Of a stretch of DNA of 64,000 nucleotides, positions 1-64,000 are shown piece after piece. The notes beneath the pieces were generated by a model that saw only the letters and a program-made list of their open reading frames with translations, made no database searches and was not told where the DNA came from. Position 1 is the first letter of the stretch. Every line of letters begins with the position of its first letter. Location of the stretch: assembly GCF_018613195.1 (NCBI RefSeq), contig NZ_JAGGQQ010000005.1:401593-465592 (forward strand). The letters run 5' to 3'. A program made the position numbers and the translations under genes. This DNA comes from Bacillus sp. ISL-45. GTDB lineage: Bacteria; Bacillota; Bacilli; Bacillales; Cytobacillaceae.

Positions 1-2
1 TT

Positions 3-227
3 GAACGGTTTACAAAAAAAAGCGGGATCTTTGATGAAAGAAGGAGACTCCAGACAAAAGAGTGGCTGAATGATATGATCATTGATCAGCTTCAGATGAA
101 TTTTTTTCAACATCCCTCCATTAAGAGTTTGCTTCCAAAAGTAGAAAACGAAGTTATTTCGGGAAACAGGCCAGTAGCTTCAGGTGTCGAGGAGTTATTT
201 AGAGCTTTTTTTGGAGATGAAAATTAG
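3..227 (+). CDS. meaB: MeaB-type GTPase, C-terminal fragment (methylmalonyl-CoA mutase chaperone)
   Basis: The reading frame is open from the window edge to a TAG at 225-227 and gives the last 74 residues of a protein cut by the left border. The fragment is charged and helical (KKSGIFDERRRLQTKEWLND near its start, ending in VEELFRAFFGDEN), which fits the C-terminal dimerisation arm of the MeaB/ArgK G3E GTPase family. These proteins load and protect the B12 cofactor of methylmalonyl-CoA mutase. No G motifs are visible because they lie upstream. The methylmalonyl-CoA epimerase and carboxylase beta subunit at 5.8-7.8 kb support the call. The family assignment rests on similarity recalled by eye and on context. 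Confidence 0.7.
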   Translation, partial: ERFTKKSGIFDERRRLQTKEWLNDMIIDQLQMNFFQHPSIKSLLPKVENEVISGNRPVASGVEELFRAFFGDEN

Positions 228-313
228 CTGTTGAGGTATCAATACTTGAATCCCTCTAGAAGGACAAACTGGTTTGTTTATTTTGAATTTAAAAATGAAT
301 GTATACAGCTTAG

Positions 314-446
314 TTGATTGGAGTGGAAGGCGCGAAGACTCCTGCGGGCTCAGCTGGACAGATGAGACCCCACAGGCGCCAACGGCGGCGAGGGGCTCAT
401 CGCCAGCCCCGCGGAAAGCGAAGCGCCTGGAACGGAAATCAACGGA
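314..446. repeat. Family A palindromic intergenic repeat, full copy
   Basis: A GC-rich island of about 130 bp lies in an otherwise AT-rich 547-bp gap between meaB and brxB. It starts with GTTGATTGGAGTGGAAGGCG and ends with CGCCTGGAACGGAAATCAAC. These are imperfect inverted termini sharing GTTGATT/AATCAAC, with further internal palindromic blocks. A 34-bp piece of the same end recurs at 38773-38806. I recall similar elements scattered through Bacillus-type genomes. Spurious ORFs cross the element, but none has a ribosome-binding site or recognisable product. Confidence 0.75.
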
Positions 447-463
447 CAATTATAACAAGCTAC

Positions 464-515
464 AAAAAGAGAGAGGGTGCCCATATGTTTAAAGATTTTG
501 GGAAACTCTCTTTTT
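464..515 (+). terminator. Probable intrinsic terminator of the meaB transcript
   Basis: AAAAAGAGAG at 464-473 pairs with CTCTCTTTTT at 506-515. An inner CCCA/TGGG helix (480-483 with 499-502) lies between them, and the U-run is part of the 3' arm. It lies downstream of meaB, beyond the family A repeat. Confidence 0.55.
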
Positions 516-591
516 CCACATTCGTATTCCAAGGCCATTTTCGGTATTACTCGTTATGTTCCATAATTCGAAAAGCATTACGTAATCAAGC

Positions 592-625
592 AAAAAAAAG
601 CGGACAACGGAATGTTCCGTTGTCC
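592..625 (-). terminator. Perfect 11-bp hairpin with A/T tract, oriented as a minus-strand terminator
   Basis: GGACAACGGAA (602-612) and TTCCGTTGTCC (615-625) are perfect inverted repeats with a 2-nt loop. Eight A residues precede them on the plus strand, so a U-tract would follow on the minus strand. No minus-strand gene needs it here; it could be a bidirectional stop or a transcript-end hairpin. Confidence 0.4.
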
Positions 626-774
626 TTCATCTAGGGAGTTTAGGGGTATGGATCTAGCTGTATTGTTACCTTTCCCGGAATTCCTGAAAGTTAAACATAC
701 TTTGAAAAATTAATTTTAATTGGTATCATGTATTTATGTACCAGTTATTTTTCAGCAGAGGAGATATCGAATCG

Positions 775-1212
775 ATGAGCATGGATTTCAATTTTTTTAT
801 GAATGATGTAGTCCGCCAGGCGCGCCAGGAAATCGTGGCAGCTGGATATACAGAATTAACCTCTAGTGAGGAAGTAGAACAAGCATTTGCTAAAGAAGGA
901 ACAACACTTGTCATGGTAAACTCAGTTTGCGGTTGCGCCGGAGGCATTGCCCGTCCTGCAGCAGCACATGCTGTTCATTATGATAAGCGCCCAGACAATC
1001 TTGTGACTGTTTTCGCCGGCCAGGATAAAGAGGCAACAGAAAAAGCACGAAGCTATTTTACGGGCTACCCGCCATCATCTCCATCTTTCGCATTGTTGAA
1101 GGATGGCAAGCTTTGCACAATGGTCGAACGCCACGAAATCGAAGGTCATGACCCAATGCAAGTAGTGAACAAACTGCAAAATGCATTCGAAGAATATTGC
1201 GAAGAAGTATAA
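775..1212 (+). CDS. brxB: BrxA/BrxB-family bacilliredoxin (YqiW-like)
   Basis: The product is 145 residues of the DUF1094 bacilliredoxin family. These are cytosolic thioredoxin-like proteins that remove bacillithiol from S-bacillithiolated proteins in low-GC Gram-positives. The CGC active-site motif is visible at residues 52-54 in [10 protein letters not shown], followed by the conserved [10 protein letters not shown] and EGHDPMQV segments; the length matches B. subtilis YqiW. I chose the ATG at 775 because AGAGGAG precedes it by about 11 nt and homologues start MSM. The frame also opens at 736, but that extension has no ribosome-binding site. It appears to be a single-gene unit ending at the terminator at 1219-1250. 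Confidence 0.9.
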
Positions 1213-1218
1213 GTTTTT

Positions 1219-1250
1219 TAAGAACTCCGGTTTTGCCGGGGTTCTTTTTT
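1219..1250 (+). terminator. Intrinsic terminator of brxB
   Basis: AGAACTCCGG at 1221-1230 pairs with CCGGGGTTCT (one mismatch) around a TTTTG loop and is followed directly by a run of T. Confidence 0.85.
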
Positions 1251-1432
1251 TATTGGTAAAATCCATATAATTTATATTTAAAAATATTATTGCATATTTA
1301 TTAATATGTGTTAAAATACATTTTAGTTAATAAATATTAGTTGTTATGCAGAAAACTTTATGTTTAATAGCTGATATATTAATAAAGCTGTATAAAATTA
1401 CAGAATGAATATTATAGGGGGAAAACAAACAA

Positions 1433-2224
1433 ATGAAAAAAGTAATTTCAGTTTTTATGATGAGCGTGTTATTAATGGGAATTCTCGCTGCATGCGGGAC
1501 AAGCACTGAAAAAACATCTGGGGCCGGCGGAGAAGAAAAGAAAGTCCTTAAAATGGGGACTTCAGCTGACTATCCTCCGTTTGAATACGTGGAAACAGCT
1601 ACAAGTGATGAAATTATTGGTTTTGACGTAGATCTGGCAAATCTGATTGCAAGTGAGTTAGGGTATGAAGTGGAAATTAAGGATATGGATTTCAACGGTC
1701 TTATCGGTGCACTGCAGGCTGACCGCGTGGATTTTGTCATGGCAGGCATGACTCCAACTGCTGAACGTAAAGAAAACGTTGATTTCACTGATGTTTACTA
1801 TACAGCGAAACATATGATTGTTTCTGCGAAAGACAGCAACATCAAAGCAATCGAGGACCTAAAGGGAAAGACTGTTGGTGTCCAGCTTTCGTCCATCCAG
1901 GAAGAAGAAGCGGAAAAAATTTCAGAAACAGTTGAAATTAAGATTGAGAAACGAACAAGAATCCCTGAATTGGTGCAGGAAATTAAAGCTGGCCGTATTG
2001 ATGCAGCAATTATTGAAGATACAGTGGCAGAAGGATACTTCAAGAATAATCCTGATCTTGCTGGATTTACGATTGAGGATGGAAGCGAAGAAGAAGCCGG
2101 TTCAGCCATCGCGTTCCCTAAAGGAAGCAAGCTGACAGAGGAATTCAACAAGGTTCTGAAAGAAAAAATGGAAAACGGTGAAGTAGACAAATTAATCGTT
2201 AAATGGTTTGGCGGAGAAAAGTAA
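1433..2224 (+). CDS. artP: Arginine-type ABC transporter substrate-binding lipoprotein
   Basis: The protein has 263 residues. A lipoprotein signal peptide ends in LAAC, with the lipidated cysteine at residue 21, followed by a low-complexity linker and a family 3 periplasmic-binding fold beginning KMGTSADYPPFEYV. The DMDFNGLI, MAGMTPTAERKENVDF and FKGKTVGVQL-like blocks match B. subtilis ArtP (YqiX), the high-affinity arginine receptor. GGGGG lies 8-9 nt before the ATG. It heads the artP-artQ-artR cluster. The AT-rich upstream 180 bp probably hold the promoter; AhrC-type arginine control is known for the B. subtilis operon, but I could not identify a convincing ARG box. Specificity for arginine over other polar amino acids is inferred. 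Confidence 0.88.
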   Translation: MKKVISVFMMSVLLMGILAACGTSTEKTSGAGGEEKKVLKMGTSADYPPFEYVETATSDEIIGFDVDLANLIASELGYEVEIKDMDFNGLIGALQADRVDFVMAGMTPTAERKENVDFTDVYYTAKHMIVSAKDSNIKAIEDLKGKTVGVQLSSIQEEEAEKISETVEIKIEKRTRIPELVQEIKAGRIDAAIIEDTVAEGYFKNNPDLAGFTIEDGSEEEAGSAIAFPKGSKLTEEFNKVLKEKMENGEVDKLIVKWFGGEK

Positions 2225-2307
2225 GAATCAATACAGGCGTTCAGGATGCTAATGTCTTCCGGGCGCCTTTCTCCTTTATGAAATAGACAGAGAGGGCTGT
2301 TAAGAGT

Positions 2308-2967
2308 ATGGATCTTGATTTTACTGCCATCCTTCCTTCGTTGCCATATATCCTGAAGGGAATTGGCGTCACATTGAAAATAGTATTGGTAGCAGGGCTT
2401 CTGGGCTTTGCATTTGGAATCATCCTTGCAATCTTAAAAATTAGCAAATACAAAGCGCTCCATTGGTTCGCAGATGTTTATACATCCATCTTTCGCGGCA
2501 CACCGCTCATTTTGCAACTGATGATCATTTATTACGGAGCTCCGCAGATTATTGGCTTTGAGATTTCATCCTACACTGCCGCGGTGGCGTCTTTCTCTTT
2601 GAATTCGGCTGCATATATATCGGAAATCATTCGTGCTGGAATTTTAGCGGTGGATAAAGGACAGAAAGAAGCAGCGATGGCTCTTGGTGTTCCGGGTAAT
2701 CGTATGATGCGGGACATCATCCTGCCGCAGGCTTTAAAAAATATTCTGCCTGCATTGATGAATGAATTTATCACCCTGACGAAGGAATCGGCGATTGTAA
2801 CGGTTATTGCAGCAAATGATATTATGCGGAGAGCGTATATTGTTGGCGGGGAGCAGTATAGATTTTTTGAGCCGCTAATATTTGCCGGCCTGATTTATTA
2901 TCTCATGGTCATCTCCTTGACATTCATTGGCAAGCTAGTTGAAAGGAGAATGAGACAAAGTGATTAA
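2308..2967 (+). CDS. artQ: Arginine-type ABC transporter permease
   Basis: The product is a 219-residue integral membrane permease of the HisMQ/GlnP family with about five hydrophobic segments. The EAA coupling loop is visible in the region [20 protein letters not shown], where it contacts the ATPase. The ATG at 2308 follows AGAGGG by 11 nt. The gene ends 8 bp inside the GTG-started ATPase gene, a translational coupling typical of these operons. It is the membrane channel for the amino acid delivered by the upstream lipoprotein. Confidence 0.9.
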
Positions 2968-3682
2968 AGTACAAACCCTTCATAAATCATTTGGCAAGCT
3001 GGAAGTATTAAAAGGAATATCCACTACCATCGAAAACGGTGAAGTTGTGGCCATCATTGGGCCATCTGGTTCAGGGAAATCGACTTTCCTCCGCTGCCTA
3101 AACTTGCTTGAACAGCCGACAAGCGGCCAGATTTTGATTGGCTCAGAAGATATTACCGACAAGAAAACGAACATTATGAAAGTCCGTGAAAATGTCGGCA
3201 TGGTGTTTCAGCACTTTCACCTTTTCCCGCATATGACCGTGCTGCAAAACATTACGTATGCACCGATAAAGGTTAAAGGGACGGGCAAGGCTGAAGCTGA
3301 TAAACATGGACTGGAGCTTCTAAGAAAAGTAGGACTCTCGGAAAAGGCAAATGAATATCCGAACAGGCTGTCTGGAGGCCAAAAGCAGCGGGTCGCAATC
3401 GCCCGGGCCCTTGCAATGAACCCTGAAGTCATGTTGTTCGACGAACCAACCTCCGCATTGGATCCGGAAATGGTCAAAGAGGTGCTTGAGGTTATGAAGT
3501 CCCTCGCCCATACCGGAATGACTATGGCAATTGTGACCCATGAAATGGGCTTTGCCCGTGAAGTCGCCGATCGAGTACTTTTCCTCGATGGCGGAGTATT
3601 GGTCGAAGATGCCCCGCCAGCAGAATTCTTCAGCAGCCCGAAGAGCAGCAGGGCAAAAGAGTTTCTAGAAAAAATGCTGTAA
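2960..3682 (+). CDS. artR: Arginine-type ABC transporter ATP-binding protein
   Basis: The product is a 240-residue ABC ATPase of the polar amino acid uptake class. Walker A is GPSGSGKS near residue 35. The Q-loop [15 protein letters not shown], the signature LSGGQKQR, Walker B VMLFDEP and the switch histidine in [15 protein letters not shown] follow in order. Translation starts at GTG 2960 behind GAAAGGAG, overlapping artQ. A hairpin with a U-tract closes the operon at 3731-3766. Together with artP and artQ it forms a complete importer on the cytoplasmic membrane. Confidence 0.93.
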
Positions 3683-3730
3683 GACACTAGCCTCGCTTTT
3701 ATAATGGATGACGAATCTGATAAACTAATG

Positions 3731-3766
3731 GATGATCATATCAAAAATGGTATGGTCATCTTTTTA
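3731..3766 (+). terminator. Intrinsic terminator of the art operon
   Basis: GATGATCATATC at 3731-3742 pairs, with G-U pairs, with GGTATGGTCATC at 3749-3760, followed by TTTTTAT. Confidence 0.75.
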
Positions 3767-3858
3767 TTTGGTTGAGGTTTGTCTGAATAGATAGCCAAAG
3801 TCTTTCGTGTAGTATGCAGTGTTTGAACAGTATAAGTTTTTTGATAGGAGAATACATT

Positions 3859-4848
3859 GTGAAATTCAGAATTGGTTATCGGACTTTAAAAACAGCGCTA
3901 GGTACAGCGGTTTCCATCATCATTGCCCAGAACCTTGGCTTGGAGAATTATGTGTCTGCGGGGATCCTGACGATTCTTTGTATACAGGTGACAAAGAAGC
4001 GTTCACTCCAGGCTTCATGGCATCGGTTCCTGGCCTGTATTATTGCGATGGCATTCTCAGCGGTGTTTTTTGAGGGAATTGCTTACCATCCAATTGTCAT
4101 CGGGTTGTTACTGCTGTTTTTCATCCCGACCGTGGTCATGTTTAAAGCAAAGGAAGGCGTAGTCACAAGCAGTGTCATCATCATGCATATTTACTCTGCG
4201 GAAAAGTTTACTGGACAACTATTGTTAAACGAGCTTGGAATTATTACGATTGGAATAGGTGTGGCATTGATCATGAATTTGTATATGCCGAGTGTCGACA
4301 ACAAGCTGGAGGAATACCAAAGAGAAATTGAAGCCCAATTCAAGAAGATATTCAGCGAAATTACACTTTACCTTAGAAAGAATGATTCTAATTGGGATGG
4401 CCGGGAGCTGACCGAGACTGCGACGCTTATTGAAAAGGCAAAGGCACTTGCCATCCAGGACGTAGAAAATCATTTTTTAAGAGATGAAAATTTGTATTAT
4501 CAATATTTTAGAATCAGGGAAAAGCAATTTGAAATCATTGAAAGAGTTCTTCCTTCCATCACTTCAATTCCGCAGCATGTTGAACAGGCTAATATTGTTG
4601 CTGAGTTTGTCGAGTCGCTATCCAAAGGGATTCACCCTGGTAATACAGTTCTTATTTATCTGGAAAAATTGATGAGGATGAAAACGGAGTTTGAGAATAT
4701 GGAGCTTCCTAAAACAAGGGAAGAGTTCGAAGCGAGGGCCGCACTTCTCCATTTTGTTAATGAAATGGAACAATTCCTTTTGTTGAAACGGTCATTCAAA
4801 GGACTTAAGACAAGTGAGGATAAAAATGAAGCGGCCGTGACAAACTAA
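3859..4848 (+). CDS. yqjA: YqjA-like membrane protein, aromatic-acid-exporter / DUF939 family
   Basis: The product has 329 residues when started at GTG 3859, where AGGAG (3846-3850) stands 8 nt upstream and the sequence begins MKFRIGYRTLKTALGTA as in B. subtilis YqjA. The frame extends 15 codons further upstream without a ribosome-binding site. The N-terminal half has four to five hydrophobic segments up to about residue 150. The C-terminal half is a hydrophilic, helix-rich cytosolic domain. The domain layout is that of the FUSC/ArAE N-terminal family, suggesting efflux of small organic acids, but no substrate is known. The L,D-transpeptidase gene follows within 30 bp. Confidence 0.82.
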   Translation: MKFRIGYRTLKTALGTAVSIIIAQNLGLENYVSAGILTILCIQVTKKRSLQASWHRFLACIIAMAFSAVFFEGIAYHPIVIGLLLLFFIPTVVMFKAKEGVVTSSVIIMHIYSAEKFTGQLLLNELGIITIGIGVALIMNLYMPSVDNKLEEYQREIEAQFKKIFSEITLYLRKNDSNWDGRELTETATLIEKAKALAIQDVENHFLRDENLYYQYFRIREKQFEIIERVLPSITSIPQHVEQANIVAEFVESLSKGIHPGNTVLIYLEKLMRMKTEFENMELPKTREEFEARAALLHFVNEMEQFLLLKRSFKGLKTSEDKNEAAVTN

Positions 4849-4874
4849 CGGAAATAGACCACGGGGGGATTAAC

Positions 4875-5390
4875 ATGCCAGTGTTTATTTCTATGCTTCT
4901 AGCAGCATTCATATTTTCACCTATTTGGCCGCTTGGAACAAATCCGCTTCCTGGAGATCCATTTGTAATTGTGAATAAACAGACAAATGAAGTGGCACTG
5001 ATCAATGAGAACAGAGTCCAGACGGTGGTCAGCGCAGCAACTGGCAAATCAGATGAGCTGACACCCGAAGGTTTATTTACCGTCACTGTCAAAGCTCCTG
5101 ACCCTTATTACCGTAAAAAGGATATCCCGGGCGGTGACCCCAGCAATCCTCTTGGCAGCAGGTGGATTGGGTTCGATGCAGAGGATACGGATGGCCGAAC
5201 ATACGGAATCCATGGAACAAATGACCCCTCTAGTATCGGGAAAAAAATATCCCAGGGCTGCATCCGCCTTCAAAATGAGGCAGTCGAATCATTGTATGAA
5301 TACATACCATTAGGAACAAAGATTCTAGTAACTTCTACTTCTAAAGATTTTATAGAATTAGGTAAAGAATATGGAGCAATCATCGAATAA
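4875..5390 (+). CDS. yqjB: L,D-transpeptidase (YkuD domain), YqjB-like
   Basis: The product has 171 residues with an N-terminal hydrophobic signal/anchor up to about residue 20 and a YkuD catalytic domain. The active-site signature is seen as GIHGTN (His113) and SQGCIRL (Cys129). The usual SHGC is SQGC here, which places glutamine where most family members have histidine. These enzymes form 3-3 peptidoglycan cross-links outside the membrane. ATG 4875 follows ACGGGGGGAT. The gene sits directly behind yqjA as in B. subtilis, probably in one transcript, and ends at a strong hairpin shared with the opposing prli42 gene. Confidence 0.85.
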   Translation: MPVFISMLLAAFIFSPIWPLGTNPLPGDPFVIVNKQTNEVALINENRVQTVVSAATGKSDELTPEGLFTVTVKAPDPYYRKKDIPGGDPSNPLGSRWIGFDAEDTDGRTYGIHGTNDPSSIGKKISQGCIRLQNEAVESLYEYIPLGTKILVTSTSKDFIELGKEYGAIIE

Positions 5391-5418
5391 AAAGGGCTGT
5401 CAGATGACAGCCCTTTGA
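5391..5418. terminator. Bidirectional intrinsic terminator between yqjB and prli42
   Basis: AAAGGGCTGTCA and TGACAGCCCTTT are perfect 12-nt inverted repeats with a GA loop. T-rich sequence flanks the 3' side and A-rich coding sequence the 5' side, serving the two convergent genes. Confidence 0.8.
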
Positions 5419-5432
5419 TTTATTTATAGTTA

Positions 5433-5528
5433 TTATAGGAATGTTGATAATCCCATAAGAAGGGTTGAAGCAAGCATAGTAAAAAGCATGATGTAAACTA
5501 CGACCTTCCTGATATTTGGCTTACGCAT
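5433..5528 (-). CDS. prli42: Prli42-type stressosome membrane-anchor miniprotein (31 aa)
   Basis: A 31-codon gene starts at ATG 5526-5528 (reverse strand) behind GGAAGGGGGAT. It encodes a basic N-terminus (MRKPNIRKVVVY) followed by one transmembrane helix ending in MGLSTFL. This matches Prli42, a short, highly conserved membrane protein of Firmicutes that anchors the stressosome scaffold RsbR in Listeria. The longer frame to 5618 has no ribosome-binding site. It converges on the L,D-transpeptidase gene and is divergent from mce. The assignment comes from length, topology and the conserved (K/R)VVVxxML...G(L/I)S.FL pattern. Such small genes are often missed. Confidence 0.8.
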   Translation of the reverse strand: MRKPNIRKVVVYIMLFTMLASTLLMGLSTFL

Positions 5529-5793
5529 AAAAGAAATCCCCCTTCCAAAGCTTTCGCTATCTATCACTACTATTTTACAATCATCTGATGAATTCAACAA
5601 CCCTTTTAAGAGATGCATTTATACCAACCTTCGAGGGAATTTATGATAGTTTAGAAATATAATGACTTAATTATTATGTCAATGATAATTTCCCCATGAA
5701 CGGTATTGTTCGTTGAAATTAGAAGGAATTGTGACATTTTTGTCGAATATTAAAACAGTTAAATATATTTAAATAATATTTGGAGGGAATTAC

Positions 5794-6207
5794 ATGATTA
5801 AAAAGGTCGACCATATCGGCATTGCTGTCAAATCTATTGAGCATGCCCTCCCATTTTATACAGAGGTGCTGAAGCTACCATTGCTGGGAATCGAGGAAGT
5901 AGACAGTGAGAAGGTCAAAGTAGCTTTCCTGAAAGCGGGAGAAACGAAGCTTGAGCTCCTTGAACCTTTATCTGGAGAAAGCGCTATCGCTTCCTTTATC
6001 GAAAAACGTGGGGAAGGAATCCACCATGTTGCCCTGGGCGTAGATTCGATCCAGGAAAGAATCAATGATATGAAGGAAAATGGAATCAAAATGATTCAGG
6101 ATGTTCCTAAGAAAGGTGCAGGGGGAGCGTTAGTCGCATTCATGCATCCAAAATCGACAGGAAGCGTTTTATACGAACTTTGCGAGAAGAACGGGGAGGC
6201 TGAATAG
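5794..6207 (+). CDS. mce: Methylmalonyl-CoA epimerase
   Basis: The product has 137 residues of the vicinal-oxygen-chelate fold, made of two beta-alpha-beta-beta-beta modules. Metal ligands expected for the family are visible: His7 in VDHIGIAV, His77/78 in IHHVALGV and Glu128 in LYELCE. The enzyme interconverts R- and S-methylmalonyl-CoA between propionyl-CoA carboxylase and methylmalonyl-CoA mutase. ATG 5794 follows GGAGGGAAT. The carboxylase beta gene begins 2 bp after the stop. With meaB at the left edge this makes a propionyl-CoA route to or from succinyl-CoA. Confidence 0.9.
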   Translation: MIKKVDHIGIAVKSIEHALPFYTEVLKLPLLGIEEVDSEKVKVAFLKAGETKLELLEPLSGESAIASFIEKRGEGIHHVALGVDSIQERINDMKENGIKMIQDVPKKGAGGALVAFMHPKSTGSVLYELCEKNGEAE

Positions 6208-6209
6208 AA

Positions 6210-7760
6210 ATGCCAGACATCTATGAAAAAATCAATGAACTATACGATAAACGCAGGGAAATTGAACTGGGCGGCGGTGACGAACGGATCGAAAAGCAGC
6301 ATGAAAAAGGGAAGCTGACTGCTCGTGAACGAATTGATTTACTAGTTGATCCAGGGAGCTTTGTGGAGTTGAATCCATTCATCCAGCACCGGAGCACAGA
6401 CTTTGGACTTGAGAACCAGAAAGGCCCAGGAGATGGAGTTGTAACCGGATACGGGAAGGTGAACGGGAGGCCGATTTATTTGTTTTCACAGGATTTCACC
6501 GTATTTGGTGGAGCCTTAGGTGAAATGCATGCAAAGAAAATCGCCAATGTAATGGATCTGGCAGCTAAAAATGGTGCTCCATTCGTTGGGTTGAATGACT
6601 CTGGCGGAGCAAGGATCCAGGAGGGCGTTGTTTCACTTGATGGATACGGTCATATTTTTTACCGCAACTCCATTTATTCTGGAGTGATCCCGCAAATTTC
6701 CGTGATCATGGGTCCATGTGCCGGCGGGGCAGTATACTCTCCAGCTATTACGGATTTTGTTTTCATGGTCGAAAAAACGAGCCAGATGTTCATCACCGGA
6801 CCTAAAGTAATTGAAACGGTAACCGGCGAAAAAATTTCTGCAGAGGACCTTGGCGGTGCGATTGTACATAACACGATCAGTGGCAATGCTCATTTCCATG
6901 GCCAGTCTGAAGAAGAAACACTAGAGCAGGTCAGACTGCTGTTAAGCTATCTGCCGCAAAGCTATGAAGAAAAGCCGCCGAGGTTAGAGGCAGATGCTGA
7001 AGATGACTACAGGCCAGATTTAACGGATTCCATTCCATTCGATGCAATAAGGCCGTATGACGTGCGTAAAGTAATTGAGCAGGTAGTCGATGCCGGCTCA
7101 TTCCTGGAAATACAGAAGGATTTTGCCAAAAACATTGTCATTGGTCTGGCAAGAATTAAAGGGGAGGTCGTTGGCCTCGTCTGCAACCAGCCTAAGGTGA
7201 TGGCAGGCGGACTTGATATCGACTCTTCCGATAAGGCATCCCGTTTCATCAGATTCTGTGATTCTTTCAATATCCCCATCATCACTTTTGAAGATGTCAC
7301 CGGATTCTTCCCAGGTATCAAGCAGGAGCATGGCGGCATCATCCGCCATGGAGCAAAAATCCTTTATGCCTATTCGGAAGCAACCGTTCCTAAGCTCACC
7401 GTGATTTTGCGAAAAGCTTACGGTGGCGCATATGTGGCCCTGAACAGTAAATCGATCGGGGCGGATCTGGTGTTCGCATGGCCGAATGCTGAAATCGCTG
7501 TAATGGGTCCGCAGGGAGCTGCCAATATTATTTTTGCGAAAGAAATCAATAACAGTGACAATCCAGAAGAGACAAGGCAGCAGAAAATCGATGAGTATCG
7601 TGAAAAATTTGCGAATCCTTATGTCGCGGCAAGCCAGGGAATGGTGGATGATGTCATCGATCCGCGAGAAACACGAATCAAATTGATTCAGTCACTGGAA
7701 ATGCTCCGAACGAAAAAGGAAGACAGACCAGGCAAGAAGCACGGCAACATCCCGCTGTAG
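6210..7760 (+). CDS. yqjD: Acyl-CoA (propionyl-/methylmalonyl-type) carboxylase carboxyltransferase subunit, YqjD-like
   Basis: The product has 516 residues, the normal length of biotin-dependent carboxylase beta subunits or decarboxylase alpha subunits. It carries two crotonase-type halves. The acyl-CoA oxyanion motifs GGARIQEG and GPCAGGAVYSPA lie in the N half; carboxybiotin-side motifs such as HGAKILYAYSEATVPKLTVI and GGAYVAL lie in the C half. It transfers a carboxyl group between carboxybiotin and propionyl-CoA/methylmalonyl-CoA. No biotin carboxylase or BCCP gene is adjacent, so the partner must be encoded elsewhere. It is coupled tightly to mce (2-bp gap), which argues for a propionyl-CoA substrate. 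Confidence 0.88.
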   Translation: MPDIYEKINELYDKRREIELGGGDERIEKQHEKGKLTARERIDLLVDPGSFVELNPFIQHRSTDFGLENQKGPGDGVVTGYGKVNGRPIYLFSQDFTVFGGALGEMHAKKIANVMDLAAKNGAPFVGLNDSGGARIQEGVVSLDGYGHIFYRNSIYSGVIPQISVIMGPCAGGAVYSPAITDFVFMVEKTSQMFITGPKVIETVTGEKISAEDLGGAIVHNTISGNAHFHGQSEEETLEQVRLLLSYLPQSYEEKPPRLEADAEDDYRPDLTDSIPFDAIRPYDVRKVIEQVVDAGSFLEIQKDFAKNIVIGLARIKGEVVGLVCNQPKVMAGGLDIDSSDKASRFIRFCDSFNIPIITFEDVTGFFPGIKQEHGGIIRHGAKILYAYSEATVPKLTVILRKAYGGAYVALNSKSIGADLVFAWPNAEIAVMGPQGAANIIFAKEINNSDNPEETRQQKIDEYREKFANPYVAASQGMVDDVIDPRETRIKLIQSLEMLRTKKEDRPGKKHGNIPL

Positions 7761-7834
7761 GATTTTGTGTTTGGTGTTGAGATTCAATTAGCGTTATACT
7801 CTAGTAGTATATACATAATTGGAGGTCGGCTAGA

Positions 7835-8956
7835 ATGATTAATAACGAACGTTTATTGAATGAGTTTTTAGAGCTTGTCCAAATTGACTCTGAAACAAAG
7901 TATGAAACTGAAATTGCACGTGTCCTTAAGAAAAAATTCGAGGACCTCGGCGTAGAGGTATTCGAGGACGATACAACGGCACAAACTGGTCACGGAGCCG
8001 GAAACCTGATCTGTACTTTACAAGGGACAAAAGAAGGAGCAGATACAATCTACTTTACTTCCCACATGGATACTGTCGTTCCTGCAAATGGCGTGAAGCC
8101 ATCCATTAAAGATGGTTATGTCGTTACTGATGGAACAACGATCCTTGGTGCTGATGATAAGACTGGACTGGCTGTCATGCTTGAAACAGTCCGCGTTTTA
8201 AAGGAACAATCGATTCCGCATGGTACAATCCAGTTCATCATTACTGTTGGGGAAGAATCAGGCCTGGTTGGTGCAAAAGCATTGGATTCTTCATTGGTAA
8301 AAGCGAAATACGGATATGCGCTGGACAGTGACGGCAAGGTAGGGAACATTATTGTTGCAGCACCTACACAGGCAAAAGTAGCAGCTGTCATCCATGGTAA
8401 AACGGCTCATGCAGGTGTTGCCCCAGAAAAAGGTGTTTCAGCCATTACGATTGCGGCAAAGGCCGTCGCAAGAATGCCGCTTGGCCGTATTGATGAGGAA
8501 ACCACAGCGAATATTGGACGTTTCCAGGGCGGAACACAAACAAATATCGTCTGCGACCATGTAGAGATCCTTGCAGAAGCACGTTCTCTTATTCCTGAAA
8601 AGATGGAAGCGCAAGTGGCAAAAATGAAAGAAGCATTTGAATCAGCTGCACAGGAAATGGGCGGCAAGGCAGATGTCGATGTCCAGGTCATGTACCCTGG
8701 CTTCAAATTTGGTGAAGGTGACCTGGTCGTTGAGCTCGCTAAAAAAGCAGCCGCAAAAATCGGCAGAAGCTCAGAATTGCTGCACAGCGGCGGCGGAAGC
8801 GATGCAAACGTCATTGCCGGTTTTGGGGTGCCGACCGTCAACCTCGCAGTAGGATATGAAGAAATCCACACAACGAATGAAAGAATGCCAATCGAAGAGC
8901 TCAACAAGCTTGCCGAGATGGTTATCGCATTGATTGAAGAAGTAGCAGCACAATAA
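7835..8956 (+). CDS. yqjE: M20-family metallopeptidase, tripeptidase-like (YqjE)
   Basis: The product has 373 residues with the di-zinc M20/PepT-like architecture. The first ligand is in TSHMDTV, the bridging aspartate in LGADDKTGLA, and the catalytic glutamate and ligand in GEESGLVGAK. The dimerisation lid has KTAHAGVAPEKG and the final histidine ligand lies in IHTTNERM near the C-terminus. It is a cytosolic aminopeptidase acting on short peptides, substrate unproven. GGAGGTCGG lies just before ATG 7835, and a strong terminator follows. Confidence 0.87.
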   Translation: MINNERLLNEFLELVQIDSETKYETEIARVLKKKFEDLGVEVFEDDTTAQTGHGAGNLICTLQGTKEGADTIYFTSHMDTVVPANGVKPSIKDGYVVTDGTTILGADDKTGLAVMLETVRVLKEQSIPHGTIQFIITVGEESGLVGAKALDSSLVKAKYGYALDSDGKVGNIIVAAPTQAKVAAVIHGKTAHAGVAPEKGVSAITIAAKAVARMPLGRIDEETTANIGRFQGGTQTNIVCDHVEILAEARSLIPEKMEAQVAKMKEAFESAAQEMGGKADVDVQVMYPGFKFGEGDLVVELAKKAAAKIGRSSELLHSGGGSDANVIAGFGVPTVNLAVGYEEIHTTNERMPIEELNKLAEMVIALIEEVAAQ

Positions 8957-8962
8957 TACGAG

Positions 8963-8996
8963 GAAGGGCTTCCCTGCTGGGAAAGCCCTTTTTTTC
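8963..8996 (+). terminator. Intrinsic terminator of yqjE
   Basis: AGGGCTTCCC and GGGAAAGCCCT form a stem around TGCT, followed by seven T. Confidence 0.88.
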
Positions 8997-9009
8997 ATTG
9001 TATAGGAGC

Positions 9010-9231
9010 CATCAAAATGTCCAAGAACCAAGCTTTAATAGACATTTCGGGGCGAGCAGGCCATCAAAATGTCCAAGAACCAAGCTTTAATAGACATTTC
9101 GGGAGGAGCCGGCCGTCAAAATGTCCAAGAACCACGGTTTAATAGACATTTCGGGAGGAGCCGCCCGTCAAAATGTCCAAGAACTACGGTTTAATAGACA
9201 TTTCGGGGCGAGCCGGCCATCAAACTGTCCA
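9010..9231. repeat. 52-bp tandem repeat, four units plus a partial fifth
   Basis: Units start at 9010, 9062, 9114, 9166 and 9218, an exact 52-bp period. Each of the four complete units carries AAATGTC and GACATTT as a perfect 7-bp inverted repeat about 19 nt apart, then a GC-rich junction such as GGGCGAGCAGGC or GGAGGAGCCGGC. Units 1-2 and 3-4 differ at a few positions (AAGC versus CGGT/ACGG), so the array has diverged since expansion. It lies between the yqjE terminator and the sigma-D promoter of the CheW gene and encodes no plausible protein. It is contiguous rather than spacer-separated, so it is not a CRISPR array. Confidence 0.95.
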
Positions 9232-9264
9232 TTAAACTTAAATTCACTAACCCCTCAATTGTCC

Positions 9265-9291
9265 TAAAGATGACTCTAAAGAATCCGATAT
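9265..9291 (+). promoter_or_regulatory. Sigma-D (flagellar/chemotaxis) promoter for the CheW gene
   Basis: TAAA at 9265-9268, then exactly 15 bp, then TCCGATAT at 9284-9291. The sigma-D consensus is TAAA-N15-GCCGATAT, so only the first -10 base differs. The CheW start is 80 bp downstream. Confidence 0.8.
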
Positions 9292-9371
9292 AATATTTGG
9301 AATGATTCACTAGTATCCACCAGGAATTAAATAGAGTGATAGAAGGAAATTAAATAAAGGAGTGTACTCCA

Positions 9372-9854
9372 ATGGCTGATAGCAATAAGACGGTTGTATT
9401 CCAGGCAGGGAATGAAGAATACGCTTTTCCGATTCTTTATGTCATTTCGATTGAAAAAATGGAAGGGATGACAGCAATCCCTCATATGCCTGATTATGTA
9501 ACAGGCTTAACAAAAGTAAGGGGAGACTTGATTCCGGTCATTGACCTGGAAAAGGTGCTTTATAATCGGGATATTCAAGTTGAAGACAAAACCAGGCTGA
9601 TCGTGATCGAGACTTCGGAAATTTCAATGGGGGCCCTTGTGAGGGATGCAAAGGAAATTCTTGAAATTCCTGCGGAAAACATTAAGCAGCCAGGCCTTGT
9701 TGCTTACCAGAAGACAAGGTTCATTACCGGTGTGGCCAATTTCGATAAGCGCATGATCATGTTAATAGACCCGGAAACATTGATTCAATCACTTGAAGGG
9801 ATCAAAGAAATAAAGGAATATATGAAAAACCAAAAACAAGAATTACATAACTAA
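9372..9854 (+). CDS. CheW-domain chemotaxis coupling protein
   Basis: The product is 160 residues, a single CheW domain (double five-stranded barrel) with no receiver domain, so it is CheW-like rather than CheV-like. Recognisable blocks include YAFPILYVISIEKMEGMTAI, VRGDLIPVIDLEKVL and RFITGVANFDKRMIMLIDPE. CheW proteins couple chemoreceptors to the CheA kinase at the cell pole. A chemoreceptor gene faces it across a shared terminator, and both have sigma-D promoters, so the two probably work as a unit. AAAGGAGTG precedes ATG 9372. Main flagellar-cluster cheW genes usually lie elsewhere, so this is an accessory paralogue. Confidence 0.87.
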   Translation: MADSNKTVVFQAGNEEYAFPILYVISIEKMEGMTAIPHMPDYVTGLTKVRGDLIPVIDLEKVLYNRDIQVEDKTRLIVIETSEISMGALVRDAKEILEIPAENIKQPGLVAYQKTRFITGVANFDKRMIMLIDPETLIQSLEGIKEIKEYMKNQKQELHN

Positions 9855-9879
9855 AGTTTTACTTACTTCGTTTGACTAA

Positions 9880-9918
9880 AAACAAGCTGACCGATTTTAA
9901 TTGGTCAGCTTGTTTTTT
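9880..9918. terminator. Bidirectional terminator between the CheW gene and the chemoreceptor gene
   Basis: AACAAGCTGACC pairs perfectly with GGTCAGCTTGTT. A and T runs on the two sides serve both convergent transcripts. Confidence 0.88.
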
Positions 9919-9922
9919 GTAG

Positions 9923-11635
9923 CTACAGTTTAAAGCTGGAGAATGATTTCCTCAGGTCTTCAGCCATGTTTGACAGCTTGCTGGATGATTCCAACAGCTC
10001 CTGCATTGTGGCATTTTGTTCTTCTGTTGTGGCAGCTACCTGTTCGAGGAATTGTGCCGACTTGGAAGACGCGGTGATTACTTCAGTTGCAGCATGTGCC
10101 ATGAACTCCATCCTATCGTTGGCATTCATGACCGCACTGCTTGCGGTATTTCCTTTTAGGCTGACTTCCTCGATCGATTGGGCGATATCGGTGAAAATTT
10201 CGGCTACTTTCTCGACCAGTTCATTGCCTTTTTGTACGGTTGTCTGACTTTCATCCATAACATTCACTGCAAGGTTCGTCTCTTTGCCAGTCTGCTCAAG
10301 GATGGTTCGGATACTCTCTGCAGCACCAGCTGATTGCTCAGCGAGCTTGCGGACCTCCTGGGCGACGACACCGAAGCCTTTGCCATGCTCACCGGCTCTT
10401 GCTGCTTCAATCGCGGCATTCAATGCCAGTAAATTCGTTTGATTTGAAATATCAGTAATGATTTCAATGATTCGATGGATTTCCTGAGAATTATTTTTAA
10501 GGGAATGAATCACATTGGCTAATTCAGTGACCTTTCCATTGATTTCATCCATCTGTTCGGTGACATTGAAAGCATACAGTTTACCTTGCTCGATTTTTTC
10601 CTTCGTGCTTGTTGTCGTATGGATCGTCTCTTTAAGCGAACCAGTCACTTCAATCAATTGTGAAGAAACATTTTCGACTGCTTCGTTCGTGCGTTCGGAA
10701 ATTTTCACCTGCTCATCAGAGGCAGTGGCAACTTGCATGATTGATGTCGTGATTTCATTGTTCGCTTCTGTTGTCGCTTCAGCATTTAGCTTCAGGTTCC
10801 TTGACATTGCATTCACCTGGTCAGATGACGCAAGAATGTTTGAAATGGAGGCTTTAAGATTTCCGGATAATTGATTCATTGCCAGGATGATCTGGCCGAC
10901 CTCGTCCTTGCTCTTGGCCTGCAATGCCTTTGCATTCAACTCACCGGCTGCAAGTTTCTTGCAGTAAGCAACGACATCCTTAAGGTTTTTGCTGACATTG
11001 CGTGAGACAAAGTACATTGCCACTGAAGAAATGATAAACGCGATAATGATAATGATAAATGTATTCCGAATCATCGTTGCGATTGTAGAATGGGTTTCCT
11101 TCATGATTGTTGTCCGGTCATCAAGGATTGCAGTCCTGAGCGCATTAAGCTTATCAATGTTCATATCGCGGATGGTCTCAGCCTTGTTAGCGAGACTAAT
11201 TTGGGTAAATATATCAACCTGTTCACCGTTTTTCTTGAAATCTTCTACAGTTTTTAAAATCTCATCTTCCCAGATTTTATCCATATGCTTATCTGTTTTG
11301 ACAATTGAATTGAACAAAGTTTGGGCTTCCTCTGTTTTTACGTTGTTTTTAAGCTTGTCAGCTGAACTGTTAAATTGATCACTTTCTGTTTTGTAGAGTG
11401 TCAGAAGCTCTGGTTTCGGTTCTGTTATGTAGTCTGTGATAATGATATACTTCTGGCGGAATGTAGCCCCCATTTCACTAATCATGATTGCATAATCACT
11501 TTTTTCCTCGGCAAGGTCGATCGCATTTTGAAGGTTTGATAAAACAGTCGTCAAATAGATGAAGCTGCCCAAAAAAATGACCATAATGAATGAGAAAACG
11601 CTTGCATACTTTCTGCCAATAGACCAATGCTGCAT
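9923..11635 (-). CDS. Methyl-accepting chemotaxis protein (transmembrane chemoreceptor)
   Basis: The product has 570 residues from the ATG at 11633-11635, chosen because GGGGGA stands 7-8 nt upstream; the frame also opens 5 codons earlier. Transmembrane helix 1 lies at about residues 10-30. A four-helix extracellular sensor of about 150 residues follows, then transmembrane helix 2 (FIIIIIAFIISSVAMYFVS), a HAMP domain, and a long coiled-coil signalling domain. The hairpin tip carries ISNQTNLLALNAAIEAARAG and GFGVVAQEVRKLAEQ, which bind CheA/CheW. The ligand is unknown. It converges on the CheW gene and has its own sigma-D promoter. Confidence 0.95.
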   Translation of the reverse strand: MQHWSIGRKYASVFSFIMVIFLGSFIYLTTVLSNLQNAIDLAEEKSDYAIMISEMGATFRQKYIIITDYITEPKPELLTLYKTESDQFNSSADKLKNNVKTEEAQTLFNSIVKTDKHMDKIWEDEILKTVEDFKKNGEQVDIFTQISLANKAETIRDMNIDKLNALRTAILDDRTTIMKETHSTIATMIRNTFIIIIIAFIISSVAMYFVSRNVSKNLKDVVAYCKKLAAGELNAKALQAKSKDEVGQIILAMNQLSGNLKASISNILASSDQVNAMSRNLKLNAEATTEANNEITTSIMQVATASDEQVKISERTNEAVENVSSQLIEVTGSLKETIHTTTSTKEKIEQGKLYAFNVTEQMDEINGKVTELANVIHSLKNNSQEIHRIIEIITDISNQTNLLALNAAIEAARAGEHGKGFGVVAQEVRKLAEQSAGAAESIRTILEQTGKETNLAVNVMDESQTTVQKGNELVEKVAEIFTDIAQSIEEVSLKGNTASSAVMNANDRMEFMAHAATEVITASSKSAQFLEQVAATTEEQNATMQELLESSSKLSNMAEDLRKSFSSFKL

Positions 11636-11672
11636 AAAAGTTTCCCCCATTTTTCTATATCCTTATATTTTC

Positions 11673-11699
11673 TTATCGGTTTTCCTATGAAGATATTTA
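11673..11699 (-). promoter_or_regulatory. Sigma-D promoter of the chemoreceptor gene
   Basis: Read on the minus strand: TAAA (11699-11696), 15 bp, ACCGATAA (11680-11673). The core CCGATA and the N15 spacing match sigma-D, about 38 bp before the start codon. Confidence 0.75.
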
Positions 11700-11824
11700 A
11701 TGTTTTGGCGCTTTTCTTCACATAATGTTCAAAACTCGATAAACCGTAAAATTAATCTCTATATAAGTAATGAAGGAGTTTTTTTGATAAACTAGAAGGG
11801 AACGTATATTTGGGAAGTGGGATC

Positions 11825-13105
11825 ATGAAAGAAATGTATCCAAAAAAGGGCAAAGTCATTTTGCATGTTGATATGAATAGCTTCTATGCATCAGTAGAAA
11901 TGGCTTACGATCCTGAATTGAAGGGCCGGGCACTGGCGATTGCCGGCAATCCGGAAGAAAGACGGGGAATAATTGTAACCTGCAGCTATGAAGCGAGGAA
12001 ATTCGGCGTCAAGACCACGATGCCGCTATGGGAAGCCAAAAAACTTTGCCCGGACTTAATCATAAGAAAACCGAACTTTGACAGATACCGCACAGCATCT
12101 GCTGCTATGTTTGATATTTTGCGCCAATACACAGAGGTTGTCGAACCTGTTTCCATTGATGAGGGATATATGGATATAACGGATTGCTCCGACCTGGGGG
12201 CGCCTCTGGAAATCGCAGAAAGCATTCAAAAAAGAATTTTTGAGCAGCTTGACTTGCCGTGCAGCATAGGAGTAGCGCCAAATAAGTTCCTGGCGAAAAC
12301 AGCTTCCGATATGAAGAAACCAATGGGAATCACAGTTTTAAGAAAGCGAGACATCCCAAGGGTACTCTGGCCGCTTGAGGTCGGGGAAATGCATGGAGTA
12401 GGAACAAAAACAGCGGACAAACTAAAAAGTATTGGAATCAATACAATAGGCGAATTAGCGGCAGCAAATGAAATCCAGCTGAAAGGGCTGCTGGGCATCA
12501 ACGGATTAAGATTGAAAGAAAGAGCTAATGGCCTGGACAACCGCCAGGTAGATCCGGATTCTGTCTACGATTTTAAAAGCATCGGTAATTCGACTACGCT
12601 GCCTCGCGATATTTCGAATCAGAATGAGCTTCTGAAGGTTCTTGATCGATTGTCAGAGCAAGTAGCAGCAAGGATGAAGAGGAAGGAGGCGGTCGCCACA
12701 AGTATTAGTGTGATGATCCGCTTTAAGGACAGGAAGACGATTACCAGGAGCCAGAAGCTGCAGAACCCTGTATCGAAGCAGAACGAAATAGCCGCGGCCG
12801 CCAAAACGCTTTTTCTGAAGCATTGGAATGGAGACCCTATCAGGCTGCTGGGGATCACTGGCACCGAGCTGCTTGAAGCGGACAAAGCAGTCAAGCAGCT
12901 CGATTTATTTTCTTATGAGCAGGATGCCAAAAAGGAGCCGCTGATCAATACGATGAGCCAGCTGCGAGAGAAATATGGCAAAAGTATCATTGAAAGTGCC
13001 GGCTCCCAGGTGAAAAAGGTATCAACCAGGGAGAATGCCGGGGCTGGGACGAGCTTTAATAAGGATTTCCTCCAGGATCGCAGAAAAGAGAAAAAAGATT
13101 TTTAA
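11825..13105 (+). CDS. polY1: DNA polymerase IV, Y-family translesion polymerase (PolY1/YqjH)
   Basis: The product has 426 residues from ATG 11825, beginning MKEMYPKKGKVILHVDMNSF as in B. subtilis YqjH. A TTG at 11810 in the same frame is an alternative. Catalytic acidic residues are in HVDMNSFYASVE and SIDEGYMDITD; the helix-hairpin-helix DNA grip is in MHGVGTKTADKLKSIGI. The C-terminal KQLDLFS is a canonical sliding-clamp-binding motif. The enzyme extends primers past lesions with low fidelity. I see no LexA box upstream, unlike the second Y-family gene at 30.4 kb. Confidence 0.93.
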   Translation: MKEMYPKKGKVILHVDMNSFYASVEMAYDPELKGRALAIAGNPEERRGIIVTCSYEARKFGVKTTMPLWEAKKLCPDLIIRKPNFDRYRTASAAMFDILRQYTEVVEPVSIDEGYMDITDCSDLGAPLEIAESIQKRIFEQLDLPCSIGVAPNKFLAKTASDMKKPMGITVLRKRDIPRVLWPLEVGEMHGVGTKTADKLKSIGINTIGELAAANEIQLKGLLGINGLRLKERANGLDNRQVDPDSVYDFKSIGNSTTLPRDISNQNELLKVLDRLSEQVAARMKRKEAVATSISVMIRFKDRKTITRSQKLQNPVSKQNEIAAAAKTLFLKHWNGDPIRLLGITGTELLEADKAVKQLDLFSYEQDAKKEPLINTMSQLREKYGKSIIESAGSQVKKVSTRENAGAGTSFNKDFLQDRRKEKKDF

Positions 13106-13236
13106 TGGTTTAGCTAGACCTTGTTAAGTCAAAATAAAAAGGGACAAACCAGATTGTTTGCACAAGTATAGGTTCATTGTTAAATTAGTTTGTATGATTT
13201 TAAATACCTAATTCTAGAAAGAAGGGACGTTAACAT

Positions 13237-14646
13237 ATGTCAAAACAGCAAATTGGAGTCATTGGCCTTGCTGTCATGGGGAAAAACCTCGCCATGAATA
13301 TCGAAAGCAGAGGCTATTCAGTATCAGTATATAATCGGTCAAGGGAAAAGACGGATGAAATGCTTGAGGAAACGAAAGGCAAGAAGATCGTCGGAACTTA
13401 TTCCATTGAGGAATTTGTTCAATCGCTTGAACAGCCACGGAAAATCCTGCTGATGGTCAAAGCTGGCGCAGCGACTGATGCTACAATTGAACAATTAAAA
13501 CCTCATCTGGAAAAGGGAGATATCATCATAGATGGAGGCAATACATATTTTGCTGATACTCTGCGCCGAAACCAGGAATTGAGCGAGCTTGGGCTCCACT
13601 TCATCGGCACCGGTGTTTCCGGTGGGGAGGAAGGTGCACTTCATGGACCTTCCATTATGCCTGGCGGACAAAAAGAAGCCTATGACCTGGTGGCGCCAAT
13701 TTTCCAGGATATCGCTGCAAAGGTTAATGGAGAAGCTTGCACTACTTACATTGGCCCCGATGGTGCAGGGCATTATGTAAAGATGGTACACAACGGAATC
13801 GAATACGGCGACATGCAGCTTATTTCTGAATCCTATTTTATGTTGAAGCATGTCCTTGGATTAAGTGCCCAAGAACTTCATGAAGTGTTTGCTGAATGGA
13901 ACAAAGGTGAGCTTGACAGCTATTTGATTGAAATAACGGCTGATATTTTCACAAAGAAAGATGATGAAACAGGCAAACCACTTGTTGATATGATTCTTGA
14001 TACCGCTGGCCAAAAGGGAACTGGTAAATGGACGAGCCAGAGTGCTCTTGACCTTGGTGTGCCGCTGCCAATCATTACAGAATCTGTTTTCGCCCGCTTT
14101 ATCTCGGCCATGAAACAAGAGCGCGTGGAAGCGAGCAAGGTCCTCTCTGGCCCTGAAACAAAACCATTCGATGGCAATCGTGAGGCATTCATTGAGTCGA
14201 TCCGCAAGGCACTTTATTTGAGTAAAATTTGTTCTTACGCCCAGGGATTTGCCCAAATGAGAGCTGCCTCCGAAGAGTATGGCTGGGATTTGAATTATGG
14301 CGATATTGCGATGATCTTCCGTGGAGGCTGCATTATCAGAGCTCAGTTCCTCCAAAAAATCAAGGAAGCATACGATCGCGATCCTGCTCTGAAAAACCTG
14401 CTGCTCGACCCTTATTTCAAGGAAATCGCAGACAGCTACCAGCAGTCATTACGGGAAATTATCTCAGCTGCTGTCATGAATGGTATCCCGGTGCCAAGCT
14501 TCTCGGCCGCACTTTCATACTTTGACAGCTATAGAACAGAAACATTGCCGGCTAACCTGATCCAGGCCCAGCGCGATTATTTCGGTGCCCACACCTATCA
14601 GCGCATCGATAAAGAAGGTATTTTCCACACTGAATGGATGGAATAA
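13237..14646 (+). CDS. gndA: 6-phosphogluconate dehydrogenase, decarboxylating
   Basis: The product has 469 residues, the standard length. The N-terminal Rossmann fold shows [13 protein letters not shown]. The substrate/catalytic segment [20 protein letters not shown] and the [17 protein letters not shown] block (catalytic lysine and glutamate) follow. The C-terminal tail [16 protein letters not shown] reaches into the partner subunit's site. It oxidises 6-phosphogluconate to ribulose-5-phosphate with production of NADPH. GAAGGGACG precedes ATG 13237. zwf, the enzyme two steps earlier, lies 2.6 kb away on the other strand, so the two are not co-transcribed. Confidence 0.96.
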
Positions 14647-14653
14647 GAAAGGT

Positions 14654-14685
14654 AGCACAGCGGACCTCGTGTTCGCTGTGCTTTT
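14654..14685 (+). terminator. Intrinsic terminator of gndA
   Basis: AGCACAGCG and CGCTGTGCT form a perfect 9-bp stem followed by TTTT. Confidence 0.8.
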
Positions 14686-14816
14686 ACATTTATAGCGGGT
14701 GAAGTGGAATTTTTTTAAGGCTTTTTCGTAAAAATTGTTGTTAAAATCCCAAAGCCGATTTTAACGTAAAATAAGGCCATGTCGCAGGTCGGTATCAAGT
14801 TTGCATGCTCTTTTCT

Positions 14817-14900
14817 CACAAAAGAGTCGACATTGCGAAGTAAAATAGGTCCTTCAATCCTATTTTGTAGTCAATAGCAACAAAGTTTGAGAAAAGAGCC
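14817..14900. repeat. Family C palindromic repeat, divergent copy
   Basis: GCTCTTTTCTCA at 14817-14828 and TGAGAAAAGAGCC at 14888-14900 are terminal inverted repeats; the interior carries AAAATAGG/CCTATTTT. The right end AGCAACAAAGTTT matches the other family C copies at 27561, 39661 and 59873. A run of six T follows, so this copy could also stop transcription. It fills most of the 333-bp gap between gndA and the esterase. Confidence 0.75.
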
Positions 14901-14979
14901 TTTTTTAAATGCAGGAAGGGTTTTCAAAAGCCCCAGTCGAAACCTTTAAAGGATGGTATTAAGATTGGAGGGATTGAGT

Positions 14980-15723
14980 ATGGCAGAAGATTATCCAGTT
15001 TTGCTGGGGGCAGAACCCTTTTATTTTGAAGGTAATTCTGTAGGTATATTGGTATCGCATGGTTTTACGGGTTCAACACAGAGTATGCGGCCTCTGGGCG
15101 AGGTATATGCAGCTGCAGGATATACCGTTTGCGGACCGCGATTGAAAGGCCACGGTACTCATTATGAGGACATGGAACAATCCACCTATCAGGATTGGAT
15201 CGCATCGGTAGAAGAAGGGTTTCAGTGGTTAAAAGAGCGTTGTGATACGATTTTTGTGACGGGCCTGTCAATGGGAGGAACACTGACTTTATACATGGCT
15301 GAAAAATATCCTGAAATCAGAGGAATCGTACTGATCAATGCGGCCATTGATATACCGGCAATGGAGCCAGTTCTCCAGCTGGAAGGAACAAGATTTTTGG
15401 ATGCCATTGGTTCCGACATCAAGAAGCCGGGAGTAATAGAGCTTGCCTATGAAAAAACTCCGGTTCAATCCATTAAAGAAATATTGCCATTTATGAGTGC
15501 AGTGAAAGAAGAGCTTTCAAAGGTTTCTTGCCCAGCATTAATTTTTGTTTCGGCCGAGGACCATGTTGTCCCGCCTGATAATTCGCAAACGATTTATGAT
15601 GATATCAGTTCAGAAATAAAAGAGATTCTTCATTTGAAAGAAAGCTATCATGTTGCTACACTGGATAACGACCAGCAAGTAATCATTGATAAAACGCTTG
15701 ATTTCATTAGAAAACAACTTTAG
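14980..15723 (+). CDS. Monoglyceride-lipase/carboxylesterase (Est30-like alpha/beta hydrolase)
   Basis: The product has 247 residues of the alpha/beta hydrolase fold. The oxyanion motif is SHGFTGSTQSM near residue 27, the nucleophile serine sits in TGLSMGGT, the acid is in FVSAEDHVVPP and the base histidine in ESYHVATLD. This matches the thermostable carboxylesterase Est30 / YvaK family, which hydrolyses short and medium acyl esters in the cytosol. I chose the ATG at 14980, 8 nt after GGAGG (14967-14971). The frame opens 9 codons earlier, but that start lies before the ribosome-binding site. Confidence 0.87.
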   Translation: MAEDYPVLLGAEPFYFEGNSVGILVSHGFTGSTQSMRPLGEVYAAAGYTVCGPRLKGHGTHYEDMEQSTYQDWIASVEEGFQWLKERCDTIFVTGLSMGGTLTLYMAEKYPEIRGIVLINAAIDIPAMEPVLQLEGTRFLDAIGSDIKKPGVIELAYEKTPVQSIKEILPFMSAVKEELSKVSCPALIFVSAEDHVVPPDNSQTIYDDISSEIKEILHLKESYHVATLDNDQQVIIDKTLDFIRKQL

Positions 15724-15743
15724 AAGGTAAGTGATTGTCCACT

Positions 15744-15774
15744 TGGCTTGCGGGTTCTGCCGCAAGCTTTTTTT
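15744..15774 (+). terminator. Intrinsic terminator of the esterase gene
   Basis: GCTTGCGG and CCGCAAGC form a perfect stem with a GTTCTG loop and a following T-run. Confidence 0.87.
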
Positions 15775-15808
15775 ATAGATCCGATTTTTGTGCATTAACT
15801 AAATCCAC

Positions 15809-16543
15809 TCATGACTCTGAATAAGAAGTTTTTTTCTCTCCTTTTAGCCAGCTCCTCATGCAGAGCCAGGTAATTAAACTCAATAATACCAGTAAACTCT
15901 CCAATGAAAAAATGTACCACGGATACGGGCCGAGTAAATCCATAAAGCTTGGACTTTTTGGTTTATGGCGTAAAAACCAGTAATTTCCGTCAGCTGCCTT
16001 ATTAATGAACAGGATCGCTGGCAGCAGCAGATTGATAAAAAGAACAACTTTTATGACAGAACTGAAGGTTGGATAATAACCTTTAGCCCATAGGAAATAA
16101 AGGGTCACCCATACAATCATCATATGGGCATAGAAAAAGTGAAAAAAGCGGAAATGGGGAAAATCATAGGTTAATGCAGGTGTGATGATGGCTTGTGTAG
16201 CTCCTAATAAAGCAATGAAGAACAAAAGCTCGAAAAATATTTTCTTCCTGGTCAGTAATAAACCAATTGCCAGCAGGAGCCCAATATTGCATAACTCAAG
16301 CGGCATTGACCGCCCTAATTTCCAGACAGCATGCTTGTACATCCAAAGATGGTTGCTAATCTCTATCAATATTAATGACAGGGCAGTTCCCAGCTCTGCT
16401 TTCCTCCATTTTTCATCACTTAATTTCTGTCGGTTAGTGAAAATAAAGATACTAACCAAAACAAAGATAGTGATAATCGCATAATGACTAGCAGAAAACA
16501 TATTAAAATCAAAAACTTCATTGCTGTGACCAAACCACTCCAT
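15809..16543 (-). CDS. TIGR02206-family (YwaF-like) integral membrane protein
   Basis: The product has 244 residues and about seven hydrophobic segments. It starts at the ATG 16541-16543 with AGGTGG just upstream; the frame extends 50 codons further without such a site. It begins MEWFGHSNEVFDF. Conserved-looking features include SNHLWMYKHAVWKLGRSMPL with LELCN, and the FPHFRFFHFFYAHM histidine-rich segment typical of TIGR02206/YwaF proteins, whose function is unknown. It stands alone between the convergent esterase and the divergent zinc-ribbon gene. Confidence 0.75.
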   Translation of the reverse strand: MEWFGHSNEVFDFNMFSASHYAIITIFVLVSIFIFTNRQKLSDEKWRKAELGTALSLILIEISNHLWMYKHAVWKLGRSMPLELCNIGLLLAIGLLLTRKKIFFELLFFIALLGATQAIITPALTYDFPHFRFFHFFYAHMMIVWVTLYFLWAKGYYPTFSSVIKVVLFINLLLPAILFINKAADGNYWFLRHKPKSPSFMDLLGPYPWYIFSLESLLVLLSLITWLCMRSWLKGEKKTSYSES

Positions 16544-16608
16544 GCTTCCACCTCTAGTTCCGAAAATAGGATAAGCATAAGTTATCCCTTTTAGGCTTCT
16601 TTTATGTT

Positions 16609-16628
16609 GGCTCTTTTCGGAAACTTTG
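16609..16628. repeat. Family C repeat fragment
   Basis: GGCTCTTTTCGGAAACTTTG differs at one position from the reverse complement of the right end of the full family C copies. A degraded CTCGAAAGGG block about 45 bp downstream may be the other end. Confidence 0.5.
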
Positions 16629-16745
16629 CATCCTGTCCAAAAAAAGTATGGCGAGTTCAGAAGCCCCTCGAAAGGGCGGAAAAGTGAAACCAAATTTTAC
16701 TTGATTCGTAAATGTACTAAAGCTTAAAAAAGGGAGTTGGAATAC

Positions 16746-16952
16746 ATGATCGGAAATGGTTGTATTAAATGCGGAAGCACAGATGCAGGTCAGAAGGATG
16801 TGGCAATGACAGGAACGGGCTTGTCCAAGATGTTTGATATCCAGAATAACCAGTTCACTGTCGTTTACTGTAGGAATTGCGGATACTCGGAGTTTTACAA
16901 CAAAGAAGCATCTGCCGGATCTAATCTCCTGGATTTCTTTTTCGGGGGCTGA
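16746..16952 (+). CDS. Small zinc-ribbon nucleic-acid-binding-like protein (68 aa)
   Basis: The 68-residue protein has two paired cysteines, CIKCGS near the start and YCRNCGYSEFY in the middle, a four-cysteine zinc ribbon. The GYSEFY segment and a tail of LLDFFFGG match the COG3478-type small zinc-ribbon family found in Bacilli. The ATG at 16746 is preceded by GGGAG with 9-nt spacing; the frame also opens at a TTG at 16737, too close to that site. Nothing in the neighbourhood assigns a role. Confidence 0.75.
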   Translation: MIGNGCIKCGSTDAGQKDVAMTGTGLSKMFDIQNNQFTVVYCRNCGYSEFYNKEASAGSNLLDFFFGG

Positions 16953-17020
16953 AGCTAGATTAGGCAGCAGAATTACGTTAACCACCAAAGGATTATTTTG
17001 AAATTTCAGAGACATTGCAA

Positions 17021-17050
17021 AAAATCCCGCCTATTACCAAGGCGGGATTT
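17021..17050 (+). terminator. Intrinsic terminator after the zinc-ribbon gene
   Basis: AATCCCGCC and GGCGGGATT form a perfect stem with TATTACCAA in the loop, then TTCTGTTCTTTT. Confidence 0.75.
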
Positions 17051-17109
17051 CTGTTCTTTTATAGGAAATTATAAAAGTATTTTTGGGTGGATAACTGCAT
17101 GTGGGTGTC

Positions 17110-17232
17110 TTACTCCAGCTCCAGCGCCTAGCCCCTCGAGACACTTCGGTCCTGCCAATGAAGTCAAAGAACGACTTCACTGGCAGGCCCTCCAGCGCTT
17201 GTCGGGGCTGAACGAGGCGCTTGTGCTTTTTG
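17110..17232. repeat. Family B palindromic repeat, full copy
   Basis: A GC-rich element of about 120 bp. It begins TTACTCCAGCTCCAGCGCC and ends GAACGAGGCGCTTGTGCTTTT. The core CCTGCCAATGAAGTC / GACTTCACTGGCAGG forms a long hairpin with one mismatch, and flanking AGCCCC/GGGGCT blocks allow a cloverleaf. Copies or fragments occur at 43644, 58807 and 58945. It stops 5 bp before the zwf stop codon, so it may form the 3' end of zwf mRNA. Confidence 0.85.
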
Positions 17233-17237
17233 TTCTA

Positions 17238-18737
17238 TTAACAATTTTCTACATCGATTTCAGTGATTGGCCACCAGAAGAATCCATCCTTCTCTAGCAG
17301 CTTGTCTGCTGCGTCCGGCCCCATGGAACCTGAGGCATAGTTAGGGAAGCCTGGCTCTTTCGTATTTTCCCATACAGCTGAAATATTATCAACGAAGCTC
17401 CAGGATAATGCGACTTCATCCCAATGTGTAAAGTTGGTTGCGTCTCCGCGCAATGAATCATAAAGAAGTTTTTCATATGCTTCTGGAGTATTAAGTCCGT
17501 CAATCCCTTTGTTTGAGTAATTCAGCTTGACAGGTGTAGCTTTTGTACCCTGGCCAGATTTCTTGGCATTCAAGTGGAGGGTGATTCCTTCTTCTGGCTG
17601 GATATGAATGACAAGCAGATTTGGATTTACCGTTTTTTCTGGCTGATAATATAAATCCATTGGGATATCTTTGAACTGGATCACAATTTTTGTTGACTTT
17701 GCCTTCATTCTTTTTCCAGTACGGATATAGAACGGAACTCCAGCCCAGCGGAAGTTATCAATCATCAGCTTTCCAGCTACAAATGTTTCTGTATTGGATT
17801 CAGGATCGACCATCTCCTCCTGTCTGTAAGCAGGTACATCTGTTTCGTTCATGACACCTATGTCATATTGTCCCCGAACAAAATATTCATTGACTTCCTC
17901 GCCTTTTATTGGGCGGAGAGCGCGGAATACTCTAACTTTTTCCGAGCGGACTTCATCAGTTGTCAATTTGATCGGCGGTTCCATCGCGAGCAATGAAACC
18001 ATTTGCAGCATATGGTTCTGGACCATATCCCTTAGGGCACCGCTTTTCTCGTAATAACGGCCGCGTTCTTCCACACCAAGCGTTTCGCTTGATGTAACCT
18101 GGATATTGGAAATGTACCGGTTATTCCAGAGTGGTTCGAACAGCGCATTTGCGAAACGGATTACTTCGATATTCTGGACCATTTCTTTTCCAAGGTAGTG
18201 GTCAATTCGGTAGATTTCATCCTCTGTAAAAGCGGTTCGGATTTGCTTGTTCAACACTTTTGCCGACTCAAGGTCATGTCCGAAAGGCTTTTCAATGACC
18301 AGGCGCTTGAACCCGGATACATCGGTGAGCTTATCCTTCTTTAAGTGCTCAGCAATTGTTCCAAAGAATTCAGGTGCCATTGCCAGGTAGAAAATTCGAT
18401 TGCCATTCAGTCCATAGTGGCTGTCCAAATCTTCCGAAAGCTTTCCAAGGGCAAGATAAGAACTTGAATCAGTTACATCATGGGAATGATAATAAAACTT
18501 GGAGACGAACTCGTTGACATCAGCGTCTGTATCCCCAATCTCCTTAACGGATTCTTTTACCCTCAGCTGGAATTCCTCATTTGACAGTGGTCTTCGGGCA
18601 ACGCCAACGACCGCGAATTTATCCAGTTTTCCTTTTTCAAATAAATTATAGAGGGAAGGAAACAATTTACGGTTTGCCAGGTCTCCCGTAGCCCCGAAGA
18701 TCATGATTAAAGCTGTTGGTTTTTCGGTGTGTGCCAC
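17238..18737 (-). CDS. zwf: Glucose-6-phosphate 1-dehydrogenase
   Basis: The product has 499 residues, the normal length. The NADP-binding motif GATGDLANRKLFPSLY lies near residue 15. The substrate/catalytic signature RIDHYLGKEMVQN is in the middle and an EKPFGHD block precedes it. It catalyses the first step of the oxidative pentose-phosphate path, making NADPH. Translation starts at GTG 18735-18737, 9 nt from AGAGAGG. The protein ends in ITEIDVENC, immediately beside the family B repeat. It is divergent from rnz across about 258 bp. Confidence 0.96.
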   Translation of the reverse strand: MAHTEKPTALIMIFGATGDLANRKLFPSLYNLFEKGKLDKFAVVGVARRPLSNEEFQLRVKESVKEIGDTDADVNEFVSKFYYHSHDVTDSSSYLALGKLSEDLDSHYGLNGNRIFYLAMAPEFFGTIAEHLKKDKLTDVSGFKRLVIEKPFGHDLESAKVLNKQIRTAFTEDEIYRIDHYLGKEMVQNIEVIRFANALFEPLWNNRYISNIQVTSSETLGVEERGRYYEKSGALRDMVQNHMLQMVSLLAMEPPIKLTTDEVRSEKVRVFRALRPIKGEEVNEYFVRGQYDIGVMNETDVPAYRQEEMVDPESNTETFVAGKLMIDNFRWAGVPFYIRTGKRMKAKSTKIVIQFKDIPMDLYYQPEKTVNPNLLVIHIQPEEGITLHLNAKKSGQGTKATPVKLNYSNKGIDGLNTPEAYEKLLYDSLRGDATNFTHWDEVALSWSFVDNISAVWENTKEPGFPNYASGSMGPDAADKLLEKDGFFWWPITEIDVENC

Positions 18738-18995
18738 AATATAGAACCTCTCTTTTATGTGAATTTAAAAGTATGTATAAAAAACACTCTACAAATACAA
18801 AATTTTATCCCTTTCAAGAACAATTAGCAACTGTTTGAACTGTATTTAGTTTTCTTCTAATTGAATGGAACTATCCCACTTCCGGTTAAATCCGCCGTTT
18901 GGTTTAGATGAATAATGCCTGTTGTGATATATTGAAAGGAATATGACACTGCCTGTAGGATGGGCAGGTGTTTTGTATGGGAGGATGTCAGGATT

Positions 18996-19925
18996 ATGGA
19001 TGTTTTTTTTCTTGGAACAGGTGCGGGTATTCCGGCCAAGCTGAGGAATGTGACCTCAATCGCATTGAAATTGCTGGAGGAGCGCGGAGCCGTTTGGCTG
19101 TTCGACTGCGGCGAAGCAACTCAACACCAAATTTTACATACAAGCATTAAGCCGCGCAGGATTGAAAAAATTTTCATTACCCACCTGCACGGAGACCATA
19201 TATATGGTTTGCCGGGACTGCTGTCCAGCCGTTCCTTCCAGGGCGGGGAGTCATTGGTTACCGTGTATGGTCCTCCCGGGATTAAAGAGTATATTGAGGT
19301 ATCTTTGAAAATCAGTAAATCTTACTTGAAATATCCTATGGAAATCATTGAGCTTGAGGAAGGTGTCATTTTTGAAGATGAGCAATTTATCGTTGAAGCA
19401 AGATTGTTGGAGCATGGAATTCCTTCCTATGGGTACAGAGTAAAGGAGAAGGACCGTCCTGGGACTCTTCTTGCCGATAAGCTTCGAGCTGCAGGTGTAA
19501 AGCCCGGTCCAGACTACAGGAAAATCAAGAATGGGGAAGAAGTCATATTGGACGACGGAACGGTCATCAATCCTGCTGAATTTGTCGGTCCGCCGCAAAA
19601 AGGAAGGGTTGTCACGATCTTAGGTGATACAAGGGTTTGCGAAAATGCTTCAGTTCTTGCCCAAAATGCAGATCTTCTCGTCCATGAAGCGACTTTTTCA
19701 GCAGATGAAGGTACACTTGCTTATGAATATTTTCATTCGACCACTCTGCAGGCTGCTGAAACAGCCTTGAATGCAGATGTAAAAAAGCTGTGCCTGACCC
19801 ATATTAGCTCCAGGTATGACCAAAATGACTGGAAAGAGCTTGAAGCGGAAGCACAAACAGTGTTTGCCAATACGGTTGTCTCAGAAGATTTTATGGAAAT
19901 CTCCGTTCCTTATGAACATGACTGA
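18996..19925 (+). CDS. rnz: Ribonuclease Z
   Basis: The product has 309 residues of the metallo-beta-lactamase fold. The zinc motif THLHGDH is at residues 62-68, further ligands lie in [10 protein letters not shown] and near the C-terminal LTHISSRY, and the flexible exosite insert is present around residues 150-190. It removes 3' trailers from tRNA precursors lacking an encoded CCA. The ATG at 18996 begins [13 protein letters not shown] as in homologues and follows GGGAGG by 11 nt. The in-frame ATG at 18960 would add 12 residues not expected for the family. The phosphatase gene follows 17 bp later. Confidence 0.93.
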
Positions 19926-19942
19926 ATAAAGGGGTGTTTTGA

Positions 19943-20491
19943 TTGAAAACAATCTATCTTGTACGTCACGCAAGTGCGGCTGGGCAGCCTGTAGACTCAC
20001 CACTGACCGAACAGGGCAAGAAGCAGGCACTGGCATTAGTGGACTTTTTCAAGCGAAAAGAAATAGATATCATCTATTCGAGCCCTTTTAAAAGAGCGTT
20101 CGATACAATGAAACCTCTTTCTGATTCAAGAGGAATAAGAGTGCAGAAGGATGACAGACTCGGAGAAAGAGTGCTTAGTACAGTCAACCTTGAGGACTGG
20201 CGAGATAAGCTAAAGCAAAGCTTTGAGGATTTTGAGCTAGTATTTGAAGGCGGAGAATCTCATTCTGCTGCGATGAATCGAGCCAAATCATTGATTGAGG
20301 ATTTATTATGTTCAGAACATGATCATATTTTACTGGTCAGCCACGGTAACATGACCACATTGCTAATGAGGTATTTCAATGAAAGCTTCGGTTACGACTG
20401 CCTGATGGAAATGACAAATCCCGATGTATTCGAACTCGTCGTTTCCAACGAAGAAACGATGCTTAATAGAATATGGGATGACCGAATTTAA
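19943..20491 (+). CDS. Histidine phosphatase family protein
   Basis: The product has 182 residues with the phosphoglycerate-mutase-like RHG/RHA motif: YLVRHASAAG at the N-terminus holds the catalytic histidine, SSPFKRAFDTM the second arginine, and LLVSHGNMTT the second histidine. Substrate is unknown; small phosphorylated metabolites are typical for the group. TTG at 19943 follows AAGGGGTG. It is probably co-transcribed with rnz. Confidence 0.8.
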   Translation: MKTIYLVRHASAAGQPVDSPLTEQGKKQALALVDFFKRKEIDIIYSSPFKRAFDTMKPLSDSRGIRVQKDDRLGERVLSTVNLEDWRDKLKQSFEDFELVFEGGESHSAAMNRAKSLIEDLLCSEHDHILLVSHGNMTTLLMRYFNESFGYDCLMEMTNPDVFELVVSNEETMLNRIWDDRI

Positions 20492-20584
20492 GGTCTTTTA
20501 GTTTAGACAAGGAACCCAGAGGGAATTGGAAAGTGGTGGAATCATTACCATCAAACCAACAACACGAATACTGGGGGAATTGTT

Positions 20585-20869
20585 TTGGAGTTTTTACTTT
20601 TATTCGGTTTTCATCTATTTATCATGGGTTCACTAGTTATGTTGTTTAGCGGAATCATTACCTTTCTTTTTCCGAGGATGCATTTTCTCATCACAATATC
20701 ACTATTTGGGGCAGTTGGATTTCTGTATGCATTCATCTTTGAAGTCATGGATCTTGCGATATTTGCAGTGTTCTTCAACATGATTCTTTCCTTGACGGCA
20801 GTTGGCCTCGTCAAACTAGGTTTCTACTTCAAGAAGGTTGCTGACCGGCAGGGTGAAAAAACAGCCTAA
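20585..20869 (+). CDS. Small hydrophobic membrane protein (94 aa), function unknown
   Basis: The product has 94 residues and three predicted transmembrane segments (about residues 3-28, 33-52, 57-80), then a short basic tail with KKVADRQGE. TTG 20585 follows CTGGGGGAA. I do not recognise a family. It is followed by a terminator and then by the cad operon, with which it shares no promoter. Confidence 0.6.
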   Translation: MEFLLLFGFHLFIMGSLVMLFSGIITFLFPRMHFLITISLFGAVGFLYAFIFEVMDLAIFAVFFNMILSLTAVGLVKLGFYFKKVADRQGEKTA

Positions 20870-20874
20870 CCTTT

Positions 20875-20900
20875 AAAACCAGGAGATTTCCTGGTTTTTT
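20875..20900 (+). terminator. Intrinsic terminator before the cad promoter
   Basis: AAAACCAGG and CCTGGTTTT form a 9-bp perfect stem with the loop AGATTT and a T-run beyond. Confidence 0.85.
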
Positions 20901-20908
20901 ATTTTTGT

Positions 20909-20958
20909 TTGACAATCAAACGGTCATTTGAATAAGATATAATCAAAAGATCATTTGA
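20909..20958 (+). promoter_or_regulatory. cadCA promoter with two CadC-type operators
   Basis: A perfect -35 TTGACA lies at 20909-20914; the -10 is either TAAGAT (18-bp spacer) or TATAAT at 20938-20943 (23-bp spacer). Two identical-pattern dyads, TCAAA-N6-TTTGA, sit at 20916-20931 and 20943-20958, 27 bp apart. The first lies in the promoter spacer and the second over the start of transcription. ArsR/CadC repressors bind such AT-rich dyads and release on Cd, Pb or Zn. Confidence 0.75.
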
Positions 20959-20976
20959 ATGAATGGGGTGAGCAAA

Positions 20977-21345
20977 TTGAAGGAGCAGGATGTCTGCCAG
21001 GTCAATTGCGTCCATGACGAAAAAGTGGAACAGATGTCTGCTGAATTGAAAGAACAAAATACTGTTGAAGCCGCAAAAATACTCAAGGCGTTGTCAGATG
21101 AAACTAGGGTTAAAATCGCATACTCACTATATGTAGGCAAAGAACTTTGTGTTTGCGATGTAGCTGCGGTCGTCAATTCGTCCACTGCTACTGCTTCCCA
21201 CCATTTAAGGCTGTTGAAGAATCTTGGTCTCGCTAAATACCGTAAGGAAGGGAAGCATGTTTATTATTCACTGGTGGATGACCATGTGAAGCAATTGATT
21301 CACCTGGCGTTTGAACATCAAAAGGAGTTGGATTTGAATGACTGA
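20977..21345 (+). CDS. cadC: CadC-type ArsR-family metal-sensing repressor
   Basis: The product has 122 residues, the same as plasmid pI258 CadC, with a winged helix. The metal-site cysteines of the CadC subgroup are all present: two in DVCQVNC at the N-terminus and two in ELCVCDVA in the alpha-3 region. The DNA-recognition segment is SSTATASHHLRLLKNLGLAK. I place the start at TTG 20977, where GGGGTGA stands 5 nt upstream and the sequence reads MKEQDVCQVNC; the ATG at 20959 has no ribosome-binding site. It overlaps cadA by 8 bp and presumably represses both genes through the two upstream dyads. Confidence 0.87.
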   Translation: MKEQDVCQVNCVHDEKVEQMSAELKEQNTVEAAKILKALSDETRVKIAYSLYVGKELCVCDVAAVVNSSTATASHHLRLLKNLGLAKYRKEGKHVYYSLVDDHVKQLIHLAFEHQKELDLND

Positions 21346-23473
21346 AGCAGCGCAATCTGGCGCGAAAACAATTTATCGGGTACAGGGCTTCACCTGAGCA
21401 AGCTGTGCCGGAAAGTTCGAAGAGAACGTAAAGCACCTGGATGGTGTTTTTGATGCAAAAGTAAATTTTGGCGCTTCCAAGCTGACTGTTTTCGGTAAAG
21501 CCTCCATTGAGGAACTGGAGCAAGCTGGCGCATTTGAGAACCTGCGGCTTTACCCGGATAAAGCTGAGATTATCCCTGAAAAAAAGAAACCGTTCTGGCA
21601 GGAAAATTCTACGGTATTGATCAGCTTAGTGATGATCATTGCCGCGTATTTTCTTCAGTTTAATTTTGGTGAAGGTAGTTTGCCGGCCATCCTATTATTT
21701 CTGGGCGCGATTATTATAGGTGGTTACTCCCTTTTTAAAAGTGGAATAAAGAATCTTCTAAAGCTCGATTTTGACATGAGGGCACTGATGACTGTTGCGA
21801 TCATCGGGGCTGCCATCATTGGCGAGTGGAGCGAAGGTGCTGTCGTTGTCATATTGTTTGCGATTAGTGAAGTGCTTGAAAGATATTCAATGGATAAGGC
21901 ACGAGCCTCGATCCGTTCATTAATGGATATTGCACCAAAAGAAGCTCTCGTCCGCCGGAATGGCAGGGAATACAGCATCCATGTAAATGAAATAGAAGTC
22001 GGCGACATTATGATTGTAAAACCAGGCGAAAAAATTGCCATGGATGGGGAAGTCGTTTCCGGATTCTCGGCTGTCAACCAGGCGGCGATTACCGGGGAAT
22101 CTGTTCCAGCTGATAAAAGCGTGGGTGATGAGGTGTTTGCCGGCACGCTGAATGGGGAAGGTCTCATCGAGGTTAAAATCACTAAACTGGTCGATGATAC
22201 CACAATCGCGAAAATCATTCACCTTGTAGAAGAGGCACAGGCGGAAAAGGCTCCTTCGCAGGCTTTCGTGGACCGGTTCGCCAAGTATTACACGCCAATT
22301 ATTATCCTTGTCGCATTTTTGGTTGCTATTGTACCGCCACTTCTCTTCGGTGGAGGATGGAGTGAGTGGATTTATCAAGGGCTGGCCGTCCTGGTTGTCG
22401 GCTGTCCGTGTGCCCTGGTCATTTCAACGCCAGTTTCAATTGTGACAGCGATTGGCAACGCCGCTAAACATGGTGTGCTTGTAAAGGGTGGCGTCCACCT
22501 TGAGGAAATGGGCATGCTGAAAGCCGTTGCCTTTGATAAAACTGGGACGCTCACAAAAGGAGTGCCGGCTGTTACTGATTTCAAATTGTTATCTGGTGAA
22601 AATTCAAGCGGTCTTTTTGCAGTAATCGCTGCCCTTGAAAATAAATCACAGCATCCAATTGCTTCTGCTATTATCCGAAAGGCAGACGCAGACACAGTAC
22701 CGTACATGGATAAAGCAATTGAAGATTTTACATCGGTAACCGGTAAAGGATTAAAGGGAACTGTTGACGGGATTGTTTATTATATCGGCAGCCCTAAATA
22801 CCTTGAAGAAATCGTCGAAGGTGGAATTCCTGGTGGGGCTGCAGGAGAAATTTCACGCCTGCAGTCTGAAGGGAAAACAGTCATGGTTGCAGGCAGTGAT
22901 TCTGAAGTACTTGCATTAATCGCGGTTGCAGATGAAGTTAGAGAGTCGAGCAGGGAAGTCGTGCCCCGTCTTCATGAGCTTGGCATTGAAAAGACCATCA
23001 TGCTGACCGGTGACAACAAAGGCACCGCAGCTGCGATTGGCAGCCAGGCAGGCGTGTCCGATATCCAGTCCGATTTGCTTCCTGAAGAGAAGCTGAATTT
23101 CATAAAAACACTACAGAAAAATCACGGAAAAGTTGCGATGGTCGGGGATGGCATCAATGATGCACCTGCACTCGCCGCTGCGACGGTCGGAGTTGCAATG
23201 GGAGGAGCGGGCACCGATACAGCACTCGAAACCGCCGATATCGCCCTGATGGCAGATGACTTGAAAAAGCTGCCGTTCACGATTAATTTGAGCCGCAAAA
23301 CACTCGCAATCATCAAGCAGAACATCGCCTTCTCAATCGGCGTGAAATTGCTGGCGCTGCTGCTGGTCATTCCTGGCTGGCTCACCCTGTGGATCGCAAT
23401 TTTCGCTGATATGGGCGCGACCCTGATTGTCACTCTGAATGGCCTGAGGCTTTTGAGAGTCAAAGATAAATAG
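21338..23473 (+). CDS. cadA: Cd/Zn/Pb-type P1B ATPase with an in-frame TGA at the first CxxC cysteine (candidate selenocysteine)
   Basis: The frame from ATG 21338 (AAGGAG 10 nt upstream, 8-bp overlap with cadC) encodes an HMA metal-binding domain interrupted by TGA at 21395-21397. It then continues without another stop for 691 codons to the ATPase C-terminus. Before the TGA it reads [10 protein letters not shown], after it [12 protein letters not shown]. The TGA is therefore codon 20, exactly where the family has the first Cys of GFTCxxC. The ATPase core is intact: TGES, CPC at 356-358, DKTGTLTKG with Asp400, [13 protein letters not shown]. Without read-through the only start downstream is TTG 21617, which lacks an obvious ribosome-binding site. 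It may be a selenoprotein, a nonsense mutant or a sequencing error. Confidence 0.85.
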
Positions 23474-23510
23474 ATGTATCATATTACTGATTCTGGGTGG
23501 AGAGGATACC

Positions 23511-24077
23511 ATGAACAATTCCTGGAATAAGCTCATTTACAAGGGGTGGGCCCCGATTTATGATAGGATCTTCAATTCTGGTCCATTTTCGAAAGTGAGA
23601 GATATACTGTTCAGCGAGATTCACTTCCGTCCCGGGGACAGGGTACTGTTCGTAGGTGCAGGCACTGGGGCAGACATTGATAGATTGCCTTATGATCTAT
23701 TGGAGATTACTGCAATTGATTACTCGGAGGATATGCTGGAAAAAGCGAAGGAGAAATTCAAAGGCTCCAGCATCACTTTTTTTAAAATGGATGCCCAACA
23801 GCTTGAGTTCGACGATGGGTCGTTCGATTATGTTATCGGAAGCTTAATTTTATCAGTAGTACCTGACAGCACAAAGGCTTTTGGCGAAATGATCAGAGTT
23901 TGCCGCAAGGAAGGTCTGGTGGTCGTTTTCGATAAATTTGCACAGCCAGGCAAAGGGCAATCTTTTGTCACAAAAGCTTTAAGACATGTGATCAAACTGC
24001 TTGGAACGGACATCGGTGTATCCTTTGAGGAAATCTGCCAAAAGGAAAAAGCGAGAGTTAGGCCTGATATCAGATGA
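23511..24077 (+). CDS. SAM-dependent methyltransferase, C-terminus apparently frameshifted
   Basis: The product has 188 residues of the class I methyltransferase fold: motif I FVGAGTGADIDRLP, ITAIDYSEDML for the ribose-binding acidic residue, and SFDYVIGSLILSVV after it. Substrate is unknown; phospholipid methyltransferases and UbiE-like enzymes look similar. The C-terminus RVRPDIR is not convincing. If one A of the five-A run at 24046-24050 is removed, translation continues QKEKRELGLISDEGV then MLGNTYRRILLQKVC to TAA 24130-24132, a natural-looking end of about 206 residues. This is either a sequencing indel or a real frameshift. The gene follows cadA by 37 bp and may belong to the cad transcript. 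Confidence 0.75.
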   Translation: MNNSWNKLIYKGWAPIYDRIFNSGPFSKVRDILFSEIHFRPGDRVLFVGAGTGADIDRLPYDLLEITAIDYSEDMLEKAKEKFKGSSITFFKMDAQQLEFDDGSFDYVIGSLILSVVPDSTKAFGEMIRVCRKEGLVVVFDKFAQPGKGQSFVTKALRHVIKLLGTDIGVSFEEICQKEKARVRPDIR

Positions 24078-24149
24078 AGGAGTTATGCTCGGCAATACGT
24101 ACCGCAGGATTCTGCTGCAAAAAGTCTGTTAAAGAGACGCACCCATAAA

Positions 24150-24180
24150 GAAGAGGCTGTTTGAATGACAGCCTCTTTTT
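24150..24180 (+). terminator. Intrinsic terminator after cadA-methyltransferase
   Basis: AAGAGGCTGT and ACAGCCTCTT are perfect 10-nt inverted repeats, followed by TTT. Confidence 0.87.
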
Positions 24181-24299
24181 CTGTGGTGTTATTGCATTAG
24201 TAAAATGATACACATGACGGACAGAAATACATGGAAAACGCAAGGAAGTGTCCGTCATCAAGGCTATGATATTAAATTAGGTTAAAGGGTAAAGAGCGA

Positions 24300-24342
24300 G
24301 AAAAGAGGCCTCCCAAAGTAATACTCTGGAATAGCCTCTTTA
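24300..24342 (-). terminator. Terminator of namA
   Basis: On the minus strand AAAGAGGC and GCCTCTTT flank a long loop, followed by TCTCGCTCTTT; it lies 20-60 bp beyond the namA stop. Confidence 0.6.
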
Positions 24343-24362
24343 GAAATAATGATTGTTTTAGC

Positions 24363-25385
24363 TTAAAAAATCCATCCTCGTTCATATTGCTTAGGAGATT
24401 CGATGCTTGTTCCAAGCTCCTTGGCTGCTGTTCTTGGCCAGTATGGATCGCGCAGGAGTTCGCGGGCGATGAAAATCAAATCGGCACGTTCATTCTGCAG
24501 GATTTCTTCTGCCTGGATCCCGGTTGTGATCAATCCCACCGCGCCGGTAGCCACATTGGCTTCATGCTTGATTTCTTCAGCGAATTTCACCTGGTAGCCT
24601 GGATAGGCATGGATTCTGGCTGGTACAACGGCCCCTGAACTGACATCAATCAAGTCAACGCCCAATTCCTTTAGCGATGCACCAATGGTTACGTAATCAT
24701 CTACTGTCAAGCCTTCTTCATGATAGTCACTTGCGGAAACCCGGACAAACAGAGGTCCATCCCAAACGGTTTTTACCTCTTCAAGGATTTCCTGAAGGAA
24801 GCGGAAGCGGTTCTCGGCAGTGCCGCCGTATTCGTCCTCACGTTTATTTGTAAGCGGGGAGAGGAACTGGTTGATCAAATATCCATGTGCAGCGTGGATT
24901 TCGATTACATTAAAGCCAGCGCGCTTTGACCTCTCGGCAGCCAGCCTGAATGCCGAGACGGTTTCCTTGATTTCCTCAACCGACATAGCCTTCGGTTCTT
25001 TATACTTCTCGTCAAAAGCTAAAGCAGAAGGAGCAATGATTTCATCACGCAATGCTGCTTTTCTTCCGGCATGTGCCAGCTGGATACCAGCTGCGGCACC
25101 GCTCTGCTTGATTTGGTCCGTCAAAGCTGTTAGACCGGGCACATGCTCATCGCTCCAGATTCCCAGATCCTGATGGGAAATCCGTCCTTGCGGCGTCACC
25201 GCAGTTGCCTCGAGAATGACCAGGCCCACCTGGCCGACAGCACGGCTTACATAGTGTGTCATATGAAAGTCTGTGACAATCCCGTCTTCTTTTTCACATG
25301 AGTACATACACATCGGAGCCATGACGATTCTGTTTTTCAAAGTTAAATCTTTAATTTTATAAGGGGAAAATAATTTCTTTTCCAA
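24363..25385 (-). CDS. namA: NADPH dehydrogenase NamA, old yellow enzyme (YqjM)
   Basis: The product has 340 residues, an FMN-dependent TIM barrel nearly colinear with B. subtilis YqjM. Cys26 and Tyr28 in MAPMCMYSC modulate the flavin. The substrate-binding histidine pair is in [16 protein letters not shown], and the C-terminal arginine finger is in YERGWIF. It reduces activated C=C bonds of enals, enones and nitro compounds and is linked to oxidative and electrophile stress. It is transcribed alone toward the terminator at 24.3 kb. Confidence 0.94.
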
Positions 25386-25465
25386 TCCTGCAGCCTCCTT
25401 TTATTTCGAAATCCAAAATATATTTTAAGTATAACAGGGCTTCTTTAGGAAAGGAAAAATTGTAC

Positions 25466-26614
25466 TCACCGCAATGTGTTTTTTCTTAATTCCGCAAGTG
25501 TATATTTCGTTCCGCGCCAGATAATGCCGCCTCTTCTTAATGTCAGGTAGCTCGCTCTCAGAATGGAGAAAATGAATATCAGGGCAGTGAAGGGAAGGAC
25601 AAAGAACATCCATGGTGAAAAGCGGGTCATCTTCTTTGTTACCATCACATAAAGGAAAGCCAGGAATATGAGATTGACAGCACTTAAAATGGCGACTGCC
25701 TGATTCTTTGAAAAAAGAGTGAAGAAAGGCACGACCTGGGATACAAAGACACCGAACACCGAAAATAGCACCATGCTGATCCGATAGTGGAGGCCGGCAA
25801 AGGTGTTCTTCTCCAATCCCGCTAAAGCTTCCTTCAGGCTCTGGTACCATTCCACTTCAATGAGCGTCATAGCCGTGACAATCCGCTGCTTGAGACCTAT
25901 TCGCTTAATCATCATTCCCAGCTGCAAGTCATCATCGGGCCGCATCCTTATATATTCATGCGTGCCGACTTTTTCATAGGCCGACCGGGTGATCATATTG
26001 AATGCTCCGATGCCGACGCCGGTTTTTGAGCGGGGATTATTGCCGAGCCAGGGTCTCTTGTAATAGGAAAAGCCGAATAAGAAGAAAGCAACAAAGGCCT
26101 TCAGCCAGAACGGCTTTGCACTAAGGTTCGGGGCCGCCGTCAAATGATCAAGATTATGTTTCTCAAAATAGCCAACCGCTTTTGAAAAAGCCTCGGGATG
26201 GTACAAAACATCAGCATCTGTAAATAAGATCAAGTTCCCTGTCGCGCGCTGCCAGCCTTTATAGAGTGCGTAGTTCTTGCCGAGCCACCCTTCTGGCAAA
26301 CTCTCGATATGGATCACTTTGATTCTTGAATCAGAGCTTTTCAGGCGTTCCATCACTTTGCCGGTATCATCCTCGGAACGGTCATTGACCAGGATCCACT
26401 CGGTATTTTTGTAGGTTTGGTTCAGCTGGGTGCGAATGCTTAGGGAAATATGTTCTTCTTCATTCCTGGCAGCCACGATGACGCTAAGCTTTTGTCCCTG
26501 GTCGGCAACCTCAGCCTTTTCGAGGGAATCCATTTTCCTAAAGCCGATCAAGGCATCGATTGTCGCCAAAATCCAGATGATTAAAGTTAAAGACAGTAAG
26601 GTTAGAAGCAACAT
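25466..26614 (-). CDS. Membrane-bound family 2 glycosyltransferase
   Basis: The product has 382 residues: one N-terminal transmembrane helix (residues 2-22), a GT-A catalytic domain and three hydrophobic segments at the C-terminus. The nucleotide-sugar signature is KLSVIVAARNEEEHI, the metal-binding DXD is LFTDADVLYHP, and MRPDDDLQLG is the acceptor-side acidic motif. Similar proteins glycosylate carotenoids, hopanoids or lipids; the acceptor cannot be told from sequence. It lies between namA and proI on the same strand but has no B. subtilis counterpart there that I recall, so it is probably accessory. Confidence 0.8.
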   Translation of the reverse strand: MLLLTLLSLTLIIWILATIDALIGFRKMDSLEKAEVADQGQKLSVIVAARNEEEHISLSIRTQLNQTYKNTEWILVNDRSEDDTGKVMERLKSSDSRIKVIHIESLPEGWLGKNYALYKGWQRATGNLILFTDADVLYHPEAFSKAVGYFEKHNLDHLTAAPNLSAKPFWLKAFVAFFLFGFSYYKRPWLGNNPRSKTGVGIGAFNMITRSAYEKVGTHEYIRMRPDDDLQLGMMIKRIGLKQRIVTAMTLIEVEWYQSLKEALAGLEKNTFAGLHYRISMVLFSVFGVFVSQVVPFFTLFSKNQAVAILSAVNLIFLAFLYVMVTKKMTRFSPWMFFVLPFTALIFIFSILRASYLTLRRGGIIWRGTKYTLAELRKNTLR

Positions 26615-26672
26615 CTACACGTCCCTGTTGTTTTTCTCCATTGTAGAGAAACAGGGAGCATATTTGCAATTT

Positions 26673-27515
26673 TTAAAGCGGACGGTTTGCTGCAAGTTCA
26701 TTTCCCAGCAGGTGGCCCAGCCTTCTTGATTGAGCTGTGGCTTCCTTGATGCAGGATACGAAAGCAGATTGGACGCCATGCTGCTCAAGAATGCTGATGC
26801 CTGCTTCGGTCGTACCGCCCGGGCTGGTCACCTCAAAGCGGAGCTGGGCAGGCTCCTTATCCGACTTCGTCAGCATTTCGGCGGCGCCCAGCAGCGTCTG
26901 GATAATCAGCTGCTTTGCTGTTTGCTTATCCAGACCGATTTCAGCGGCACTTTGTTCCATCGCCTCGACAAGGTAATAAATATAGGCAGGACCGCTTCCT
27001 GATAGGCCTGTGACGGCATCAAGCTGATATTCATCAACGATTGTTGTCAGGCCGATTGTGTTAAAAAGCTCCTGTATCAGCACCTTTTGCGCTTCACTCA
27101 CATGGGAATTCACGGCCATCGCAGTTGCCGATTTGCCAATCGCGGCCGAGGTATTTGGCATTGCCCTTGCCACGGCCAGGGACTTCTCTGCAGCTGTTTC
27201 AATTGCGGCAATCGAGACGCCAGCGAGGACCGAAATAATCAGCATCCCTTCAGGTAAATAGGATTTGATTTCCCCAACCGCTGCGGCTGCGTCCTTCGGT
27301 TTCATTGCCAGGACAACTGCATCCGCATTTTTAAAAAGCATTTCCAAATCATATGTCGCCTTTATTCCATATTTCAGCTCCAGTGATTTTAATCTGTCAG
27401 CATCCTGTTTATTCGTGGCCCAGATCTGCTCTCCCGGAAGAAGCCCGCTTGCCCCTATTCCGGAAATCATCGCTTCTGCCATCGAACCTGCGCCAACAAA
27501 AACAAGCTTCTTCAT
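26673..27515 (-). CDS. proI: Pyrroline-5-carboxylate reductase
   Basis: The product has 280 residues when started at ATG 27513-27515, which follows GGAGGCGATC; the frame opens 5 codons earlier. The Rossmann motif FVGAGSMAEAMISG is at the N-terminus. The dimer/substrate segment GLSGSGPAYIYYLVEAM and the catalytic TSPGGTTEAGI follow. It makes proline from pyrroline-5-carboxylate with NAD(P)H. A proline-specific T-box leader stands upstream, so expression responds to uncharged tRNA-Pro, as known for B. subtilis proI. Confidence 0.94.
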   Translation of the reverse strand: MKKLVFVGAGSMAEAMISGIGASGLLPGEQIWATNKQDADRLKSLELKYGIKATYDLEMLFKNADAVVLAMKPKDAAAAVGEIKSYLPEGMLIISVLAGVSIAAIETAAEKSLAVARAMPNTSAAIGKSATAMAVNSHVSEAQKVLIQELFNTIGLTTIVDEYQLDAVTGLSGSGPAYIYYLVEAMEQSAAEIGLDKQTAKQLIIQTLLGAAEMLTKSDKEPAQLRFEVTSPGGTTEAGISILEQHGVQSAFVSCIKEATAQSRRLGHLLGNELAANRPL

Positions 27516-27560
27516 CAAGATCGCCTCCATAATATTTTTGTTTCGTTTATTAAAGTCTGT

Positions 27561-27688
27561 TTTCGCATTGATTGTTGCCTTTCTTACATGTTCTAAAACG
27601 CTCTAAAAAGGTGTCGGGGCTCTTTTCGAGGAGATTTCAGAATAGATTGCTTTTGGTTGAGAAAGCAACAAAGTTTACGAAAAGAGCC
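27561..27688. repeat. Family C repeat, full copy, inside the proI leader
   Basis: The element begins TTTCGCATTGATTGTTGC and contains GGCTCTTTTCG at 27618-27628. It ends AGTTTACGAAAAGAGCC at 27688, so the last 71 bp form a stem with long inverted ends. It lies between the T-box terminator and the proI ribosome-binding site, so every read-through proI transcript must carry it. Confidence 0.85.
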
Positions 27689-27702
27689 TTATTAAACAAC
27701 GA

Positions 27703-27942
27703 AAAACAAAAAGGCCCTTCATCCAAAAAAGGACGAAAGGCCATGCTTCCGTGGTACCACCTTCATTCACTTCTTCAGCCAGTGCTGAAAAAGTGCAGCT
27801 CAACATCCGTTAACGCCGGTATACGTCCAGGTTTGCCTGGCAGCTCGCAAGGTAGGGTTCAACACGAAGAGGGCGGCGGAGCCTTTCAGCCGGTGGACTC
27901 CACTCTCTGACACCATTCCTGTCTACTCGTCTTACTCGAATG
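27703..27942 (-). promoter_or_regulatory. Proline-specific T-box riboswitch controlling proI
   Basis: Read on the minus strand, the conserved antiterminator sequence AGGTGGTACCACGG is at 27762-27749. The terminator GGCCTTTCGTCC / GGATGAAGGGCC with TTTTTGTTTTT follows at 27742-27703. Upstream is a long stem I. Its specifier region reads GAACCCTACC (27860-27851), giving CCC or CCU depending on register, both proline codons. Uncharged tRNA-Pro would stabilise the antiterminator and allow proI expression. The stretch from 27943 to 28189 beyond it is AT-rich and holds no recognisable gene, only promoters presumably. Confidence 0.9.
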
Positions 27943-28189
27943 CTTTTAAAAAGTTTACGAAATTTTAATAGTGATTATGCAAGATAGACAACCCATATGT
28001 CAAGTAGTATTTTGAATAATTATTAGTTTTTTCTGAAAATATAAAGTGAAAATAATGACAATCGACTGTTTTATATGTAAACTTATCTTTATATTGGAAA
28101 AATACCGAGACTATTGAATTTAAATGATTGCCATAATAATCAATCGGTTTACTTTATAGAAAAATAATGTTTTGGGGTGTATGGATCAT

Positions 28190-29155
28190 ATGGCTGAATG
28201 GAAAGATGGAATTGCCAAACTGACTTTGCCGACGCCTTTCCCGGTCGGTGATGTGAACGCATATTTAATAAAAGGGGACCGGTTGACACTTGTGGACGCG
28301 GGAACAAAAACAGAGGATTCCTGGGAGTCGTTCAAATCCCAGCTGTCCGATTTAAGATTGAAGCCGGAGGATATCGAGCAGGTTATCTTGACTCATGACC
28401 ATCCAGATCATGTGGGAATGCTGGATTACTTTTCACCAGGTCTTGCCGTACATGGCCATCACCTGAATGAAAGGTGGATCAACAGGACTCCGGAATTTGA
28501 AAAGGAGCATAAAGAATTCTATGAGAAATTCTTTTTGCAATCAGCCATACCAGAGCAATATTTTGTGCCTTCGATGAAAGTCATGAAAAAGACATTAGTA
28601 TTTTCTTGTAATCGTTCATTGACAGGAACTGTTCTGGAAAATGACGTTCCGCCGGCACTGCCTGGATGGAGGGTGATCGAGACACCGGGACATGCCCAGA
28701 GTCATATTGTGCTCTTGCGTGAAAAAGATGGGACAATGATCGCAGGGGATACGGTCCTTGCCGGGATCTCACCGAATCCATTGCTTGAGCCGCCGCTGCC
28801 AGGTGAAAGTGAAAGGCCAAAGCCGCTGGTCCAATATAATGCTACACTAAAAAAGCTGCAGGAGTACCCGATTGGGCTAGTATATACAGGACATGGAACG
28901 GAAATAACAGAATTGCATAGCCTGATCGAAAAAAGACTGGCCCGCCAGCATGACAGGGCATTGCAGGTAAGGGGAATGCTTGAAGGCAGGGAACTCACTG
29001 TTTTTGGAATTTGCAAATTGCTCTTCCCGACAGTGTATGAGCGTGAACTGAATCTGACCATTTCGGAAACAGTCGGCCAGCTTGATTATTTACAATTCCT
29101 AGACGCCATTTCAGTCAGGGAAGAAGGTACATCCTTCGTTTATACAGCAAAATGA
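28190..29155 (+). CDS. yqjP: MBL-fold metallo-hydrolase (YqjP-like)
   Basis: The product has 321 residues. The zinc motif THDHPDHVGML is near residue 70, a further histidine is in ETPGHAQSHIV, the bridging aspartate is in MIAGDTVL and the last histidine in TGHGTEI. A winged-helix-like C-terminal region follows. Substrate is unknown. I chose the ATG at 28190, 10 nt after GGGGTG; TTG 28172 and ATG 28181 in the same frame are poorly spaced. The dehydrogenase gene follows after 11 bp, the same pairing as yqjP-yqjQ in B. subtilis. Confidence 0.84.
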   Translation: MAEWKDGIAKLTLPTPFPVGDVNAYLIKGDRLTLVDAGTKTEDSWESFKSQLSDLRLKPEDIEQVILTHDHPDHVGMLDYFSPGLAVHGHHLNERWINRTPEFEKEHKEFYEKFFLQSAIPEQYFVPSMKVMKKTLVFSCNRSLTGTVLENDVPPALPGWRVIETPGHAQSHIVLLREKDGTMIAGDTVLAGISPNPLLEPPLPGESERPKPLVQYNATLKKLQEYPIGLVYTGHGTEITELHSLIEKRLARQHDRALQVRGMLEGRELTVFGICKLLFPTVYERELNLTISETVGQLDYLQFLDAISVREEGTSFVYTAK

Positions 29156-29166
29156 GGTGAAAGACG

Positions 29167-29958
29167 ATGTCATCCTTAAAAGGGAAAAATATTATAATTA
29201 CCGGTGCCTCCGGGGGGATTGGTGCCGAGATTGCCAGGCTTTGCGCTGCGCGCGGAGCGAATCTCGTCCTTCTGGCCCGGAGTATCGATAAATTGGAGAG
29301 TTTAAAAAAGGAATTACAATCAAAGTATGCGATCAATGTCCATGCCCAGCAGCTGGATGTGTCTGACCCTGAAGCCATCAAGCGGGTTTTCTCCGAAGTG
29401 CTTACTGATATCCGATATGTTGATATATTGGTCAACAATGCCGGCTTTGGTATTTTTGATTATGCTCATGAAGCGAAAATTGAAGATATCAAAACGATGT
29501 TTGATGTCAATGTCGTCGGCTTGATGGCCTGCACCTCGATGGTACTGCCTGCAATGAAACAGAGGAGAAGCGGCCATATTATCAATATTGCTTCCCAGGC
29601 TGGCAAAATTGCCACACCTAAATCAAGTGTTTATTCGGCAACAAAGCATGCAGTGCTTGGGTATACGAACAGCCTGCGGATGGAGGTTGCTGATGACCAC
29701 ATCTTTGTCACTTCAGTTAATCCGGGTCCAATTGCTACGAACTTTTTTGACGTCGCGGATAAACAGGGAACCTACGTAAAAAATGTAAAACGTTTTATGC
29801 TGCAGCCTGAATACGTGGCGAAACAAGTGGTCAACCGCATGATGACGAGAACACGCGAAATCAACCTGCCACGCTGGATGAGTCCAGGCAGCATTGTTTA
29901 CTCGCTGTTTCCCCGCACATTCGAACTTTTTGGCAAAAGAGTTTTCAATCAGAAATAG
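29167..29958 (+). CDS. yqjQ: Short-chain dehydrogenase/reductase (YqjQ-like)
   Basis: The product has 263 residues, a classical SDR. The cofactor motif TGASGGIG is at residues 12-19, NNAGFG in the fourth strand, the catalytic serine in IINIASQAG, and the YSATK tetrad with Tyr and Lys follows; PGPIAT comes after it. The basic and aliphatic C-terminal tail suggests membrane association. Substrate is unknown. AGGTGA stands before ATG 29167. It is co-transcribed with the MBL hydrolase and ends at a strong shared terminator. Confidence 0.87.
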   Translation: MSSLKGKNIIITGASGGIGAEIARLCAARGANLVLLARSIDKLESLKKELQSKYAINVHAQQLDVSDPEAIKRVFSEVLTDIRYVDILVNNAGFGIFDYAHEAKIEDIKTMFDVNVVGLMACTSMVLPAMKQRRSGHIINIASQAGKIATPKSSVYSATKHAVLGYTNSLRMEVADDHIFVTSVNPGPIATNFFDVADKQGTYVKNVKRFMLQPEYVAKQVVNRMMTRTREINLPRWMSPGSIVYSLFPRTFELFGKRVFNQK

Positions 29959-29969
29959 TTGGTCAATCA

Positions 29970-29999
29970 AAGGCTGTCCTGTTTTGCAGGGCAGCCTTT
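29970..29999. terminator. Bidirectional terminator between yqjQ and yqzH
   Basis: AAAGGCTGTCCTG pairs with CAGGGCAGCCTTT (one G-U) around TTTTG, serving the two convergent genes. Confidence 0.85.
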
Positions 30000-30003
30000 A
30001 CTC

Positions 30004-30195
30004 TTATGTTGCCAAAAATTCATAAACCGCGTCATGGACTAGGTCATGCAAATCAGCATCGGGCTCTGCATTTTTCTGGTCTACAATCTTTATGTATATT
30101 TCATTGAATTCCGCCTCGCCGAACGGCAGTGAACCATCATGCCGGTACTGTACGAAGCATTTCTGGACCATTTTGCGAATGAGTTCTTTATCCAT
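30004..30195 (-). CDS. yqzH: YqzH-like small protein (63 aa)
   Basis: The product has 63 acidic residues beginning MDKELIRKMVQKCFVQY and ending DLHDLVHDAVYEFLAT, a pattern I associate with the YqzH family of Bacilli. The ATG is preceded on the minus strand by AGAGGTG with about 9-nt spacing. Function is unknown. It converges on yqjQ, matching the B. subtilis neighbourhood. Confidence 0.7.
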   Translation of the reverse strand: MDKELIRKMVQKCFVQYRHDGSLPFGEAEFNEIYIKIVDQKNAEPDADLHDLVHDAVYEFLAT

Positions 30196-30324
30196 GTAAA
30201 CAGCACCTCTTCACCTGATTATACTCCGAAGCTCGCTCTGAAAACACTCTTCCGTAAAAATCTCCAGTCTTGGCATCACTCACCATTTCCACCTTAATTA
30301 AGTCAGTCACCCGGAAAATTACCA

Positions 30325-30356
30325 TTGAAACCGAACGCATATTCGCTTAATATAAT
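30325..30356 (+). promoter_or_regulatory. LexA (SOS) box within the yqjW promoter
   Basis: CGAACGCATATTCG at 30332-30345 matches the B. subtilis SOS box CGAACRNRYGTTYC at all but two positions. It lies between a -35 TTGAAA (30325-30330) and the -10 region TAATATAAT (30348-30356), the usual place for SOS repression. Confidence 0.72.
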
Positions 30357-30423
30357 GGGTATAATGAAGCGGAACAGATGTTCTTGTTGTTGGCAGATAT
30401 CATGCAGAAGGGAGGAAAGAAAG

Positions 30424-31683
30424 ATGGTCGATTACAGCGAAATGCCGCAAAACAAAATTTTATGTGTGGATATGAAGAGCTTCTATGCGAGCTGTTCCGC
30501 CGTGATGCTCGGCCTCGACCCTCTTGACTGCTACCTGGCTGTTGTCGGGAATCTTGACCGCCCGGGAAGCGTCGTCCTCGCAGCCTCGCCGCGTTTGAAA
30601 AAGGAGTTTGGCATCAAGACTGGATCACGGAAATTTGAAATTCCCGATGATCCCCGGATTGTTGTCGTTGATCCGCAGATGTCCACCTACCTGCGAATCT
30701 CCACAGAAATCTCCCGTGTATTTAATCGCTATGTCCCGAAGGAAGCGATTCACACCTACAGCGTCGACGAAAGCTTTATAAAGGTTGACGGAGCTTCGAA
30801 GCTTTGGGGAGACGCTGCTTCAATCGCAAAAAAAATCAAAGACGATATTGAGCGCGAATTCCAGCTTCCCTGCGCAATTGGAATCGGGCCGAACATGCTG
30901 ATGTCGAAGCTCTGCCTTGACCTCGATGCAAAAAAGAAGGGCATTGCTGAATGGACCTATGATGATGTCCAGACGAAGCTGTGGAATGTTTCACCGCTAA
31001 GGGAAATGTGGGGAATCGGCCGCCGCGTCGAGAAAACATTGAACAGCATGGGCATTTTTACAGTCGGCCAGCTAGCCCGCTATGACCTGGAGAAATTGGA
31101 GAAAAAATTCGGCATCATGGGCAACCAGCTGTACTGGCATGCATGGGGCATCGACTTTTCGGATATCGGCGCCCCAATCATGGAAGGGCAGGTCAGCTTT
31201 GGAAAAAGCCAGATCCTGCTTCGCGACTATAAAGAAGAAGAGGAAATCAAGCATGTGATCCTCGAAATGTGCGAGGAGGTCGCACGCAGGGCAAGAAGCC
31301 ATGGGAAGGCAGGCCGGACCATCAGCTTCGGAGTTGGCTACAGCCAGGATGAATTCGGCGGAGGCTTCCATCGCTCTAGGACAATTGAAGAGCCGACCAA
31401 TATCACGATGGATCTGTATCGCGTCTGCCTCGAGCTTTTTGCCGAGAACTACACGGGAAAGACGGTGCGAAGCATCTCGATTTCGCTCGGGAACCTCGTC
31501 ACCGACAGCGAATTCCAATTGAATTTGTTTGAAAAAAACGGCTGGAAAAAGAAAGAGCTTGGCTATGCAATGGACCGGATTCGCAGCCGCTACGGATCGT
31601 CAGCGCTCTTAAGAGCAGTATCGTATACGGCAGCCGGAACAGCAAGGCATCGCGCCGCACTGGTTGGCGGGCATAAGGGTTGA
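30424..31683 (+). CDS. yqjW: Y-family DNA polymerase, UmuC/UvrX-like (PolY2/YqjW)
   Basis: The product has 419 residues from ATG 30424, which follows GGGAGG by 9 nt and begins MVDYSEMPQNKILCVDMKSF. The frame opens 33 codons earlier inside the promoter, so that start is rejected. Catalytic carboxylates are in CVDMKSFYASC and SVDESFIKVDG; the helix-hairpin-helix reads MWGIGRRVEKTLNSMGI. QLNLFEKN near the C-terminus is a clamp-binding motif. It is an SOS-type error-prone polymerase. The LexA box upstream and the YolD-like gene directly downstream repeat the B. subtilis yqjW-yqjX arrangement. Confidence 0.92.
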   Translation: MVDYSEMPQNKILCVDMKSFYASCSAVMLGLDPLDCYLAVVGNLDRPGSVVLAASPRLKKEFGIKTGSRKFEIPDDPRIVVVDPQMSTYLRISTEISRVFNRYVPKEAIHTYSVDESFIKVDGASKLWGDAASIAKKIKDDIEREFQLPCAIGIGPNMLMSKLCLDLDAKKKGIAEWTYDDVQTKLWNVSPLREMWGIGRRVEKTLNSMGIFTVGQLARYDLEKLEKKFGIMGNQLYWHAWGIDFSDIGAPIMEGQVSFGKSQILLRDYKEEEEIKHVILEMCEEVARRARSHGKAGRTISFGVGYSQDEFGGGFHRSRTIEEPTNITMDLYRVCLELFAENYTGKTVRSISISLGNLVTDSEFQLNLFEKNGWKKKELGYAMDRIRSRYGSSALLRAVSYTAAGTARHRAALVGGHKG

Positions 31684-31704
31684 TAAAAGGAGGAGGAGAG
31701 AAAG

Positions 31705-32043
31705 ATGATCCGTGACCGAGGTAGAATTAAATGGACGTCAATGATGCTTCCGGAGCATGTCAAGATGCTGCGTGAATGGGCACAGGAGGACGAATATGAA
31801 AAAGAAAAGCAGCTGGATGAACAGCAGCTTGAACAATTGAATGAAACAATCCTCGAAGCGATGGAGTATAACCGCCCGCTCAGCATCACTTATTACAGGC
31901 AAAGAAAATATGAATTGGTGATTGGAAAAATCCATTATTGGAATGAGCTTGGGCAGAAGCTCCATATCGTTGACAGATTCGAGGAAATCCACCGGATCGG
32001 GATTTCCAGCATTGCCGATGTCAGGCTTGCGGAAGGATGGTAG
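31705..32043 (+). CDS. yqjX: YolD-like protein (YqjX)
   Basis: The product has 112 residues. The start MIRDRGRIKWTSMMLPEHV is the hallmark of the YolD family, and the rest is a charged helical region followed by GKIHYWNELGQKLHIVD. Members sit beside Y-family polymerases and are thought to modulate them; mechanism is uncertain. ATG 31705 follows GGAGGAGGAG. It is co-transcribed with yqjW and should be SOS-induced with it. Confidence 0.85.
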   Translation: MIRDRGRIKWTSMMLPEHVKMLREWAQEDEYEKEKQLDEQQLEQLNETILEAMEYNRPLSITYYRQRKYELVIGKIHYWNELGQKLHIVDRFEEIHRIGISSIADVRLAEGW

Positions 32044-32145
32044 TCGTCATTTTGAAGCTCAAAGGGACCATCATCTTTTAAGAGCGGTTCACTAGAAGAA
32101 ATCCTCGTAAAAAAAGAGCAATGGATTCCCCATTGCCCTCGATAG

Positions 32146-32361
32146 TTATTCCGTTTCATCAGCTTGCGGAGCACGGACAACCGATTCGAAGTTCCCTTTA
32201 TGGGAAGCATCGCAGAACGGCATGTTCTTGCTCATGCCACAGCGGCAAAGCGAGAAAACAGGCTTTGTCTCATACTTATTGCCGGCACCATCCAGCAATT
32301 CAACATCACCAGTAATCCTTAATGAACCATTATCATTCACTTTAATCGTTACTTTTGACAA
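32146..32361 (-). CDS. CDGSH-type iron-sulfur protein
   Basis: The product has 71 residues. The cluster motif is SLCRCGMSKNMPFCDASHKG: three cysteines and one histidine of the CDGSH family, here with DASH instead of DGSH. Such proteins bind a labile 2Fe-2S cluster. I place the start at TTG 32361 (MSKVTIKVND), 8 nt after AGGGG; a GTG at 32370 is possible. It is divergent from the HesB/IscA-like gene, so two Fe-S related genes share one promoter region. Confidence 0.82.
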   Translation of the reverse strand: MSKVTIKVNDNGSLRITGDVELLDGAGNKYETKPVFSLCRCGMSKNMPFCDASHKGNFESVVRAPQADETE

Positions 32362-32506
32362 AAAAAGCACCCCTTTCCAAATTGTCAGAATTATCTTTGA
32401 TAGTAAGAGTTAAACAGAAAAATTGCAAGACATTTCGCCAAAGGGTTCTGAAACGTAAAAAATTTCTCTGTATGGTAAAATGAAGCATCGGAAGGGGAGA
32501 GCGATC

Positions 32507-32836
32507 ATGAAGCTGAAAATCACCGAAGCTGCATCAAATAAACTGAACGAAAAAATGTCAGGCAAGCAAGGCTATATAAAATTAAAATACGATATAGATG
32601 GCTGCGGCTGTGCAGTAAATGGGGTAGCGGCCCTCTGGTTTGAAAGCGAAAAAAATGTGGAAGAGCATCAAATAGAAACGGGCGGAATTCCGATTTATAT
32701 TGAAAAAGCCAAAGAGGTGTTTTTTGATGAGGAAATGACGCTGGATTATAAAGGTAGCAATGGATGTTTCCAGTTAAAGAGCCCGAATGAATATCTTAAT
32801 CCAAGAATGAGCTTCTATGACAAAAGAGGGTTATGA
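32507..32836 (+). CDS. yqkB: HesB/IscA-like iron-sulfur biosynthesis-family protein (YqkB)
   Basis: The product has 109 residues from ATG 32507, 8 nt after GGGGAG; the frame opens 9 codons earlier without such spacing. It starts MKLKITEAASNKLNEKM as in B. subtilis YqkB. The cysteines are in DGCGCAVNG and NGCFQL rather than in the classic IscA C-x(n)-C-G-C tail, so it is a divergent member of the HesB-like fold. Its role in cluster handling is assumed from the family. Confidence 0.8.
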   Translation: MKLKITEAASNKLNEKMSGKQGYIKLKYDIDGCGCAVNGVAALWFESEKNVEEHQIETGGIPIYIEKAKEVFFDEEMTLDYKGSNGCFQLKSPNEYLNPRMSFYDKRGL

Positions 32837-32922
32837 GTTTACAAAAAACTGGAAAAAAGGTTAAATAAGAAAGTAGAATGTGAAAATACATAGAAGTTTG
32901 ACGCAAAGGCAGGGGGAGAAGG

Positions 32923-33468
32923 ATGGGAAAATTGTGGAGGTCAGCCATAACCATTTTATGCGTGCTTGTGCTATCGGCATGCGCTTATAAGACCGCGGGA
33001 GAAGCAATCCAAAACGATATTCCGTTCAACATCAAACAAATCGTCCACAAGGAAAAGGTGGAGGATGGATATCTCATCTTTTACACAACAGAGCAAAAAG
33101 AAGGCTCAAGCACATTCGACGCGCTGGCAGTCGCCTATATCAAAGGCAGCGAAAAAGAAGGCTGGGAAAATGCGGGGCATAACCACTGGACTTATTATAA
33201 GAATGATTTCATGCTCCTGTATGCCGACACTTTCACAACCTTTAATGAAGACGGAACATTGGATACAAAGATTCCGGTGATTTTTGGGAAAGTCTTGAAT
33301 CCGGACATCAAAACAATAGAAGCTGCAGGACCGGATGGCAAGTTTACCAAAATAGAAATTTTTAAAAAGGAAAACGAACGCTATTATTACGCAATTGGCG
33401 ATTACAAGGAAGTCAGGGCACTGGACGCCGCTGGCAAAGAAATCGATCGCCAGGGAGAAAAACAGTAA
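32923..33468 (+). CDS. Putative lipoprotein (181 aa), function unknown
   Basis: The product has 181 residues. A signal peptide ends in the lipobox LSAC with Cys20, then a mostly hydrophilic extracellular domain rich in tyrosine and lysine follows, with repeated FY/YY pairs and no motif I recognise. ATG 32923 follows AGGGGGAGAAGG. It is a single-gene unit closed by a strong terminator. Confidence 0.75.
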   Translation: MGKLWRSAITILCVLVLSACAYKTAGEAIQNDIPFNIKQIVHKEKVEDGYLIFYTTEQKEGSSTFDALAVAYIKGSEKEGWENAGHNHWTYYKNDFMLLYADTFTTFNEDGTLDTKIPVIFGKVLNPDIKTIEAAGPDGKFTKIEIFKKENERYYYAIGDYKEVRALDAAGKEIDRQGEKQ

Positions 33469-33470
33469 AG

Positions 33471-33500
33471 GATTGGCTCAGGGGCGAGCCAATCTTTTTT
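33471..33500 (+). terminator. Intrinsic terminator of the lipoprotein gene
   Basis: GATTGGCTC and GAGCCAATC form a perfect 9-bp stem with the loop AGGGGC and a following T-run. Confidence 0.9.
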
Positions 33501-33554
33501 TATTGGAGCTCAGTCTCTAACGGCCAAACGTTGTTATACGAGGAAAGAGAAAAA

Positions 33555-33581
33555 TGTCCGATAGAAGAGCTCTATCGGACA
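33555..33581. repeat. Perfect 11-bp TGTCCG palindrome
   Basis: TGTCCGATAGA and TCTATCGGACA are perfect inverted repeats around AGAGC, in the 180-bp gap between convergent genes. The flanks carry AAAA and AAAC rather than a T-run. The AAATGTCC...GGACAAA outline resembles the units of the 52-bp array at 9010 and the hairpin at 602. Confidence 0.7.
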
Positions 33582-33684
33582 AACAGAAGCCGGAACAAGA
33601 GAAATGTGTATGATAGAAAAGCGGATTAGATAAATCAAGCAGATAACGAACCAAAGCGTAAGATGCAGCCTCGCTCAACCTATA

Positions 33685-34623
33685 TTAATGGTCCGCGCCC
33701 GTACTTCCATGATCGGCAAAGACATATTCCTCAAGAAATTCATCAAGCACCTTCTCATATTGCTCCCGGTTCTCGCTGTACGATTGAGCATGGAGCCCGT
33801 TTTCGGCCATGAATAGCTTCTTTGGCCCTTGTTTCTGTTCAAACAAGGCCTCGGTCATCGATGGCAGGATGAAGTCGTCCTTGCGGCTATGGATGAACAG
33901 GATGGGGTTTTTAATATTTTCGATAACCGCAATCGGAGATACCTGGCTCAATGAATATTTATCACGGATGCGGACGAACATGCTGGCAACCGGCAGCAAT
34001 AGTTTTGGCGGCAAAAACTTGACCTCTTCCTTGATGCGGTAAGCGAGCTGTTCACTGAAGTCAGAGAAAGGGCAATCTGCCACATAGAAGTCCGCTCCAT
34101 CCTTAATCATGCCTGCATAAAGGAGCAGGGTAGCGGCTCCCATGGACTCTCCGTGGATGCCAAGAAGCAAATCGGGACCCTTCTCCTCCCTTAACCAGTC
34201 TACCACCGATTTAAGGTCAAACTTCTCATAATAACCATAGCTGGTGGTCTTCCCGCCGGACTCCCCATGGCGGCGGTGGTCGTAGATAACGGCATTGAAG
34301 CCCCGATTCAAAAATAGGTTCATATATTTTACTGAATTGGTCTTGCTCTGGGTAACTCCATGGGCAATGATGATGTAACGGTTTGTGTCGTGCGGTTCAA
34401 CGAGGACAGCCTTCAATGAGTAGCCAAAGGACGAAGGAATGATGACTTCCGTTTTTGGCAGTGAATCATATTCATCAGGCACCAGATGGCCGGCTTTCGC
34501 TTCTCGGTTGAAAATTTCTTCGTCATCTTTCCTTTTTAGGAACATGACTTTATTAGATATAAAAACCCCGAGCGAGGTCAGGACAAACAAAAAAGAAAAT
34601 AGCACGCGAAACGCTCTTCTCAA
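33685..34623 (-). CDS. yqkD: Alpha/beta hydrolase with N-terminal membrane anchor (YqkD-like)
   Basis: The product has 312 residues when started at TTG 34623, 6 nt after GGAGGG; another TTG lies two codons earlier. A hydrophobic anchor spans about residues 5-25. The hydrolase core shows AHGVTQSKTNSVKYMN, YDHRRHGESGG, the nucleophile in GIHGESMGAATL, the acid in HSRKDDFILP and the base histidine in GLHAQSYSENR. It resembles YqkD and other peptidase S15-like serine hydrolases. Substrate is unknown. Confidence 0.82.
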   Translation of the reverse strand: MRRAFRVLFSFLFVLTSLGVFISNKVMFLKRKDDEEIFNREAKAGHLVPDEYDSLPKTEVIIPSSFGYSLKAVLVEPHDTNRYIIIAHGVTQSKTNSVKYMNLFLNRGFNAVIYDHRRHGESGGKTTSYGYYEKFDLKSVVDWLREEKGPDLLLGIHGESMGAATLLLYAGMIKDGADFYVADCPFSDFSEQLAYRIKEEVKFLPPKLLLPVASMFVRIRDKYSLSQVSPIAVIENIKNPILFIHSRKDDFILPSMTEALFEQKQGPKKLFMAENGLHAQSYSENREQYEKVLDEFLEEYVFADHGSTGADH

Positions 34624-34687
34624 GCTCAACCCTCCGATAATCTGTTTTCTTTATTTTACCATTAGTCTGGATAATACAAACATGAAA

Positions 34688-34710
34688 AAGACCGCCGAAT
34701 AGGCGGTCCA
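34688..34710 (-). terminator. Terminator of the 43-aa gene
   Basis: On the minus strand GACCGCC-TATTC-GGCGGTC is followed by TTTTTC. Confidence 0.85.
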
Positions 34711-34717
34711 CCATAAA

Positions 34718-34849
34718 TTATTGCTCTGAGTTTTGACGCTTTGTCGGGTGGATCGCTTTTTCAAGATCCTCGGCGGCAATCTGCTGTTTTACTGTATCTG
34801 CGTTTGGCTTGCCTTGCTGGCTGTAGCCTTTGTCACGTTTTTGGCTCAT
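34718..34849 (-). CDS. Small basic hydrophilic protein (43 aa)
   Basis: A 43-codon frame starts at ATG 34847-34849 with GGGAG about 9 nt upstream and ends in TAA just before a strong terminator. It begins MSQKRDKGYSQQGKPNADTV and ends TKRQNSEQ, with many charged and glutamine residues and no hydrophobic stretch. I do not recognise a family. Its own ribosome-binding site and terminator argue that it is a real gene. Confidence 0.65.
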   Translation of the reverse strand: MSQKRDKGYSQQGKPNADTVKQQIAAEDLEKAIHPTKRQNSEQ

Positions 34850-34921
34850 GCAACATGCTCCCTTCTTCAAAATTACCTCATCTAATAAGATGGATTTATA
34901 TTCAGGAGCTTATGCAAAAAG

Positions 34922-35824
34922 TTAAACTGTAACAGAATTCAGCTTGAAATAAGTGCTTTCAATTTGCCTTGAGAGATGAGGCTTGACCACCTCAATGGCC
35001 TTGAGCATCATATCAAGGTTGACGCCGGTGTCGATTCCCATCCTGTGAAGCATATAGACGACATCCTCAGTAGCTGCGTTGCCTGCAGCACCAGGGGCGA
35101 ATGGACAGCCGCCAAGCCCGCCGGCTGACGTATCAAAGCGGGTGACACCAGCCTGAAGTGAGGCCAAAATATTCGACAGGGCCAGCTTTCTTGTATCATG
35201 GAAATGCGCAGTCAGCATCACATCCGGGTAAGCATCCTTTAATTTCGAAAATAAGGAATAGGACTCATGGGGTGCAGCCATGCCAATGGTATCGGCGACA
35301 CTCAGTTCATCGACCCCGGCATCAACGAATTCACCGCATAGGGCAAGGACTTCATCTTCGTCAACCTTGCCTTCATATGGGCAATAAAAAGCAGTTGAGA
35401 TGCACGCACGGACAAAATAATCCTTCGACTTAAGCTCAGCAATCAATGGCAGGACCTCGGCAAGGCTTTCGGCAGTCGTTTTATTGATATTTTTCTGGTT
35501 GAAAGTATTGCTGACACCAACGAAGACAGCGACCGCTTTGCACCCCGTCATATAGACGCGTTCAATCCCCTTTTTATTAGGAGCGAGGACGATATTCCTC
35601 GTGTCGCTGTCAAGACAGTCGGCAACGATTTCGGCAGCATCTCCCATCTGCGGAACCCATTTAGGGGAGACGAAGGAAGTAAGCTCCATTTCTTTGATTC
35701 CGGCACCCTTCAATGAATGGATAAATTCTTTTTTCACTTCTGTAGGGACAAAACTCTTTTCATTTTGAAGCCCGTCTCTCGGGCCAACTTCAATTATTTC
35801 AACCTTCTTGGGAAGCTGCAGCAT
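34922..35824 (-). CDS. Hydroxymethylglutaryl-CoA lyase (YngG-like)
   Basis: The product has 300 residues of the DRE-TIM barrel family. EVGPRDGLQNE near residue 12 holds the metal and catalytic residues, AHFHDTRKLALSN the metal histidines, and GGLGGCPFAPGAAGNAATED the HMG-CoA-lyase signature with the catalytic cysteine. It cleaves HMG-CoA into acetoacetate and acetyl-CoA, the last step of leucine degradation. The divergent thiolase and CoA-transferase genes use its acetoacetate product. GAGGAGGGG precedes the ATG at 35824. Confidence 0.92.
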   Translation of the reverse strand: MLQLPKKVEIIEVGPRDGLQNEKSFVPTEVKKEFIHSLKGAGIKEMELTSFVSPKWVPQMGDAAEIVADCLDSDTRNIVLAPNKKGIERVYMTGCKAVAVFVGVSNTFNQKNINKTTAESLAEVLPLIAELKSKDYFVRACISTAFYCPYEGKVDEDEVLALCGEFVDAGVDELSVADTIGMAAPHESYSLFSKLKDAYPDVMLTAHFHDTRKLALSNILASLQAGVTRFDTSAGGLGGCPFAPGAAGNAATEDVVYMLHRMGIDTGVNLDMMLKAIEVVKPHLSRQIESTYFKLNSVTV

Positions 35825-35897
35825 TTGATATACCCCTCCTCTTAAGATATCTTAATTGTAAATAGAATATTTTTAAAAATGCAAGAATAAATAAAAT

Positions 35898-35926
35898 TTT
35901 GATAAAATAAAAGGGATTTTATCAAA
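35898..35926. promoter_or_regulatory. Perfect 11-bp inverted repeat between HMG-CoA lyase and thiolase genes: candidate shared operator
   Basis: TTTGATAAAAT (35898-35908) and ATTTTATCAAA (35916-35926) are perfect inverted repeats 7 bp apart in the 150-bp divergent region. The site does not have a T-run and overlaps a possible -10 (TAAAAT), so a repressor-binding site is more likely than a terminator. The regulator is unknown. Confidence 0.65.
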
Positions 35927-35974
35927 GGCAATAGAAGTAATAAAAAGGTGAGAACTAGAGAAAGGGTGAGAAGT

Positions 35975-37162
35975 TTGAGCAAGACTGAAGCAGTAATCGT
36001 AGCTGCAGTAAGAACGGCTATTGGCAGCTTTAATGGAAGCTTGAAAAATATTTCAGCACCAGATTTAGGTGCCGCAGTAATTAAAGATGCCCTGAAGCAG
36101 GCAGGTGTCCAGCCTGATCAAGTGGATGAAATTATCATGGGGAACGTTCTCCAGGCAGGTGTTGGGCAAAACCCTGCAAGACAGGCAGCGATTAAGGCGG
36201 GCATTCCTGAAAGCGCTTCCTCAATGACCATCAATAAAGTATGTGGATCAGGCTTGAAGGCTGTCCATCTGGCAGCACAGGCGATCATTGCCGGAGATGC
36301 TGAGGTTGTTGTTGCCGGCGGAATGGAGAATATGAGCCAGGCTCCATATTTATTGAAAAACGCGCGTGATGGCTTCAAGATGGGTGATCAGAAGCTCGTG
36401 GACAGCATGATTTCAGACGGTCTGTGGTGTGCGTTCAATGATTATCATATGGGTGTGACGGCAGAAAACCTCTGTTCGAAATATGACATTGGCCGCGGAG
36501 AACAGGACGAATTTGCAGCATCCAGCCAGGAAAAGGCTGTAAAAGCAATTGAAGAAGGCAAGTTCAAGGATGAAATCGTGCCGATTGAAATCCCGCAGCG
36601 AAAAGGTGAACCGGTCGTTTTTGATACTGATGAATACCCGAAAAAAGGCACAACCGCAGAAAAGTTGGGCGGACTGCGTCCTGCATTCAAAAAGGATGGC
36701 AGCGTAACAGCAGGCAACGCTTCAGGAATAAATGACGGAGCAGCTGCTCTCGTTGTCATGAGCCGGTCAAAGGCTGAGGAACTTGGCCTGAAACCGCTTG
36801 TCGTCATCAAGGCAAACGCCAGTGCTGGTGTTGACCCGAGTATCATGGGCATCGGACCGGTTGACGCAGTTAAGAAAGCTTTGAATAAAGCGGGCATGAC
36901 GATGGAAGATATGGAGCTGATCGAGGCGAATGAAGCGTTTGCCGCACAGTCACTCGCCGTTGATCGTGAGCTGAAATTCAACAAGGAAATCCTGAATGTA
37001 AATGGCGGAGCAATAGCGCTAGGCCATCCAATTGGAGCCAGCGGCGCGAGAATCCTTGTTACACTGATCCATGAAATGCAGAGGAGACAAGCGAAGAAAG
37101 GCCTTGCCACACTTTGTATCGGAGGCGGGCAGGGTGTCGCCACGGTAGTGGAACTTGCATAA
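35975..37162 (+). CDS. Acetyl-CoA C-acetyltransferase (thiolase)
   Basis: The product has 395 residues from TTG 35975, 5 nt after AGGGTGA; a GTG at 35948 in the same frame would add 9 residues and lacks good spacing. The acylated cysteine is in [32 protein letters not shown] carries the catalytic histidine and CIGGGQGVA the second cysteine. It interconverts acetoacetyl-CoA and two acetyl-CoA. The downstream scoA-scoB genes supply acetoacetyl-CoA from acetoacetate. Confidence 0.93.
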
Positions 37163-37254
37163 AACTATTAATCTTTAATACTGATAAGCAACTCTGGCAG
37201 CCTGTCATTATGGCGGCTGCGCCAGTTCTATCCATAGTTAAAGGGGGAATAACG

Positions 37255-37944
37255 ATGAAAAGAATTTGCACATCCTTTCAAGATGCCGTAGCGGATATCC
37301 ATGATGGCGCAACCCTGATGGTTGGCGGCTTCGGCCTCTGCGGGATTCCTGAAAACGTAATCCTTGCGCTTGTCGAAAAAGGAGTAAGAGACCTGACCGT
37401 CATTTCAAATAACTGCGGTGTTGACGATTGGGGACTGGGCCTGCTGCTGAAAAATAAGCAGATAAAGAAAATGGTAGGTTCCTATGTGGGGGAAAACAAG
37501 GAGTTCGAAAGACAGGTATTATCCGGTGAGATCGAAGTCGAATTGATTCCACAAGGTACGCTGGCGGAAAAAATCAGGGCAGGCGGTGCTGGCATTCCGG
37601 CTTTCTATACACCGGCAGGAGTAGGTACGCCGATTGCTGAGGGCAAAGAAACACGCATGTTCAATGGCAAAGAGTATCTCCTTGAAGAGTCGCTGACAGC
37701 GGATTTCAGCATTGTCAGAGCGTGGAAGGGCGATAAGATGGGCAATCTCGTCTATCATAAAACGGCGAGGAACTTCAATCCGATGATTGCAGCAGCCGGC
37801 AGGGTCACGATTGCCGAAGTTGAAAATCTATATGAAGTGGGAGAATTAGACCCGAACAGCATCCATACACCAAGCATCTATGTCCAGACACTGATTGAGG
37901 GAAATCAGGAAAAGCGGATTGAAAGGCTGACGGTGAGAAGTTAA
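37255..37944 (+). CDS. scoA: Succinyl-CoA:3-oxoacid CoA-transferase subunit A
   Basis: The product has 229 residues from ATG 37255 after AAAGGGGGAAT; the open frame before it only crosses the thiolase end. The CoA-transferase family I alpha signature appears as [15 protein letters not shown], with [16 protein letters not shown] later. With subunit B it moves CoA from succinyl-CoA to acetoacetate. Confidence 0.92.
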
Positions 37945-37973
37945 CTCTGGCTGAACATGAAAGGAGAAGGCAT

Positions 37974-38642
37974 ATGATTAAAAACAAAGGGAATGTCCGG
38001 GAGAAAATCGCGCGCCGGGCAGAAAAAGAAATCGAAAATGGTTTTTACGTAAACCTTGGAATCGGAATGCCGACACTCGTGGCAAACTTCATTTCTGACG
38101 ACAAGCAGGTTGTCCTTCAGTCTGAAAACGGCTTGCTTGGGATTGGACCTTATCCAGCCGAGGACAGCGTCGATCCAGATTTGATCAACGCAGGCAAAGA
38201 AACGGTTACGGCGATTCCAGGTGCTGCGTATTTTGATTCTGCTGAGTCTTTTGCCATGATCCGCGGAGGACACATCAATATCGCCATCCTGGGCGGAATG
38301 GAAGTCTCGGAAGCTGGCGATCTTGCTAACTGGATGATTCCAGGAAAGATGATCAAAGGCATGGGCGGTGCAATGGACCTTGTCCACGGCGCCCAGAAAA
38401 TCATCGTCATTATGGAGCATGTGAACAAGAGCGGTGAAGCGAAAATCCTTAAAGAGTGCAGCCTGCCATTGACAGGAAAAGGTGTGGTCAACCGGATCAT
38501 CACCGATATGGCGGTCATTGACGTGACGCCTTTCGGGCTGAAGCTTGTTGAAGTAGCATCCGGCTACACAGTCGACGATGTCCTCAAATCAACAGAACCT
38601 GAATTACAGGTAGACGACTCAGTTGTCTTAGACGCATATTGA
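37974..38642 (+). CDS. scoB: Succinyl-CoA:3-oxoacid CoA-transferase subunit B
   Basis: The product has 222 residues. The catalytic glutamate is in [14 protein letters not shown], the standard beta-subunit motif, with [12 protein letters not shown] before it. AAAGGAGAAGG lies just before ATG 37974, 29 bp after scoA. With thiolase upstream this completes acetoacetate activation and cleavage. A terminator follows immediately. Confidence 0.93.
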
Positions 38643-38648
38643 TAAACC

Positions 38649-38679
38649 GGGAACGCCTGATAAAAGGGCGTTCCTTTTT
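38649..38679 (+). terminator. Intrinsic terminator of the thiolase-scoAB operon
   Basis: GGAACGCC and GGGCGTTCC form the stem, followed by TTTTTC. Confidence 0.85.
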
Positions 38680-38772
38680 CTTTAACAGCATTAATCTCAG
38701 AAGAATTTTAATTGTTAGCATCCGATGGTATAATTTCATCAAAACGTTTGTATTAAGTTTATTATTCTTCCT

Positions 38773-38806
38773 CGCGGAAAGCGAAGCGCCCGGAACGAAA
38801 ATCAAC
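38773..38806. repeat. Family A repeat, end fragment
   Basis: CGCGGAAAGCGAAGCGCC followed by CGGAACGAAAATCAAC repeats the right end of the family A copy at 413-446 with two or three differences. The rest of the element is absent. Confidence 0.75.
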
Positions 38807-38883
38807 AGACTCGTTTAGAATCCAAAATAAGGCTCTGAAAATTAAACAAAGTTACCAAAAACCATAGAACCGAGGGATCAACT

Positions 38884-39132
38884 ATGAAAAAGAAACAAAA
38901 ACGCCAGCAGCAAGTAAAGAAAGAGGAAAAGCCGGCAACACTGGGCGATCTCCTGAATCAGGATATCATGCAAAAGCTAAAAGCCCAGCAACAGCAATTA
39001 AAGGAAGAGGAAGAACAGAAAAAGCACGCTGAATCAGAGCGTAAGAAGGAAGAGAAGCGTTTAAGGGAAAAGAATAAATCTTTCGAAGAATTGCTTACTG
39101 AAAGCGACATGGATTGGAAGAAGTTCAAATGA
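38884..39132 (+). CDS. yqkE: YqkE-like DUF3886 protein (82 aa)
   Basis: The product has 82 residues, extremely rich in lysine, glutamate and glutamine, so a long charged helix or coiled coil. It ends in KNKSFEELLTESDMDWKKFK, the conserved DUF3886 tail. Function is unknown. The start MKKKQKRQQQ follows CCGAGGGAT. Its TGA overlaps the ATG of the GrpB-family gene, suggesting coupled translation. Confidence 0.82.
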   Translation: MKKKQKRQQQVKKEEKPATLGDLLNQDIMQKLKAQQQQLKEEEEQKKHAESERKKEEKRLREKNKSFEELLTESDMDWKKFK

Positions 39133-39656
39133 TCCGAAGAAGAGTGGAAGTAGTTCCATACAATCCTGAGTGGAAAACTCTTTTTGGAAAAGAGAAGCAG
39201 GTTCTTGAATCCATCTTTGAACCGGCAAAGATTGAAATACACCATATCGGCAGTACATCAGTTCCCGGACTTAGCGCCAAGCCGATCATAGACATCATGT
39301 TAGCAGCTGATAGCCTTGAACAAGTTGAAATGGCAACAGCTGCCATAGAGGCTGCCGGCTACAAGGCGAAGGGGGAAAATGGCATCCCAGGGAGGCGCTA
39401 TTTTCAAAAACATGATGAAAATGGGATTCGAAAAGTTCATTTGCATTCGTTTGAAAAAGGCAGCCATCAATTATACAGGCATCTTGTTTTCCGTGATTAC
39501 TTAAGGGCTCACCCTCTGCAGGCCAGCAAATACGCTGCTGTAAAAGAAATAGCTGCCCAAAAATATGAATATGATATCGAATCCTACATAGCTGAAAAAT
39601 CTCCGATAGTGAAGGAGCTTGAGCAAAAAGCAATGCAATGGAGGCCAGCAAGATAA
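39129..39656 (+). CDS. GrpB-family (UPF0157) nucleotidyltransferase-like protein
   Basis: The product has 175 residues from ATG 39129, whose ATGA overlaps the yqkE stop. The GrpB hallmark is HHIGSTSVPGLSAKPIIDIM, a nucleotidyltransferase-fold active-site block, and RKVHLHSFEKG and LVFRDYLRAHP follow. Family members are annotated as dephospho-CoA-kinase-related or as nucleotidyltransferases; no activity can be assigned here. A family C repeat begins 5 bp after the stop. Confidence 0.83.
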   Translation: MIRRRVEVVPYNPEWKTLFGKEKQVLESIFEPAKIEIHHIGSTSVPGLSAKPIIDIMLAADSLEQVEMATAAIEAAGYKAKGENGIPGRRYFQKHDENGIRKVHLHSFEKGSHQLYRHLVFRDYLRAHPLQASKYAAVKEIAAQKYEYDIESYIAEKSPIVKELEQKAMQWRPAR

Positions 39657-39660
39657 AGGT

Positions 39661-39807
39661 TTCCGCATTGATTGTTGCTGTCGATCATGGGCTTTTAACT
39701 CTCTAAATAAAAGTATCTGGGCTCTTTTCGAGGAACTCCTGGACATAGAGTACATTTATACTCGTAATACTTTTCGTTGAGAAAATAGCAAGTTTTCGAA
39801 AAGAGTC
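39661..39807. repeat. Family C repeat, full copy
   Basis: It begins TTCCGCATTGATTGTTGCTG, carries GGGCTCTTTTCGAGGA in the middle and ends AGTTTTCGAAAAGAGTC. The layout equals that of the copies at 27561 and (reversed) 59873, with a variable interior. It occupies most of the gap downstream of the GrpB-family gene. Confidence 0.82.
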
Positions 39808-39874
39808 TAAATAACAAACGTTTTGCGTCCTGTGCGAAAGGGCAATAAGGTAAAAAAAGCAAAGGAGCAAAGCC

Positions 39875-40609
39875 TTGTTACTTATAACATTTTTACTCGC
39901 AGCCGGATTCGTATTCATCCATTTATTTTCTAGATTTTTACCTTTCCTCGACAACGTCCCTCGAAGCAGATTGCTTTCAGCTGCAGGAGGCATTTCTGTA
40001 GCCTATGTATTCATCCACCTGCTACCGGAGTTGAATAAACATAACGAGGTCCTTGACAGGAGTATTCAATCAGATGGCTTGAAGTTCTTCGAAAACCATA
40101 CATATATTGTTGCTATGATTGGTTTGGCCATTTTTTATGGGCTGGAACGGATGGTAAAGACCTCAAAGAAAAAACAGCAAAGGGAAAACAATATGGACCG
40201 GGCTTCGAAAGGTGTATTTTGGATCCATATCATTGCATTTTTCCTTTATAACAGTTTAATAGGATATTTACTGCTTCATGGAGAACAGGAAAGGGTAATG
40301 GGACTGGTCTTTTACTTTATTGCACTTGCCGTCCATTTCATCACCAGTGACCATGCGTTGAGGGAAGCGCATAAGGAAATGTATGATCGTGTAGGGAGAT
40401 GGTTGCTTGCTGCCGCGATATTGGCAGGCTGGGCAATCGGCATCACATGGAATGTGAATGAAAACATTATAGCCTTGCTTTTCGCCCTTCTTGCAGGCGG
40501 AGTCATCTTAAATGTAATGAAGGAAGAACTCCCGGAGGAAAGGGAGAGCAACTTCTGGGCCTTTGCCGCTGGATTGGCCGGCTATACACTCTTGCTGATG
40601 CTGGCATAA
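39875..40609 (+). CDS. Polytopic membrane protein, possibly ZIP-transporter-like
   Basis: The product has 244 residues and about eight hydrophobic segments. YVFIHLLPEL early and HFITSDHALREAHKEMYD later place histidines and acidic residues in the helices, and AGGVILNVMKEELPEER near the end is reminiscent of the last metal-site helices of ZIP metal transporters. The similarity is by eye only. TTG 39875 follows AAAGGAG by about 6 nt. It ends at a strong terminator shared with yqkF. Confidence 0.6.
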   Translation: MLLITFLLAAGFVFIHLFSRFLPFLDNVPRSRLLSAAGGISVAYVFIHLLPELNKHNEVLDRSIQSDGLKFFENHTYIVAMIGLAIFYGLERMVKTSKKKQQRENNMDRASKGVFWIHIIAFFLYNSLIGYLLLHGEQERVMGLVFYFIALAVHFITSDHALREAHKEMYDRVGRWLLAAAILAGWAIGITWNVNENIIALLFALLAGGVILNVMKEELPEERESNFWAFAAGLAGYTLLLMLA

Positions 40610-40639
40610 GGTTTTAAAGTGAAAGAGACTTGCAAAACG

Positions 40640-40685
40640 AAAAAAGGAACACTTTCGCATAAAAAAACGAAAGTGTTCCTTTTTT
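40640..40685. terminator. Bidirectional terminator between the membrane protein gene and yqkF
   Basis: AAAAAAGGAACACTTTCG and CGAAAGTGTTCCTTTTTT are perfect inverted repeats, one of the strongest hairpins in the window. Confidence 0.92.
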
Positions 40686-40697
40686 GGTTTCCAGATA

Positions 40698-41609
40698 TTA
40701 TCTGTGCTGGTCGTATTTGTTGGCCTTTGTTATTGACTTAATTAAACTTATCTCTTGAGGAGACAGTGAAGGGGAACCTGCAGCCCTGGCATTTTCCTTG
40801 ATTTGTTCCGGGGTGCTTGCACCTGCGACAACGGAAGCCACTGCAGGGTTGGCTAAGTTATACTGAATGGCGACTTCAGTAAGGGACTTGGATGAGGCGA
40901 GCTTCTCTTTCAGTAAAGGAAGAACTTCTTCCAATTCCTCATAGCTGTAATCAAGATATCCTTTCGAAGCTGCCTTCTCGAGCATTCTGTCACTCAGCAT
41001 GCCTTTAGCGACCGTGCCTCTCGTTACCACACTGATGTTGTGACCATGAAGGAGCGGGAGTGCTTCTTCTTCAGGGCGGCGGTCAAGTATGCTGTATTGC
41101 ATCATGACAGAGACAATGTTTGATTTTTGAGCATATTCACGAATGACATTCGGCCTAATGGACGAAATGCCGTAATACTTAATATAGCCTTCATCTTTCA
41201 ATTCTTCAAAAGCCTCAATAGTTTCGTCAATATTGTCTTCAATTGTCCCTCCGTGCAGCTGATAAAGGTCAATATAATCGGTATTCAGTCTTTTCAAGCT
41301 CTTCTTCACGGCTTCTTTAACGTATGCCTTCGATGGATCCCAGGTCCAGCTGTCTTTCGCGTCGGTCCACCGATTGCCGGCTTTCGTAGCGATGATGACC
41401 TGCTCCCTGGCTTTCTTCAAGGCTTGTCCGACAACCTTTTCATTTTCCCCGAAATCATACAAGTCAGCGGTATCAAAATAGTTGATTCCTTCTTCCAATG
41501 CAGCTTCAATCACCGCCTGTGCTTTCGAGTAATCCGTTCCAAGTGACATACAGCCAAGGCCTATTTCACTGACAAACAAATTAGATGTACCCAGTTTCCG
41601 TCTCTTCAT
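40698..41609 (-). CDS. yqkF: Aldo/keto reductase (YqkF-like)
   Basis: The product has 303 residues of the AKR TIM barrel. FDTADLYDFGENE holds the catalytic Asp and Tyr, IIATKAGNRW the lysine, and YIDLYQLHGG the histidine; the cofactor end NLANPAVASVVAGASTPEQI completes the NADPH site. It reduces carbonyl compounds; substrate unknown. It matches B. subtilis YqkF in position next to mciZ-nudF. Confidence 0.9.
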   Translation of the reverse strand: MKRRKLGTSNLFVSEIGLGCMSLGTDYSKAQAVIEAALEEGINYFDTADLYDFGENEKVVGQALKKAREQVIIATKAGNRWTDAKDSWTWDPSKAYVKEAVKKSLKRLNTDYIDLYQLHGGTIEDNIDETIEAFEELKDEGYIKYYGISSIRPNVIREYAQKSNIVSVMMQYSILDRRPEEEALPLLHGHNISVVTRGTVAKGMLSDRMLEKAASKGYLDYSYEELEEVLPLLKEKLASSKSLTEVAIQYNLANPAVASVVAGASTPEQIKENARAAGSPSLSPQEISLIKSITKANKYDQHR

Positions 41610-41669
41610 AAGAAATCACTCCGATCCAATGTTGGTTTTATTTTAACGAAAGGAACGGAGTGCAATCAA

Positions 41670-41816
41670 CTATTCTGGACGGCGATCCGGCTGATTGACA
41701 GTCTCAACCCAATCTTTTACAAGTTCATGCTTTTTGCCATACTCTTTTAACGTGGTTTTGATTTCCCATACTTTACCGGCTAAAGTGATTCCCTGGCCAT
41801 GGACGTAAATTTTCAT
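41670..41816 (-). CDS. mciZ: MciZ-like FtsZ inhibitor peptide (48 aa)
   Basis: The product has 48 residues beginning MKIYVHGQGITLAGKVWEIK and continuing LKEYGKKHELVKDWVE. This aligns with B. subtilis MciZ through the pattern L.GK.WEI...LKEYG....VKDW. MciZ caps FtsZ filaments in the mother cell during sporulation. The gene lies between yqkF and nudF as in B. subtilis. I chose the ATG at 41816, 7 nt after AAAGGAG; an ATG two codons earlier is too close. It is eight residues longer at the C-terminus than B. subtilis MciZ. Confidence 0.85.
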   Translation of the reverse strand: MKIYVHGQGITLAGKVWEIKTTLKEYGKKHELVKDWVETVNQPDRRPE

Positions 41817-41846
41817 TGGCATACTCCTTTCGGATAAGTATGGTAA

Positions 41847-41854
41847 AATGTATG
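41847..41854 (-). promoter_or_regulatory. Candidate sigma-E -10 element for mciZ
   Basis: On the minus strand the sequence reads CATACATT, a full match to the sigma-E -10 (CATACAnT), 30 bp before the mciZ start. The -35 is weak (around CTAAT, 14 bp upstream). B. subtilis mciZ is known to depend on sigma-E. Confidence 0.5.
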
Positions 41855-41891
41855 AGCATTTGATATCGGATTAGAACAGGAGTGGACATGT

Positions 41892-42443
41892 ATGAAATCT
41901 CTTGAAGAAAAAACATTGAAGACAGAGCAGATTTTTACAGGAAAGGTCATTAGCCTGCAGGTGGACGATGTAGAATTGCCGAATGGAAAAACATCAAAAA
42001 GGGAGATCGTCAAGCATCCAGGTGCTGTCGCGGTCATTCCTGTCACTGCTGATCATAAAATCATCATGGTGGAACAATATAGGAAGGCTCTTGAAAGGAC
42101 GATCGTCGAGATTCCGGCAGGCAAGCTTGAGGCAGGCGAGAAGCCGGAAGTTTGTGCTGCCCGTGAGCTTGAGGAAGAAACGGGATATGAATGCGCGAAT
42201 ATGGAATGGCTTATTTCCTTCTACACATCTCCAGGATTCGCAGATGAAATCATCCATGTATATAAAGCAACAGGGCTGAATAAAAAAGCCAATCCCGCAG
42301 CAGCGGATGAAGACGAGTTTGTCAACTTGATGGAGTTAACGCTTGAAGAGGCAATCCAGCTTATAAAGGAACAAAAAATCTTCGATGCAAAAACAGCATA
42401 TGCAGTACAGCACCTGCAATTGCAGGAGGCATTAGAAAAGTAA
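41892..42443 (+). CDS. nudF: ADP-ribose pyrophosphatase, Nudix hydrolase
   Basis: The product has 183 residues. The Nudix box spans GKLEAGEKPEVCAARELEEE plus TGYE, with all catalytic glutamates, and the ADP-ribose-specific proline lies about 16 residues later in FYTSPGF. It hydrolyses ADP-ribose to AMP and ribose-5-phosphate. AGGAGTG precedes ATG 41892 by 8 nt. The endonuclease Q gene starts at the very next base after its stop. Confidence 0.93.
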   Translation: MKSLEEKTLKTEQIFTGKVISLQVDDVELPNGKTSKREIVKHPGAVAVIPVTADHKIIMVEQYRKALERTIVEIPAGKLEAGEKPEVCAARELEEETGYECANMEWLISFYTSPGFADEIIHVYKATGLNKKANPAAADEDEFVNLMELTLEEAIQLIKEQKIFDAKTAYAVQHLQLQEALEK

Positions 42444-43607
42444 ATGCAGGAATACTTCGTTGATCTACACATTCATATAGGCAGGACGAAATCAGGCCGA
42501 GCTGTAAAAATCACCGGAGCAAAATCACTGACGTTCAGTAATATTATCCGCCACGCAAGGGATTATAAAGGATTGAATATGATAGGAGTCATAGACAGCC
42601 ATTCACCGGAAGTTCTTGATGAAATGGAAGATTTGCTTGAAGCAGGTGAGCTGCAGGAACATCCAGAAGGCGGACTTCATTATGGCGGAATGAGTATCAT
42701 CCTTGGTTCCGAGCTTGAGATAAATGATGAAAGCACCCAGGGGCCTATTCATGTATTATGCTATCTGCCCACCCTGCAGACGATGAGAGCTTTTTCAAGA
42801 TGGCTTGAAAACCACATGAAAAATATTCATCTTAGCTCCCAAAGAGTCTATATTTCCGGGCTTGTTTTGCAGAAGAAGGTTAAGGAACTTGGTGGTATTT
42901 TCATTCCTGCTCATGTATTTACACCCTTCAAAAGCCTATACGGCAAAGGAGTCAAGAATTCTTTTACTGAGGTTTTTGATGCGGACCTGATCGATGGCAT
43001 TGAATTAGGCTTAAGCTCGGATACGAAAATGGCTGACCAGCTGGCTGAGCTTCACGGCTATTCGTTTGTAACGAACTCCGATGCCCATTCACTTGCGAAA
43101 ATCGCGAGAGAATACCAGAAAATTGAAATGGCTGAGCCATCCTTCCGGGAACTGAAACTTGCGTTAAAGCAAGCGGAAGGCCGGGGTATCAAAGCGAATT
43201 ATGGTTTGGATCCGCAGCTTGGAAAGTATCATCGGACAGTCTGTGCAGAATGCCTGGCTTACAATCCAGCATATGGTGAAGCGTGCTCAGAATGCGGATC
43301 TGTCAAACAAATAAAAGGGGTCGCCGACAGAATTCAGGAACTAAGTTCATCAGAGGGAAATCAATATGTGAGGCCTCCTTATATCCACCAGGTGCCGCTC
43401 GAATTTATTCCGGGTCTTGGACCGAAAATGCTAGAAAAGCTGATGGATCATTTTGGAACAGAAATGGCAGTCCTTCACTCAGTGCCTCTCGATTCTTTAA
43501 AAAAAGTTATTCCTGAAAAGACAGCCATTACCATAGATAAGGCAAGAAAAGGACATCTCGCCTTCCAAGCAGGCGGGGGAGGGAAATACGGGAAAATAAC
43601 TGATTAA
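42444..43607 (+). CDS. Endonuclease Q family DNA-repair nuclease
   Basis: The product has 387 residues in three parts. The N-terminal PHP metal-binding domain shows DLHIHIG, the IDSHSPE block, FIPAHVFTP and TNSDAHS. A four-cysteine zinc finger follows (CAECLAYNP, CSECGS near residues 270-290). A helix-hairpin-helix region near the C-terminus reads IPGLGPKMLEKLMDHFG. This is the architecture of EndoQ, which nicks DNA 5' of deoxyuridine, hypoxanthine or other damaged bases in archaea and some Bacilli. It is fused operonically to nudF (TAAATG junction). Confidence 0.82.
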   Translation: MQEYFVDLHIHIGRTKSGRAVKITGAKSLTFSNIIRHARDYKGLNMIGVIDSHSPEVLDEMEDLLEAGELQEHPEGGLHYGGMSIILGSELEINDESTQGPIHVLCYLPTLQTMRAFSRWLENHMKNIHLSSQRVYISGLVLQKKVKELGGIFIPAHVFTPFKSLYGKGVKNSFTEVFDADLIDGIELGLSSDTKMADQLAELHGYSFVTNSDAHSLAKIAREYQKIEMAEPSFRELKLALKQAEGRGIKANYGLDPQLGKYHRTVCAECLAYNPAYGEACSECGSVKQIKGVADRIQELSSSEGNQYVRPPYIHQVPLEFIPGLGPKMLEKLMDHFGTEMAVLHSVPLDSLKKVIPEKTAITIDKARKGHLAFQAGGGGKYGKITD

Positions 43608-43643
43608 AAAAGTCCGGTCAATTGGACGTGGCGTTATAGGCGG

Positions 43644-43683
43644 GCAGCGCTTGTCGGGGCTGACCAAGGCGCTTACGCTTTTT
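43644..43683. repeat. Family B repeat, end fragment
   Basis: GCAGCGCTTGTCGGGGCTGA followed by CCAAGGCGCTTACGCTTTTT repeats the right end of the family B element at 17192-17232, without its left half. Confidence 0.75.
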
Positions 43684-43715
43684 GTTTTCTATTAAACCAA
43701 ATTGGGAGCTTTGCA

Positions 43716-43744
43716 GTCATAGACTCTATGTCCTTGCATATGAT
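43716..43744 (+). promoter_or_regulatory. Candidate sigma-E promoter of spoIIM
   Basis: GTCATAG (-35, 43716-43722), 14 bp, CATATGAT (-10, 43737-43744). Both resemble sigma-E elements, and spoIIM is a known sigma-E gene. The start codon is 30 bp downstream. Confidence 0.55.
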
Positions 43745-43774
43745 GGTAGTAACCAATATGCAGGAGGAAAAGAG

Positions 43775-44416
43775 ATGAAGAAACGAAGGTACCAGGACGT
43801 CGCAGTAACCCATTTAAGAGAATATTCCTCAATCTATCTTTTTGTCATTGTCCTGTTTTTGATGGGAGTCATCTTTGGGGCAATAATAGTAAACAGCCTA
43901 AGCTTCACTCAAAAAGAGGATTTATTTTATTATTTATCACAGTTTTTTGGCCAGGCAGCATCCGGGAAAGTGGCGGACGGAAAGGATCTATTTTTGCAGA
44001 GCTTTCTGCACAATGGAAAATTCATTGGGCTCATCTGGATTCTCGGGGTTTCAATCATAGGGCTTCCCGTCATTTTGATCCTGCTTTTCATGAAGGGGAT
44101 GGTTGTTGGTTTCACAGTAGGCTTTCTCGTTAACCAAATGCAATGGGACGGATTCCTCTTATCCTTTGTTTCCATCCTTCCGCAAAACTTCATCATTATA
44201 CCGGTTTTCATTATCACAGCAGCAATGGCGGTGACTTTTTCATTGAAAATGATTAGGAACCAGTTCATGAAGAAAATCAACCAGCCGATCATGCCGCAGT
44301 TTTTTAGATATATCTTTTCATTTGTCGCCGCGCTTGTATTCCTGGCTGTGGCCGCAGGGGTAGAGGCGTATTTATCTCCGGCACTGTTGAAAGCAGTCAT
44401 CAACTCAATAAATTAA
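43775..44416 (+). CDS. spoIIM: Stage II sporulation protein M
   Basis: The product has 213 residues with about five transmembrane helices, starting MKKRRYQDVAVTHLREYSSI. ATG 43775 is 7 nt after AGGAGG; the open frame upstream belongs to a repeat fragment. SpoIIM joins SpoIID and SpoIIP in the engulfment machine that thins septal peptidoglycan in the mother cell. The SpoIIM-family segment FIGLIWILGVSIIGLPVILI and the later MKGMVVGFTVGF are visible. Confidence 0.92.
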   Translation: MKKRRYQDVAVTHLREYSSIYLFVIVLFLMGVIFGAIIVNSLSFTQKEDLFYYLSQFFGQAASGKVADGKDLFLQSFLHNGKFIGLIWILGVSIIGLPVILILLFMKGMVVGFTVGFLVNQMQWDGFLLSFVSILPQNFIIIPVFIITAAMAVTFSLKMIRNQFMKKINQPIMPQFFRYIFSFVAALVFLAVAAGVEAYLSPALLKAVINSIN

Positions 44417-44452
44417 AATTACTTTTAACTGATAATAACTATTGTTTCTTAT

Positions 44453-44496
44453 TTGTAATAATTTTATTTTGAATCTCATTCCCCTTCTGATATAAT
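44453..44496 (+). promoter_or_regulatory. fur promoter with PerR-box-like site
   Basis: TTGAAT (44469-44474), 16 bp, TATAAT (44491-44496) is a good housekeeping promoter. Just upstream TTGTAATAATTTTAT (44453-44467) matches the PerR box TTATAATnATTATAA at 11 of 14 fixed positions. A second, weaker Fur/PerR-like sequence TGATAATAACTATTG is at 44430. PerR control of fur is known in B. subtilis. Confidence 0.55.
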
Positions 44497-44530
44497 AAAA
44501 GAATAGTGGCGGGGGAGTGAGAGTATCGAA

Positions 44531-44989
44531 ATGGAAAACAGAATTGAGAGAATCAAGAAACAGCTGCATTCGTCCAGCTATAAATTAACGCCGCAGCGTG
44601 AAGCTACCGTTCGAGTATTGCTTGAACATGAAGAAGACCACTTAAGTGCGGAAGATGTTTATTTGCTTGTCAAAGAAAAATCTCCTGAGATCGGCCTTGC
44701 AACAGTATACCGGACACTTGAACTGCTGACTGAACTGAAAATTGTCGATAAAATCAACTTCGGCGACGGTGTATCCCGTTACGATCTCCGCCAGGAAGGC
44801 GCTGCCCATTTCCACCACCATTTGGTCTGCATCGAATGCGGAGCAGTGGATGAAATCCAGGACGACCTTCTTGAAGATGTGGAAGAAATCGTTGAAAGAG
44901 ACTGGAAATTTAAAATCAAGGACCACCGCCTGACTTTCCATGGCATTTGCCATAGATGCCAGGGAAAAGAGACGGCTGAAACTGAATGA
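44531..44989 (+). CDS. fur: Ferric uptake regulator Fur
   Basis: The product has 152 residues. The winged helix shows KLTPQREATVRVLL and LATVYRTLELL (recognition helix). Metal sites appear in FHHHLVCIECGAVDEI, with the structural cysteine pair continuing in CHRC near the C-terminus. It represses iron-uptake genes when iron is sufficient. It is followed by a terminator and then yqzK-xerD, as in B. subtilis. Confidence 0.93.
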   Translation: MENRIERIKKQLHSSSYKLTPQREATVRVLLEHEEDHLSAEDVYLLVKEKSPEIGLATVYRTLELLTELKIVDKINFGDGVSRYDLRQEGAAHFHHHLVCIECGAVDEIQDDLLEDVEEIVERDWKFKIKDHRLTFHGICHRCQGKETAETE

Positions 44990-44992
44990 TCC

Positions 44993-45026
44993 AAAACCCT
45001 TTTTCCCATGGAGAAAGGGTTTTTTA
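44993..45026 (+). terminator. Intrinsic terminator of fur
   Basis: AAAACCCTTT and AAAGGGTTTT form the stem, followed by TTATTTTT. Confidence 0.87.
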
Positions 45027-45171
45027 TTTTTATTAAAATGGCACCATGTTCAGGTATAATTCTTGTCCAAATTGGCATACAGATTAGTAAATAAGTAAAG
45101 TCGAATAGAACATGAGATGAATATTAAAAAGTTGCATCAATTGTTCTATGTGTCGAGTTGGAGGCAAGAAA

Positions 45172-45399
45172 ATGAAATCGTGGTTTGGCTTGGTACTGCA
45201 CACATTAAAGGTCTTTATATTATTCACTGGATGCACAATCTTATTTTATTATGGTATCATGTGGATTAATGAAGAGTATGAAAGCTATCATCGATATGAC
45301 GCACCAGAGGGAGCGGCTATAAAGGTATCAGGAACTTTTGATGAAGAAAAGGGAAGTATGTTTGAAAGGCTGATACTGTTTTATCTGAATGGGGAGTAA
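45172..45399 (+). CDS. yqzK: YqzK-like DUF4227 membrane protein (75 aa)
   Basis: The product has 75 residues from ATG 45172 after GGAGGC; the frame opens 8 codons earlier. It has one N-terminal transmembrane helix (about residues 5-30) and a polar tail with [12 protein letters not shown] and a conserved-looking [12 protein letters not shown] end, as in B. subtilis YqzK. Function is unknown. xerD follows 5 bp later, so the two are co-transcribed. Confidence 0.8.
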
Positions 45400-45404
45400 T
45401 AAAA

Positions 45405-46298
45405 ATGGAAGACAGGCTCGACGACTTTATCCACTTTTTAGTAGTTGAAAAGGGACTTTCAAAGAACACGATCGTATCTTATAAACGCGACTTGAACAGT
45501 TATATCACATATCTTAAAAATGTTGAACAGCTTGGGGACTTAAATGGTGTGCAGCGACCGCAGATTGTCCATTTTTTAGGGCATTTGAAAGACTCAGGTA
45601 AATCTTCAAAAACACTGGCAAGACATATCGCCTCGATAAGGGCTTTCCACCACTTCCTGCTGCGGGAAAAGGCGGTTGACCATGACCCGACTGTCCATAT
45701 CGAGAGCCCTCAGCATGAACGATCCTTGCCTAAAGTTTTGAGTATGGAAGAGGTAGAGACACTTCTCGACAGCCCAAAGCTGACGGACCATTTTGGCTAT
45801 CGTGATAAGGCAATGCTGGAAATGATGTATGCCACCGGAATCCGTGTGAGCGAGCTGATCGGACTGACATTGTCTGATATCCACCTGACAATGGGATTTG
45901 TCCGCTGCATGGGGAAAGGGAGCAAGGAAAGAATCATACCGATTGGCAAAACGGCTTCTGATGCGATTGAACAATACCTTGAAAAGGGCCGCCCAAAGCT
46001 TGTATCGAAAAAACATAAGGATGACTCTTTATTCTTGAATCATCATGGGAAAGGCCTGTCACGACAAGGGTTCTGGAAAATCCTCAAACGGCTTGCGACA
46101 GAAGCGGGGATTGAGAAAGAGTTGACTCCGCACACGATGCGCCATTCATTTGCCACCCACCTGCTTGAAAATGGAGCCGACCTTCGCGCCGTGCAAGAAA
46201 TGCTGGGCCATGCGGACATCTCGACCACACAAATCTATACCCATGTGACAAAGACGAGGTTAAAGGATGTTTACACAAAATTCCATCCACGCGCCTAG
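45405..46298 (+). CDS. xerD: Site-specific tyrosine recombinase XerD
   Basis: The product has 297 residues. An N-terminal SAM-like core-binding domain (about 1-85) is followed by the catalytic domain. Catalytic residues are in [12 protein letters not shown] (Arg), [10 protein letters not shown] (Lys), [10 protein letters not shown] (His, Arg), [10 protein letters not shown] (His) and the nucleophile in QIYTHV. With XerC it resolves chromosome dimers at dif; in Firmicutes it also unloads SMC complexes there. Confidence 0.95.
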
Positions 46299-46385
46299 GA
46301 GCGGATGGGTTCATGTATTTCTGCAAGGCTGTTAGCAGCAGGAATGTGTACTCGGCAAGGTAATAGTTTCATAGAATTGTCATAA

Positions 46386-46412
46386 AAGACCGGCTAAAAC
46401 CCGGCTTTTTTT
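46386..46412 (+). terminator. Intrinsic terminator of yqzK-xerD
   Basis: AAGACCGG and CCGGCTT pair with a bulged A, followed by a run of T. Confidence 0.7.
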
Positions 46413-46413
46413 C

Positions 46414-46462
46414 TTGTGTTTTTATTTTTATTTAGTACAATGGAGATGTCAGACTTCTGACA
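46414..46462 (+). promoter_or_regulatory. drm-pupG-pdp promoter with palindromic operator over the start site
   Basis: TTGTGT (46414-46419), 16 bp, TACAAT (46436-46441) form a promoter. TGTCAG-ACTT-CTGACA, a perfect 6-bp inverted repeat at 46447-46462, sits where transcription should start, an ideal repressor position. The regulator is unknown. Confidence 0.55.
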
Positions 46463-46560
46463 AATGAAAACGCAAGCATTCGATTAACTGAAACAAAAAA
46501 GGGTAACATAAAATTGTTAAAAGGTTAGTAACGCATTCACACTTTTAAGGAGGAGAAGGA

Positions 46561-47742
46561 ATGTCGAATACATATAAAAGAGTGTTTTTGATCGTCATGG
46601 ATTCAGTCGGAATCGGAGAAGCTCCAGATGCCGAAAAGTTTGGTGATAAAGGATCCCATACACTTGGCCATATCGGAGAAAGAATGAATGGCTTGAAAAT
46701 GCCGAACATGGGCCAACTCGGCCTCAGCAACATCGAGGAAATCCAAGGCATCGCACCTGCTGAAAAGCCACTGGCCTACTACACAAAGATGGAAGAAGCT
46801 TCTAACGGCAAGGACACAATGACAGGCCACTGGGAGATTATGGGTCTGAATATCCAGACACCATTCCAGGTATTCCCTGATGGATTCCCGGATGAGTTGA
46901 TTTCTGAGCTCGAAACGCGTACCGGCAGGAAGGTCATCGGAAACAAGCCGGCAAGCGGAACGGAAATCCTTGTAGAGCTTGGCGAAGAGCATTTGAAGAC
47001 GGGGGCGCTGATTGTTTATACATCTGCTGATTCAGTACTGCAGATTGCTGCTCACGAAGAAATCATTCCTATAGAAGAGCTTTATGATATTTGTAAAATT
47101 GCCAGGGAATTGACGCTAGATGAAAAATACATGGTCGGAAGGGTCATCGCAAGACCATTTATCGGTGAACCAGGGGAATTCAAACGTACATCCAACCGGC
47201 ATGACTATGCGCTGAAGCCATTTGGCAGAACAGTTATGAATGAACTTAAGGATTCAGGTCTGGACGTATTGGCTATCGGTAAAATCTCAGATATTTATGA
47301 CGGAGAAGGGGTAACTGAATCTCTTCGCACGGTATCCAATATGGATGGAATGGATAAATTGCTGCAAACCCTCGATCAGGATTTTACAGGCTTGAGCTTC
47401 CTGAACCTAGTAGATTTTGATGCTTTGTTCGGACACCGCCGAGATCCTGAGGGTTATGGCAATGCACTGGAGGAATACGATGCCCGTCTTCCTGAGGTAT
47501 TCGAAAAATTGAAAGAAGAGGACCTTCTCATCATTACTGCGGACCACGGAAATGATCCGGTTCATCCTGGAACAGACCATACACGCGAATATGTGCCGCT
47601 CCTCGTCTATTCAAAAGGAATGAACGAAGGAAAAGAACTTCCAGTCCGTAAGACATTTGCAGATATCGGAGCAACTGTTGCAGAAAACTTTAACGTGAAA
47701 ATGCCAGACCACGGAACAAGCTTCCTAAATGAATTGAAATAA
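46561..47742 (+). CDS. drm: Phosphopentomutase
   Basis: The product has 393 residues of the alkaline-phosphatase superfamily. Metal ligands are visible in [16 protein letters not shown], in [13 protein letters not shown]-like [11 protein letters not shown] (phosphorylated threonine), and in [12 protein letters not shown] with [10 protein letters not shown] near the end. It converts (deoxy)ribose-1-phosphate to the 5-phosphate, feeding salvaged pentose into central metabolism. GGAGGAGAAGG precedes ATG 46561. It leads the nucleoside catabolic operon drm-pupG-pdp. Confidence 0.95.
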
Positions 47743-47754
47743 GGAGTGGATTAC

Positions 47755-48579
47755 ATGGATTACAATCAAATTCAAAATGCAGCATCTTTTATAAATGATA
47801 AGCTTAAGCAGCAGCCTAAAATTGGGTTAATTCTCGGTTCGGGCCTTGGTGTTCTTGCTGATGATATCGAAAACCCGGTTAAGATTCCTTACAACGAAAT
47901 CCCGGGTTTCCCGGTTTCGACTGTAGAAGGCCACGCTGGTCAGCTTGTTTGCGGACAGCTTAGCGGTGTGGAAGTAATCGCCATGCAGGGGCGTTTCCAT
48001 TTTTACGAAGGCTATAGCATGGATAAGGTTACCTTTCCGGTACGCGTCATGAAAGAACTCGGAATTGAAAAACTGATCGTTACGAACGCAGCTGGCGGCG
48101 TCAACGAGAGCTTTGAGCCAGGCGATTTGGTGATCATAACAGACCATATCAACAATATGGGAACCAATCCGTTGATTGGACCAAACGATTCACGTTTCGG
48201 CGTGCGTTTCCCTGATATGAGCGAAGCATATTCAAAGAAATTAAGAGCAGTCGCTAAAGAGGTTGCTGACAAGAACAACCTTCATGTGAAAGAGGGAGTT
48301 TATTTTGGCAACCCTGGGCCAGTTTACGAAACACCTGCTGAAGTACGCATGATTCGTACAATGGGCGGAGACGCAGTTGGTATGTCGACCGTTCCTGAAG
48401 TCATGGTAGCAAGGCATTCTGGTTTGGAAGTACTGGGAATCTCTTGCATTTCTAATATGGCTGCGGGAATTCTTGACCAGCCACTGAGCCATGATGAGGT
48501 AATCGAAACAACTGAAAAGGTGAAGTCAAGCTTCATGTTGCTAGTAAATGAAATCGTAAAAACGTTAGGAAAGAAGTAA
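47755..48579 (+). CDS. pupG: Purine-nucleoside phosphorylase (PunA/PupG type)
   Basis: The product has 274 residues from ATG 47755, 8 nt after AAGGAG; GTG 47746 lies inside that site. Phosphate and substrate blocks are [48 protein letters not shown] and [17 protein letters not shown], the trimeric PNP family. It splits purine nucleosides with phosphate, giving base and pentose-1-phosphate for Drm. Confidence 0.94.
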
Positions 48580-48620
48580 TTAATAGCTTACCGGCTAAAT
48601 AATAATAAGTGGTGATAATG

Positions 48621-49925
48621 ATGAGAATGGTTGACGTTATCGAAAAAAAACGAGACGGACATGAATTATCAACTGGAGAAATACAGTTTTTTGTGGATGG
48701 GTATACAGATGGCTCAATCCCGGACTACCAGGTAAGTGCGCTGACGATGGCGATTTTCTTCCAGGGCATGACGGAGAAAGAACGCGCAGACCTTACAATG
48801 GCAATGGTGAAGTCTGGGGACCAGATTGACCTATCTGCGATTGAAGGCGTGAAAGTTGATAAGCACTCTACAGGCGGTGTAGGTGATACAACTACTCTTG
48901 TCCTAGGGCCTTTAGTGGCAGCTTTGGGTGTCCCGGTTGCAAAAATGTCGGGGCGCGGACTTGGCCACACAGGAGGAACCATCGACAAACTGGAGGCTGT
49001 TGAAGGATTCCATGTTGAAATCGACAATGAGGAATTCATCGATCTTGTAAATAAAAATAAAATCGCGGTCATCGGCCAGAGCGGAAACCTGACTCCGGCT
49101 GATAAAAAGCTTTATTCTTTGCGTGATGTAACGGCAACGGTGGACAGCATTCCTTTGATTGCGAGTTCCATCATGAGCAAAAAGATTGCCGCGGGCGCTG
49201 ATGCAATCGTCCTGGATGTAAAAACAGGTGCTGGAGCATTCATGAAGACTCTCGACGATTCCCGTGAACTAGCTAAGGCAATGGTCCGCATCGGTAATAA
49301 TGTAGGCCGCAGGACAATGGCTGTCATTTCCGATATGAGCCAGCCGCTAGGATATGCGATCGGAAACGCTTTAGAGGTTAAGGAAGCGATTGATACATTG
49401 AAGGGTGAAGGTCCAGAAGACCTGACTGAACTTTGCTTGACGCTCGGCAGCCATATGGTATTCCTTGCTGGAAAAGCTGAGTCCCTTGGAGAAGCACGCA
49501 GCAAGCTGGAAGAAGTGATCAAGAACGGAACTGCACTTGAAACATTCAAAGTATTCCTGGCATCCCAGGGCGGCGATGCATCCGTTGTCGATGATCCAAG
49601 CAGGCTTCCTCAGGCAAAATTCACCTTCGAGCTTGAAGCCAGAGAAGCAGGCTATGTATCTGAAATAGTCGCTGATGAAGTAGGAACAGCAGCCATGCTG
49701 CTAGGTGCAGGAAGAGCTACGAAGGAATCCGTAATTGACCTGGCAGTCGGCCTTGTGCTTCGCAAGAAAATTGGCGACAAGGTAGAAAAAGGAGAATCAC
49801 TTCTAACAATTTACAGCAACTTTGAGGATGTAAACGAAGTGAAAGAAATGCTGTATGAAAATATTAAGGTTACAAGTGAACATGTTGATGCACCAATTTT
49901 GGTTCATGAAGAAATTACAGAGTAA
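48621..49925 (+). CDS. pdp: Pyrimidine-nucleoside phosphorylase
   Basis: The product has 434 residues from ATG 48621 ([20 protein letters not shown]), where GGTG stands 6 nt upstream; GTG and ATG codons just upstream are alternatives. The family signature appears as [20 protein letters not shown], with the phosphate loop [15 protein letters not shown]. It acts on uridine, thymidine and deoxyuridine. It completes the operon with drm and pupG. Confidence 0.95.
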
Positions 49926-49938
49926 TGTAGGTTAAAGG

Positions 49939-49966
49939 AAGCGAAGAGGCAACTCTTCGCTTTTTT
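49939..49966 (+). terminator. Intrinsic terminator of the nucleoside operon
   Basis: AGCGAAGAG and CTCTTCGCT form a perfect stem around GCAA, followed by TTTTT. Confidence 0.9.
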
Positions 49967-50000
49967 GTGTGCAAAAATATCGGTTTTATATACCTTGTTT

Positions 50001-50029
50001 GTATAAAAATGGATTCATTGGAAAAAATA
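50001..50029 (+). promoter_or_regulatory. Sigma-F promoter of dacF
   Basis: GTATA (50001-50005), 14 bp, GGAAAAAATA (50020-50029). This fits the sigma-F consensus GyATA and GGnnAnAnT at every defined position. The dacF ribosome-binding site AGGAGG starts at 50044. The expected product is forespore-specific transcription through dacF and possibly into spoIIA. Confidence 0.8.
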
Positions 50030-50058
50030 GACCCTATAAAGATAGGAGGGTTATGGCC

Positions 50059-51237
50059 ATGAATCTGAAAAAGTTGACGAGTTTACTGCTTGTTTTTATG
50101 ATGGGAGCTGCAATTATCTCCCCAAAAGGATATGCGAATGAAGGAGACTCGGGACTGGCCAATGATGCCAGTTCAGCTATATTGATTGAACGTGATACTG
50201 GTCAGGTTCTTTTTGATAAAAATAGTCATGAAAAGCTGCCGCCTGCGAGCATGACCAAAATCATGACGATGCTTCTGATCATGGAAGCGCTCGATGAAGG
50301 AAGGCTGAAAATGGACGAAAAGGTCCGGGCCAGTGAATATGCCGCTTCAATGGGTGGTTCTCAGATCTTCCTGGAGCCAGGAGAAGAAATGACAGTTGAG
50401 CAATTGTTGAAAGGAATCGCGATCGGCTCAGGGAATGATGCGTCCGTGGCGATGGCTGAGCGAATTGGCGGGTCTGAAGAAGCATTCGTCAAAATGATGA
50501 ATGCAAAAGTGAATGAGCTTGGCCTCAAGAATACAGTATTCAAGAACACCACTGGTTTGCCTGTCGAAGGGCATTACAGCTCGGCTTATGACATGGCCAT
50601 GATGGCGAAAGAATTGCTGAAGTACGAAAAAATCACCAAGTTCACTGGAACGTACGAAGATTATCTCCGAGAGGACTCTGATAAGAAATTCTGGCTGGTC
50701 AACACGAATAAGCTAGTTCGTTTTTATCCAGGAGTGGATGGGCTGAAAACAGGATTCACAAATGAGGCGAAATATTGCCTGACGGCTACAGCTCAAAAGG
50801 ATGGTATGCGTGCGATTGCAGTCGTGTTTGGAGCGCCAACTTCCAAGGCCAGGAATGCACAGGTAACGAAAATGCTGGATTATGCCTTCAGCCAGTACCA
50901 GACGCATCCTATGTTCAAGAAAGGACATGCACTTGGAAAAGCAGCCATCAGCAAAGGAGACCAGAAGACAATAAACGCTGTTACATCTGAAAGTGTATCT
51001 CTATTGACCAAAAAAGGAGCAGACGTAAAGGATGTAAAGCAGAAGATCACTTTGAATAAAAGCCTTAAAGCACCTGTGGAAAAAGGTGACAGAGTAGGTA
51101 CTTTAAAGCTCGTCAAAGACGGAAAAACCCTTGCAGAAACGCCTCTAGTTGCCGATGCAAACGTGGAAAAAGCCAGCTGGTGGATCCTGTATAAACGCTC
51201 ATTCGGGATGTTTACAAGAGCAGGAAGCCAACAATAA
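50059..51237 (+). CDS. dacF: Sporulation D-alanyl-D-alanine carboxypeptidase
   Basis: The product has 392 residues from ATG 50059, 9 nt after AGGAGG; the ATG at 50053 is too close and the longer frame lacks a site. A signal peptide covers residues 1-26. The penicillin-binding motifs are PASMTKI (Ser64, Lys67), GSGND and GLKTGFTNEA. A C-terminal amphipathic helix (SWWILYKRSFGMF) follows the beta-rich domain and should hold it on the membrane surface. It trims peptidoglycan stem peptides in the forespore, under sigma-F. Confidence 0.93.
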   Translation: MNLKKLTSLLLVFMMGAAIISPKGYANEGDSGLANDASSAILIERDTGQVLFDKNSHEKLPPASMTKIMTMLLIMEALDEGRLKMDEKVRASEYAASMGGSQIFLEPGEEMTVEQLLKGIAIGSGNDASVAMAERIGGSEEAFVKMMNAKVNELGLKNTVFKNTTGLPVEGHYSSAYDMAMMAKELLKYEKITKFTGTYEDYLREDSDKKFWLVNTNKLVRFYPGVDGLKTGFTNEAKYCLTATAQKDGMRAIAVVFGAPTSKARNAQVTKMLDYAFSQYQTHPMFKKGHALGKAAISKGDQKTINAVTSESVSLLTKKGADVKDVKQKITLNKSLKAPVEKGDRVGTLKLVKDGKTLAETPLVADANVEKASWWILYKRSFGMFTRAGSQQ

Positions 51238-51255
51238 TCCGAATTTCCAGCCAGA

Positions 51256-51346
51256 ATTGTCGAAAACTCTGCCATTCCATCTAGTTTTAGCGAATAGGCA
51301 CTAGTTTTGTTCCTAAGAAGGATTTGTCTCAATCAATGGAGAATTT
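51256..51346 (+). promoter_or_regulatory. Sigma-H promoter of the spoIIA operon with Spo0A box
   Basis: GAAGGATTT (-35, 51317-51325), 12 bp, GGAGAATTT (-10, 51338-51346) equals the sigma-H consensus RnAGGAwTT-N11-12-RnnGAATww at every position. ATTGTCGAA at 51256-51264 matches the Spo0A box TTTGTCRAA with one difference, about 55 bp before the -35. This is the known regulatory logic of spoIIA. Confidence 0.85.
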
Positions 51347-51379
51347 GACTCACTATACCAGATAAGGAGGCTTTGGATA

Positions 51380-51730
51380 GTGAGTCTTAACATTGATATT
51401 GAAGTGAAGCATGACGTCTTATTGATTCGAGTTAGTGGTGAATTAGATCATCATACTGCAGACCAGCTTCGCGAGCAGGCAACAAAAGCCCTTGAAAACG
51501 AAGAAGTCCGCCACATTGTCTTGAACCTTGAACACCTCACCTTTATGGATAGTTCGGGTCTAGGGGTAGTTTTAGGAAGGTATAAACAAATCAAGCAGCT
51601 TCATGGAGAGATGGTAGTTTGCGCAATTTCTCCGCCAATCAAGAGGTTATTTGACATGTCGGGTTTATTCAAGATTATCCGTCTTGAACCGTCAGAAGAA
51701 TATGCATTAGAGAGATTGGGGGTTGCTTGA
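51380..51730 (+). CDS. spoIIAA: Anti-sigma-F factor antagonist SpoIIAA
   Basis: The product has 116 residues of the STAS fold. The phosphorylated serine is in [16 protein letters not shown] (Ser58), and [14 protein letters not shown] lies at the N-terminus. Unphosphorylated SpoIIAA frees sigma-F from SpoIIAB in the forespore. It starts at GTG 51380, 9 nt after AAGGAGG. It is the first gene of the spoIIAA-AB-sigF operon. Confidence 0.96.
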
Positions 51731-51733
51731 TAC

Positions 51734-52174
51734 ATGAAGAATGAAATGAATCTTCATTTTAGCGCTTTAAGCCAAAATGAATCTTTTGCCCGCGTGACGG
51801 TCGCAGCATTCATCGCGCAGCTGGACCCAACGATGGATGAACTGACCGAAATTAAGACAGTAGTATCGGAAGCGGTAACCAACGCCATCATTCATGGTTA
51901 TGAAAGTAATCCAGATGGGAAAGTGTTTATTTCTGTGATGATTCAGGATGGAACTGTGGAAATGCTGATTAAGGATGAAGGAATTGGGATTCCAGATATC
52001 GATGAAGCCATGCAGCCTCTTTATACATCCAAGCCTGAACTTGAAAGGTCCGGTATGGGCTTTACGATTATGGAAAATTTCATGGACGAAGTACAAGTGA
52101 GATCAGAGCCCGGCTTTGGGACAGAGATTCGTTTGAAAAAGCACCTGTCAAAGAGCAAAGCGCTGTGCAATTAA
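51734..52174 (+). CDS. spoIIAB: Anti-sigma-F factor SpoIIAB (serine kinase)
   Basis: The product has 146 residues of the GHKL ATPase/kinase fold. [15 protein letters not shown] is the N-box, [10 protein letters not shown] the G1 box and [15 protein letters not shown] the G2 box. It binds and inhibits sigma-F and phosphorylates SpoIIAA. ATG 51734 is 3 bp after the spoIIAA stop. Confidence 0.96.
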
Positions 52175-52187
52175 GGGAGTTCTGCCT

Positions 52188-52946
52188 ATGGATGTGGAGG
52201 TAAAAAAGGATAATAGCCAAACGTATCTTAAGGACCATGAAGTCAAAGAACTGATTTTGAGAAGCCAGCAGGGAGACCAGGGGGCCAGGGACTTAATCGT
52301 CCAGAAAAATATGCGGCTCGTATGGTCTGTCGTCCAGCGCTTCCTCAACAGGGGATATGAACCCGACGACCTGTTCCAAATTGGCAGCATTGGCCTCTTG
52401 AAATCAGTTGATAAATTTGACCTATCGTATGACGTAAAGTTTTCGACGTATGCCGTTCCAATGATCATTGGTGAGATCCAGCGTTTCATCAGGGATGACG
52501 GCACCGTGAAAGTGAGCAGGTCACTTAAAGAAACCGGAAATAAGATAAGGAAAGCGAAGGACGAGCTTTCCAAAACATTAGGCAGGGTACCAACTGTCAA
52601 TGAAATAGCCGAGTTTCTGGAACTCTCACCTGAAGATGTGATCATGGCACAGGAAGCAAGCCGCAGTCCTGCATCCATCCATGAAACGGTGTACGAAAAC
52701 GACGGTGACCCGATTACCCTGCTAGACCAGATTGACAACGGGGAAGAAGGCCGCTGGTTTGATAAAATTGCATTAAAAGAGGCAATTAACGAGCTCGACG
52801 AACGGGAAAGACTGATTGTGTATTTGAGATACTATAAGGATCAGACTCAATCCGAGGTCGCAGTCCGCCTGGGAATTTCCCAAGTCCAGGTTTCACGCCT
52901 CGAAAAGAAAATACTGCAGCAAATGAAAGGCCGTATGGATCTTTGA
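52188..52946 (+). CDS. sigF: RNA polymerase sigma-F factor (SpoIIAC)
   Basis: The product has 252 residues with regions 2, 3 and 4 of sigma-70. Region 2 includes DDLFQIGSIGLLKSVDKFDL and FSTYAVPMIIGEIQRFIRDD. Region 4 includes the helix-turn-helix TQSEVAVRLGISQVQVSRLE. It is the first forespore-specific sigma factor and probably drives dacF upstream. GGGAG precedes ATG 52188. The operon's terminator hairpin overlaps its last codons. Confidence 0.96.
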   Translation: MDVEVKKDNSQTYLKDHEVKELILRSQQGDQGARDLIVQKNMRLVWSVVQRFLNRGYEPDDLFQIGSIGLLKSVDKFDLSYDVKFSTYAVPMIIGEIQRFIRDDGTVKVSRSLKETGNKIRKAKDELSKTLGRVPTVNEIAEFLELSPEDVIMAQEASRSPASIHETVYENDGDPITLLDQIDNGEEGRWFDKIALKEAINELDERERLIVYLRYYKDQTQSEVAVRLGISQVQVSRLEKKILQQMKGRMDL

Positions 52947-52964
52947 ATCCATATGGCTTTTTTT
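52930..52964 (+). terminator. Intrinsic terminator overlapping the sigF stop codon
   Basis: GCCGTATGGAT and ATCCATATGGC pair around CTTTGA, which contains the TGA stop; a T-run follows. Confidence 0.85.
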
Positions 52965-53114
52965 ATATTTCCTGCTTAATTTAAGATATTGGCGCCTGGA
53001 AAGCCTAGATTTAGGAAAAACAGGTCACCAATAAACCCAACTAGTCATTCCACAATAACCTATTCATCGTCTTTCTTCCTTTATGCACATCCCATCTTAA
53101 CCAATTATTGGACT

Positions 53115-53143
53115 TCATGAAATAACTGCAGGAATCCATACTA
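53115..53143 (+). promoter_or_regulatory. Candidate sigma-G promoter of the spoVA operon
   Basis: CATACTA at 53137-53143 fits the sigma-G -10 (CATWHTA); TCATG at 53115-53119, 17 bp upstream, fits the -35 (GHATR) at four of five positions. spoVA is a known sigma-G operon. Confidence 0.5.
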
Positions 53144-53162
53144 AATATACGAGGAAAACACT

Positions 53163-53798
53163 GTGTTGGAAGTGAATCTGATGGAAAAAACGATTTATAT
53201 CCGTATGAGGAATCGCGTCCAAGTCAAGCCTGAGCAATCACTCTTGTTGAAGGATATTGCGCAGATCATTGCCAGCGAAGATATATATCACGAACTGGCC
53301 TCTCTTCAAGTCAAAAAGATTATGCCGAAAGACCATATTCACATTATCGATGTTATGAAGGTCATTCGTTTCATTGCTGAGATATATCCTGATCATGAAA
53401 TCCAGACTGTGGGCCCGCCTCAAACGATTATCGAGGTGATTTACAAGAAAAAAGGGATGTCGATTCCCTTCTTTATCCTTGTGTGGTTCCTGCTATTTTT
53501 CGGTGCTGCGTTGACCATCATGAACTTCCATGAAGATGTCAGCATGCAGTCGGTGCATCAGCGGCTCTATTTCATCATGACAGGAAAGGAAGTCGCGAAG
53601 CCGCTGTTATTCCAAATTCCCTATTCAATCGGCATTGGTCTGGGCATGATTCTATTCTTTAACCATGTATTCAAAAAGAGGCTAAATGAAGAGCCGAGCC
53701 CGCTTGAAGTAGAAATGTTCAATTATCAGCAGTCTCTAGATCAATATGTCATCCTGCATGAAAACAAGGAAAGCGTGAAACATCTTAATGACGATTAG
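53163..53798 (+). CDS. spoVAA: Stage V sporulation protein AA
   Basis: The product has 211 residues (GTG 53163, GAGGA 8 nt upstream) or 205 from ATG 53181, which begins MEKTIYIRMRNRV as homologues do. A soluble N-terminal half precedes two transmembrane helices (about 100-120 and 150-170), then IFFNHVFKKRLNEEPSP-like FKKRLNEEPSPLEVEMFNYQ at the end. SpoVA proteins move dipicolinic acid into the forespore. spoVAB overlaps its last 11 bp. Confidence 0.9.
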   Translation: MLEVNLMEKTIYIRMRNRVQVKPEQSLLLKDIAQIIASEDIYHELASLQVKKIMPKDHIHIIDVMKVIRFIAEIYPDHEIQTVGPPQTIIEVIYKKKGMSIPFFILVWFLLFFGAALTIMNFHEDVSMQSVHQRLYFIMTGKEVAKPLLFQIPYSIGIGLGMILFFNHVFKKRLNEEPSPLEVEMFNYQQSLDQYVILHENKESVKHLNDD

Positions 53799-54210
53799 TG
53801 TCTTGTTCATTGTTCTTATCGGGCTGGCAAGCGGGCTTGCTGTAGGGTCTGGTTTTGTTGCTTTCTTATCGGTTCTCGGAGTGATTCCCAGACTTACACA
53901 GCTGACGAAGACAATGAAACTGATTTCCTGGTATGAGTGGGCAGTGGTACTCGGAGCTCTGCTTGGAACTGCAGGAAGCCTGAGAGACCCTGTAATGAAT
54001 TTTTCTCCTTACGTGACACTCCCGCTTGGGTTGGCGGGGGGCATATTTGTCGGTATGCTGGCAGCTGCGTTGACAGAGGTCCTGAATGTACTCCCAATCC
54101 TCGCTAAAAGAGTCAGGGTAGATGACAAGCTCGAGACATTGTTGATGGCGATTGTGCTTGGTAAAATATTTGGCTCATTATTCCATTGGATTTATTTCGT
54201 AGGACGTTGA
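53788..54210 (+). CDS. spoVAB: Stage V sporulation protein AB
   Basis: The product has 140 residues, nearly all hydrophobic, with four to five membrane segments and a SVLFIVLIGLASGLAVGSGF start. It matches SpoVAB in length and position. It overlaps spoVAA by 11 bp. In B. subtilis spoVAC should follow, but here the next gene is the SpoVAEa type. Confidence 0.9.
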   Translation: MTISVLFIVLIGLASGLAVGSGFVAFLSVLGVIPRLTQLTKTMKLISWYEWAVVLGALLGTAGSLRDPVMNFSPYVTLPLGLAGGIFVGMLAAALTEVLNVLPILAKRVRVDDKLETLLMAIVLGKIFGSLFHWIYFVGR

Positions 54211-54313
54211 TTATTGAAAGCAGCTATAGGTAGTTTGACCCGTGAAAGTGCGCTTCCATACCTACAGCGATAATAAATCCGGAAAAAATGAATGGCAGAA
54301 AGGACGGCAGAGA

Positions 54314-54892
54314 ATGGCCGAAAAAAGGAAGGTAATCTTAATTACAGATGGTGATGATTATGCCCGGCGTGCAGTTGAACATGTGGCTGCGGAAGTAGGC
54401 GGGCGGTGCATCTCTCTTTCACATGGCAATCCTTCTGTCCTTTCGGGGCCGCACCTTGTTAAATTAATCAAAAAAGCTGCAAAGGATCCTGTTTTAGTTA
54501 TGTTCGATGATAGTGGCTACCTTGGAGAAGGAGCAGGAGAGAAAGCTCTTAAATACGTGGCTGAGCATGAAGACATTGAGGTGCTTGGAGCGATTGCGGT
54601 CGCTTCGAAAACGCATATGGCGGAATGGAGCCGCGTGGATTTTTGCATAGACCGGGAAGGTGAACTAACTCCCTATGGAGTGGACAAACATGGAATTCCA
54701 GAACTGGAACTGGGGAGAATTAACGGAGATACAGTGTACTGTTTGGATACGCTTGATGTCCCGTTAATAATCGGAATAGGGGATATCGGTAAAATGGCCC
54801 GCCGTGACCATTATAAAATCGGTTCGCCAATAACGAAGAAAGCAGTGGAAATCATCCTTGAAAGGAGCGGATTCTATGCCAAAGAACAATGA
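54314..54892 (+). CDS. spoVAEA: Stage V sporulation protein AE (SpoVAEa type)
   Basis: The product has 192 residues from ATG 54314, after AAAGGA with 9-nt spacing; the frame opens 24 codons earlier. It begins [20 protein letters not shown] and is soluble, with [16 protein letters not shown] and [12 protein letters not shown]. This is the cytosolic SpoVAEa protein, not the membrane SpoVAEb. It follows spoVAB directly with a 103-bp gap, and the three genes normally between them are missing. It overlaps spoVAF by 17 bp. Confidence 0.87.
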
Positions 54893-56354
54893 CAAGCTGC
54901 CCATCCCGCAATCCTTGGACGAAGCTGAAAAGTATATGAAAGAACACGTTGGCCTGGAAGCCAGTTTTGACCTTGGAGTCAGGAAACTGAAAATCCTTAA
55001 AAAGAATGTCCATTTTTATTATGTGAATGGTTTGTGCGATACAAGCTTCATCGTACATATTGTTGAAGAACTGGTGGACATTAATGATAACGAGAAACTT
55101 TCTTCACATCTGCAAGAGATTGTCGAGAATCGGATTACCCACCAGTCCGTAGACAAAATCAAAACGATGGATGAGCTTGTCGATCAGGTTCTTTCGGGAC
55201 TCATTGTTATATTGGTTGAGGGTGAACAAATAGGATTAGTAGTTGATGTCAGAAGCTACCCGGGGAGACAGCCGCAGGAGCCTGATACAGAAAAGGTTGT
55301 GCGCGGATCCCGTGACGGCTTTGTTGAAAATATCATCGTCAATACAGCGTTGACAAGAAGGCGGATCAGGGATGAAAATCTGCGCTTTGAAATGATGAAG
55401 GTAGGCGAAAGGTCGAAATCAGACGTTGCGATTGGCTATATAAAAGATATTGCTAACCCTGATTTGATCAAGGTCATCAAAAAAGAGCTGCAGTCAATTA
55501 AAATCGATGGAATCACGATGGCTGATAAAACAATTGAAGAATTTTTGGTAAAACAAGGCTATAACCCATACCCGCTGGTAAGGTATACGGAGCGTGCCGA
55601 TGTAGCGGCGACCCATCTGCTTGAAGGACATGTCCTTATTTATGTTGATACCTCTCCAAGCGTCATCATTACACCAACGACTTATTTCCACCATCTTCAG
55701 CATGCCGAAGAGTACAGACAATCACCAGGTGTCGGGACAATGGTACGCTGGATACGATTCCTTGGGGTGCTCGCATCACTATTACTTTTGCCGTTATGGT
55801 ATTTATTTGTTCAGAATCCCGACCTTCTGCCTGATAAAATTGCATTTATCGGGCCTAATGAAGATTCCAATATCCCGATTTTCTTGCAAATCATGCTTGC
55901 AGATGGAGGGATTGAGTTCCTGAGGATGGCGGCCATCCATACGCCGACACCGCTGTCCACTGCAATGGGTTTAATCGCTGCAGTCCTGATCGGGCAAATC
56001 GCCATCGATGTAGGGTTGTTCGTGCCAGAAGTCATTCTTTATGTGGCTGTGGCGGCAATCGGAACTTATGCGACACCAAGTTATGAACTTAGTATAGCGA
56101 ACAAAATAGGAAGGGTATTCCTGTTGATTTCGACTGCTATATTCCATGTTCCTGGATTTGTAGCAGGAACCACGGCCTGGCTGCTGCTGCTTGCCAGTAT
56201 CAAATCCTTGAACACTCCTTATCTGTGGCCATTCATTCCTTTTCACCCTGTCGCCTTTATACAGATACTGATCAGGAGGGCTGTGCCAGGTTCGAAAATC
56301 AGGCCAAGCATTGTCCATGCCCGGAACCGCTACAAGCAGCCATCAAAATCATGA
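54876..56354 (+). CDS. spoVAF: Stage V sporulation protein AF (GerA-family membrane protein)
   Basis: The product has 492 residues from ATG 54876 ([14 protein letters not shown]), 9 nt after AAAGGAG. A long hydrophilic N-terminal domain is followed by four to five membrane helices from about residue 290, the GerA/SpoVAF family layout, with [20 protein letters not shown] as a recognisable block. It modulates germinant-receptor function. A strong terminator follows the operon. Confidence 0.92.
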
Positions 56355-56425
56355 CAATGTTCCAATTGCACGTTCCCTCGAATTATGGTAAAGTGTTTTT
56401 AATTTACTAAAGACTTAAAGCGAAA

Positions 56426-56464
56426 AATAAATAGACAGTTCATCAGATGAACTGTCTATTTATT
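56426..56464 (+). terminator. Intrinsic terminator of the spoVA operon
   Basis: AAATAGACAGTTCAT and ATGAACTGTCTATTT form a perfect long stem, followed by ATTTATCATTTTT. Confidence 0.87.
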
Positions 56465-56602
56465 TATCATTTTTCGGGACGGGTTAAACCCCCTGGTTTC
56501 AGGGTTTCACACAGCCGTAGGACAAATTATGGAAAAATTAACTGAACAATGAAAAATTATGTTTGAACAGTGATTTTAAATGGCAAGGGATGAGGGGACA
56601 AC

Positions 56603-57922
56603 ATGGAATTTCATGGAACTGCAAAGGTTAATCGACTGGGGCACTTGGAAATTGGCGGTGTTGATACAATCCAATTGGCTGAAAAGTATGGAACCCCGCT
56701 GTATGTTTATGACGTGGCCTTGATCAGGGAACGGGCAAGAGCGTTTAAAAAAACATTCGAGAATGCGGGTATAACTGCTCAGGTAGCGTATGCGAGTAAA
56801 GCTTTCTCAACAGTGGCAATGGTGCAATTGGCCGCTGAGGAAAACCTTTCGCTAGACGTCGTTTCTGGCGGAGAGCTTTATACGGCACTTGCGGCTGGCT
56901 TCCCGACAGAAAAAATTCATTTCCATGGCAACAACAAAAGCCGGGATGAGCTGTTCATGGCCATAGAACACAATATTGGCTGTATCGTTATCGATAACTT
57001 TTATGAACTGGACATGCTAAAGGATATTTGCAAAGAAAAGAATGCGGTAATCAAGGTATTATTACGAGTGACACCTGGCATTGAAGCACATACACATGAC
57101 TATATTTTAACAGGCCAGGAAGATTCGAAATTTGGATTTGATTTACAGAATGGACAGGCTGATGCGGCTATGAAACTTTGCCTCGATAACAAAAACCTCG
57201 AGGTTCTCGGACTGCATTGCCACATTGGTTCACAGATTTTCGAAACGACAGGATTCATCCTCGCTGCACAGAAAATTTTTGAGAAACTTCATCAGTGGAA
57301 AAAGGATCTGTCTTTCGACTCTACAGTCCTCAATCTTGGCGGTGGATTTGGAATTCGCTATACAGACGAAGATGACCCAATACCGGCAGCACAATATGTT
57401 GAGGAAATCATTGCGGAAGTGAAAAAGCAAGCTTCTCGCTATTCGATGAATATGCCGGAAATCTGGATTGAGCCAGGTCGTTCTCTTGTCGGGGATGCCG
57501 GTACTACCCTTTACCGCGTTGGTTCGAGAAAGGATGTACCGAATATTCGTCAGTACGTAGCTGTCGATGGAGGAATGAGCGATAATATTCGCCCAGCCTT
57601 GTACCAGGCTAAATATGAAGCAGTGCTTGCAAACAGAGTCATGGACAAACCTGAAGAGACCGTATCGATTGCCGGGAAATGCTGTGAATCTGGCGATATG
57701 CTGATTTGGGACCTCCCACTGCCAAAGGCTGGAGACCAAGACCTTCTGGCTGTTTTTTGCACAGGTGCCTATGGGTATTCAATGGCGAATAATTATAATC
57801 GCCTTCCAAGACCGGCGGTGGTTTTCCTTGAAGATTCAAAGGATACCCTCGTCGTTCGCCGTGAAACATTTGAAGATATGGTAAAATTAGATCTCCCTTT
57901 CAAAGAAAAGGTGAAAAATTAA
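56603..57922 (+). CDS. lysA: Diaminopimelate decarboxylase
   Basis: The product has 439 residues, a PLP fold-type III enzyme. The PLP lysine is in VAYASKAFS near residue 62, the phosphate-binding block is GGGFGIRYT, EPGRSLVGDAG follows, and the second-site CCESGDML and AYGYSMANNYN are at the C-terminus. It makes L-lysine from meso-diaminopimelate. It follows spoVAF as in B. subtilis. The 136-bp upstream region is too short for a lysine riboswitch, and I see none. Confidence 0.95.
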   Translation: MEFHGTAKVNRLGHLEIGGVDTIQLAEKYGTPLYVYDVALIRERARAFKKTFENAGITAQVAYASKAFSTVAMVQLAAEENLSLDVVSGGELYTALAAGFPTEKIHFHGNNKSRDELFMAIEHNIGCIVIDNFYELDMLKDICKEKNAVIKVLLRVTPGIEAHTHDYILTGQEDSKFGFDLQNGQADAAMKLCLDNKNLEVLGLHCHIGSQIFETTGFILAAQKIFEKLHQWKKDLSFDSTVLNLGGGFGIRYTDEDDPIPAAQYVEEIIAEVKKQASRYSMNMPEIWIEPGRSLVGDAGTTLYRVGSRKDVPNIRQYVAVDGGMSDNIRPALYQAKYEAVLANRVMDKPEETVSIAGKCCESGDMLIWDLPLPKAGDQDLLAVFCTGAYGYSMANNYNRLPRPAVVFLEDSKDTLVVRRETFEDMVKLDLPFKEKVKN

Positions 57923-57947
57923 AGCTGCTCTCCCGCAGCTTTTTTTA
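57921..57947 (+). terminator. Intrinsic terminator of lysA
   Basis: AAAGCTGC and GCAGCTTT form a perfect stem with TCTCCC in the loop and a T-run; the stem begins at the lysA stop. Confidence 0.9.
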
Positions 57948-58027
57948 CAAGATATGAAGTGAAAATCTCACTTCGTTGGCTAAAAACCCGGTCTTGTTGT
58001 AAAATTACAGATTGGGAGGGATTCCGT

Positions 58028-58123
58028 TTGAAAAAGAACAACTGGCTATTATTCGCATTATTGCTTTTGATGTCTGTTGGCTGGGGAGCTTATTACTGGT
58101 TTTTTATCGTACCAGGACAATAG
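58028..58123 (+). CDS. Single-span membrane miniprotein (31 aa)
   Basis: A 31-codon frame starts at TTG 58028, 7 nt after GGGAGGG, and ends in TAG. It begins MKKNNWLLFALLLLMSVGWG and ends YYWFFIVPGQ: two lysines, one transmembrane helix, aromatic end. A promoter TTGGCT-N18-TAAAAT lies just upstream. I do not recognise a family. The ribosome-binding site and composition suggest a real gene. The 230 bp from here to ribT are AT-rich and show no other feature. Confidence 0.6.
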   Translation: MKKNNWLLFALLLLMSVGWGAYYWFFIVPGQ

Positions 58124-58346
58124 GTTCTGACAAAGATTTGAAGTATCGTTATAGTTTAAGTATGATATGATCAATTCAATAAAAAAAAGAACCATAAGTT
58201 GAGGAAAAACATATAGTATCAAAATAGTGTTTTTACATGTAATTTCGTCGATTCCATTTAAAGGTAAACTAAGGTTTAAATTAAATGGGATAGGGGAAAA
58301 ATAGTCTTGTTGTTTTCATTCCATTATTATTGTCAAACCACAATGA

Positions 58347-58733
<387 letters not shown>

Positions 58734-58806
58734 TCCAGCTGCCTTTTATTTTTTGTGTTGAAATTATAAATGGATTCTGGTGTGGATATTACATGTGATT
58801 GTCTTA

Positions 58807-59033
58807 ATCCAGCTCCAGCGCCTAGCCCCTCGAGACGCTTCGGTCCTGTCAATGAAGTCAAAGAACGACTTCACTGTAAGGCCCTCCAGCGCTTGTCGGA
58901 GTCTCCAGTTTCTATGTTTCTGGGCAGTCGGCTATACTTTTCGATTTCGGTCCTGCCAATGAAGTCAAGGAGCGACTTCACTGTCAGGCCCTCCAGCGCT
59001 TGTCGGGGCTGAACGAGGCACTTGCGCTTTTTG
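58807..59033. repeat. Two family B repeat copies in direct orientation
   Basis: The first copy (58807-58901) starts AGCTCCAGCGCCTAGCCCCT and runs to GCTTGTCGGA. The second (58945-59033) starts within the element at TTTCGGTCCTGCCAATGAAG and ends GGCACTTGCGCTTTTT. Each carries TGAAGTC/GACTTCA. About 43 bp of unrelated sequence separate them. The second copy overlaps the 3' end of the YpuF-like gene. Confidence 0.87.
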
Positions 59034-59552
59034 ATCTTTCCTTTCCTCGAGAGCCATCTGCCGGTCTGAAATCACATCAGTTCGGTCACGTGTTGAGTGT
59101 CGATGGATTAAATCAGGATTTTGCAGATCGCTGCTTGCTCCCCATGTAAAACCATTTTGCCTGCACTCTTCGTGGCAAAGCTTTTTAAGCTCGGAATCAC
59201 ATACAGGCAGGTTAAAGCTTGTGTATGGAAGTCTGTTTAGCAAGTCTTCCTTTCTTTTACGCAGTGTGCCTGACAAAAGTTCAGGATCGATCCCCAAACG
59301 GGTAGTCGCTTCCTTGTCATCTGCAAAGATCTCCATTGCTTTAATTAAAGTCCTTGTTGCACCAGAAAAATTTTTACGGCGATGGTGGTAATTTGATACT
59401 GCCAACAGGATCAATGCAACCCAGATGGATTTTTTATTGCCGGCATCTGTCGCTTTCCAATACTCTTCCAGAATTTCGTGACACTCAAAATAATCTCTGT
59501 CTCCGTGGAAATGTGCGAGATATTGTATATACGATATTGGATATTTTGTCAT
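58965..59552 (-). CDS. ypuF: DUF309 protein (YpuF-like) with a repeat-derived C-terminal tail
   Basis: The product has 195 residues from ATG 59552, 7 nt after GGGGG. DYFECHEILEEYWKA is the DUF309 signature, with AVSNYHHRRKN and YTSFNLPVCDSELKKLC further on. The homologous part ends near LEERKDQ. The last 21 residues or so (KAQVPRSAPTSAGG then PDSEVAP) are encoded by the family B repeat, so the original stop has been lost or replaced. Here the gene is on the minus strand, opposite to scpAB. Function is unknown. Confidence 0.82.
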   Translation of the reverse strand: MTKYPISYIQYLAHFHGDRDYFECHEILEEYWKATDAGNKKSIWVALILLAVSNYHHRRKNFSGATRTLIKAMEIFADDKEATTRLGIDPELLSGTLRKRKEDLLNRLPYTSFNLPVCDSELKKLCHEECRQNGFTWGASSDLQNPDLIHRHSTRDRTDVISDRQMALEERKDQKAQVPRSAPTSAGGPDSEVAP

Positions 59553-59634
59553 GAAATTACCCCCTATCAAGTACTACTAGCTTAGCATATATTCAATTAA
59601 ATGATAAAAGAAGCGGGTGCAATCAGCCAAATAT

Positions 59635-59661
59635 AAAAATGCCCGGCTGGTGCCGGGCATC
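59635..59661 (-). terminator. Terminator of the YjcZ-like gene
   Basis: On the minus strand ATGCCCGGC and GCCGGGCAT pair around ACCA, followed by TTTTTAT. Confidence 0.87.
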
Positions 59662-59679
59662 TTCGTCTTTGGTATTGGC

Positions 59680-59775
59680 TTATAACCAGGCAGCACCAAC
59701 GATGATGAGCAAAATGAAAAGCACGACAATTAAAGCAAAGCCTGCTCCGTATCCATAACCTTTTCCATCAGACAT
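59680..59775 (-). CDS. YjcZ-family sporulation miniprotein (31 aa)
   Basis: A 31-codon gene starts at ATG 59773-59775 with AGGAGG 9 nt upstream. It reads MSDGKGYGYGAGFALIVVLF, then a hydrophobic end LLIIVGAAWL. The G/Y-rich head and FALIVVLFILLIIVGA helix define the YjcZ family of tiny membrane proteins linked to sporulation. A clean terminator follows. Confidence 0.87.
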   Translation of the reverse strand: MSDGKGYGYGAGFALIVVLFILLIIVGAAWL

Positions 59776-59872
59776 TTAACATAACCTCCTAATAGTGAAA
59801 TAGCCTAGTATTCATTTTCAGCATATGCAGCAACAGGGGGAAAGGTTTGGGCGGTTCGGCTATTTTTAACAA

Positions 59873-60010
59873 AGCTCTTTTCGTAAACTTTGTTGCTATC
59901 TTAACCTTATAAATGCAATCATTATTCAGAATTCTCCTCGAAAAGAGCCCCGATACATTTATTAATGCGGGTTACTAGTACAGGTACGAACAGCAACAAT
60001 CAATGCGAAA
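59873..60010 (-). repeat. Family C repeat, full copy, reverse orientation
   Basis: Read on the minus strand it begins TTTTCGCATTGATTGTTGCT, contains TCGGGGCTCTTTTCGAGGA and ends AACAAAGTTTACGAAAAGAGC. It shares both ends and the central block with the copy at 27561. It fills most of the 350-bp gap between the YjcZ-like gene and scpA. Confidence 0.85.
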
Positions 60011-60127
60011 AAAAACTTTAACAAAGACTTCAGTTTTAACGATGTAAATTAGTAATGGATAACATGAAGTTTATCTACTATACTTATATAATGATGCAGT
60101 TCAATATAGGAATTTTGGTGGGAAATG

Positions 60128-60871
60128 ATGCAATATAATGTGAAAATCGAGGCCTTTGAGGGTCCTTTGGATTTACTTCTGCACTTGATCAATCGTTTGG
60201 AGATTGATATTTACGATATACCAGTAGCGGAAATAACTGAACAATATTTAATGTACATCCATGCGATGAAGGAATTGCAGCTTGATGTCGCAAGTGAATA
60301 CCTCGTGATGGCAGCGACGCTGTTAGCAATTAAAAGCAAGATGCTTCTCCCTAAGCATGAGGAAGAACTGGAAGATGATTTTGAATTTGATGATGACGGG
60401 GATCCGCGAAATGAACTCGTGGAGAGATTGATTGAATATAAAAAATTCAAAGAGGCAGCAAGTGATTTGAAATCCCTTGAGGAGGAACGGGGACTTATGT
60501 ACACCAAACCTCCAAGTGACCTAACGGAATATGCCCATGAAATTAAGGGTGAAAACACCGACTTGAATATTTCTTTGTATGACATGCTTGGTGCATTTCA
60601 AAAGCTTTTAAGAAGGAAGAAGCTGCAAAGACCCATTTCAACCAAAATCGCCCGCCAGGAAATTTCTATTGAAAAAAGGATGGACGAGGTCCTGAGCTTC
60701 CTGAAAGAAAGCGGCAATCGGAAAAGATTTTACGACTTATTCCCCGAATCTGACCGTGAGCATATTGTCGTTACTTTCCTGGCAATTCTTGAGTTGATCA
60801 AACGGAAAGAAATCGATGTAGAACAAGAGCAGAATTTTGCAGAAATATATATGACAGCCAGAAAGGAGTAA
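60128..60871 (+). CDS. scpA: Segregation and condensation protein A (kleisin)
   Basis: The product has 247 residues from ATG 60128 ([20 protein letters not shown]); an ATG one codon earlier is possible. The N-terminal segment binds the SMC neck, the middle is acidic ([15 protein letters not shown]), and the C-terminal winged helix ([16 protein letters not shown]-like [19 protein letters not shown]) binds the SMC head. With ScpB and SMC it forms the condensin that segregates chromosomes. Confidence 0.95.
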
Positions 60872-60875
60872 GGGC

Positions 60876-61469
60876 GTGGGAATAGTGAAGTGGAAAGGAA
60901 TATTGGAGAGCCTCCTGTTTGCGGCAGGTGATGAAGGATTGAGCCTGAAGCAAATTACAGCTGTGCTTGAAGTAGATGAACTCCAGGCCAATGAAATTGT
61001 TACCCAACTTCAGCAGGATTATGAAGATGACGAAAATCGCGGAATAACAATCGTCCAGCTGGCTGGAGTATACCAGCTGGCCACGAAAAAAGAACATGCT
61101 GATTACTTAAGAAAGCTTGTGGAATCTCCTGGAACCGCGCACTTGTCACAAGCAGCACTAGAAACTTTGGCGATTGTAGCTTACAAGCAGCCAATTACAA
61201 GGGCTGAAATCGAGGAAATCCGCGGGGTAAAAACGGAAAGACCTCTTCATACGCTGTCTTCAAGGGCTTTGATTAAAGAAGTTGGAAGAGCAGAAGGCAC
61301 GGGACGGGCAATTTTATATGGAACAACAAAAGAATTTCTCGATTATTTCGGGTTGAAAAATATAAGTGAACTGCCTCCTCTTCCTGATCATATTGAGGAT
61401 GATGAATTGCAGGATGACGCGGATTTATTCTTTGAGAAATTCCAGGAAACAATGGAAGCAGATCAATAG
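60876..61469 (+). CDS. scpB: Segregation and condensation protein B
   Basis: The product has 197 residues from GTG 60876, 7 nt after AAGGAG. Two winged helices: the first around [20 protein letters not shown], the second with [20 protein letters not shown] and [18 protein letters not shown]. The acidic C-terminal tail is typical. It dimerises and binds ScpA. It starts 4 bp after scpA. Confidence 0.95.
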
Positions 61470-61621
61470 CTTTTGTGCACAAAGTTTAGAATTTATGATA
61501 AAATCAAAATAATTATTCTGGAAATGCTAAATAGACGAATGCCAGGCTTCTGCCTTCTTCTGCAAAGCATTTCTTTCTACATAAGGTTTTTTAAGAATGA
61601 ATGTCCAACGGGAGGAATACC

Positions 61622-62041
61622 ATGCTTATAAAGCAATGTATTGGTTATGAACTTGAAAAAGAAAAATCAAACACCTCGGAGGATTTTTTCAACCGAAGCG
61701 AAGTGACATTTGTGGAAGATGGCAAGGAGAAAACCCTGCATGTCCTTTATGTAAGGTATTTTGATGAGTTGGCTGGAAGTGTCACTCCTTTTCAACAGGA
61801 TCCAATCTTCAACGCCGGAAGCAAGGAAGTATATATGAGGGATCTGGTGGCACTAGCTGCTTTATTGAAAAATCCGGGATATCGCCATCGTAAAAGGGTA
61901 TATATAAATGAACAGAGAGAGTTCGCGGATATTTTCAAAGGACTGGATTACAGTAAGATTCCTGGGATATACGAAGGCATCGAGCAAAAAGGCAGCTTTG
62001 AAGTGCGCTCTCCCTTGGATTATATTATCCAGCCGGTATAG
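61622..62041 (+). CDS. Uncharacterised protein (139 aa) between scpB and ypuI
   Basis: The product has 139 residues from ATG 61622, 7 nt after GGGAGG; the frame opens 7 codons earlier. It is hydrophilic and soluble-looking, beginning MLIKQCIGYELEKEKS with a single cysteine near the start and blocks such as VLYVRYFDELAGSVTPF and YRHRKRVYINEQREFADIF. I recognise no family. B. subtilis has no gene here, so it is a lineage-specific insertion. A family C remnant begins at its stop codon. Confidence 0.65.
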   Translation: MLIKQCIGYELEKEKSNTSEDFFNRSEVTFVEDGKEKTLHVLYVRYFDELAGSVTPFQQDPIFNAGSKEVYMRDLVALAALLKNPGYRHRKRVYINEQREFADIFKGLDYSKIPGIYEGIEQKGSFEVRSPLDYIIQPV

Positions 62042-62058
62042 TTTCGTAAACTTTGTTG
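62042..62058. repeat. Family C repeat remnant
   Basis: TTTCGTAAACTTTGTTG equals 17 bases of the reversed right end of the full copies (TTTTCGTAAACTTTGTTGC). It starts right after the TAG of the preceding gene. Confidence 0.5.
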
Positions 62059-62196
62059 TCTTTACTCTCCGGCTCTCAAGATTCTTGGCTGCGGGAGTTC
62101 ACTTTAAAGAGACCCAATTCCGAATCAATCATGAGAGTCCGTCGGAAAAAAGCGACGTCGAAGGTGAAATGGTTAAAATCCAGTGGGGGTGTCAAT

Positions 62197-62685
62197 TTGG
62201 GAAATACAATCGTAAAAACACAAATCGAGGAAGTAAGGGGATTTCTGGCCGATACTGTTGTGAAGCTGGAGAATTACCTGAATGAAACAACCCTTGAAAA
62301 ACTAAAACAAGGGCAGCCATCAGACGAAGAATACTATAAAACGATACTTTCAAGCCTTCGAAAGCTGGCTGTATACTGTGATGAAGGTCTGGATGCGTGC
62401 AGGGTGATTCTGCAGGCGGAAGTTTTTTCAAAGCCGGCAGCTGAGAAGACGCTCTATCGAATCTACTATCAGTGCATTGAAGAGTTCTTCTCTCCTAAAA
62501 GCGATGCATGGTATGAGGACAGCAGAGCCGCTTATACTGGAAAAAATGCAATCAAGTTCAGGCAGCAAGTGACGGCTGAATTAAACGGACTGATGGTCAG
62601 CCTTGAAAGTGGTTTTCAGAGAATCCGTGAAGAGCTTGAATATTACGAAACAGATTATCGGACAAAAATGCTTCAATCAAGATAA
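62197..62685 (+). CDS. ypuI: YpuI-like DUF3907 protein
   Basis: The product has 162 residues from TTG 62197, 6 nt after GGGGTG, starting MGNTIVKTQIEEVRGFL as in B. subtilis YpuI. Highly conserved blocks are SSLRKLAVYCDEGLDACRVI, YYQCIEEFFSPKSDAWYED, and the end YYETDYRTKMLQSR. The open frame upstream to 62053 has no site. Function is unknown. It is followed by a terminator and then dacB. Confidence 0.87.
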   Translation: MGNTIVKTQIEEVRGFLADTVVKLENYLNETTLEKLKQGQPSDEEYYKTILSSLRKLAVYCDEGLDACRVILQAEVFSKPAAEKTLYRIYYQCIEEFFSPKSDAWYEDSRAAYTGKNAIKFRQQVTAELNGLMVSLESGFQRIREELEYYETDYRTKMLQSR

Positions 62686-62693
62686 TGAATACC

Positions 62694-62728
62694 CGGGAAC
62701 AGCTATTAACTGGCTGTTCCCTTTTTTA
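62694..62728 (+). terminator. Intrinsic terminator of ypuI
   Basis: GGGAACAGC and GCTGTTCCC form a perfect stem followed by TTTTTTAT. Confidence 0.9.
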
Positions 62729-62802
62729 TTTAGAAAATGGTTGTTGGTCTGCTCCATTCAGAAAAATTTTCAACTCACCGCTGTGCTCGTCCTCCGATTT
62801 AT

Positions 62803-62831
62803 GTCATAACACTTCTTGTCCTGCATAAACT
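62803..62831 (+). promoter_or_regulatory. Sigma-E promoter of dacB
   Basis: GTCATAAC (-35, 62803-62810), 13 bp, CATAAACT (-10, 62824-62831; one difference from CATACAnT). dacB is a known sigma-E gene; the start codon is 35 bp downstream. Confidence 0.65.
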
Positions 62832-62865
62832 TGTACAAACTGCCAAAGGAGACGAGGGTCTGTCA

Positions 62866-64000
62866 ATGAAAAGGATATGGATGAAATTATTGTTAATTGT
62901 CACTCTGTTGATCTACAGCATTCCTCAAACAGCGCAGGCTTCTGTGTCGGTAAGTGCCCGAAGCGCTATTTTGATAGAACAGGAATCTGGCAGGGTTTTA
63001 TACGAGAAGGAGGCACACAGAGTTAGCAGGATTGCCAGTATTACGAAAATCATGACGGCTATCCTTGCGATAGAATCTGGCAGACTGGATGAGAAGGTGA
63101 AAGTGACTGAGAAGGCAGTCCGTACCGAGGGATCATCTATTTACTTGAAGCCGGGAGAAAAAATCAGGCTGGAGGATCTGGTGTATGGTTTGATGCTTAG
63201 ATCGGGTAATGATGCAGCCGTCGCAATCGCCGAACATGTTGGTGGCAGCCTGGATGGATTTGTCTATTTGATGAATGAGAAGGCGCAGCAAATCGGCATG
63301 GAAAATACGCACTTCGCTAACCCCCACGGATTGGATGATCATGAAGATCATGTTTCCACAGCATATGACATGGCTCTTTTAACTCGCTATGCAATGGAAA
63401 ACGAGGTTTACAAGGAGATTTCCGGTACAAAGATTCACAGAGCTCCTAATCCAACAGAAACATGGGACAGGGTTTGGAAAAATAAGAATCGCCTCCTGAC
63501 AGAGAAATATAAGTATTGCACCGGTGGGAAGACCGGTTATACAAAACGGGCGAAAAGAACTTTGGTCTCAACAGCCCAAAAGGGTGATTTTGAGTTAATC
63601 GCAGTCACACTCAATGCACCTGACGATTGGAATGACCACATCCAGATGTTTGAAACAGCATTTTCAAATTACGACATTGTAGAAATCCTTTCTAAGGGTA
63701 AAGTGAAAGGGATAAAGGATGCGGATTATAAAAATAAAGTTTATCTGAACCATTCATTTGTATACCCGCTAACCTCAGAAGAAGAAGACTTAGTCAAAGT
63801 AGAATATAGATTGAAAAAGGCGGCACCAGACGGAGAGGAAACTCGATCTCCTATCGCAGGCCGGGCAAATGTCTATATAGATGATAATCAGATTGCAAGT
63901 TTGCCTGTTTATTACCAAGTGAAGGAAAAAGAGAAAAGCTCCTTCTTGGACCTTTTTAAAAATATCTTTACCTCAATAGCAGGGGTCCAGGATCATGGTT
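62866..64000 (+). CDS. dacB: Spore-cortex D-alanyl-D-alanine carboxypeptidase (PBP5*), 3' end cut by the window
   Basis: 378 codons are present and the frame is still open at the window edge, a few residues short of the expected length of about 382. A signal peptide covers residues 1-25. Motifs are IASITKIMTA (Ser, Lys), LMLRSGNDAAVAIAEHVGG and GGKTGYTKRAKRTLV. NPHGLDDHEDH and the C-terminal FLDLFKNIFTSIAGV amphipathic helix match B. subtilis DacB. It reduces cross-linking of spore cortex peptidoglycan from the mother-cell side. AGGG precedes ATG 62866. It shares its fold with dacF 13 kb upstream. Confidence 0.94.
   Translation, partial: MKRIWMKLLLIVTLLIYSIPQTAQASVSVSARSAILIEQESGRVLYEKEAHRVSRIASITKIMTAILAIESGRLDEKVKVTEKAVRTEGSSIYLKPGEKIRLEDLVYGLMLRSGNDAAVAIAEHVGGSLDGFVYLMNEKAQQIGMENTHFANPHGLDDHEDHVSTAYDMALLTRYAMENEVYKEISGTKIHRAPNPTETWDRVWKNKNRLLTEKYKYCTGGKTGYTKRAKRTLVSTAQKGDFELIAVTLNAPDDWNDHIQMFETAFSNYDIVEILSKGKVKGIKDADYKNKVYLNHSFVYPLTSEEEDLVKVEYRLKKAAPDGEETRSPIAGRANVYIDDNQIASLPVYYQVKEKEKSSFLDLFKNIFTSIAGVQDHG

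Follow-up and report, generated by a model that had tools for sequence, protein, structure and literature searches.

Where the function of a selenoprotein is known, it is mostly that of a redox enzyme. Heavy-metal P-type ATPases carrying selenocysteine (Sec) in a UxxC motif are also on record: the consulted parts of the selenoproteome papers already give them, ABB15669 being an example, and those of a 2016 paper count 32 such proteins in 25 organisms. The locus described here lies in Bacillus sp. ISL-45, a Mesobacillus relative whose genome (4.6 Mb) is 99.8% complete, and falls within a window of 64,000 nucleotides, by which we mean the whole stretch of DNA that was analysed. Its cadA gene encodes a P1B ATPase of the Cd/Zn family, the in-frame TGA of the gene aligns with a Cys codon of homologues, and Sec machinery is encoded in the same genome. 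Because Sec-containing UxxC heavy-metal ATPases already stand in the selenoproteome papers, cadA belongs to a known kind of selenoprotein and is not a new one.

Organization of cadC-cadA and position of the in-frame TGA

The features of the locus are collected in Table 1. The ATG of cadA lies inside the 3′ end of cadC, the stop codon of which occupies positions 21343-21345, and the cadC sequence contains an ELCVCDV motif that we take to be the CadC metal site. With the TGA read as Sec, the cadA product matched NCBIfam TIGR01525 with 614.6 bits (cut-off 346.25) and the Cd family TIGR01512 with 537.2 bits (cut-off 313.5), and the Pfam domains HMA, E1-E2_ATPase and Hydrolase were all above cut-off. 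Among the NCBIfam families listed for the product (25 of 26), no Sec-specific model gave a match above cut-off. Past the TGA, the cadA frame stays open for 691 codons, its only stop being the final TAG (23471-23473), while the two alternative frames contain 38 and 53 stops, and both the CPC (22403-22411) and the DKTGT (from 22535) motifs are in frame. The initial annotation had placed the TGA on the first cysteine of the CxxC motif of the HMA domain, with the second cysteine at codon 23, the frame overlapping cadC and all ATPase motifs intact downstream; each of these statements holds in the sequence, and the TGA codon aligns with the first Cys of the CxxC in the solved CadA HMA domain, PDB 2aj0. 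HMA, E1-E2 and HAD domains, CPC, DKTGT and an upstream CadC-like regulator are all present, and cadC-cadA is a predicted operon encoding a putative Cd/Zn/Pb efflux ATPase. Elsewhere in the window, the minus strand of positions 595-663 matches the Listeria sRNA sbrA in Rfam (63.3 bits, cut-off 45).

Table 1 Features of the cadC-cadA locus; positions are those of the window
Feature	Position	Strand	Remarks
cadC	20959..21345	+	ArsR/SmtB metalloregulator; NCBIfam HTH_metalloreg 90.9 bits (cut-off 55); overlaps the cadA start
AAGGAG	21322..21327	+	Likely ribosome binding site of cadA, as read in the sequence
cadA	21338..23473	+	Cd/Zn/Pb-type P1B ATPase; 711 residues with TGA as Sec
TGA	21395..21397	+	Putative Sec codon; codon/residue 20, first position of the HMA metal-binding UxxC (Sec-Ala-Ser-Cys)
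TGT	21404..21406	+	Second cysteine of UxxC; codon/residue 23
HP1, proximal hairpin GUUC-GAAGA-GAAC	21415..21427	+	Loop 21 nt past UGA; 4 bp
HP2, distal hairpin AAAGCACC-UGGAU-GGUGUUUU	21430..21450	+	Loop 40 nt past UGA; 8 bp

Selenocysteine machinery and a second TGA-containing cadA in the same genome

All components searched for were found in the genome of the window, in support of the earlier suggestion of a candidate Sec in a metal-transport ATPase. The tRNA-Sec scored 58.3 bits in Rfam (cut-off 47) and was called tRNA-SeC, anticodon tca, by ARAGORN, while SelB (365.6 bits, cut-off 242.25), SelA (560.4 bits, cut-off 267.9) and SelD (394.9 bits, cut-off 125), the last of which itself carries one in-frame TGA, were equally above threshold. 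Among 14 control genomes, the same searches gave matches above cut-off for tRNA-Sec in five, SelB in two, SelA in one and SelD in two. Matches below cut-off we take to be ordinary tRNAs or related proteins, because the control genomes yield such matches too. Inspection by eye placed an integrase-like frame just after the tRNA-Sec gene (L001 1501-1597 and 1706-2920), which may therefore be an integration site; it also revealed, beside selD in L018, a small Rdx/SelW-like frame on the minus strand (about 1100-1350) whose CxxU motif includes an in-frame TGA.

The genome further encodes a cadA-like paralogue (C12:56844-58943; L103) that is 69% identical to cadA and has one TGA, located at the same UxxC codon and followed by the same hairpins. 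In the CadA tree described below, this paralogue sits in a different part from the window cadA.

Recurrence of the TGA among relatives and co-occurrence with SelA

Related loci were retrieved from named genomes with no condition placed on the codon, and the best 80 of 467 were retained. TGA occupies the position in 73 of the 80 and TGT in the remaining seven, all seven thus encoding Cys and none Trp. The relatives accordingly do not, for the most part, carry TGC or TGT, and the view of the initial annotation that the TGA is no chance event is upheld by its retention in these 73 loci. A further search that admitted only TGA, TGT and TGC found Cys at 39 of 39 non-TGA codons; a locus missed by that search (L155) has TGC at this codon. 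Mesobacillus, Neobacillus, Peribacillus, Cytobacillus, Robertmurraya and Rossellomorea are among the genera with the TGA form. One record with cadA, L025, is titled Chryseobacterium sp. ISL-80; since it shares its SelA coordinates with G272, a genome of the window's genus, the Chryseobacterium name looks wrong.

SelA was above cut-off in 71 of the 71 TGA genomes searched (43 plus 28; L064 was left out, and L033 shares its assembly with L027) and in two of seven Cys genomes (Fisher, 1e-6, kinship ignored). The two Cys-form genomes with SelA are L042 and L069, the former of which is apparently G107 under another handle, as the SelA coordinates of the two are identical; G107 also has a TGA copy. 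An order-wide search of 397 genomes returned 217 matching the N-terminal part of CadA; among the matches listed, 58 genomes, the source genome included, had the TGA form and 68 had stop-free forms only, SelA being above cut-off in 57 of the former and 26 of the latter (Fisher, 3e-14, kinship ignored). The exception, G248, has a TGA-form cadA and no SelA above cut-off (best match 24 bits), nor at a looser threshold. Its TGA-type cadA (L130; G248:C3:2000-8000), which has intact hairpins, is on an 8.7-kb contig and is possibly mobile, or a stray.

In a quickly built tree of 129 of 141 CadA proteins (near-copies dropped, the HMA part excluded, some long branches flagged), at least eight Sec/Cys switches are forced on the starred branches and 14 occur on the best tree. 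Of eight phylogenetically independent pairs, a mean of 4.6 had SelA on the Sec side and none had it on the Cys side, the remaining 3.4 showing no difference (median p 0.06 by sign test). The G248 copy was left out of both analyses, and the co-occurrence of SelA with the putative Sec form, once corrected for kinship, is suggestive only. Of three Cytobacillus plasmid records in RefSeq, two have an annotated CDS that spans the in-frame TGA and the third has the Cys form. Thus, NCBI already treats the Cytobacillus orthologues as full-length, and presumably writes U at their TGA.

Two tandem hairpins follow the TGA

As given in the consulted part of a 2026 review (PMC13188914), bacterial SECIS elements have a loop of 3-9 nt, a stem of 4-16 bp, a G in the first two loop positions (mostly G[G/U]), a spacing of 16-37 nt from UGA to apical loop and a minimum free energy of at most -7.5 kcal/mol. 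The initial annotation had proposed a single hairpin that would fit such rules in a loose form, extended by an outer GTGC/GCAC pair. Its inner hairpin, HP1, is present and folds (-3.5 kcal/mol alone, 3 of 200 shuffles as good), and the flanking A21413-U21429 is able to pair as well. Stem, loop G and a 21-nt spacing agree with the published limits; the loop begins with GA rather than G[G/U], however, and the energy lies above the -7.5 limit. As for the outer pair, its letters are there (21405-21408 and 21433-21436), but the 3′ bases belong to a stronger second hairpin, HP2, and the first base of the pair is A instead of G in 24 of 40 aligned Sec genes. The RNA downstream of the TGA is therefore better described as two tandem hairpins, of which HP2, overlooked before, is the more conserved. 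HP2 agrees with the consensus in loop (UGGAU) and energy (-8.4 kcal/mol alone, 0 of 200 shuffles as good), whereas its 40-nt spacing is beyond 16-37 nt; loop size, stem length and the presence of a loop G are within the limits for both hairpins. Together they reach -12.1 kcal/mol. Folded as one piece with RNAfold, the 66-nt stretch shows no unusual stability (z -0.40; 70 of 200 shuffled sequences did as well), and it is only when folded separately that the hairpins stand out.

Codon use points to the same segment. Among 356 codons ranked over 74 Sec genes (the 73 loci plus the window; residue conserved in 90% or more of the rows; Met and Trp codons excluded), the least synonymous variation was found in five consecutive codons, His-Leu-Asp-Gly-Val, located 13-17 codons past the TGA, which form HP2. 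In rows with the residue concerned, His is written CAC in 70/71, Leu CTG in 74/74, Asp GAT in 73/73, Gly GGT in 73/74 and Val GTT in 71/74. Pairing was evaluated in 40 of the 74 Sec sequences, chosen by eye for diversity and 38 of them distinct: over both hairpins, 93.7% of cells are paired and five pairs have changed on both sides, neither value being reached in 500 shuffles, which ignore kinship, and slid controls gave at most 47.0% paired. The number of further pair types was reached by 22 of the 500 shuffles.

The two hairpins differ in how closely they follow the Sec form. All 93 Sec rows have the complete core of HP1 (five pairs, namely 21413/21429 and the four stem pairs), versus 16 of 46 Cys rows, and that of HP2 (six pairs) is complete in 85 of 93 versus 1 of 46, only 84 of the Sec and 44 of the Cys rows being distinct. 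Adding the poorly kept pair 21414/21428 to HP1 lowers its counts to 24/93 and 2/46, and adding its weakest pair to HP2 gives 76/93 and 1/46. By these counts, HP1 is less diagnostic of the Sec form than HP2. The sole Cys row of 46 with both cores intact is a TGT cadA in a genome with SelA (L165; G474:C1), probably a fossil SECIS left by a recent Sec-to-Cys change; L179 and L169 may represent later stages of such a change.

Homologues outside the order and the SelD genes

A phylum-wide search of 398 genomes, 38 of which had a match, yielded 11 TGA genomes outside the order, with the TGA in a G-x-[ST]-U-x-x-C motif in 11 of 11. In nine of these, the proximal hairpin has a similar loop but is lengthened by a long additional stem, and it is followed by a distal hairpin of the CCCUGG-UGUAA-CCAGGG type, their hairpin values being reached by 3 to 26 of 500 shuffles; of the other two, L212 has Bacillales-type hairpins and L220 another fold. 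The invariant GU in the distal loop of the nine is weak evidence, since GU is also part of a Val codon.

Tandem hairpins were also looked for in SelD genes. A strict motif matched 18 of the 31 SelD loci (16 TGA, 2 Cys), and the 13 unmatched were dropped. In the 16 TGA genes, all from the order, pairing reaches 98.2% in a distal hairpin with a GU[U/A/G] loop at a spacing of 33 (0 of 500 shuffles), and three of its pairs have changed on both sides (3 of 500 shuffles), whereas the proximal hairpin does not rise above shuffles (98 of 500). A general two-hairpin rule is therefore unsupported by SelD. The SelD frame starting near 1530 of L018 likewise shows a TGA and the covarying distal hairpin, its GUU-type loop 33 nt downstream.

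For cadA itself, a composite SECIS can be entertained tentatively, although we lean against it: the distal UGGAU hairpin would be the main target of SelB, and the proximal hairpin would bring it near the ribosome. On that reading, and with the same reserve, the nine homologues outside the order might be regarded as keeping the plan of a long proximal stem plus a distal hairpin. If the composite SECIS is true, searches limited by spacing would miss such elements.

Decoding of the UGA and role of the UxxC motif

At the level of sequence, the TGA is conserved, the Sec machinery complete and SelA co-occurrent, Sec and Cys are exchanged repeatedly, and a conserved, covarying RNA structure decays in the Cys forms. 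These features strongly support recoding of the UGA through SelB and Sec-tRNA, and the codon is very probably read as Sec. In the mechanism that we propose, SelB with Sec-tRNA(Sec) would be recruited by the RNA hairpins just downstream of the UGA, HP1 and HP2 both being candidates for its binding site, and Sec would be inserted at codon 20 to give the UxxC metal site of the N-terminal HMA domain; we infer actual insertion, as well as its purpose, from the comparisons above. The selenolate would then bind a soft metal (Cd, Zn, Pb, perhaps Hg), thereby loading or regulating the pump, and, if selenium were lacking, translation would end after residue 19. Compared with a thiolate, a selenolate in UxxC is expected to be a tighter ligand of soft metals and to ionise at lower pH. 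Homology to the Cys-containing HMA domain makes this ligand role, on balance, the probable one.

The main alternative to the metal-ligand role accepts Sec and regards UxxC as a redox switch, in which a selenenylsulfide would gate metal binding. Sec has a lower pKa than Cys and faster redox exchange, properties that would suit such a switch. The selenoproteome tables, as far as consulted, moreover show UxxC to be common to many thioredoxin-like selenoproteins. The residue pair aligns, however, with the CxxC of the solved CadA HMA domain (2aj0), and no reductases were found among the three neighbouring non-cad frames scanned, which encode RNase Z, a phosphoglycerate-mutase-like protein and a methyltransferase. 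We consider the redox switch unlikely.

The remaining alternatives bear on the recoding itself. The UGA could be a plain or regulated stop, followed by internal reinitiation to make a pump devoid of the HMA domain. HMA domains are generally held dispensable for transport, the genome also encodes a CadA-like pump that matches only from residue 98 onward, and a TTG-started frame of 618 codons is present downstream of the TGA. Yet, over the first 160 columns after the TGA, the only ATG, GTG or TTG codons kept in more than 60% of the 74 Sec rows are ATGs at +141 and +145, which lie within the pump core (the TIGR01525 match begins at residue 147); furthermore, where the TGA is replaced, Cys takes its place and the HMA domain is retained. 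With no conserved start before +141, we rejected reinitiation as very improbable. Less probable still is near-cognate readthrough of the UGA by a Trp or Cys tRNA. Some leaky reading of UGA occurs in Bacilli, and G248 has the TGA form with no SelA above cut-off; against this, the TGA form tracks the presence of SelA, the hairpins decay in Cys forms, and the seven non-TGA loci of the 80-locus set encode Cys in every case and never Trp. Lastly, a nonsense mutation, pseudogene or sequencing error at codon 20, although a single base separates TGA from TGT or TGC, was rejected with near certainty because 73 of the 80 other records, and the paralogue too, have the same TGA; the 691 intact codons and the conservation of the hairpins at the codon level argue likewise against it.

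Comparison with known selenoproteins

Decoding of this UGA as Sec would have consequences beyond the locus. Sec at the metal site of an efflux pump would tie metal resistance to selenium supply. Because the Sec and Cys forms switch repeatedly in cultivable Bacillales, and two Sec copies reside in one genome, cadA offers a tractable system for studying the contribution of selenium to metal handling. Conserved down to the wobble base in the Sec genes that were compared, the two hairpins are also a ready test case for SelB recognition of SECIS outside E. coli.

Among open-licence papers, surveyed by title and the beginning of the abstract, none was found on a Sec-containing CadA in Bacillaceae, and the same literature yielded no experimental work on a Sec heavy-metal ATPase; the consulted part of PMC12013277, on new selenoproteins, names no ATPase. 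Nor did open-licence literature, as consulted, describe the spread in Bacillales or the tandem hairpins, which may thus be in print elsewhere.

In the consulted parts of the published accounts, the Sec-containing UxxC heavy-metal ATPases have the same family and the same UxxC motif as the cadA product, and neither Bacillales nor CadC is mentioned. The Cys form of the domain is represented by the CadA HMA structures 2aj0 and 2aj1, which the product matches with 88 bits over 66 residues, without gaps and with the metal motif at the same position, the difference being CxxC in the structures and UxxC here. A more distant likeness is to NF041115 (UxxU_metal_bind, metal-binding (seleno)protein), an HMA-like family whose name points to Sec in its metal motif; the match is weak (22.5 bits, cut-off 95), and the family, of 74 residues and with UxxU, is not an ATPase, unlike the cadA product. 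To the known kind of selenoprotein, the present analysis adds its spread in Bacillales, the repeated switching between Sec and Cys, a likely fossil SECIS, and tandem hairpins with a canonical-looking loop placed outside the published spacing.
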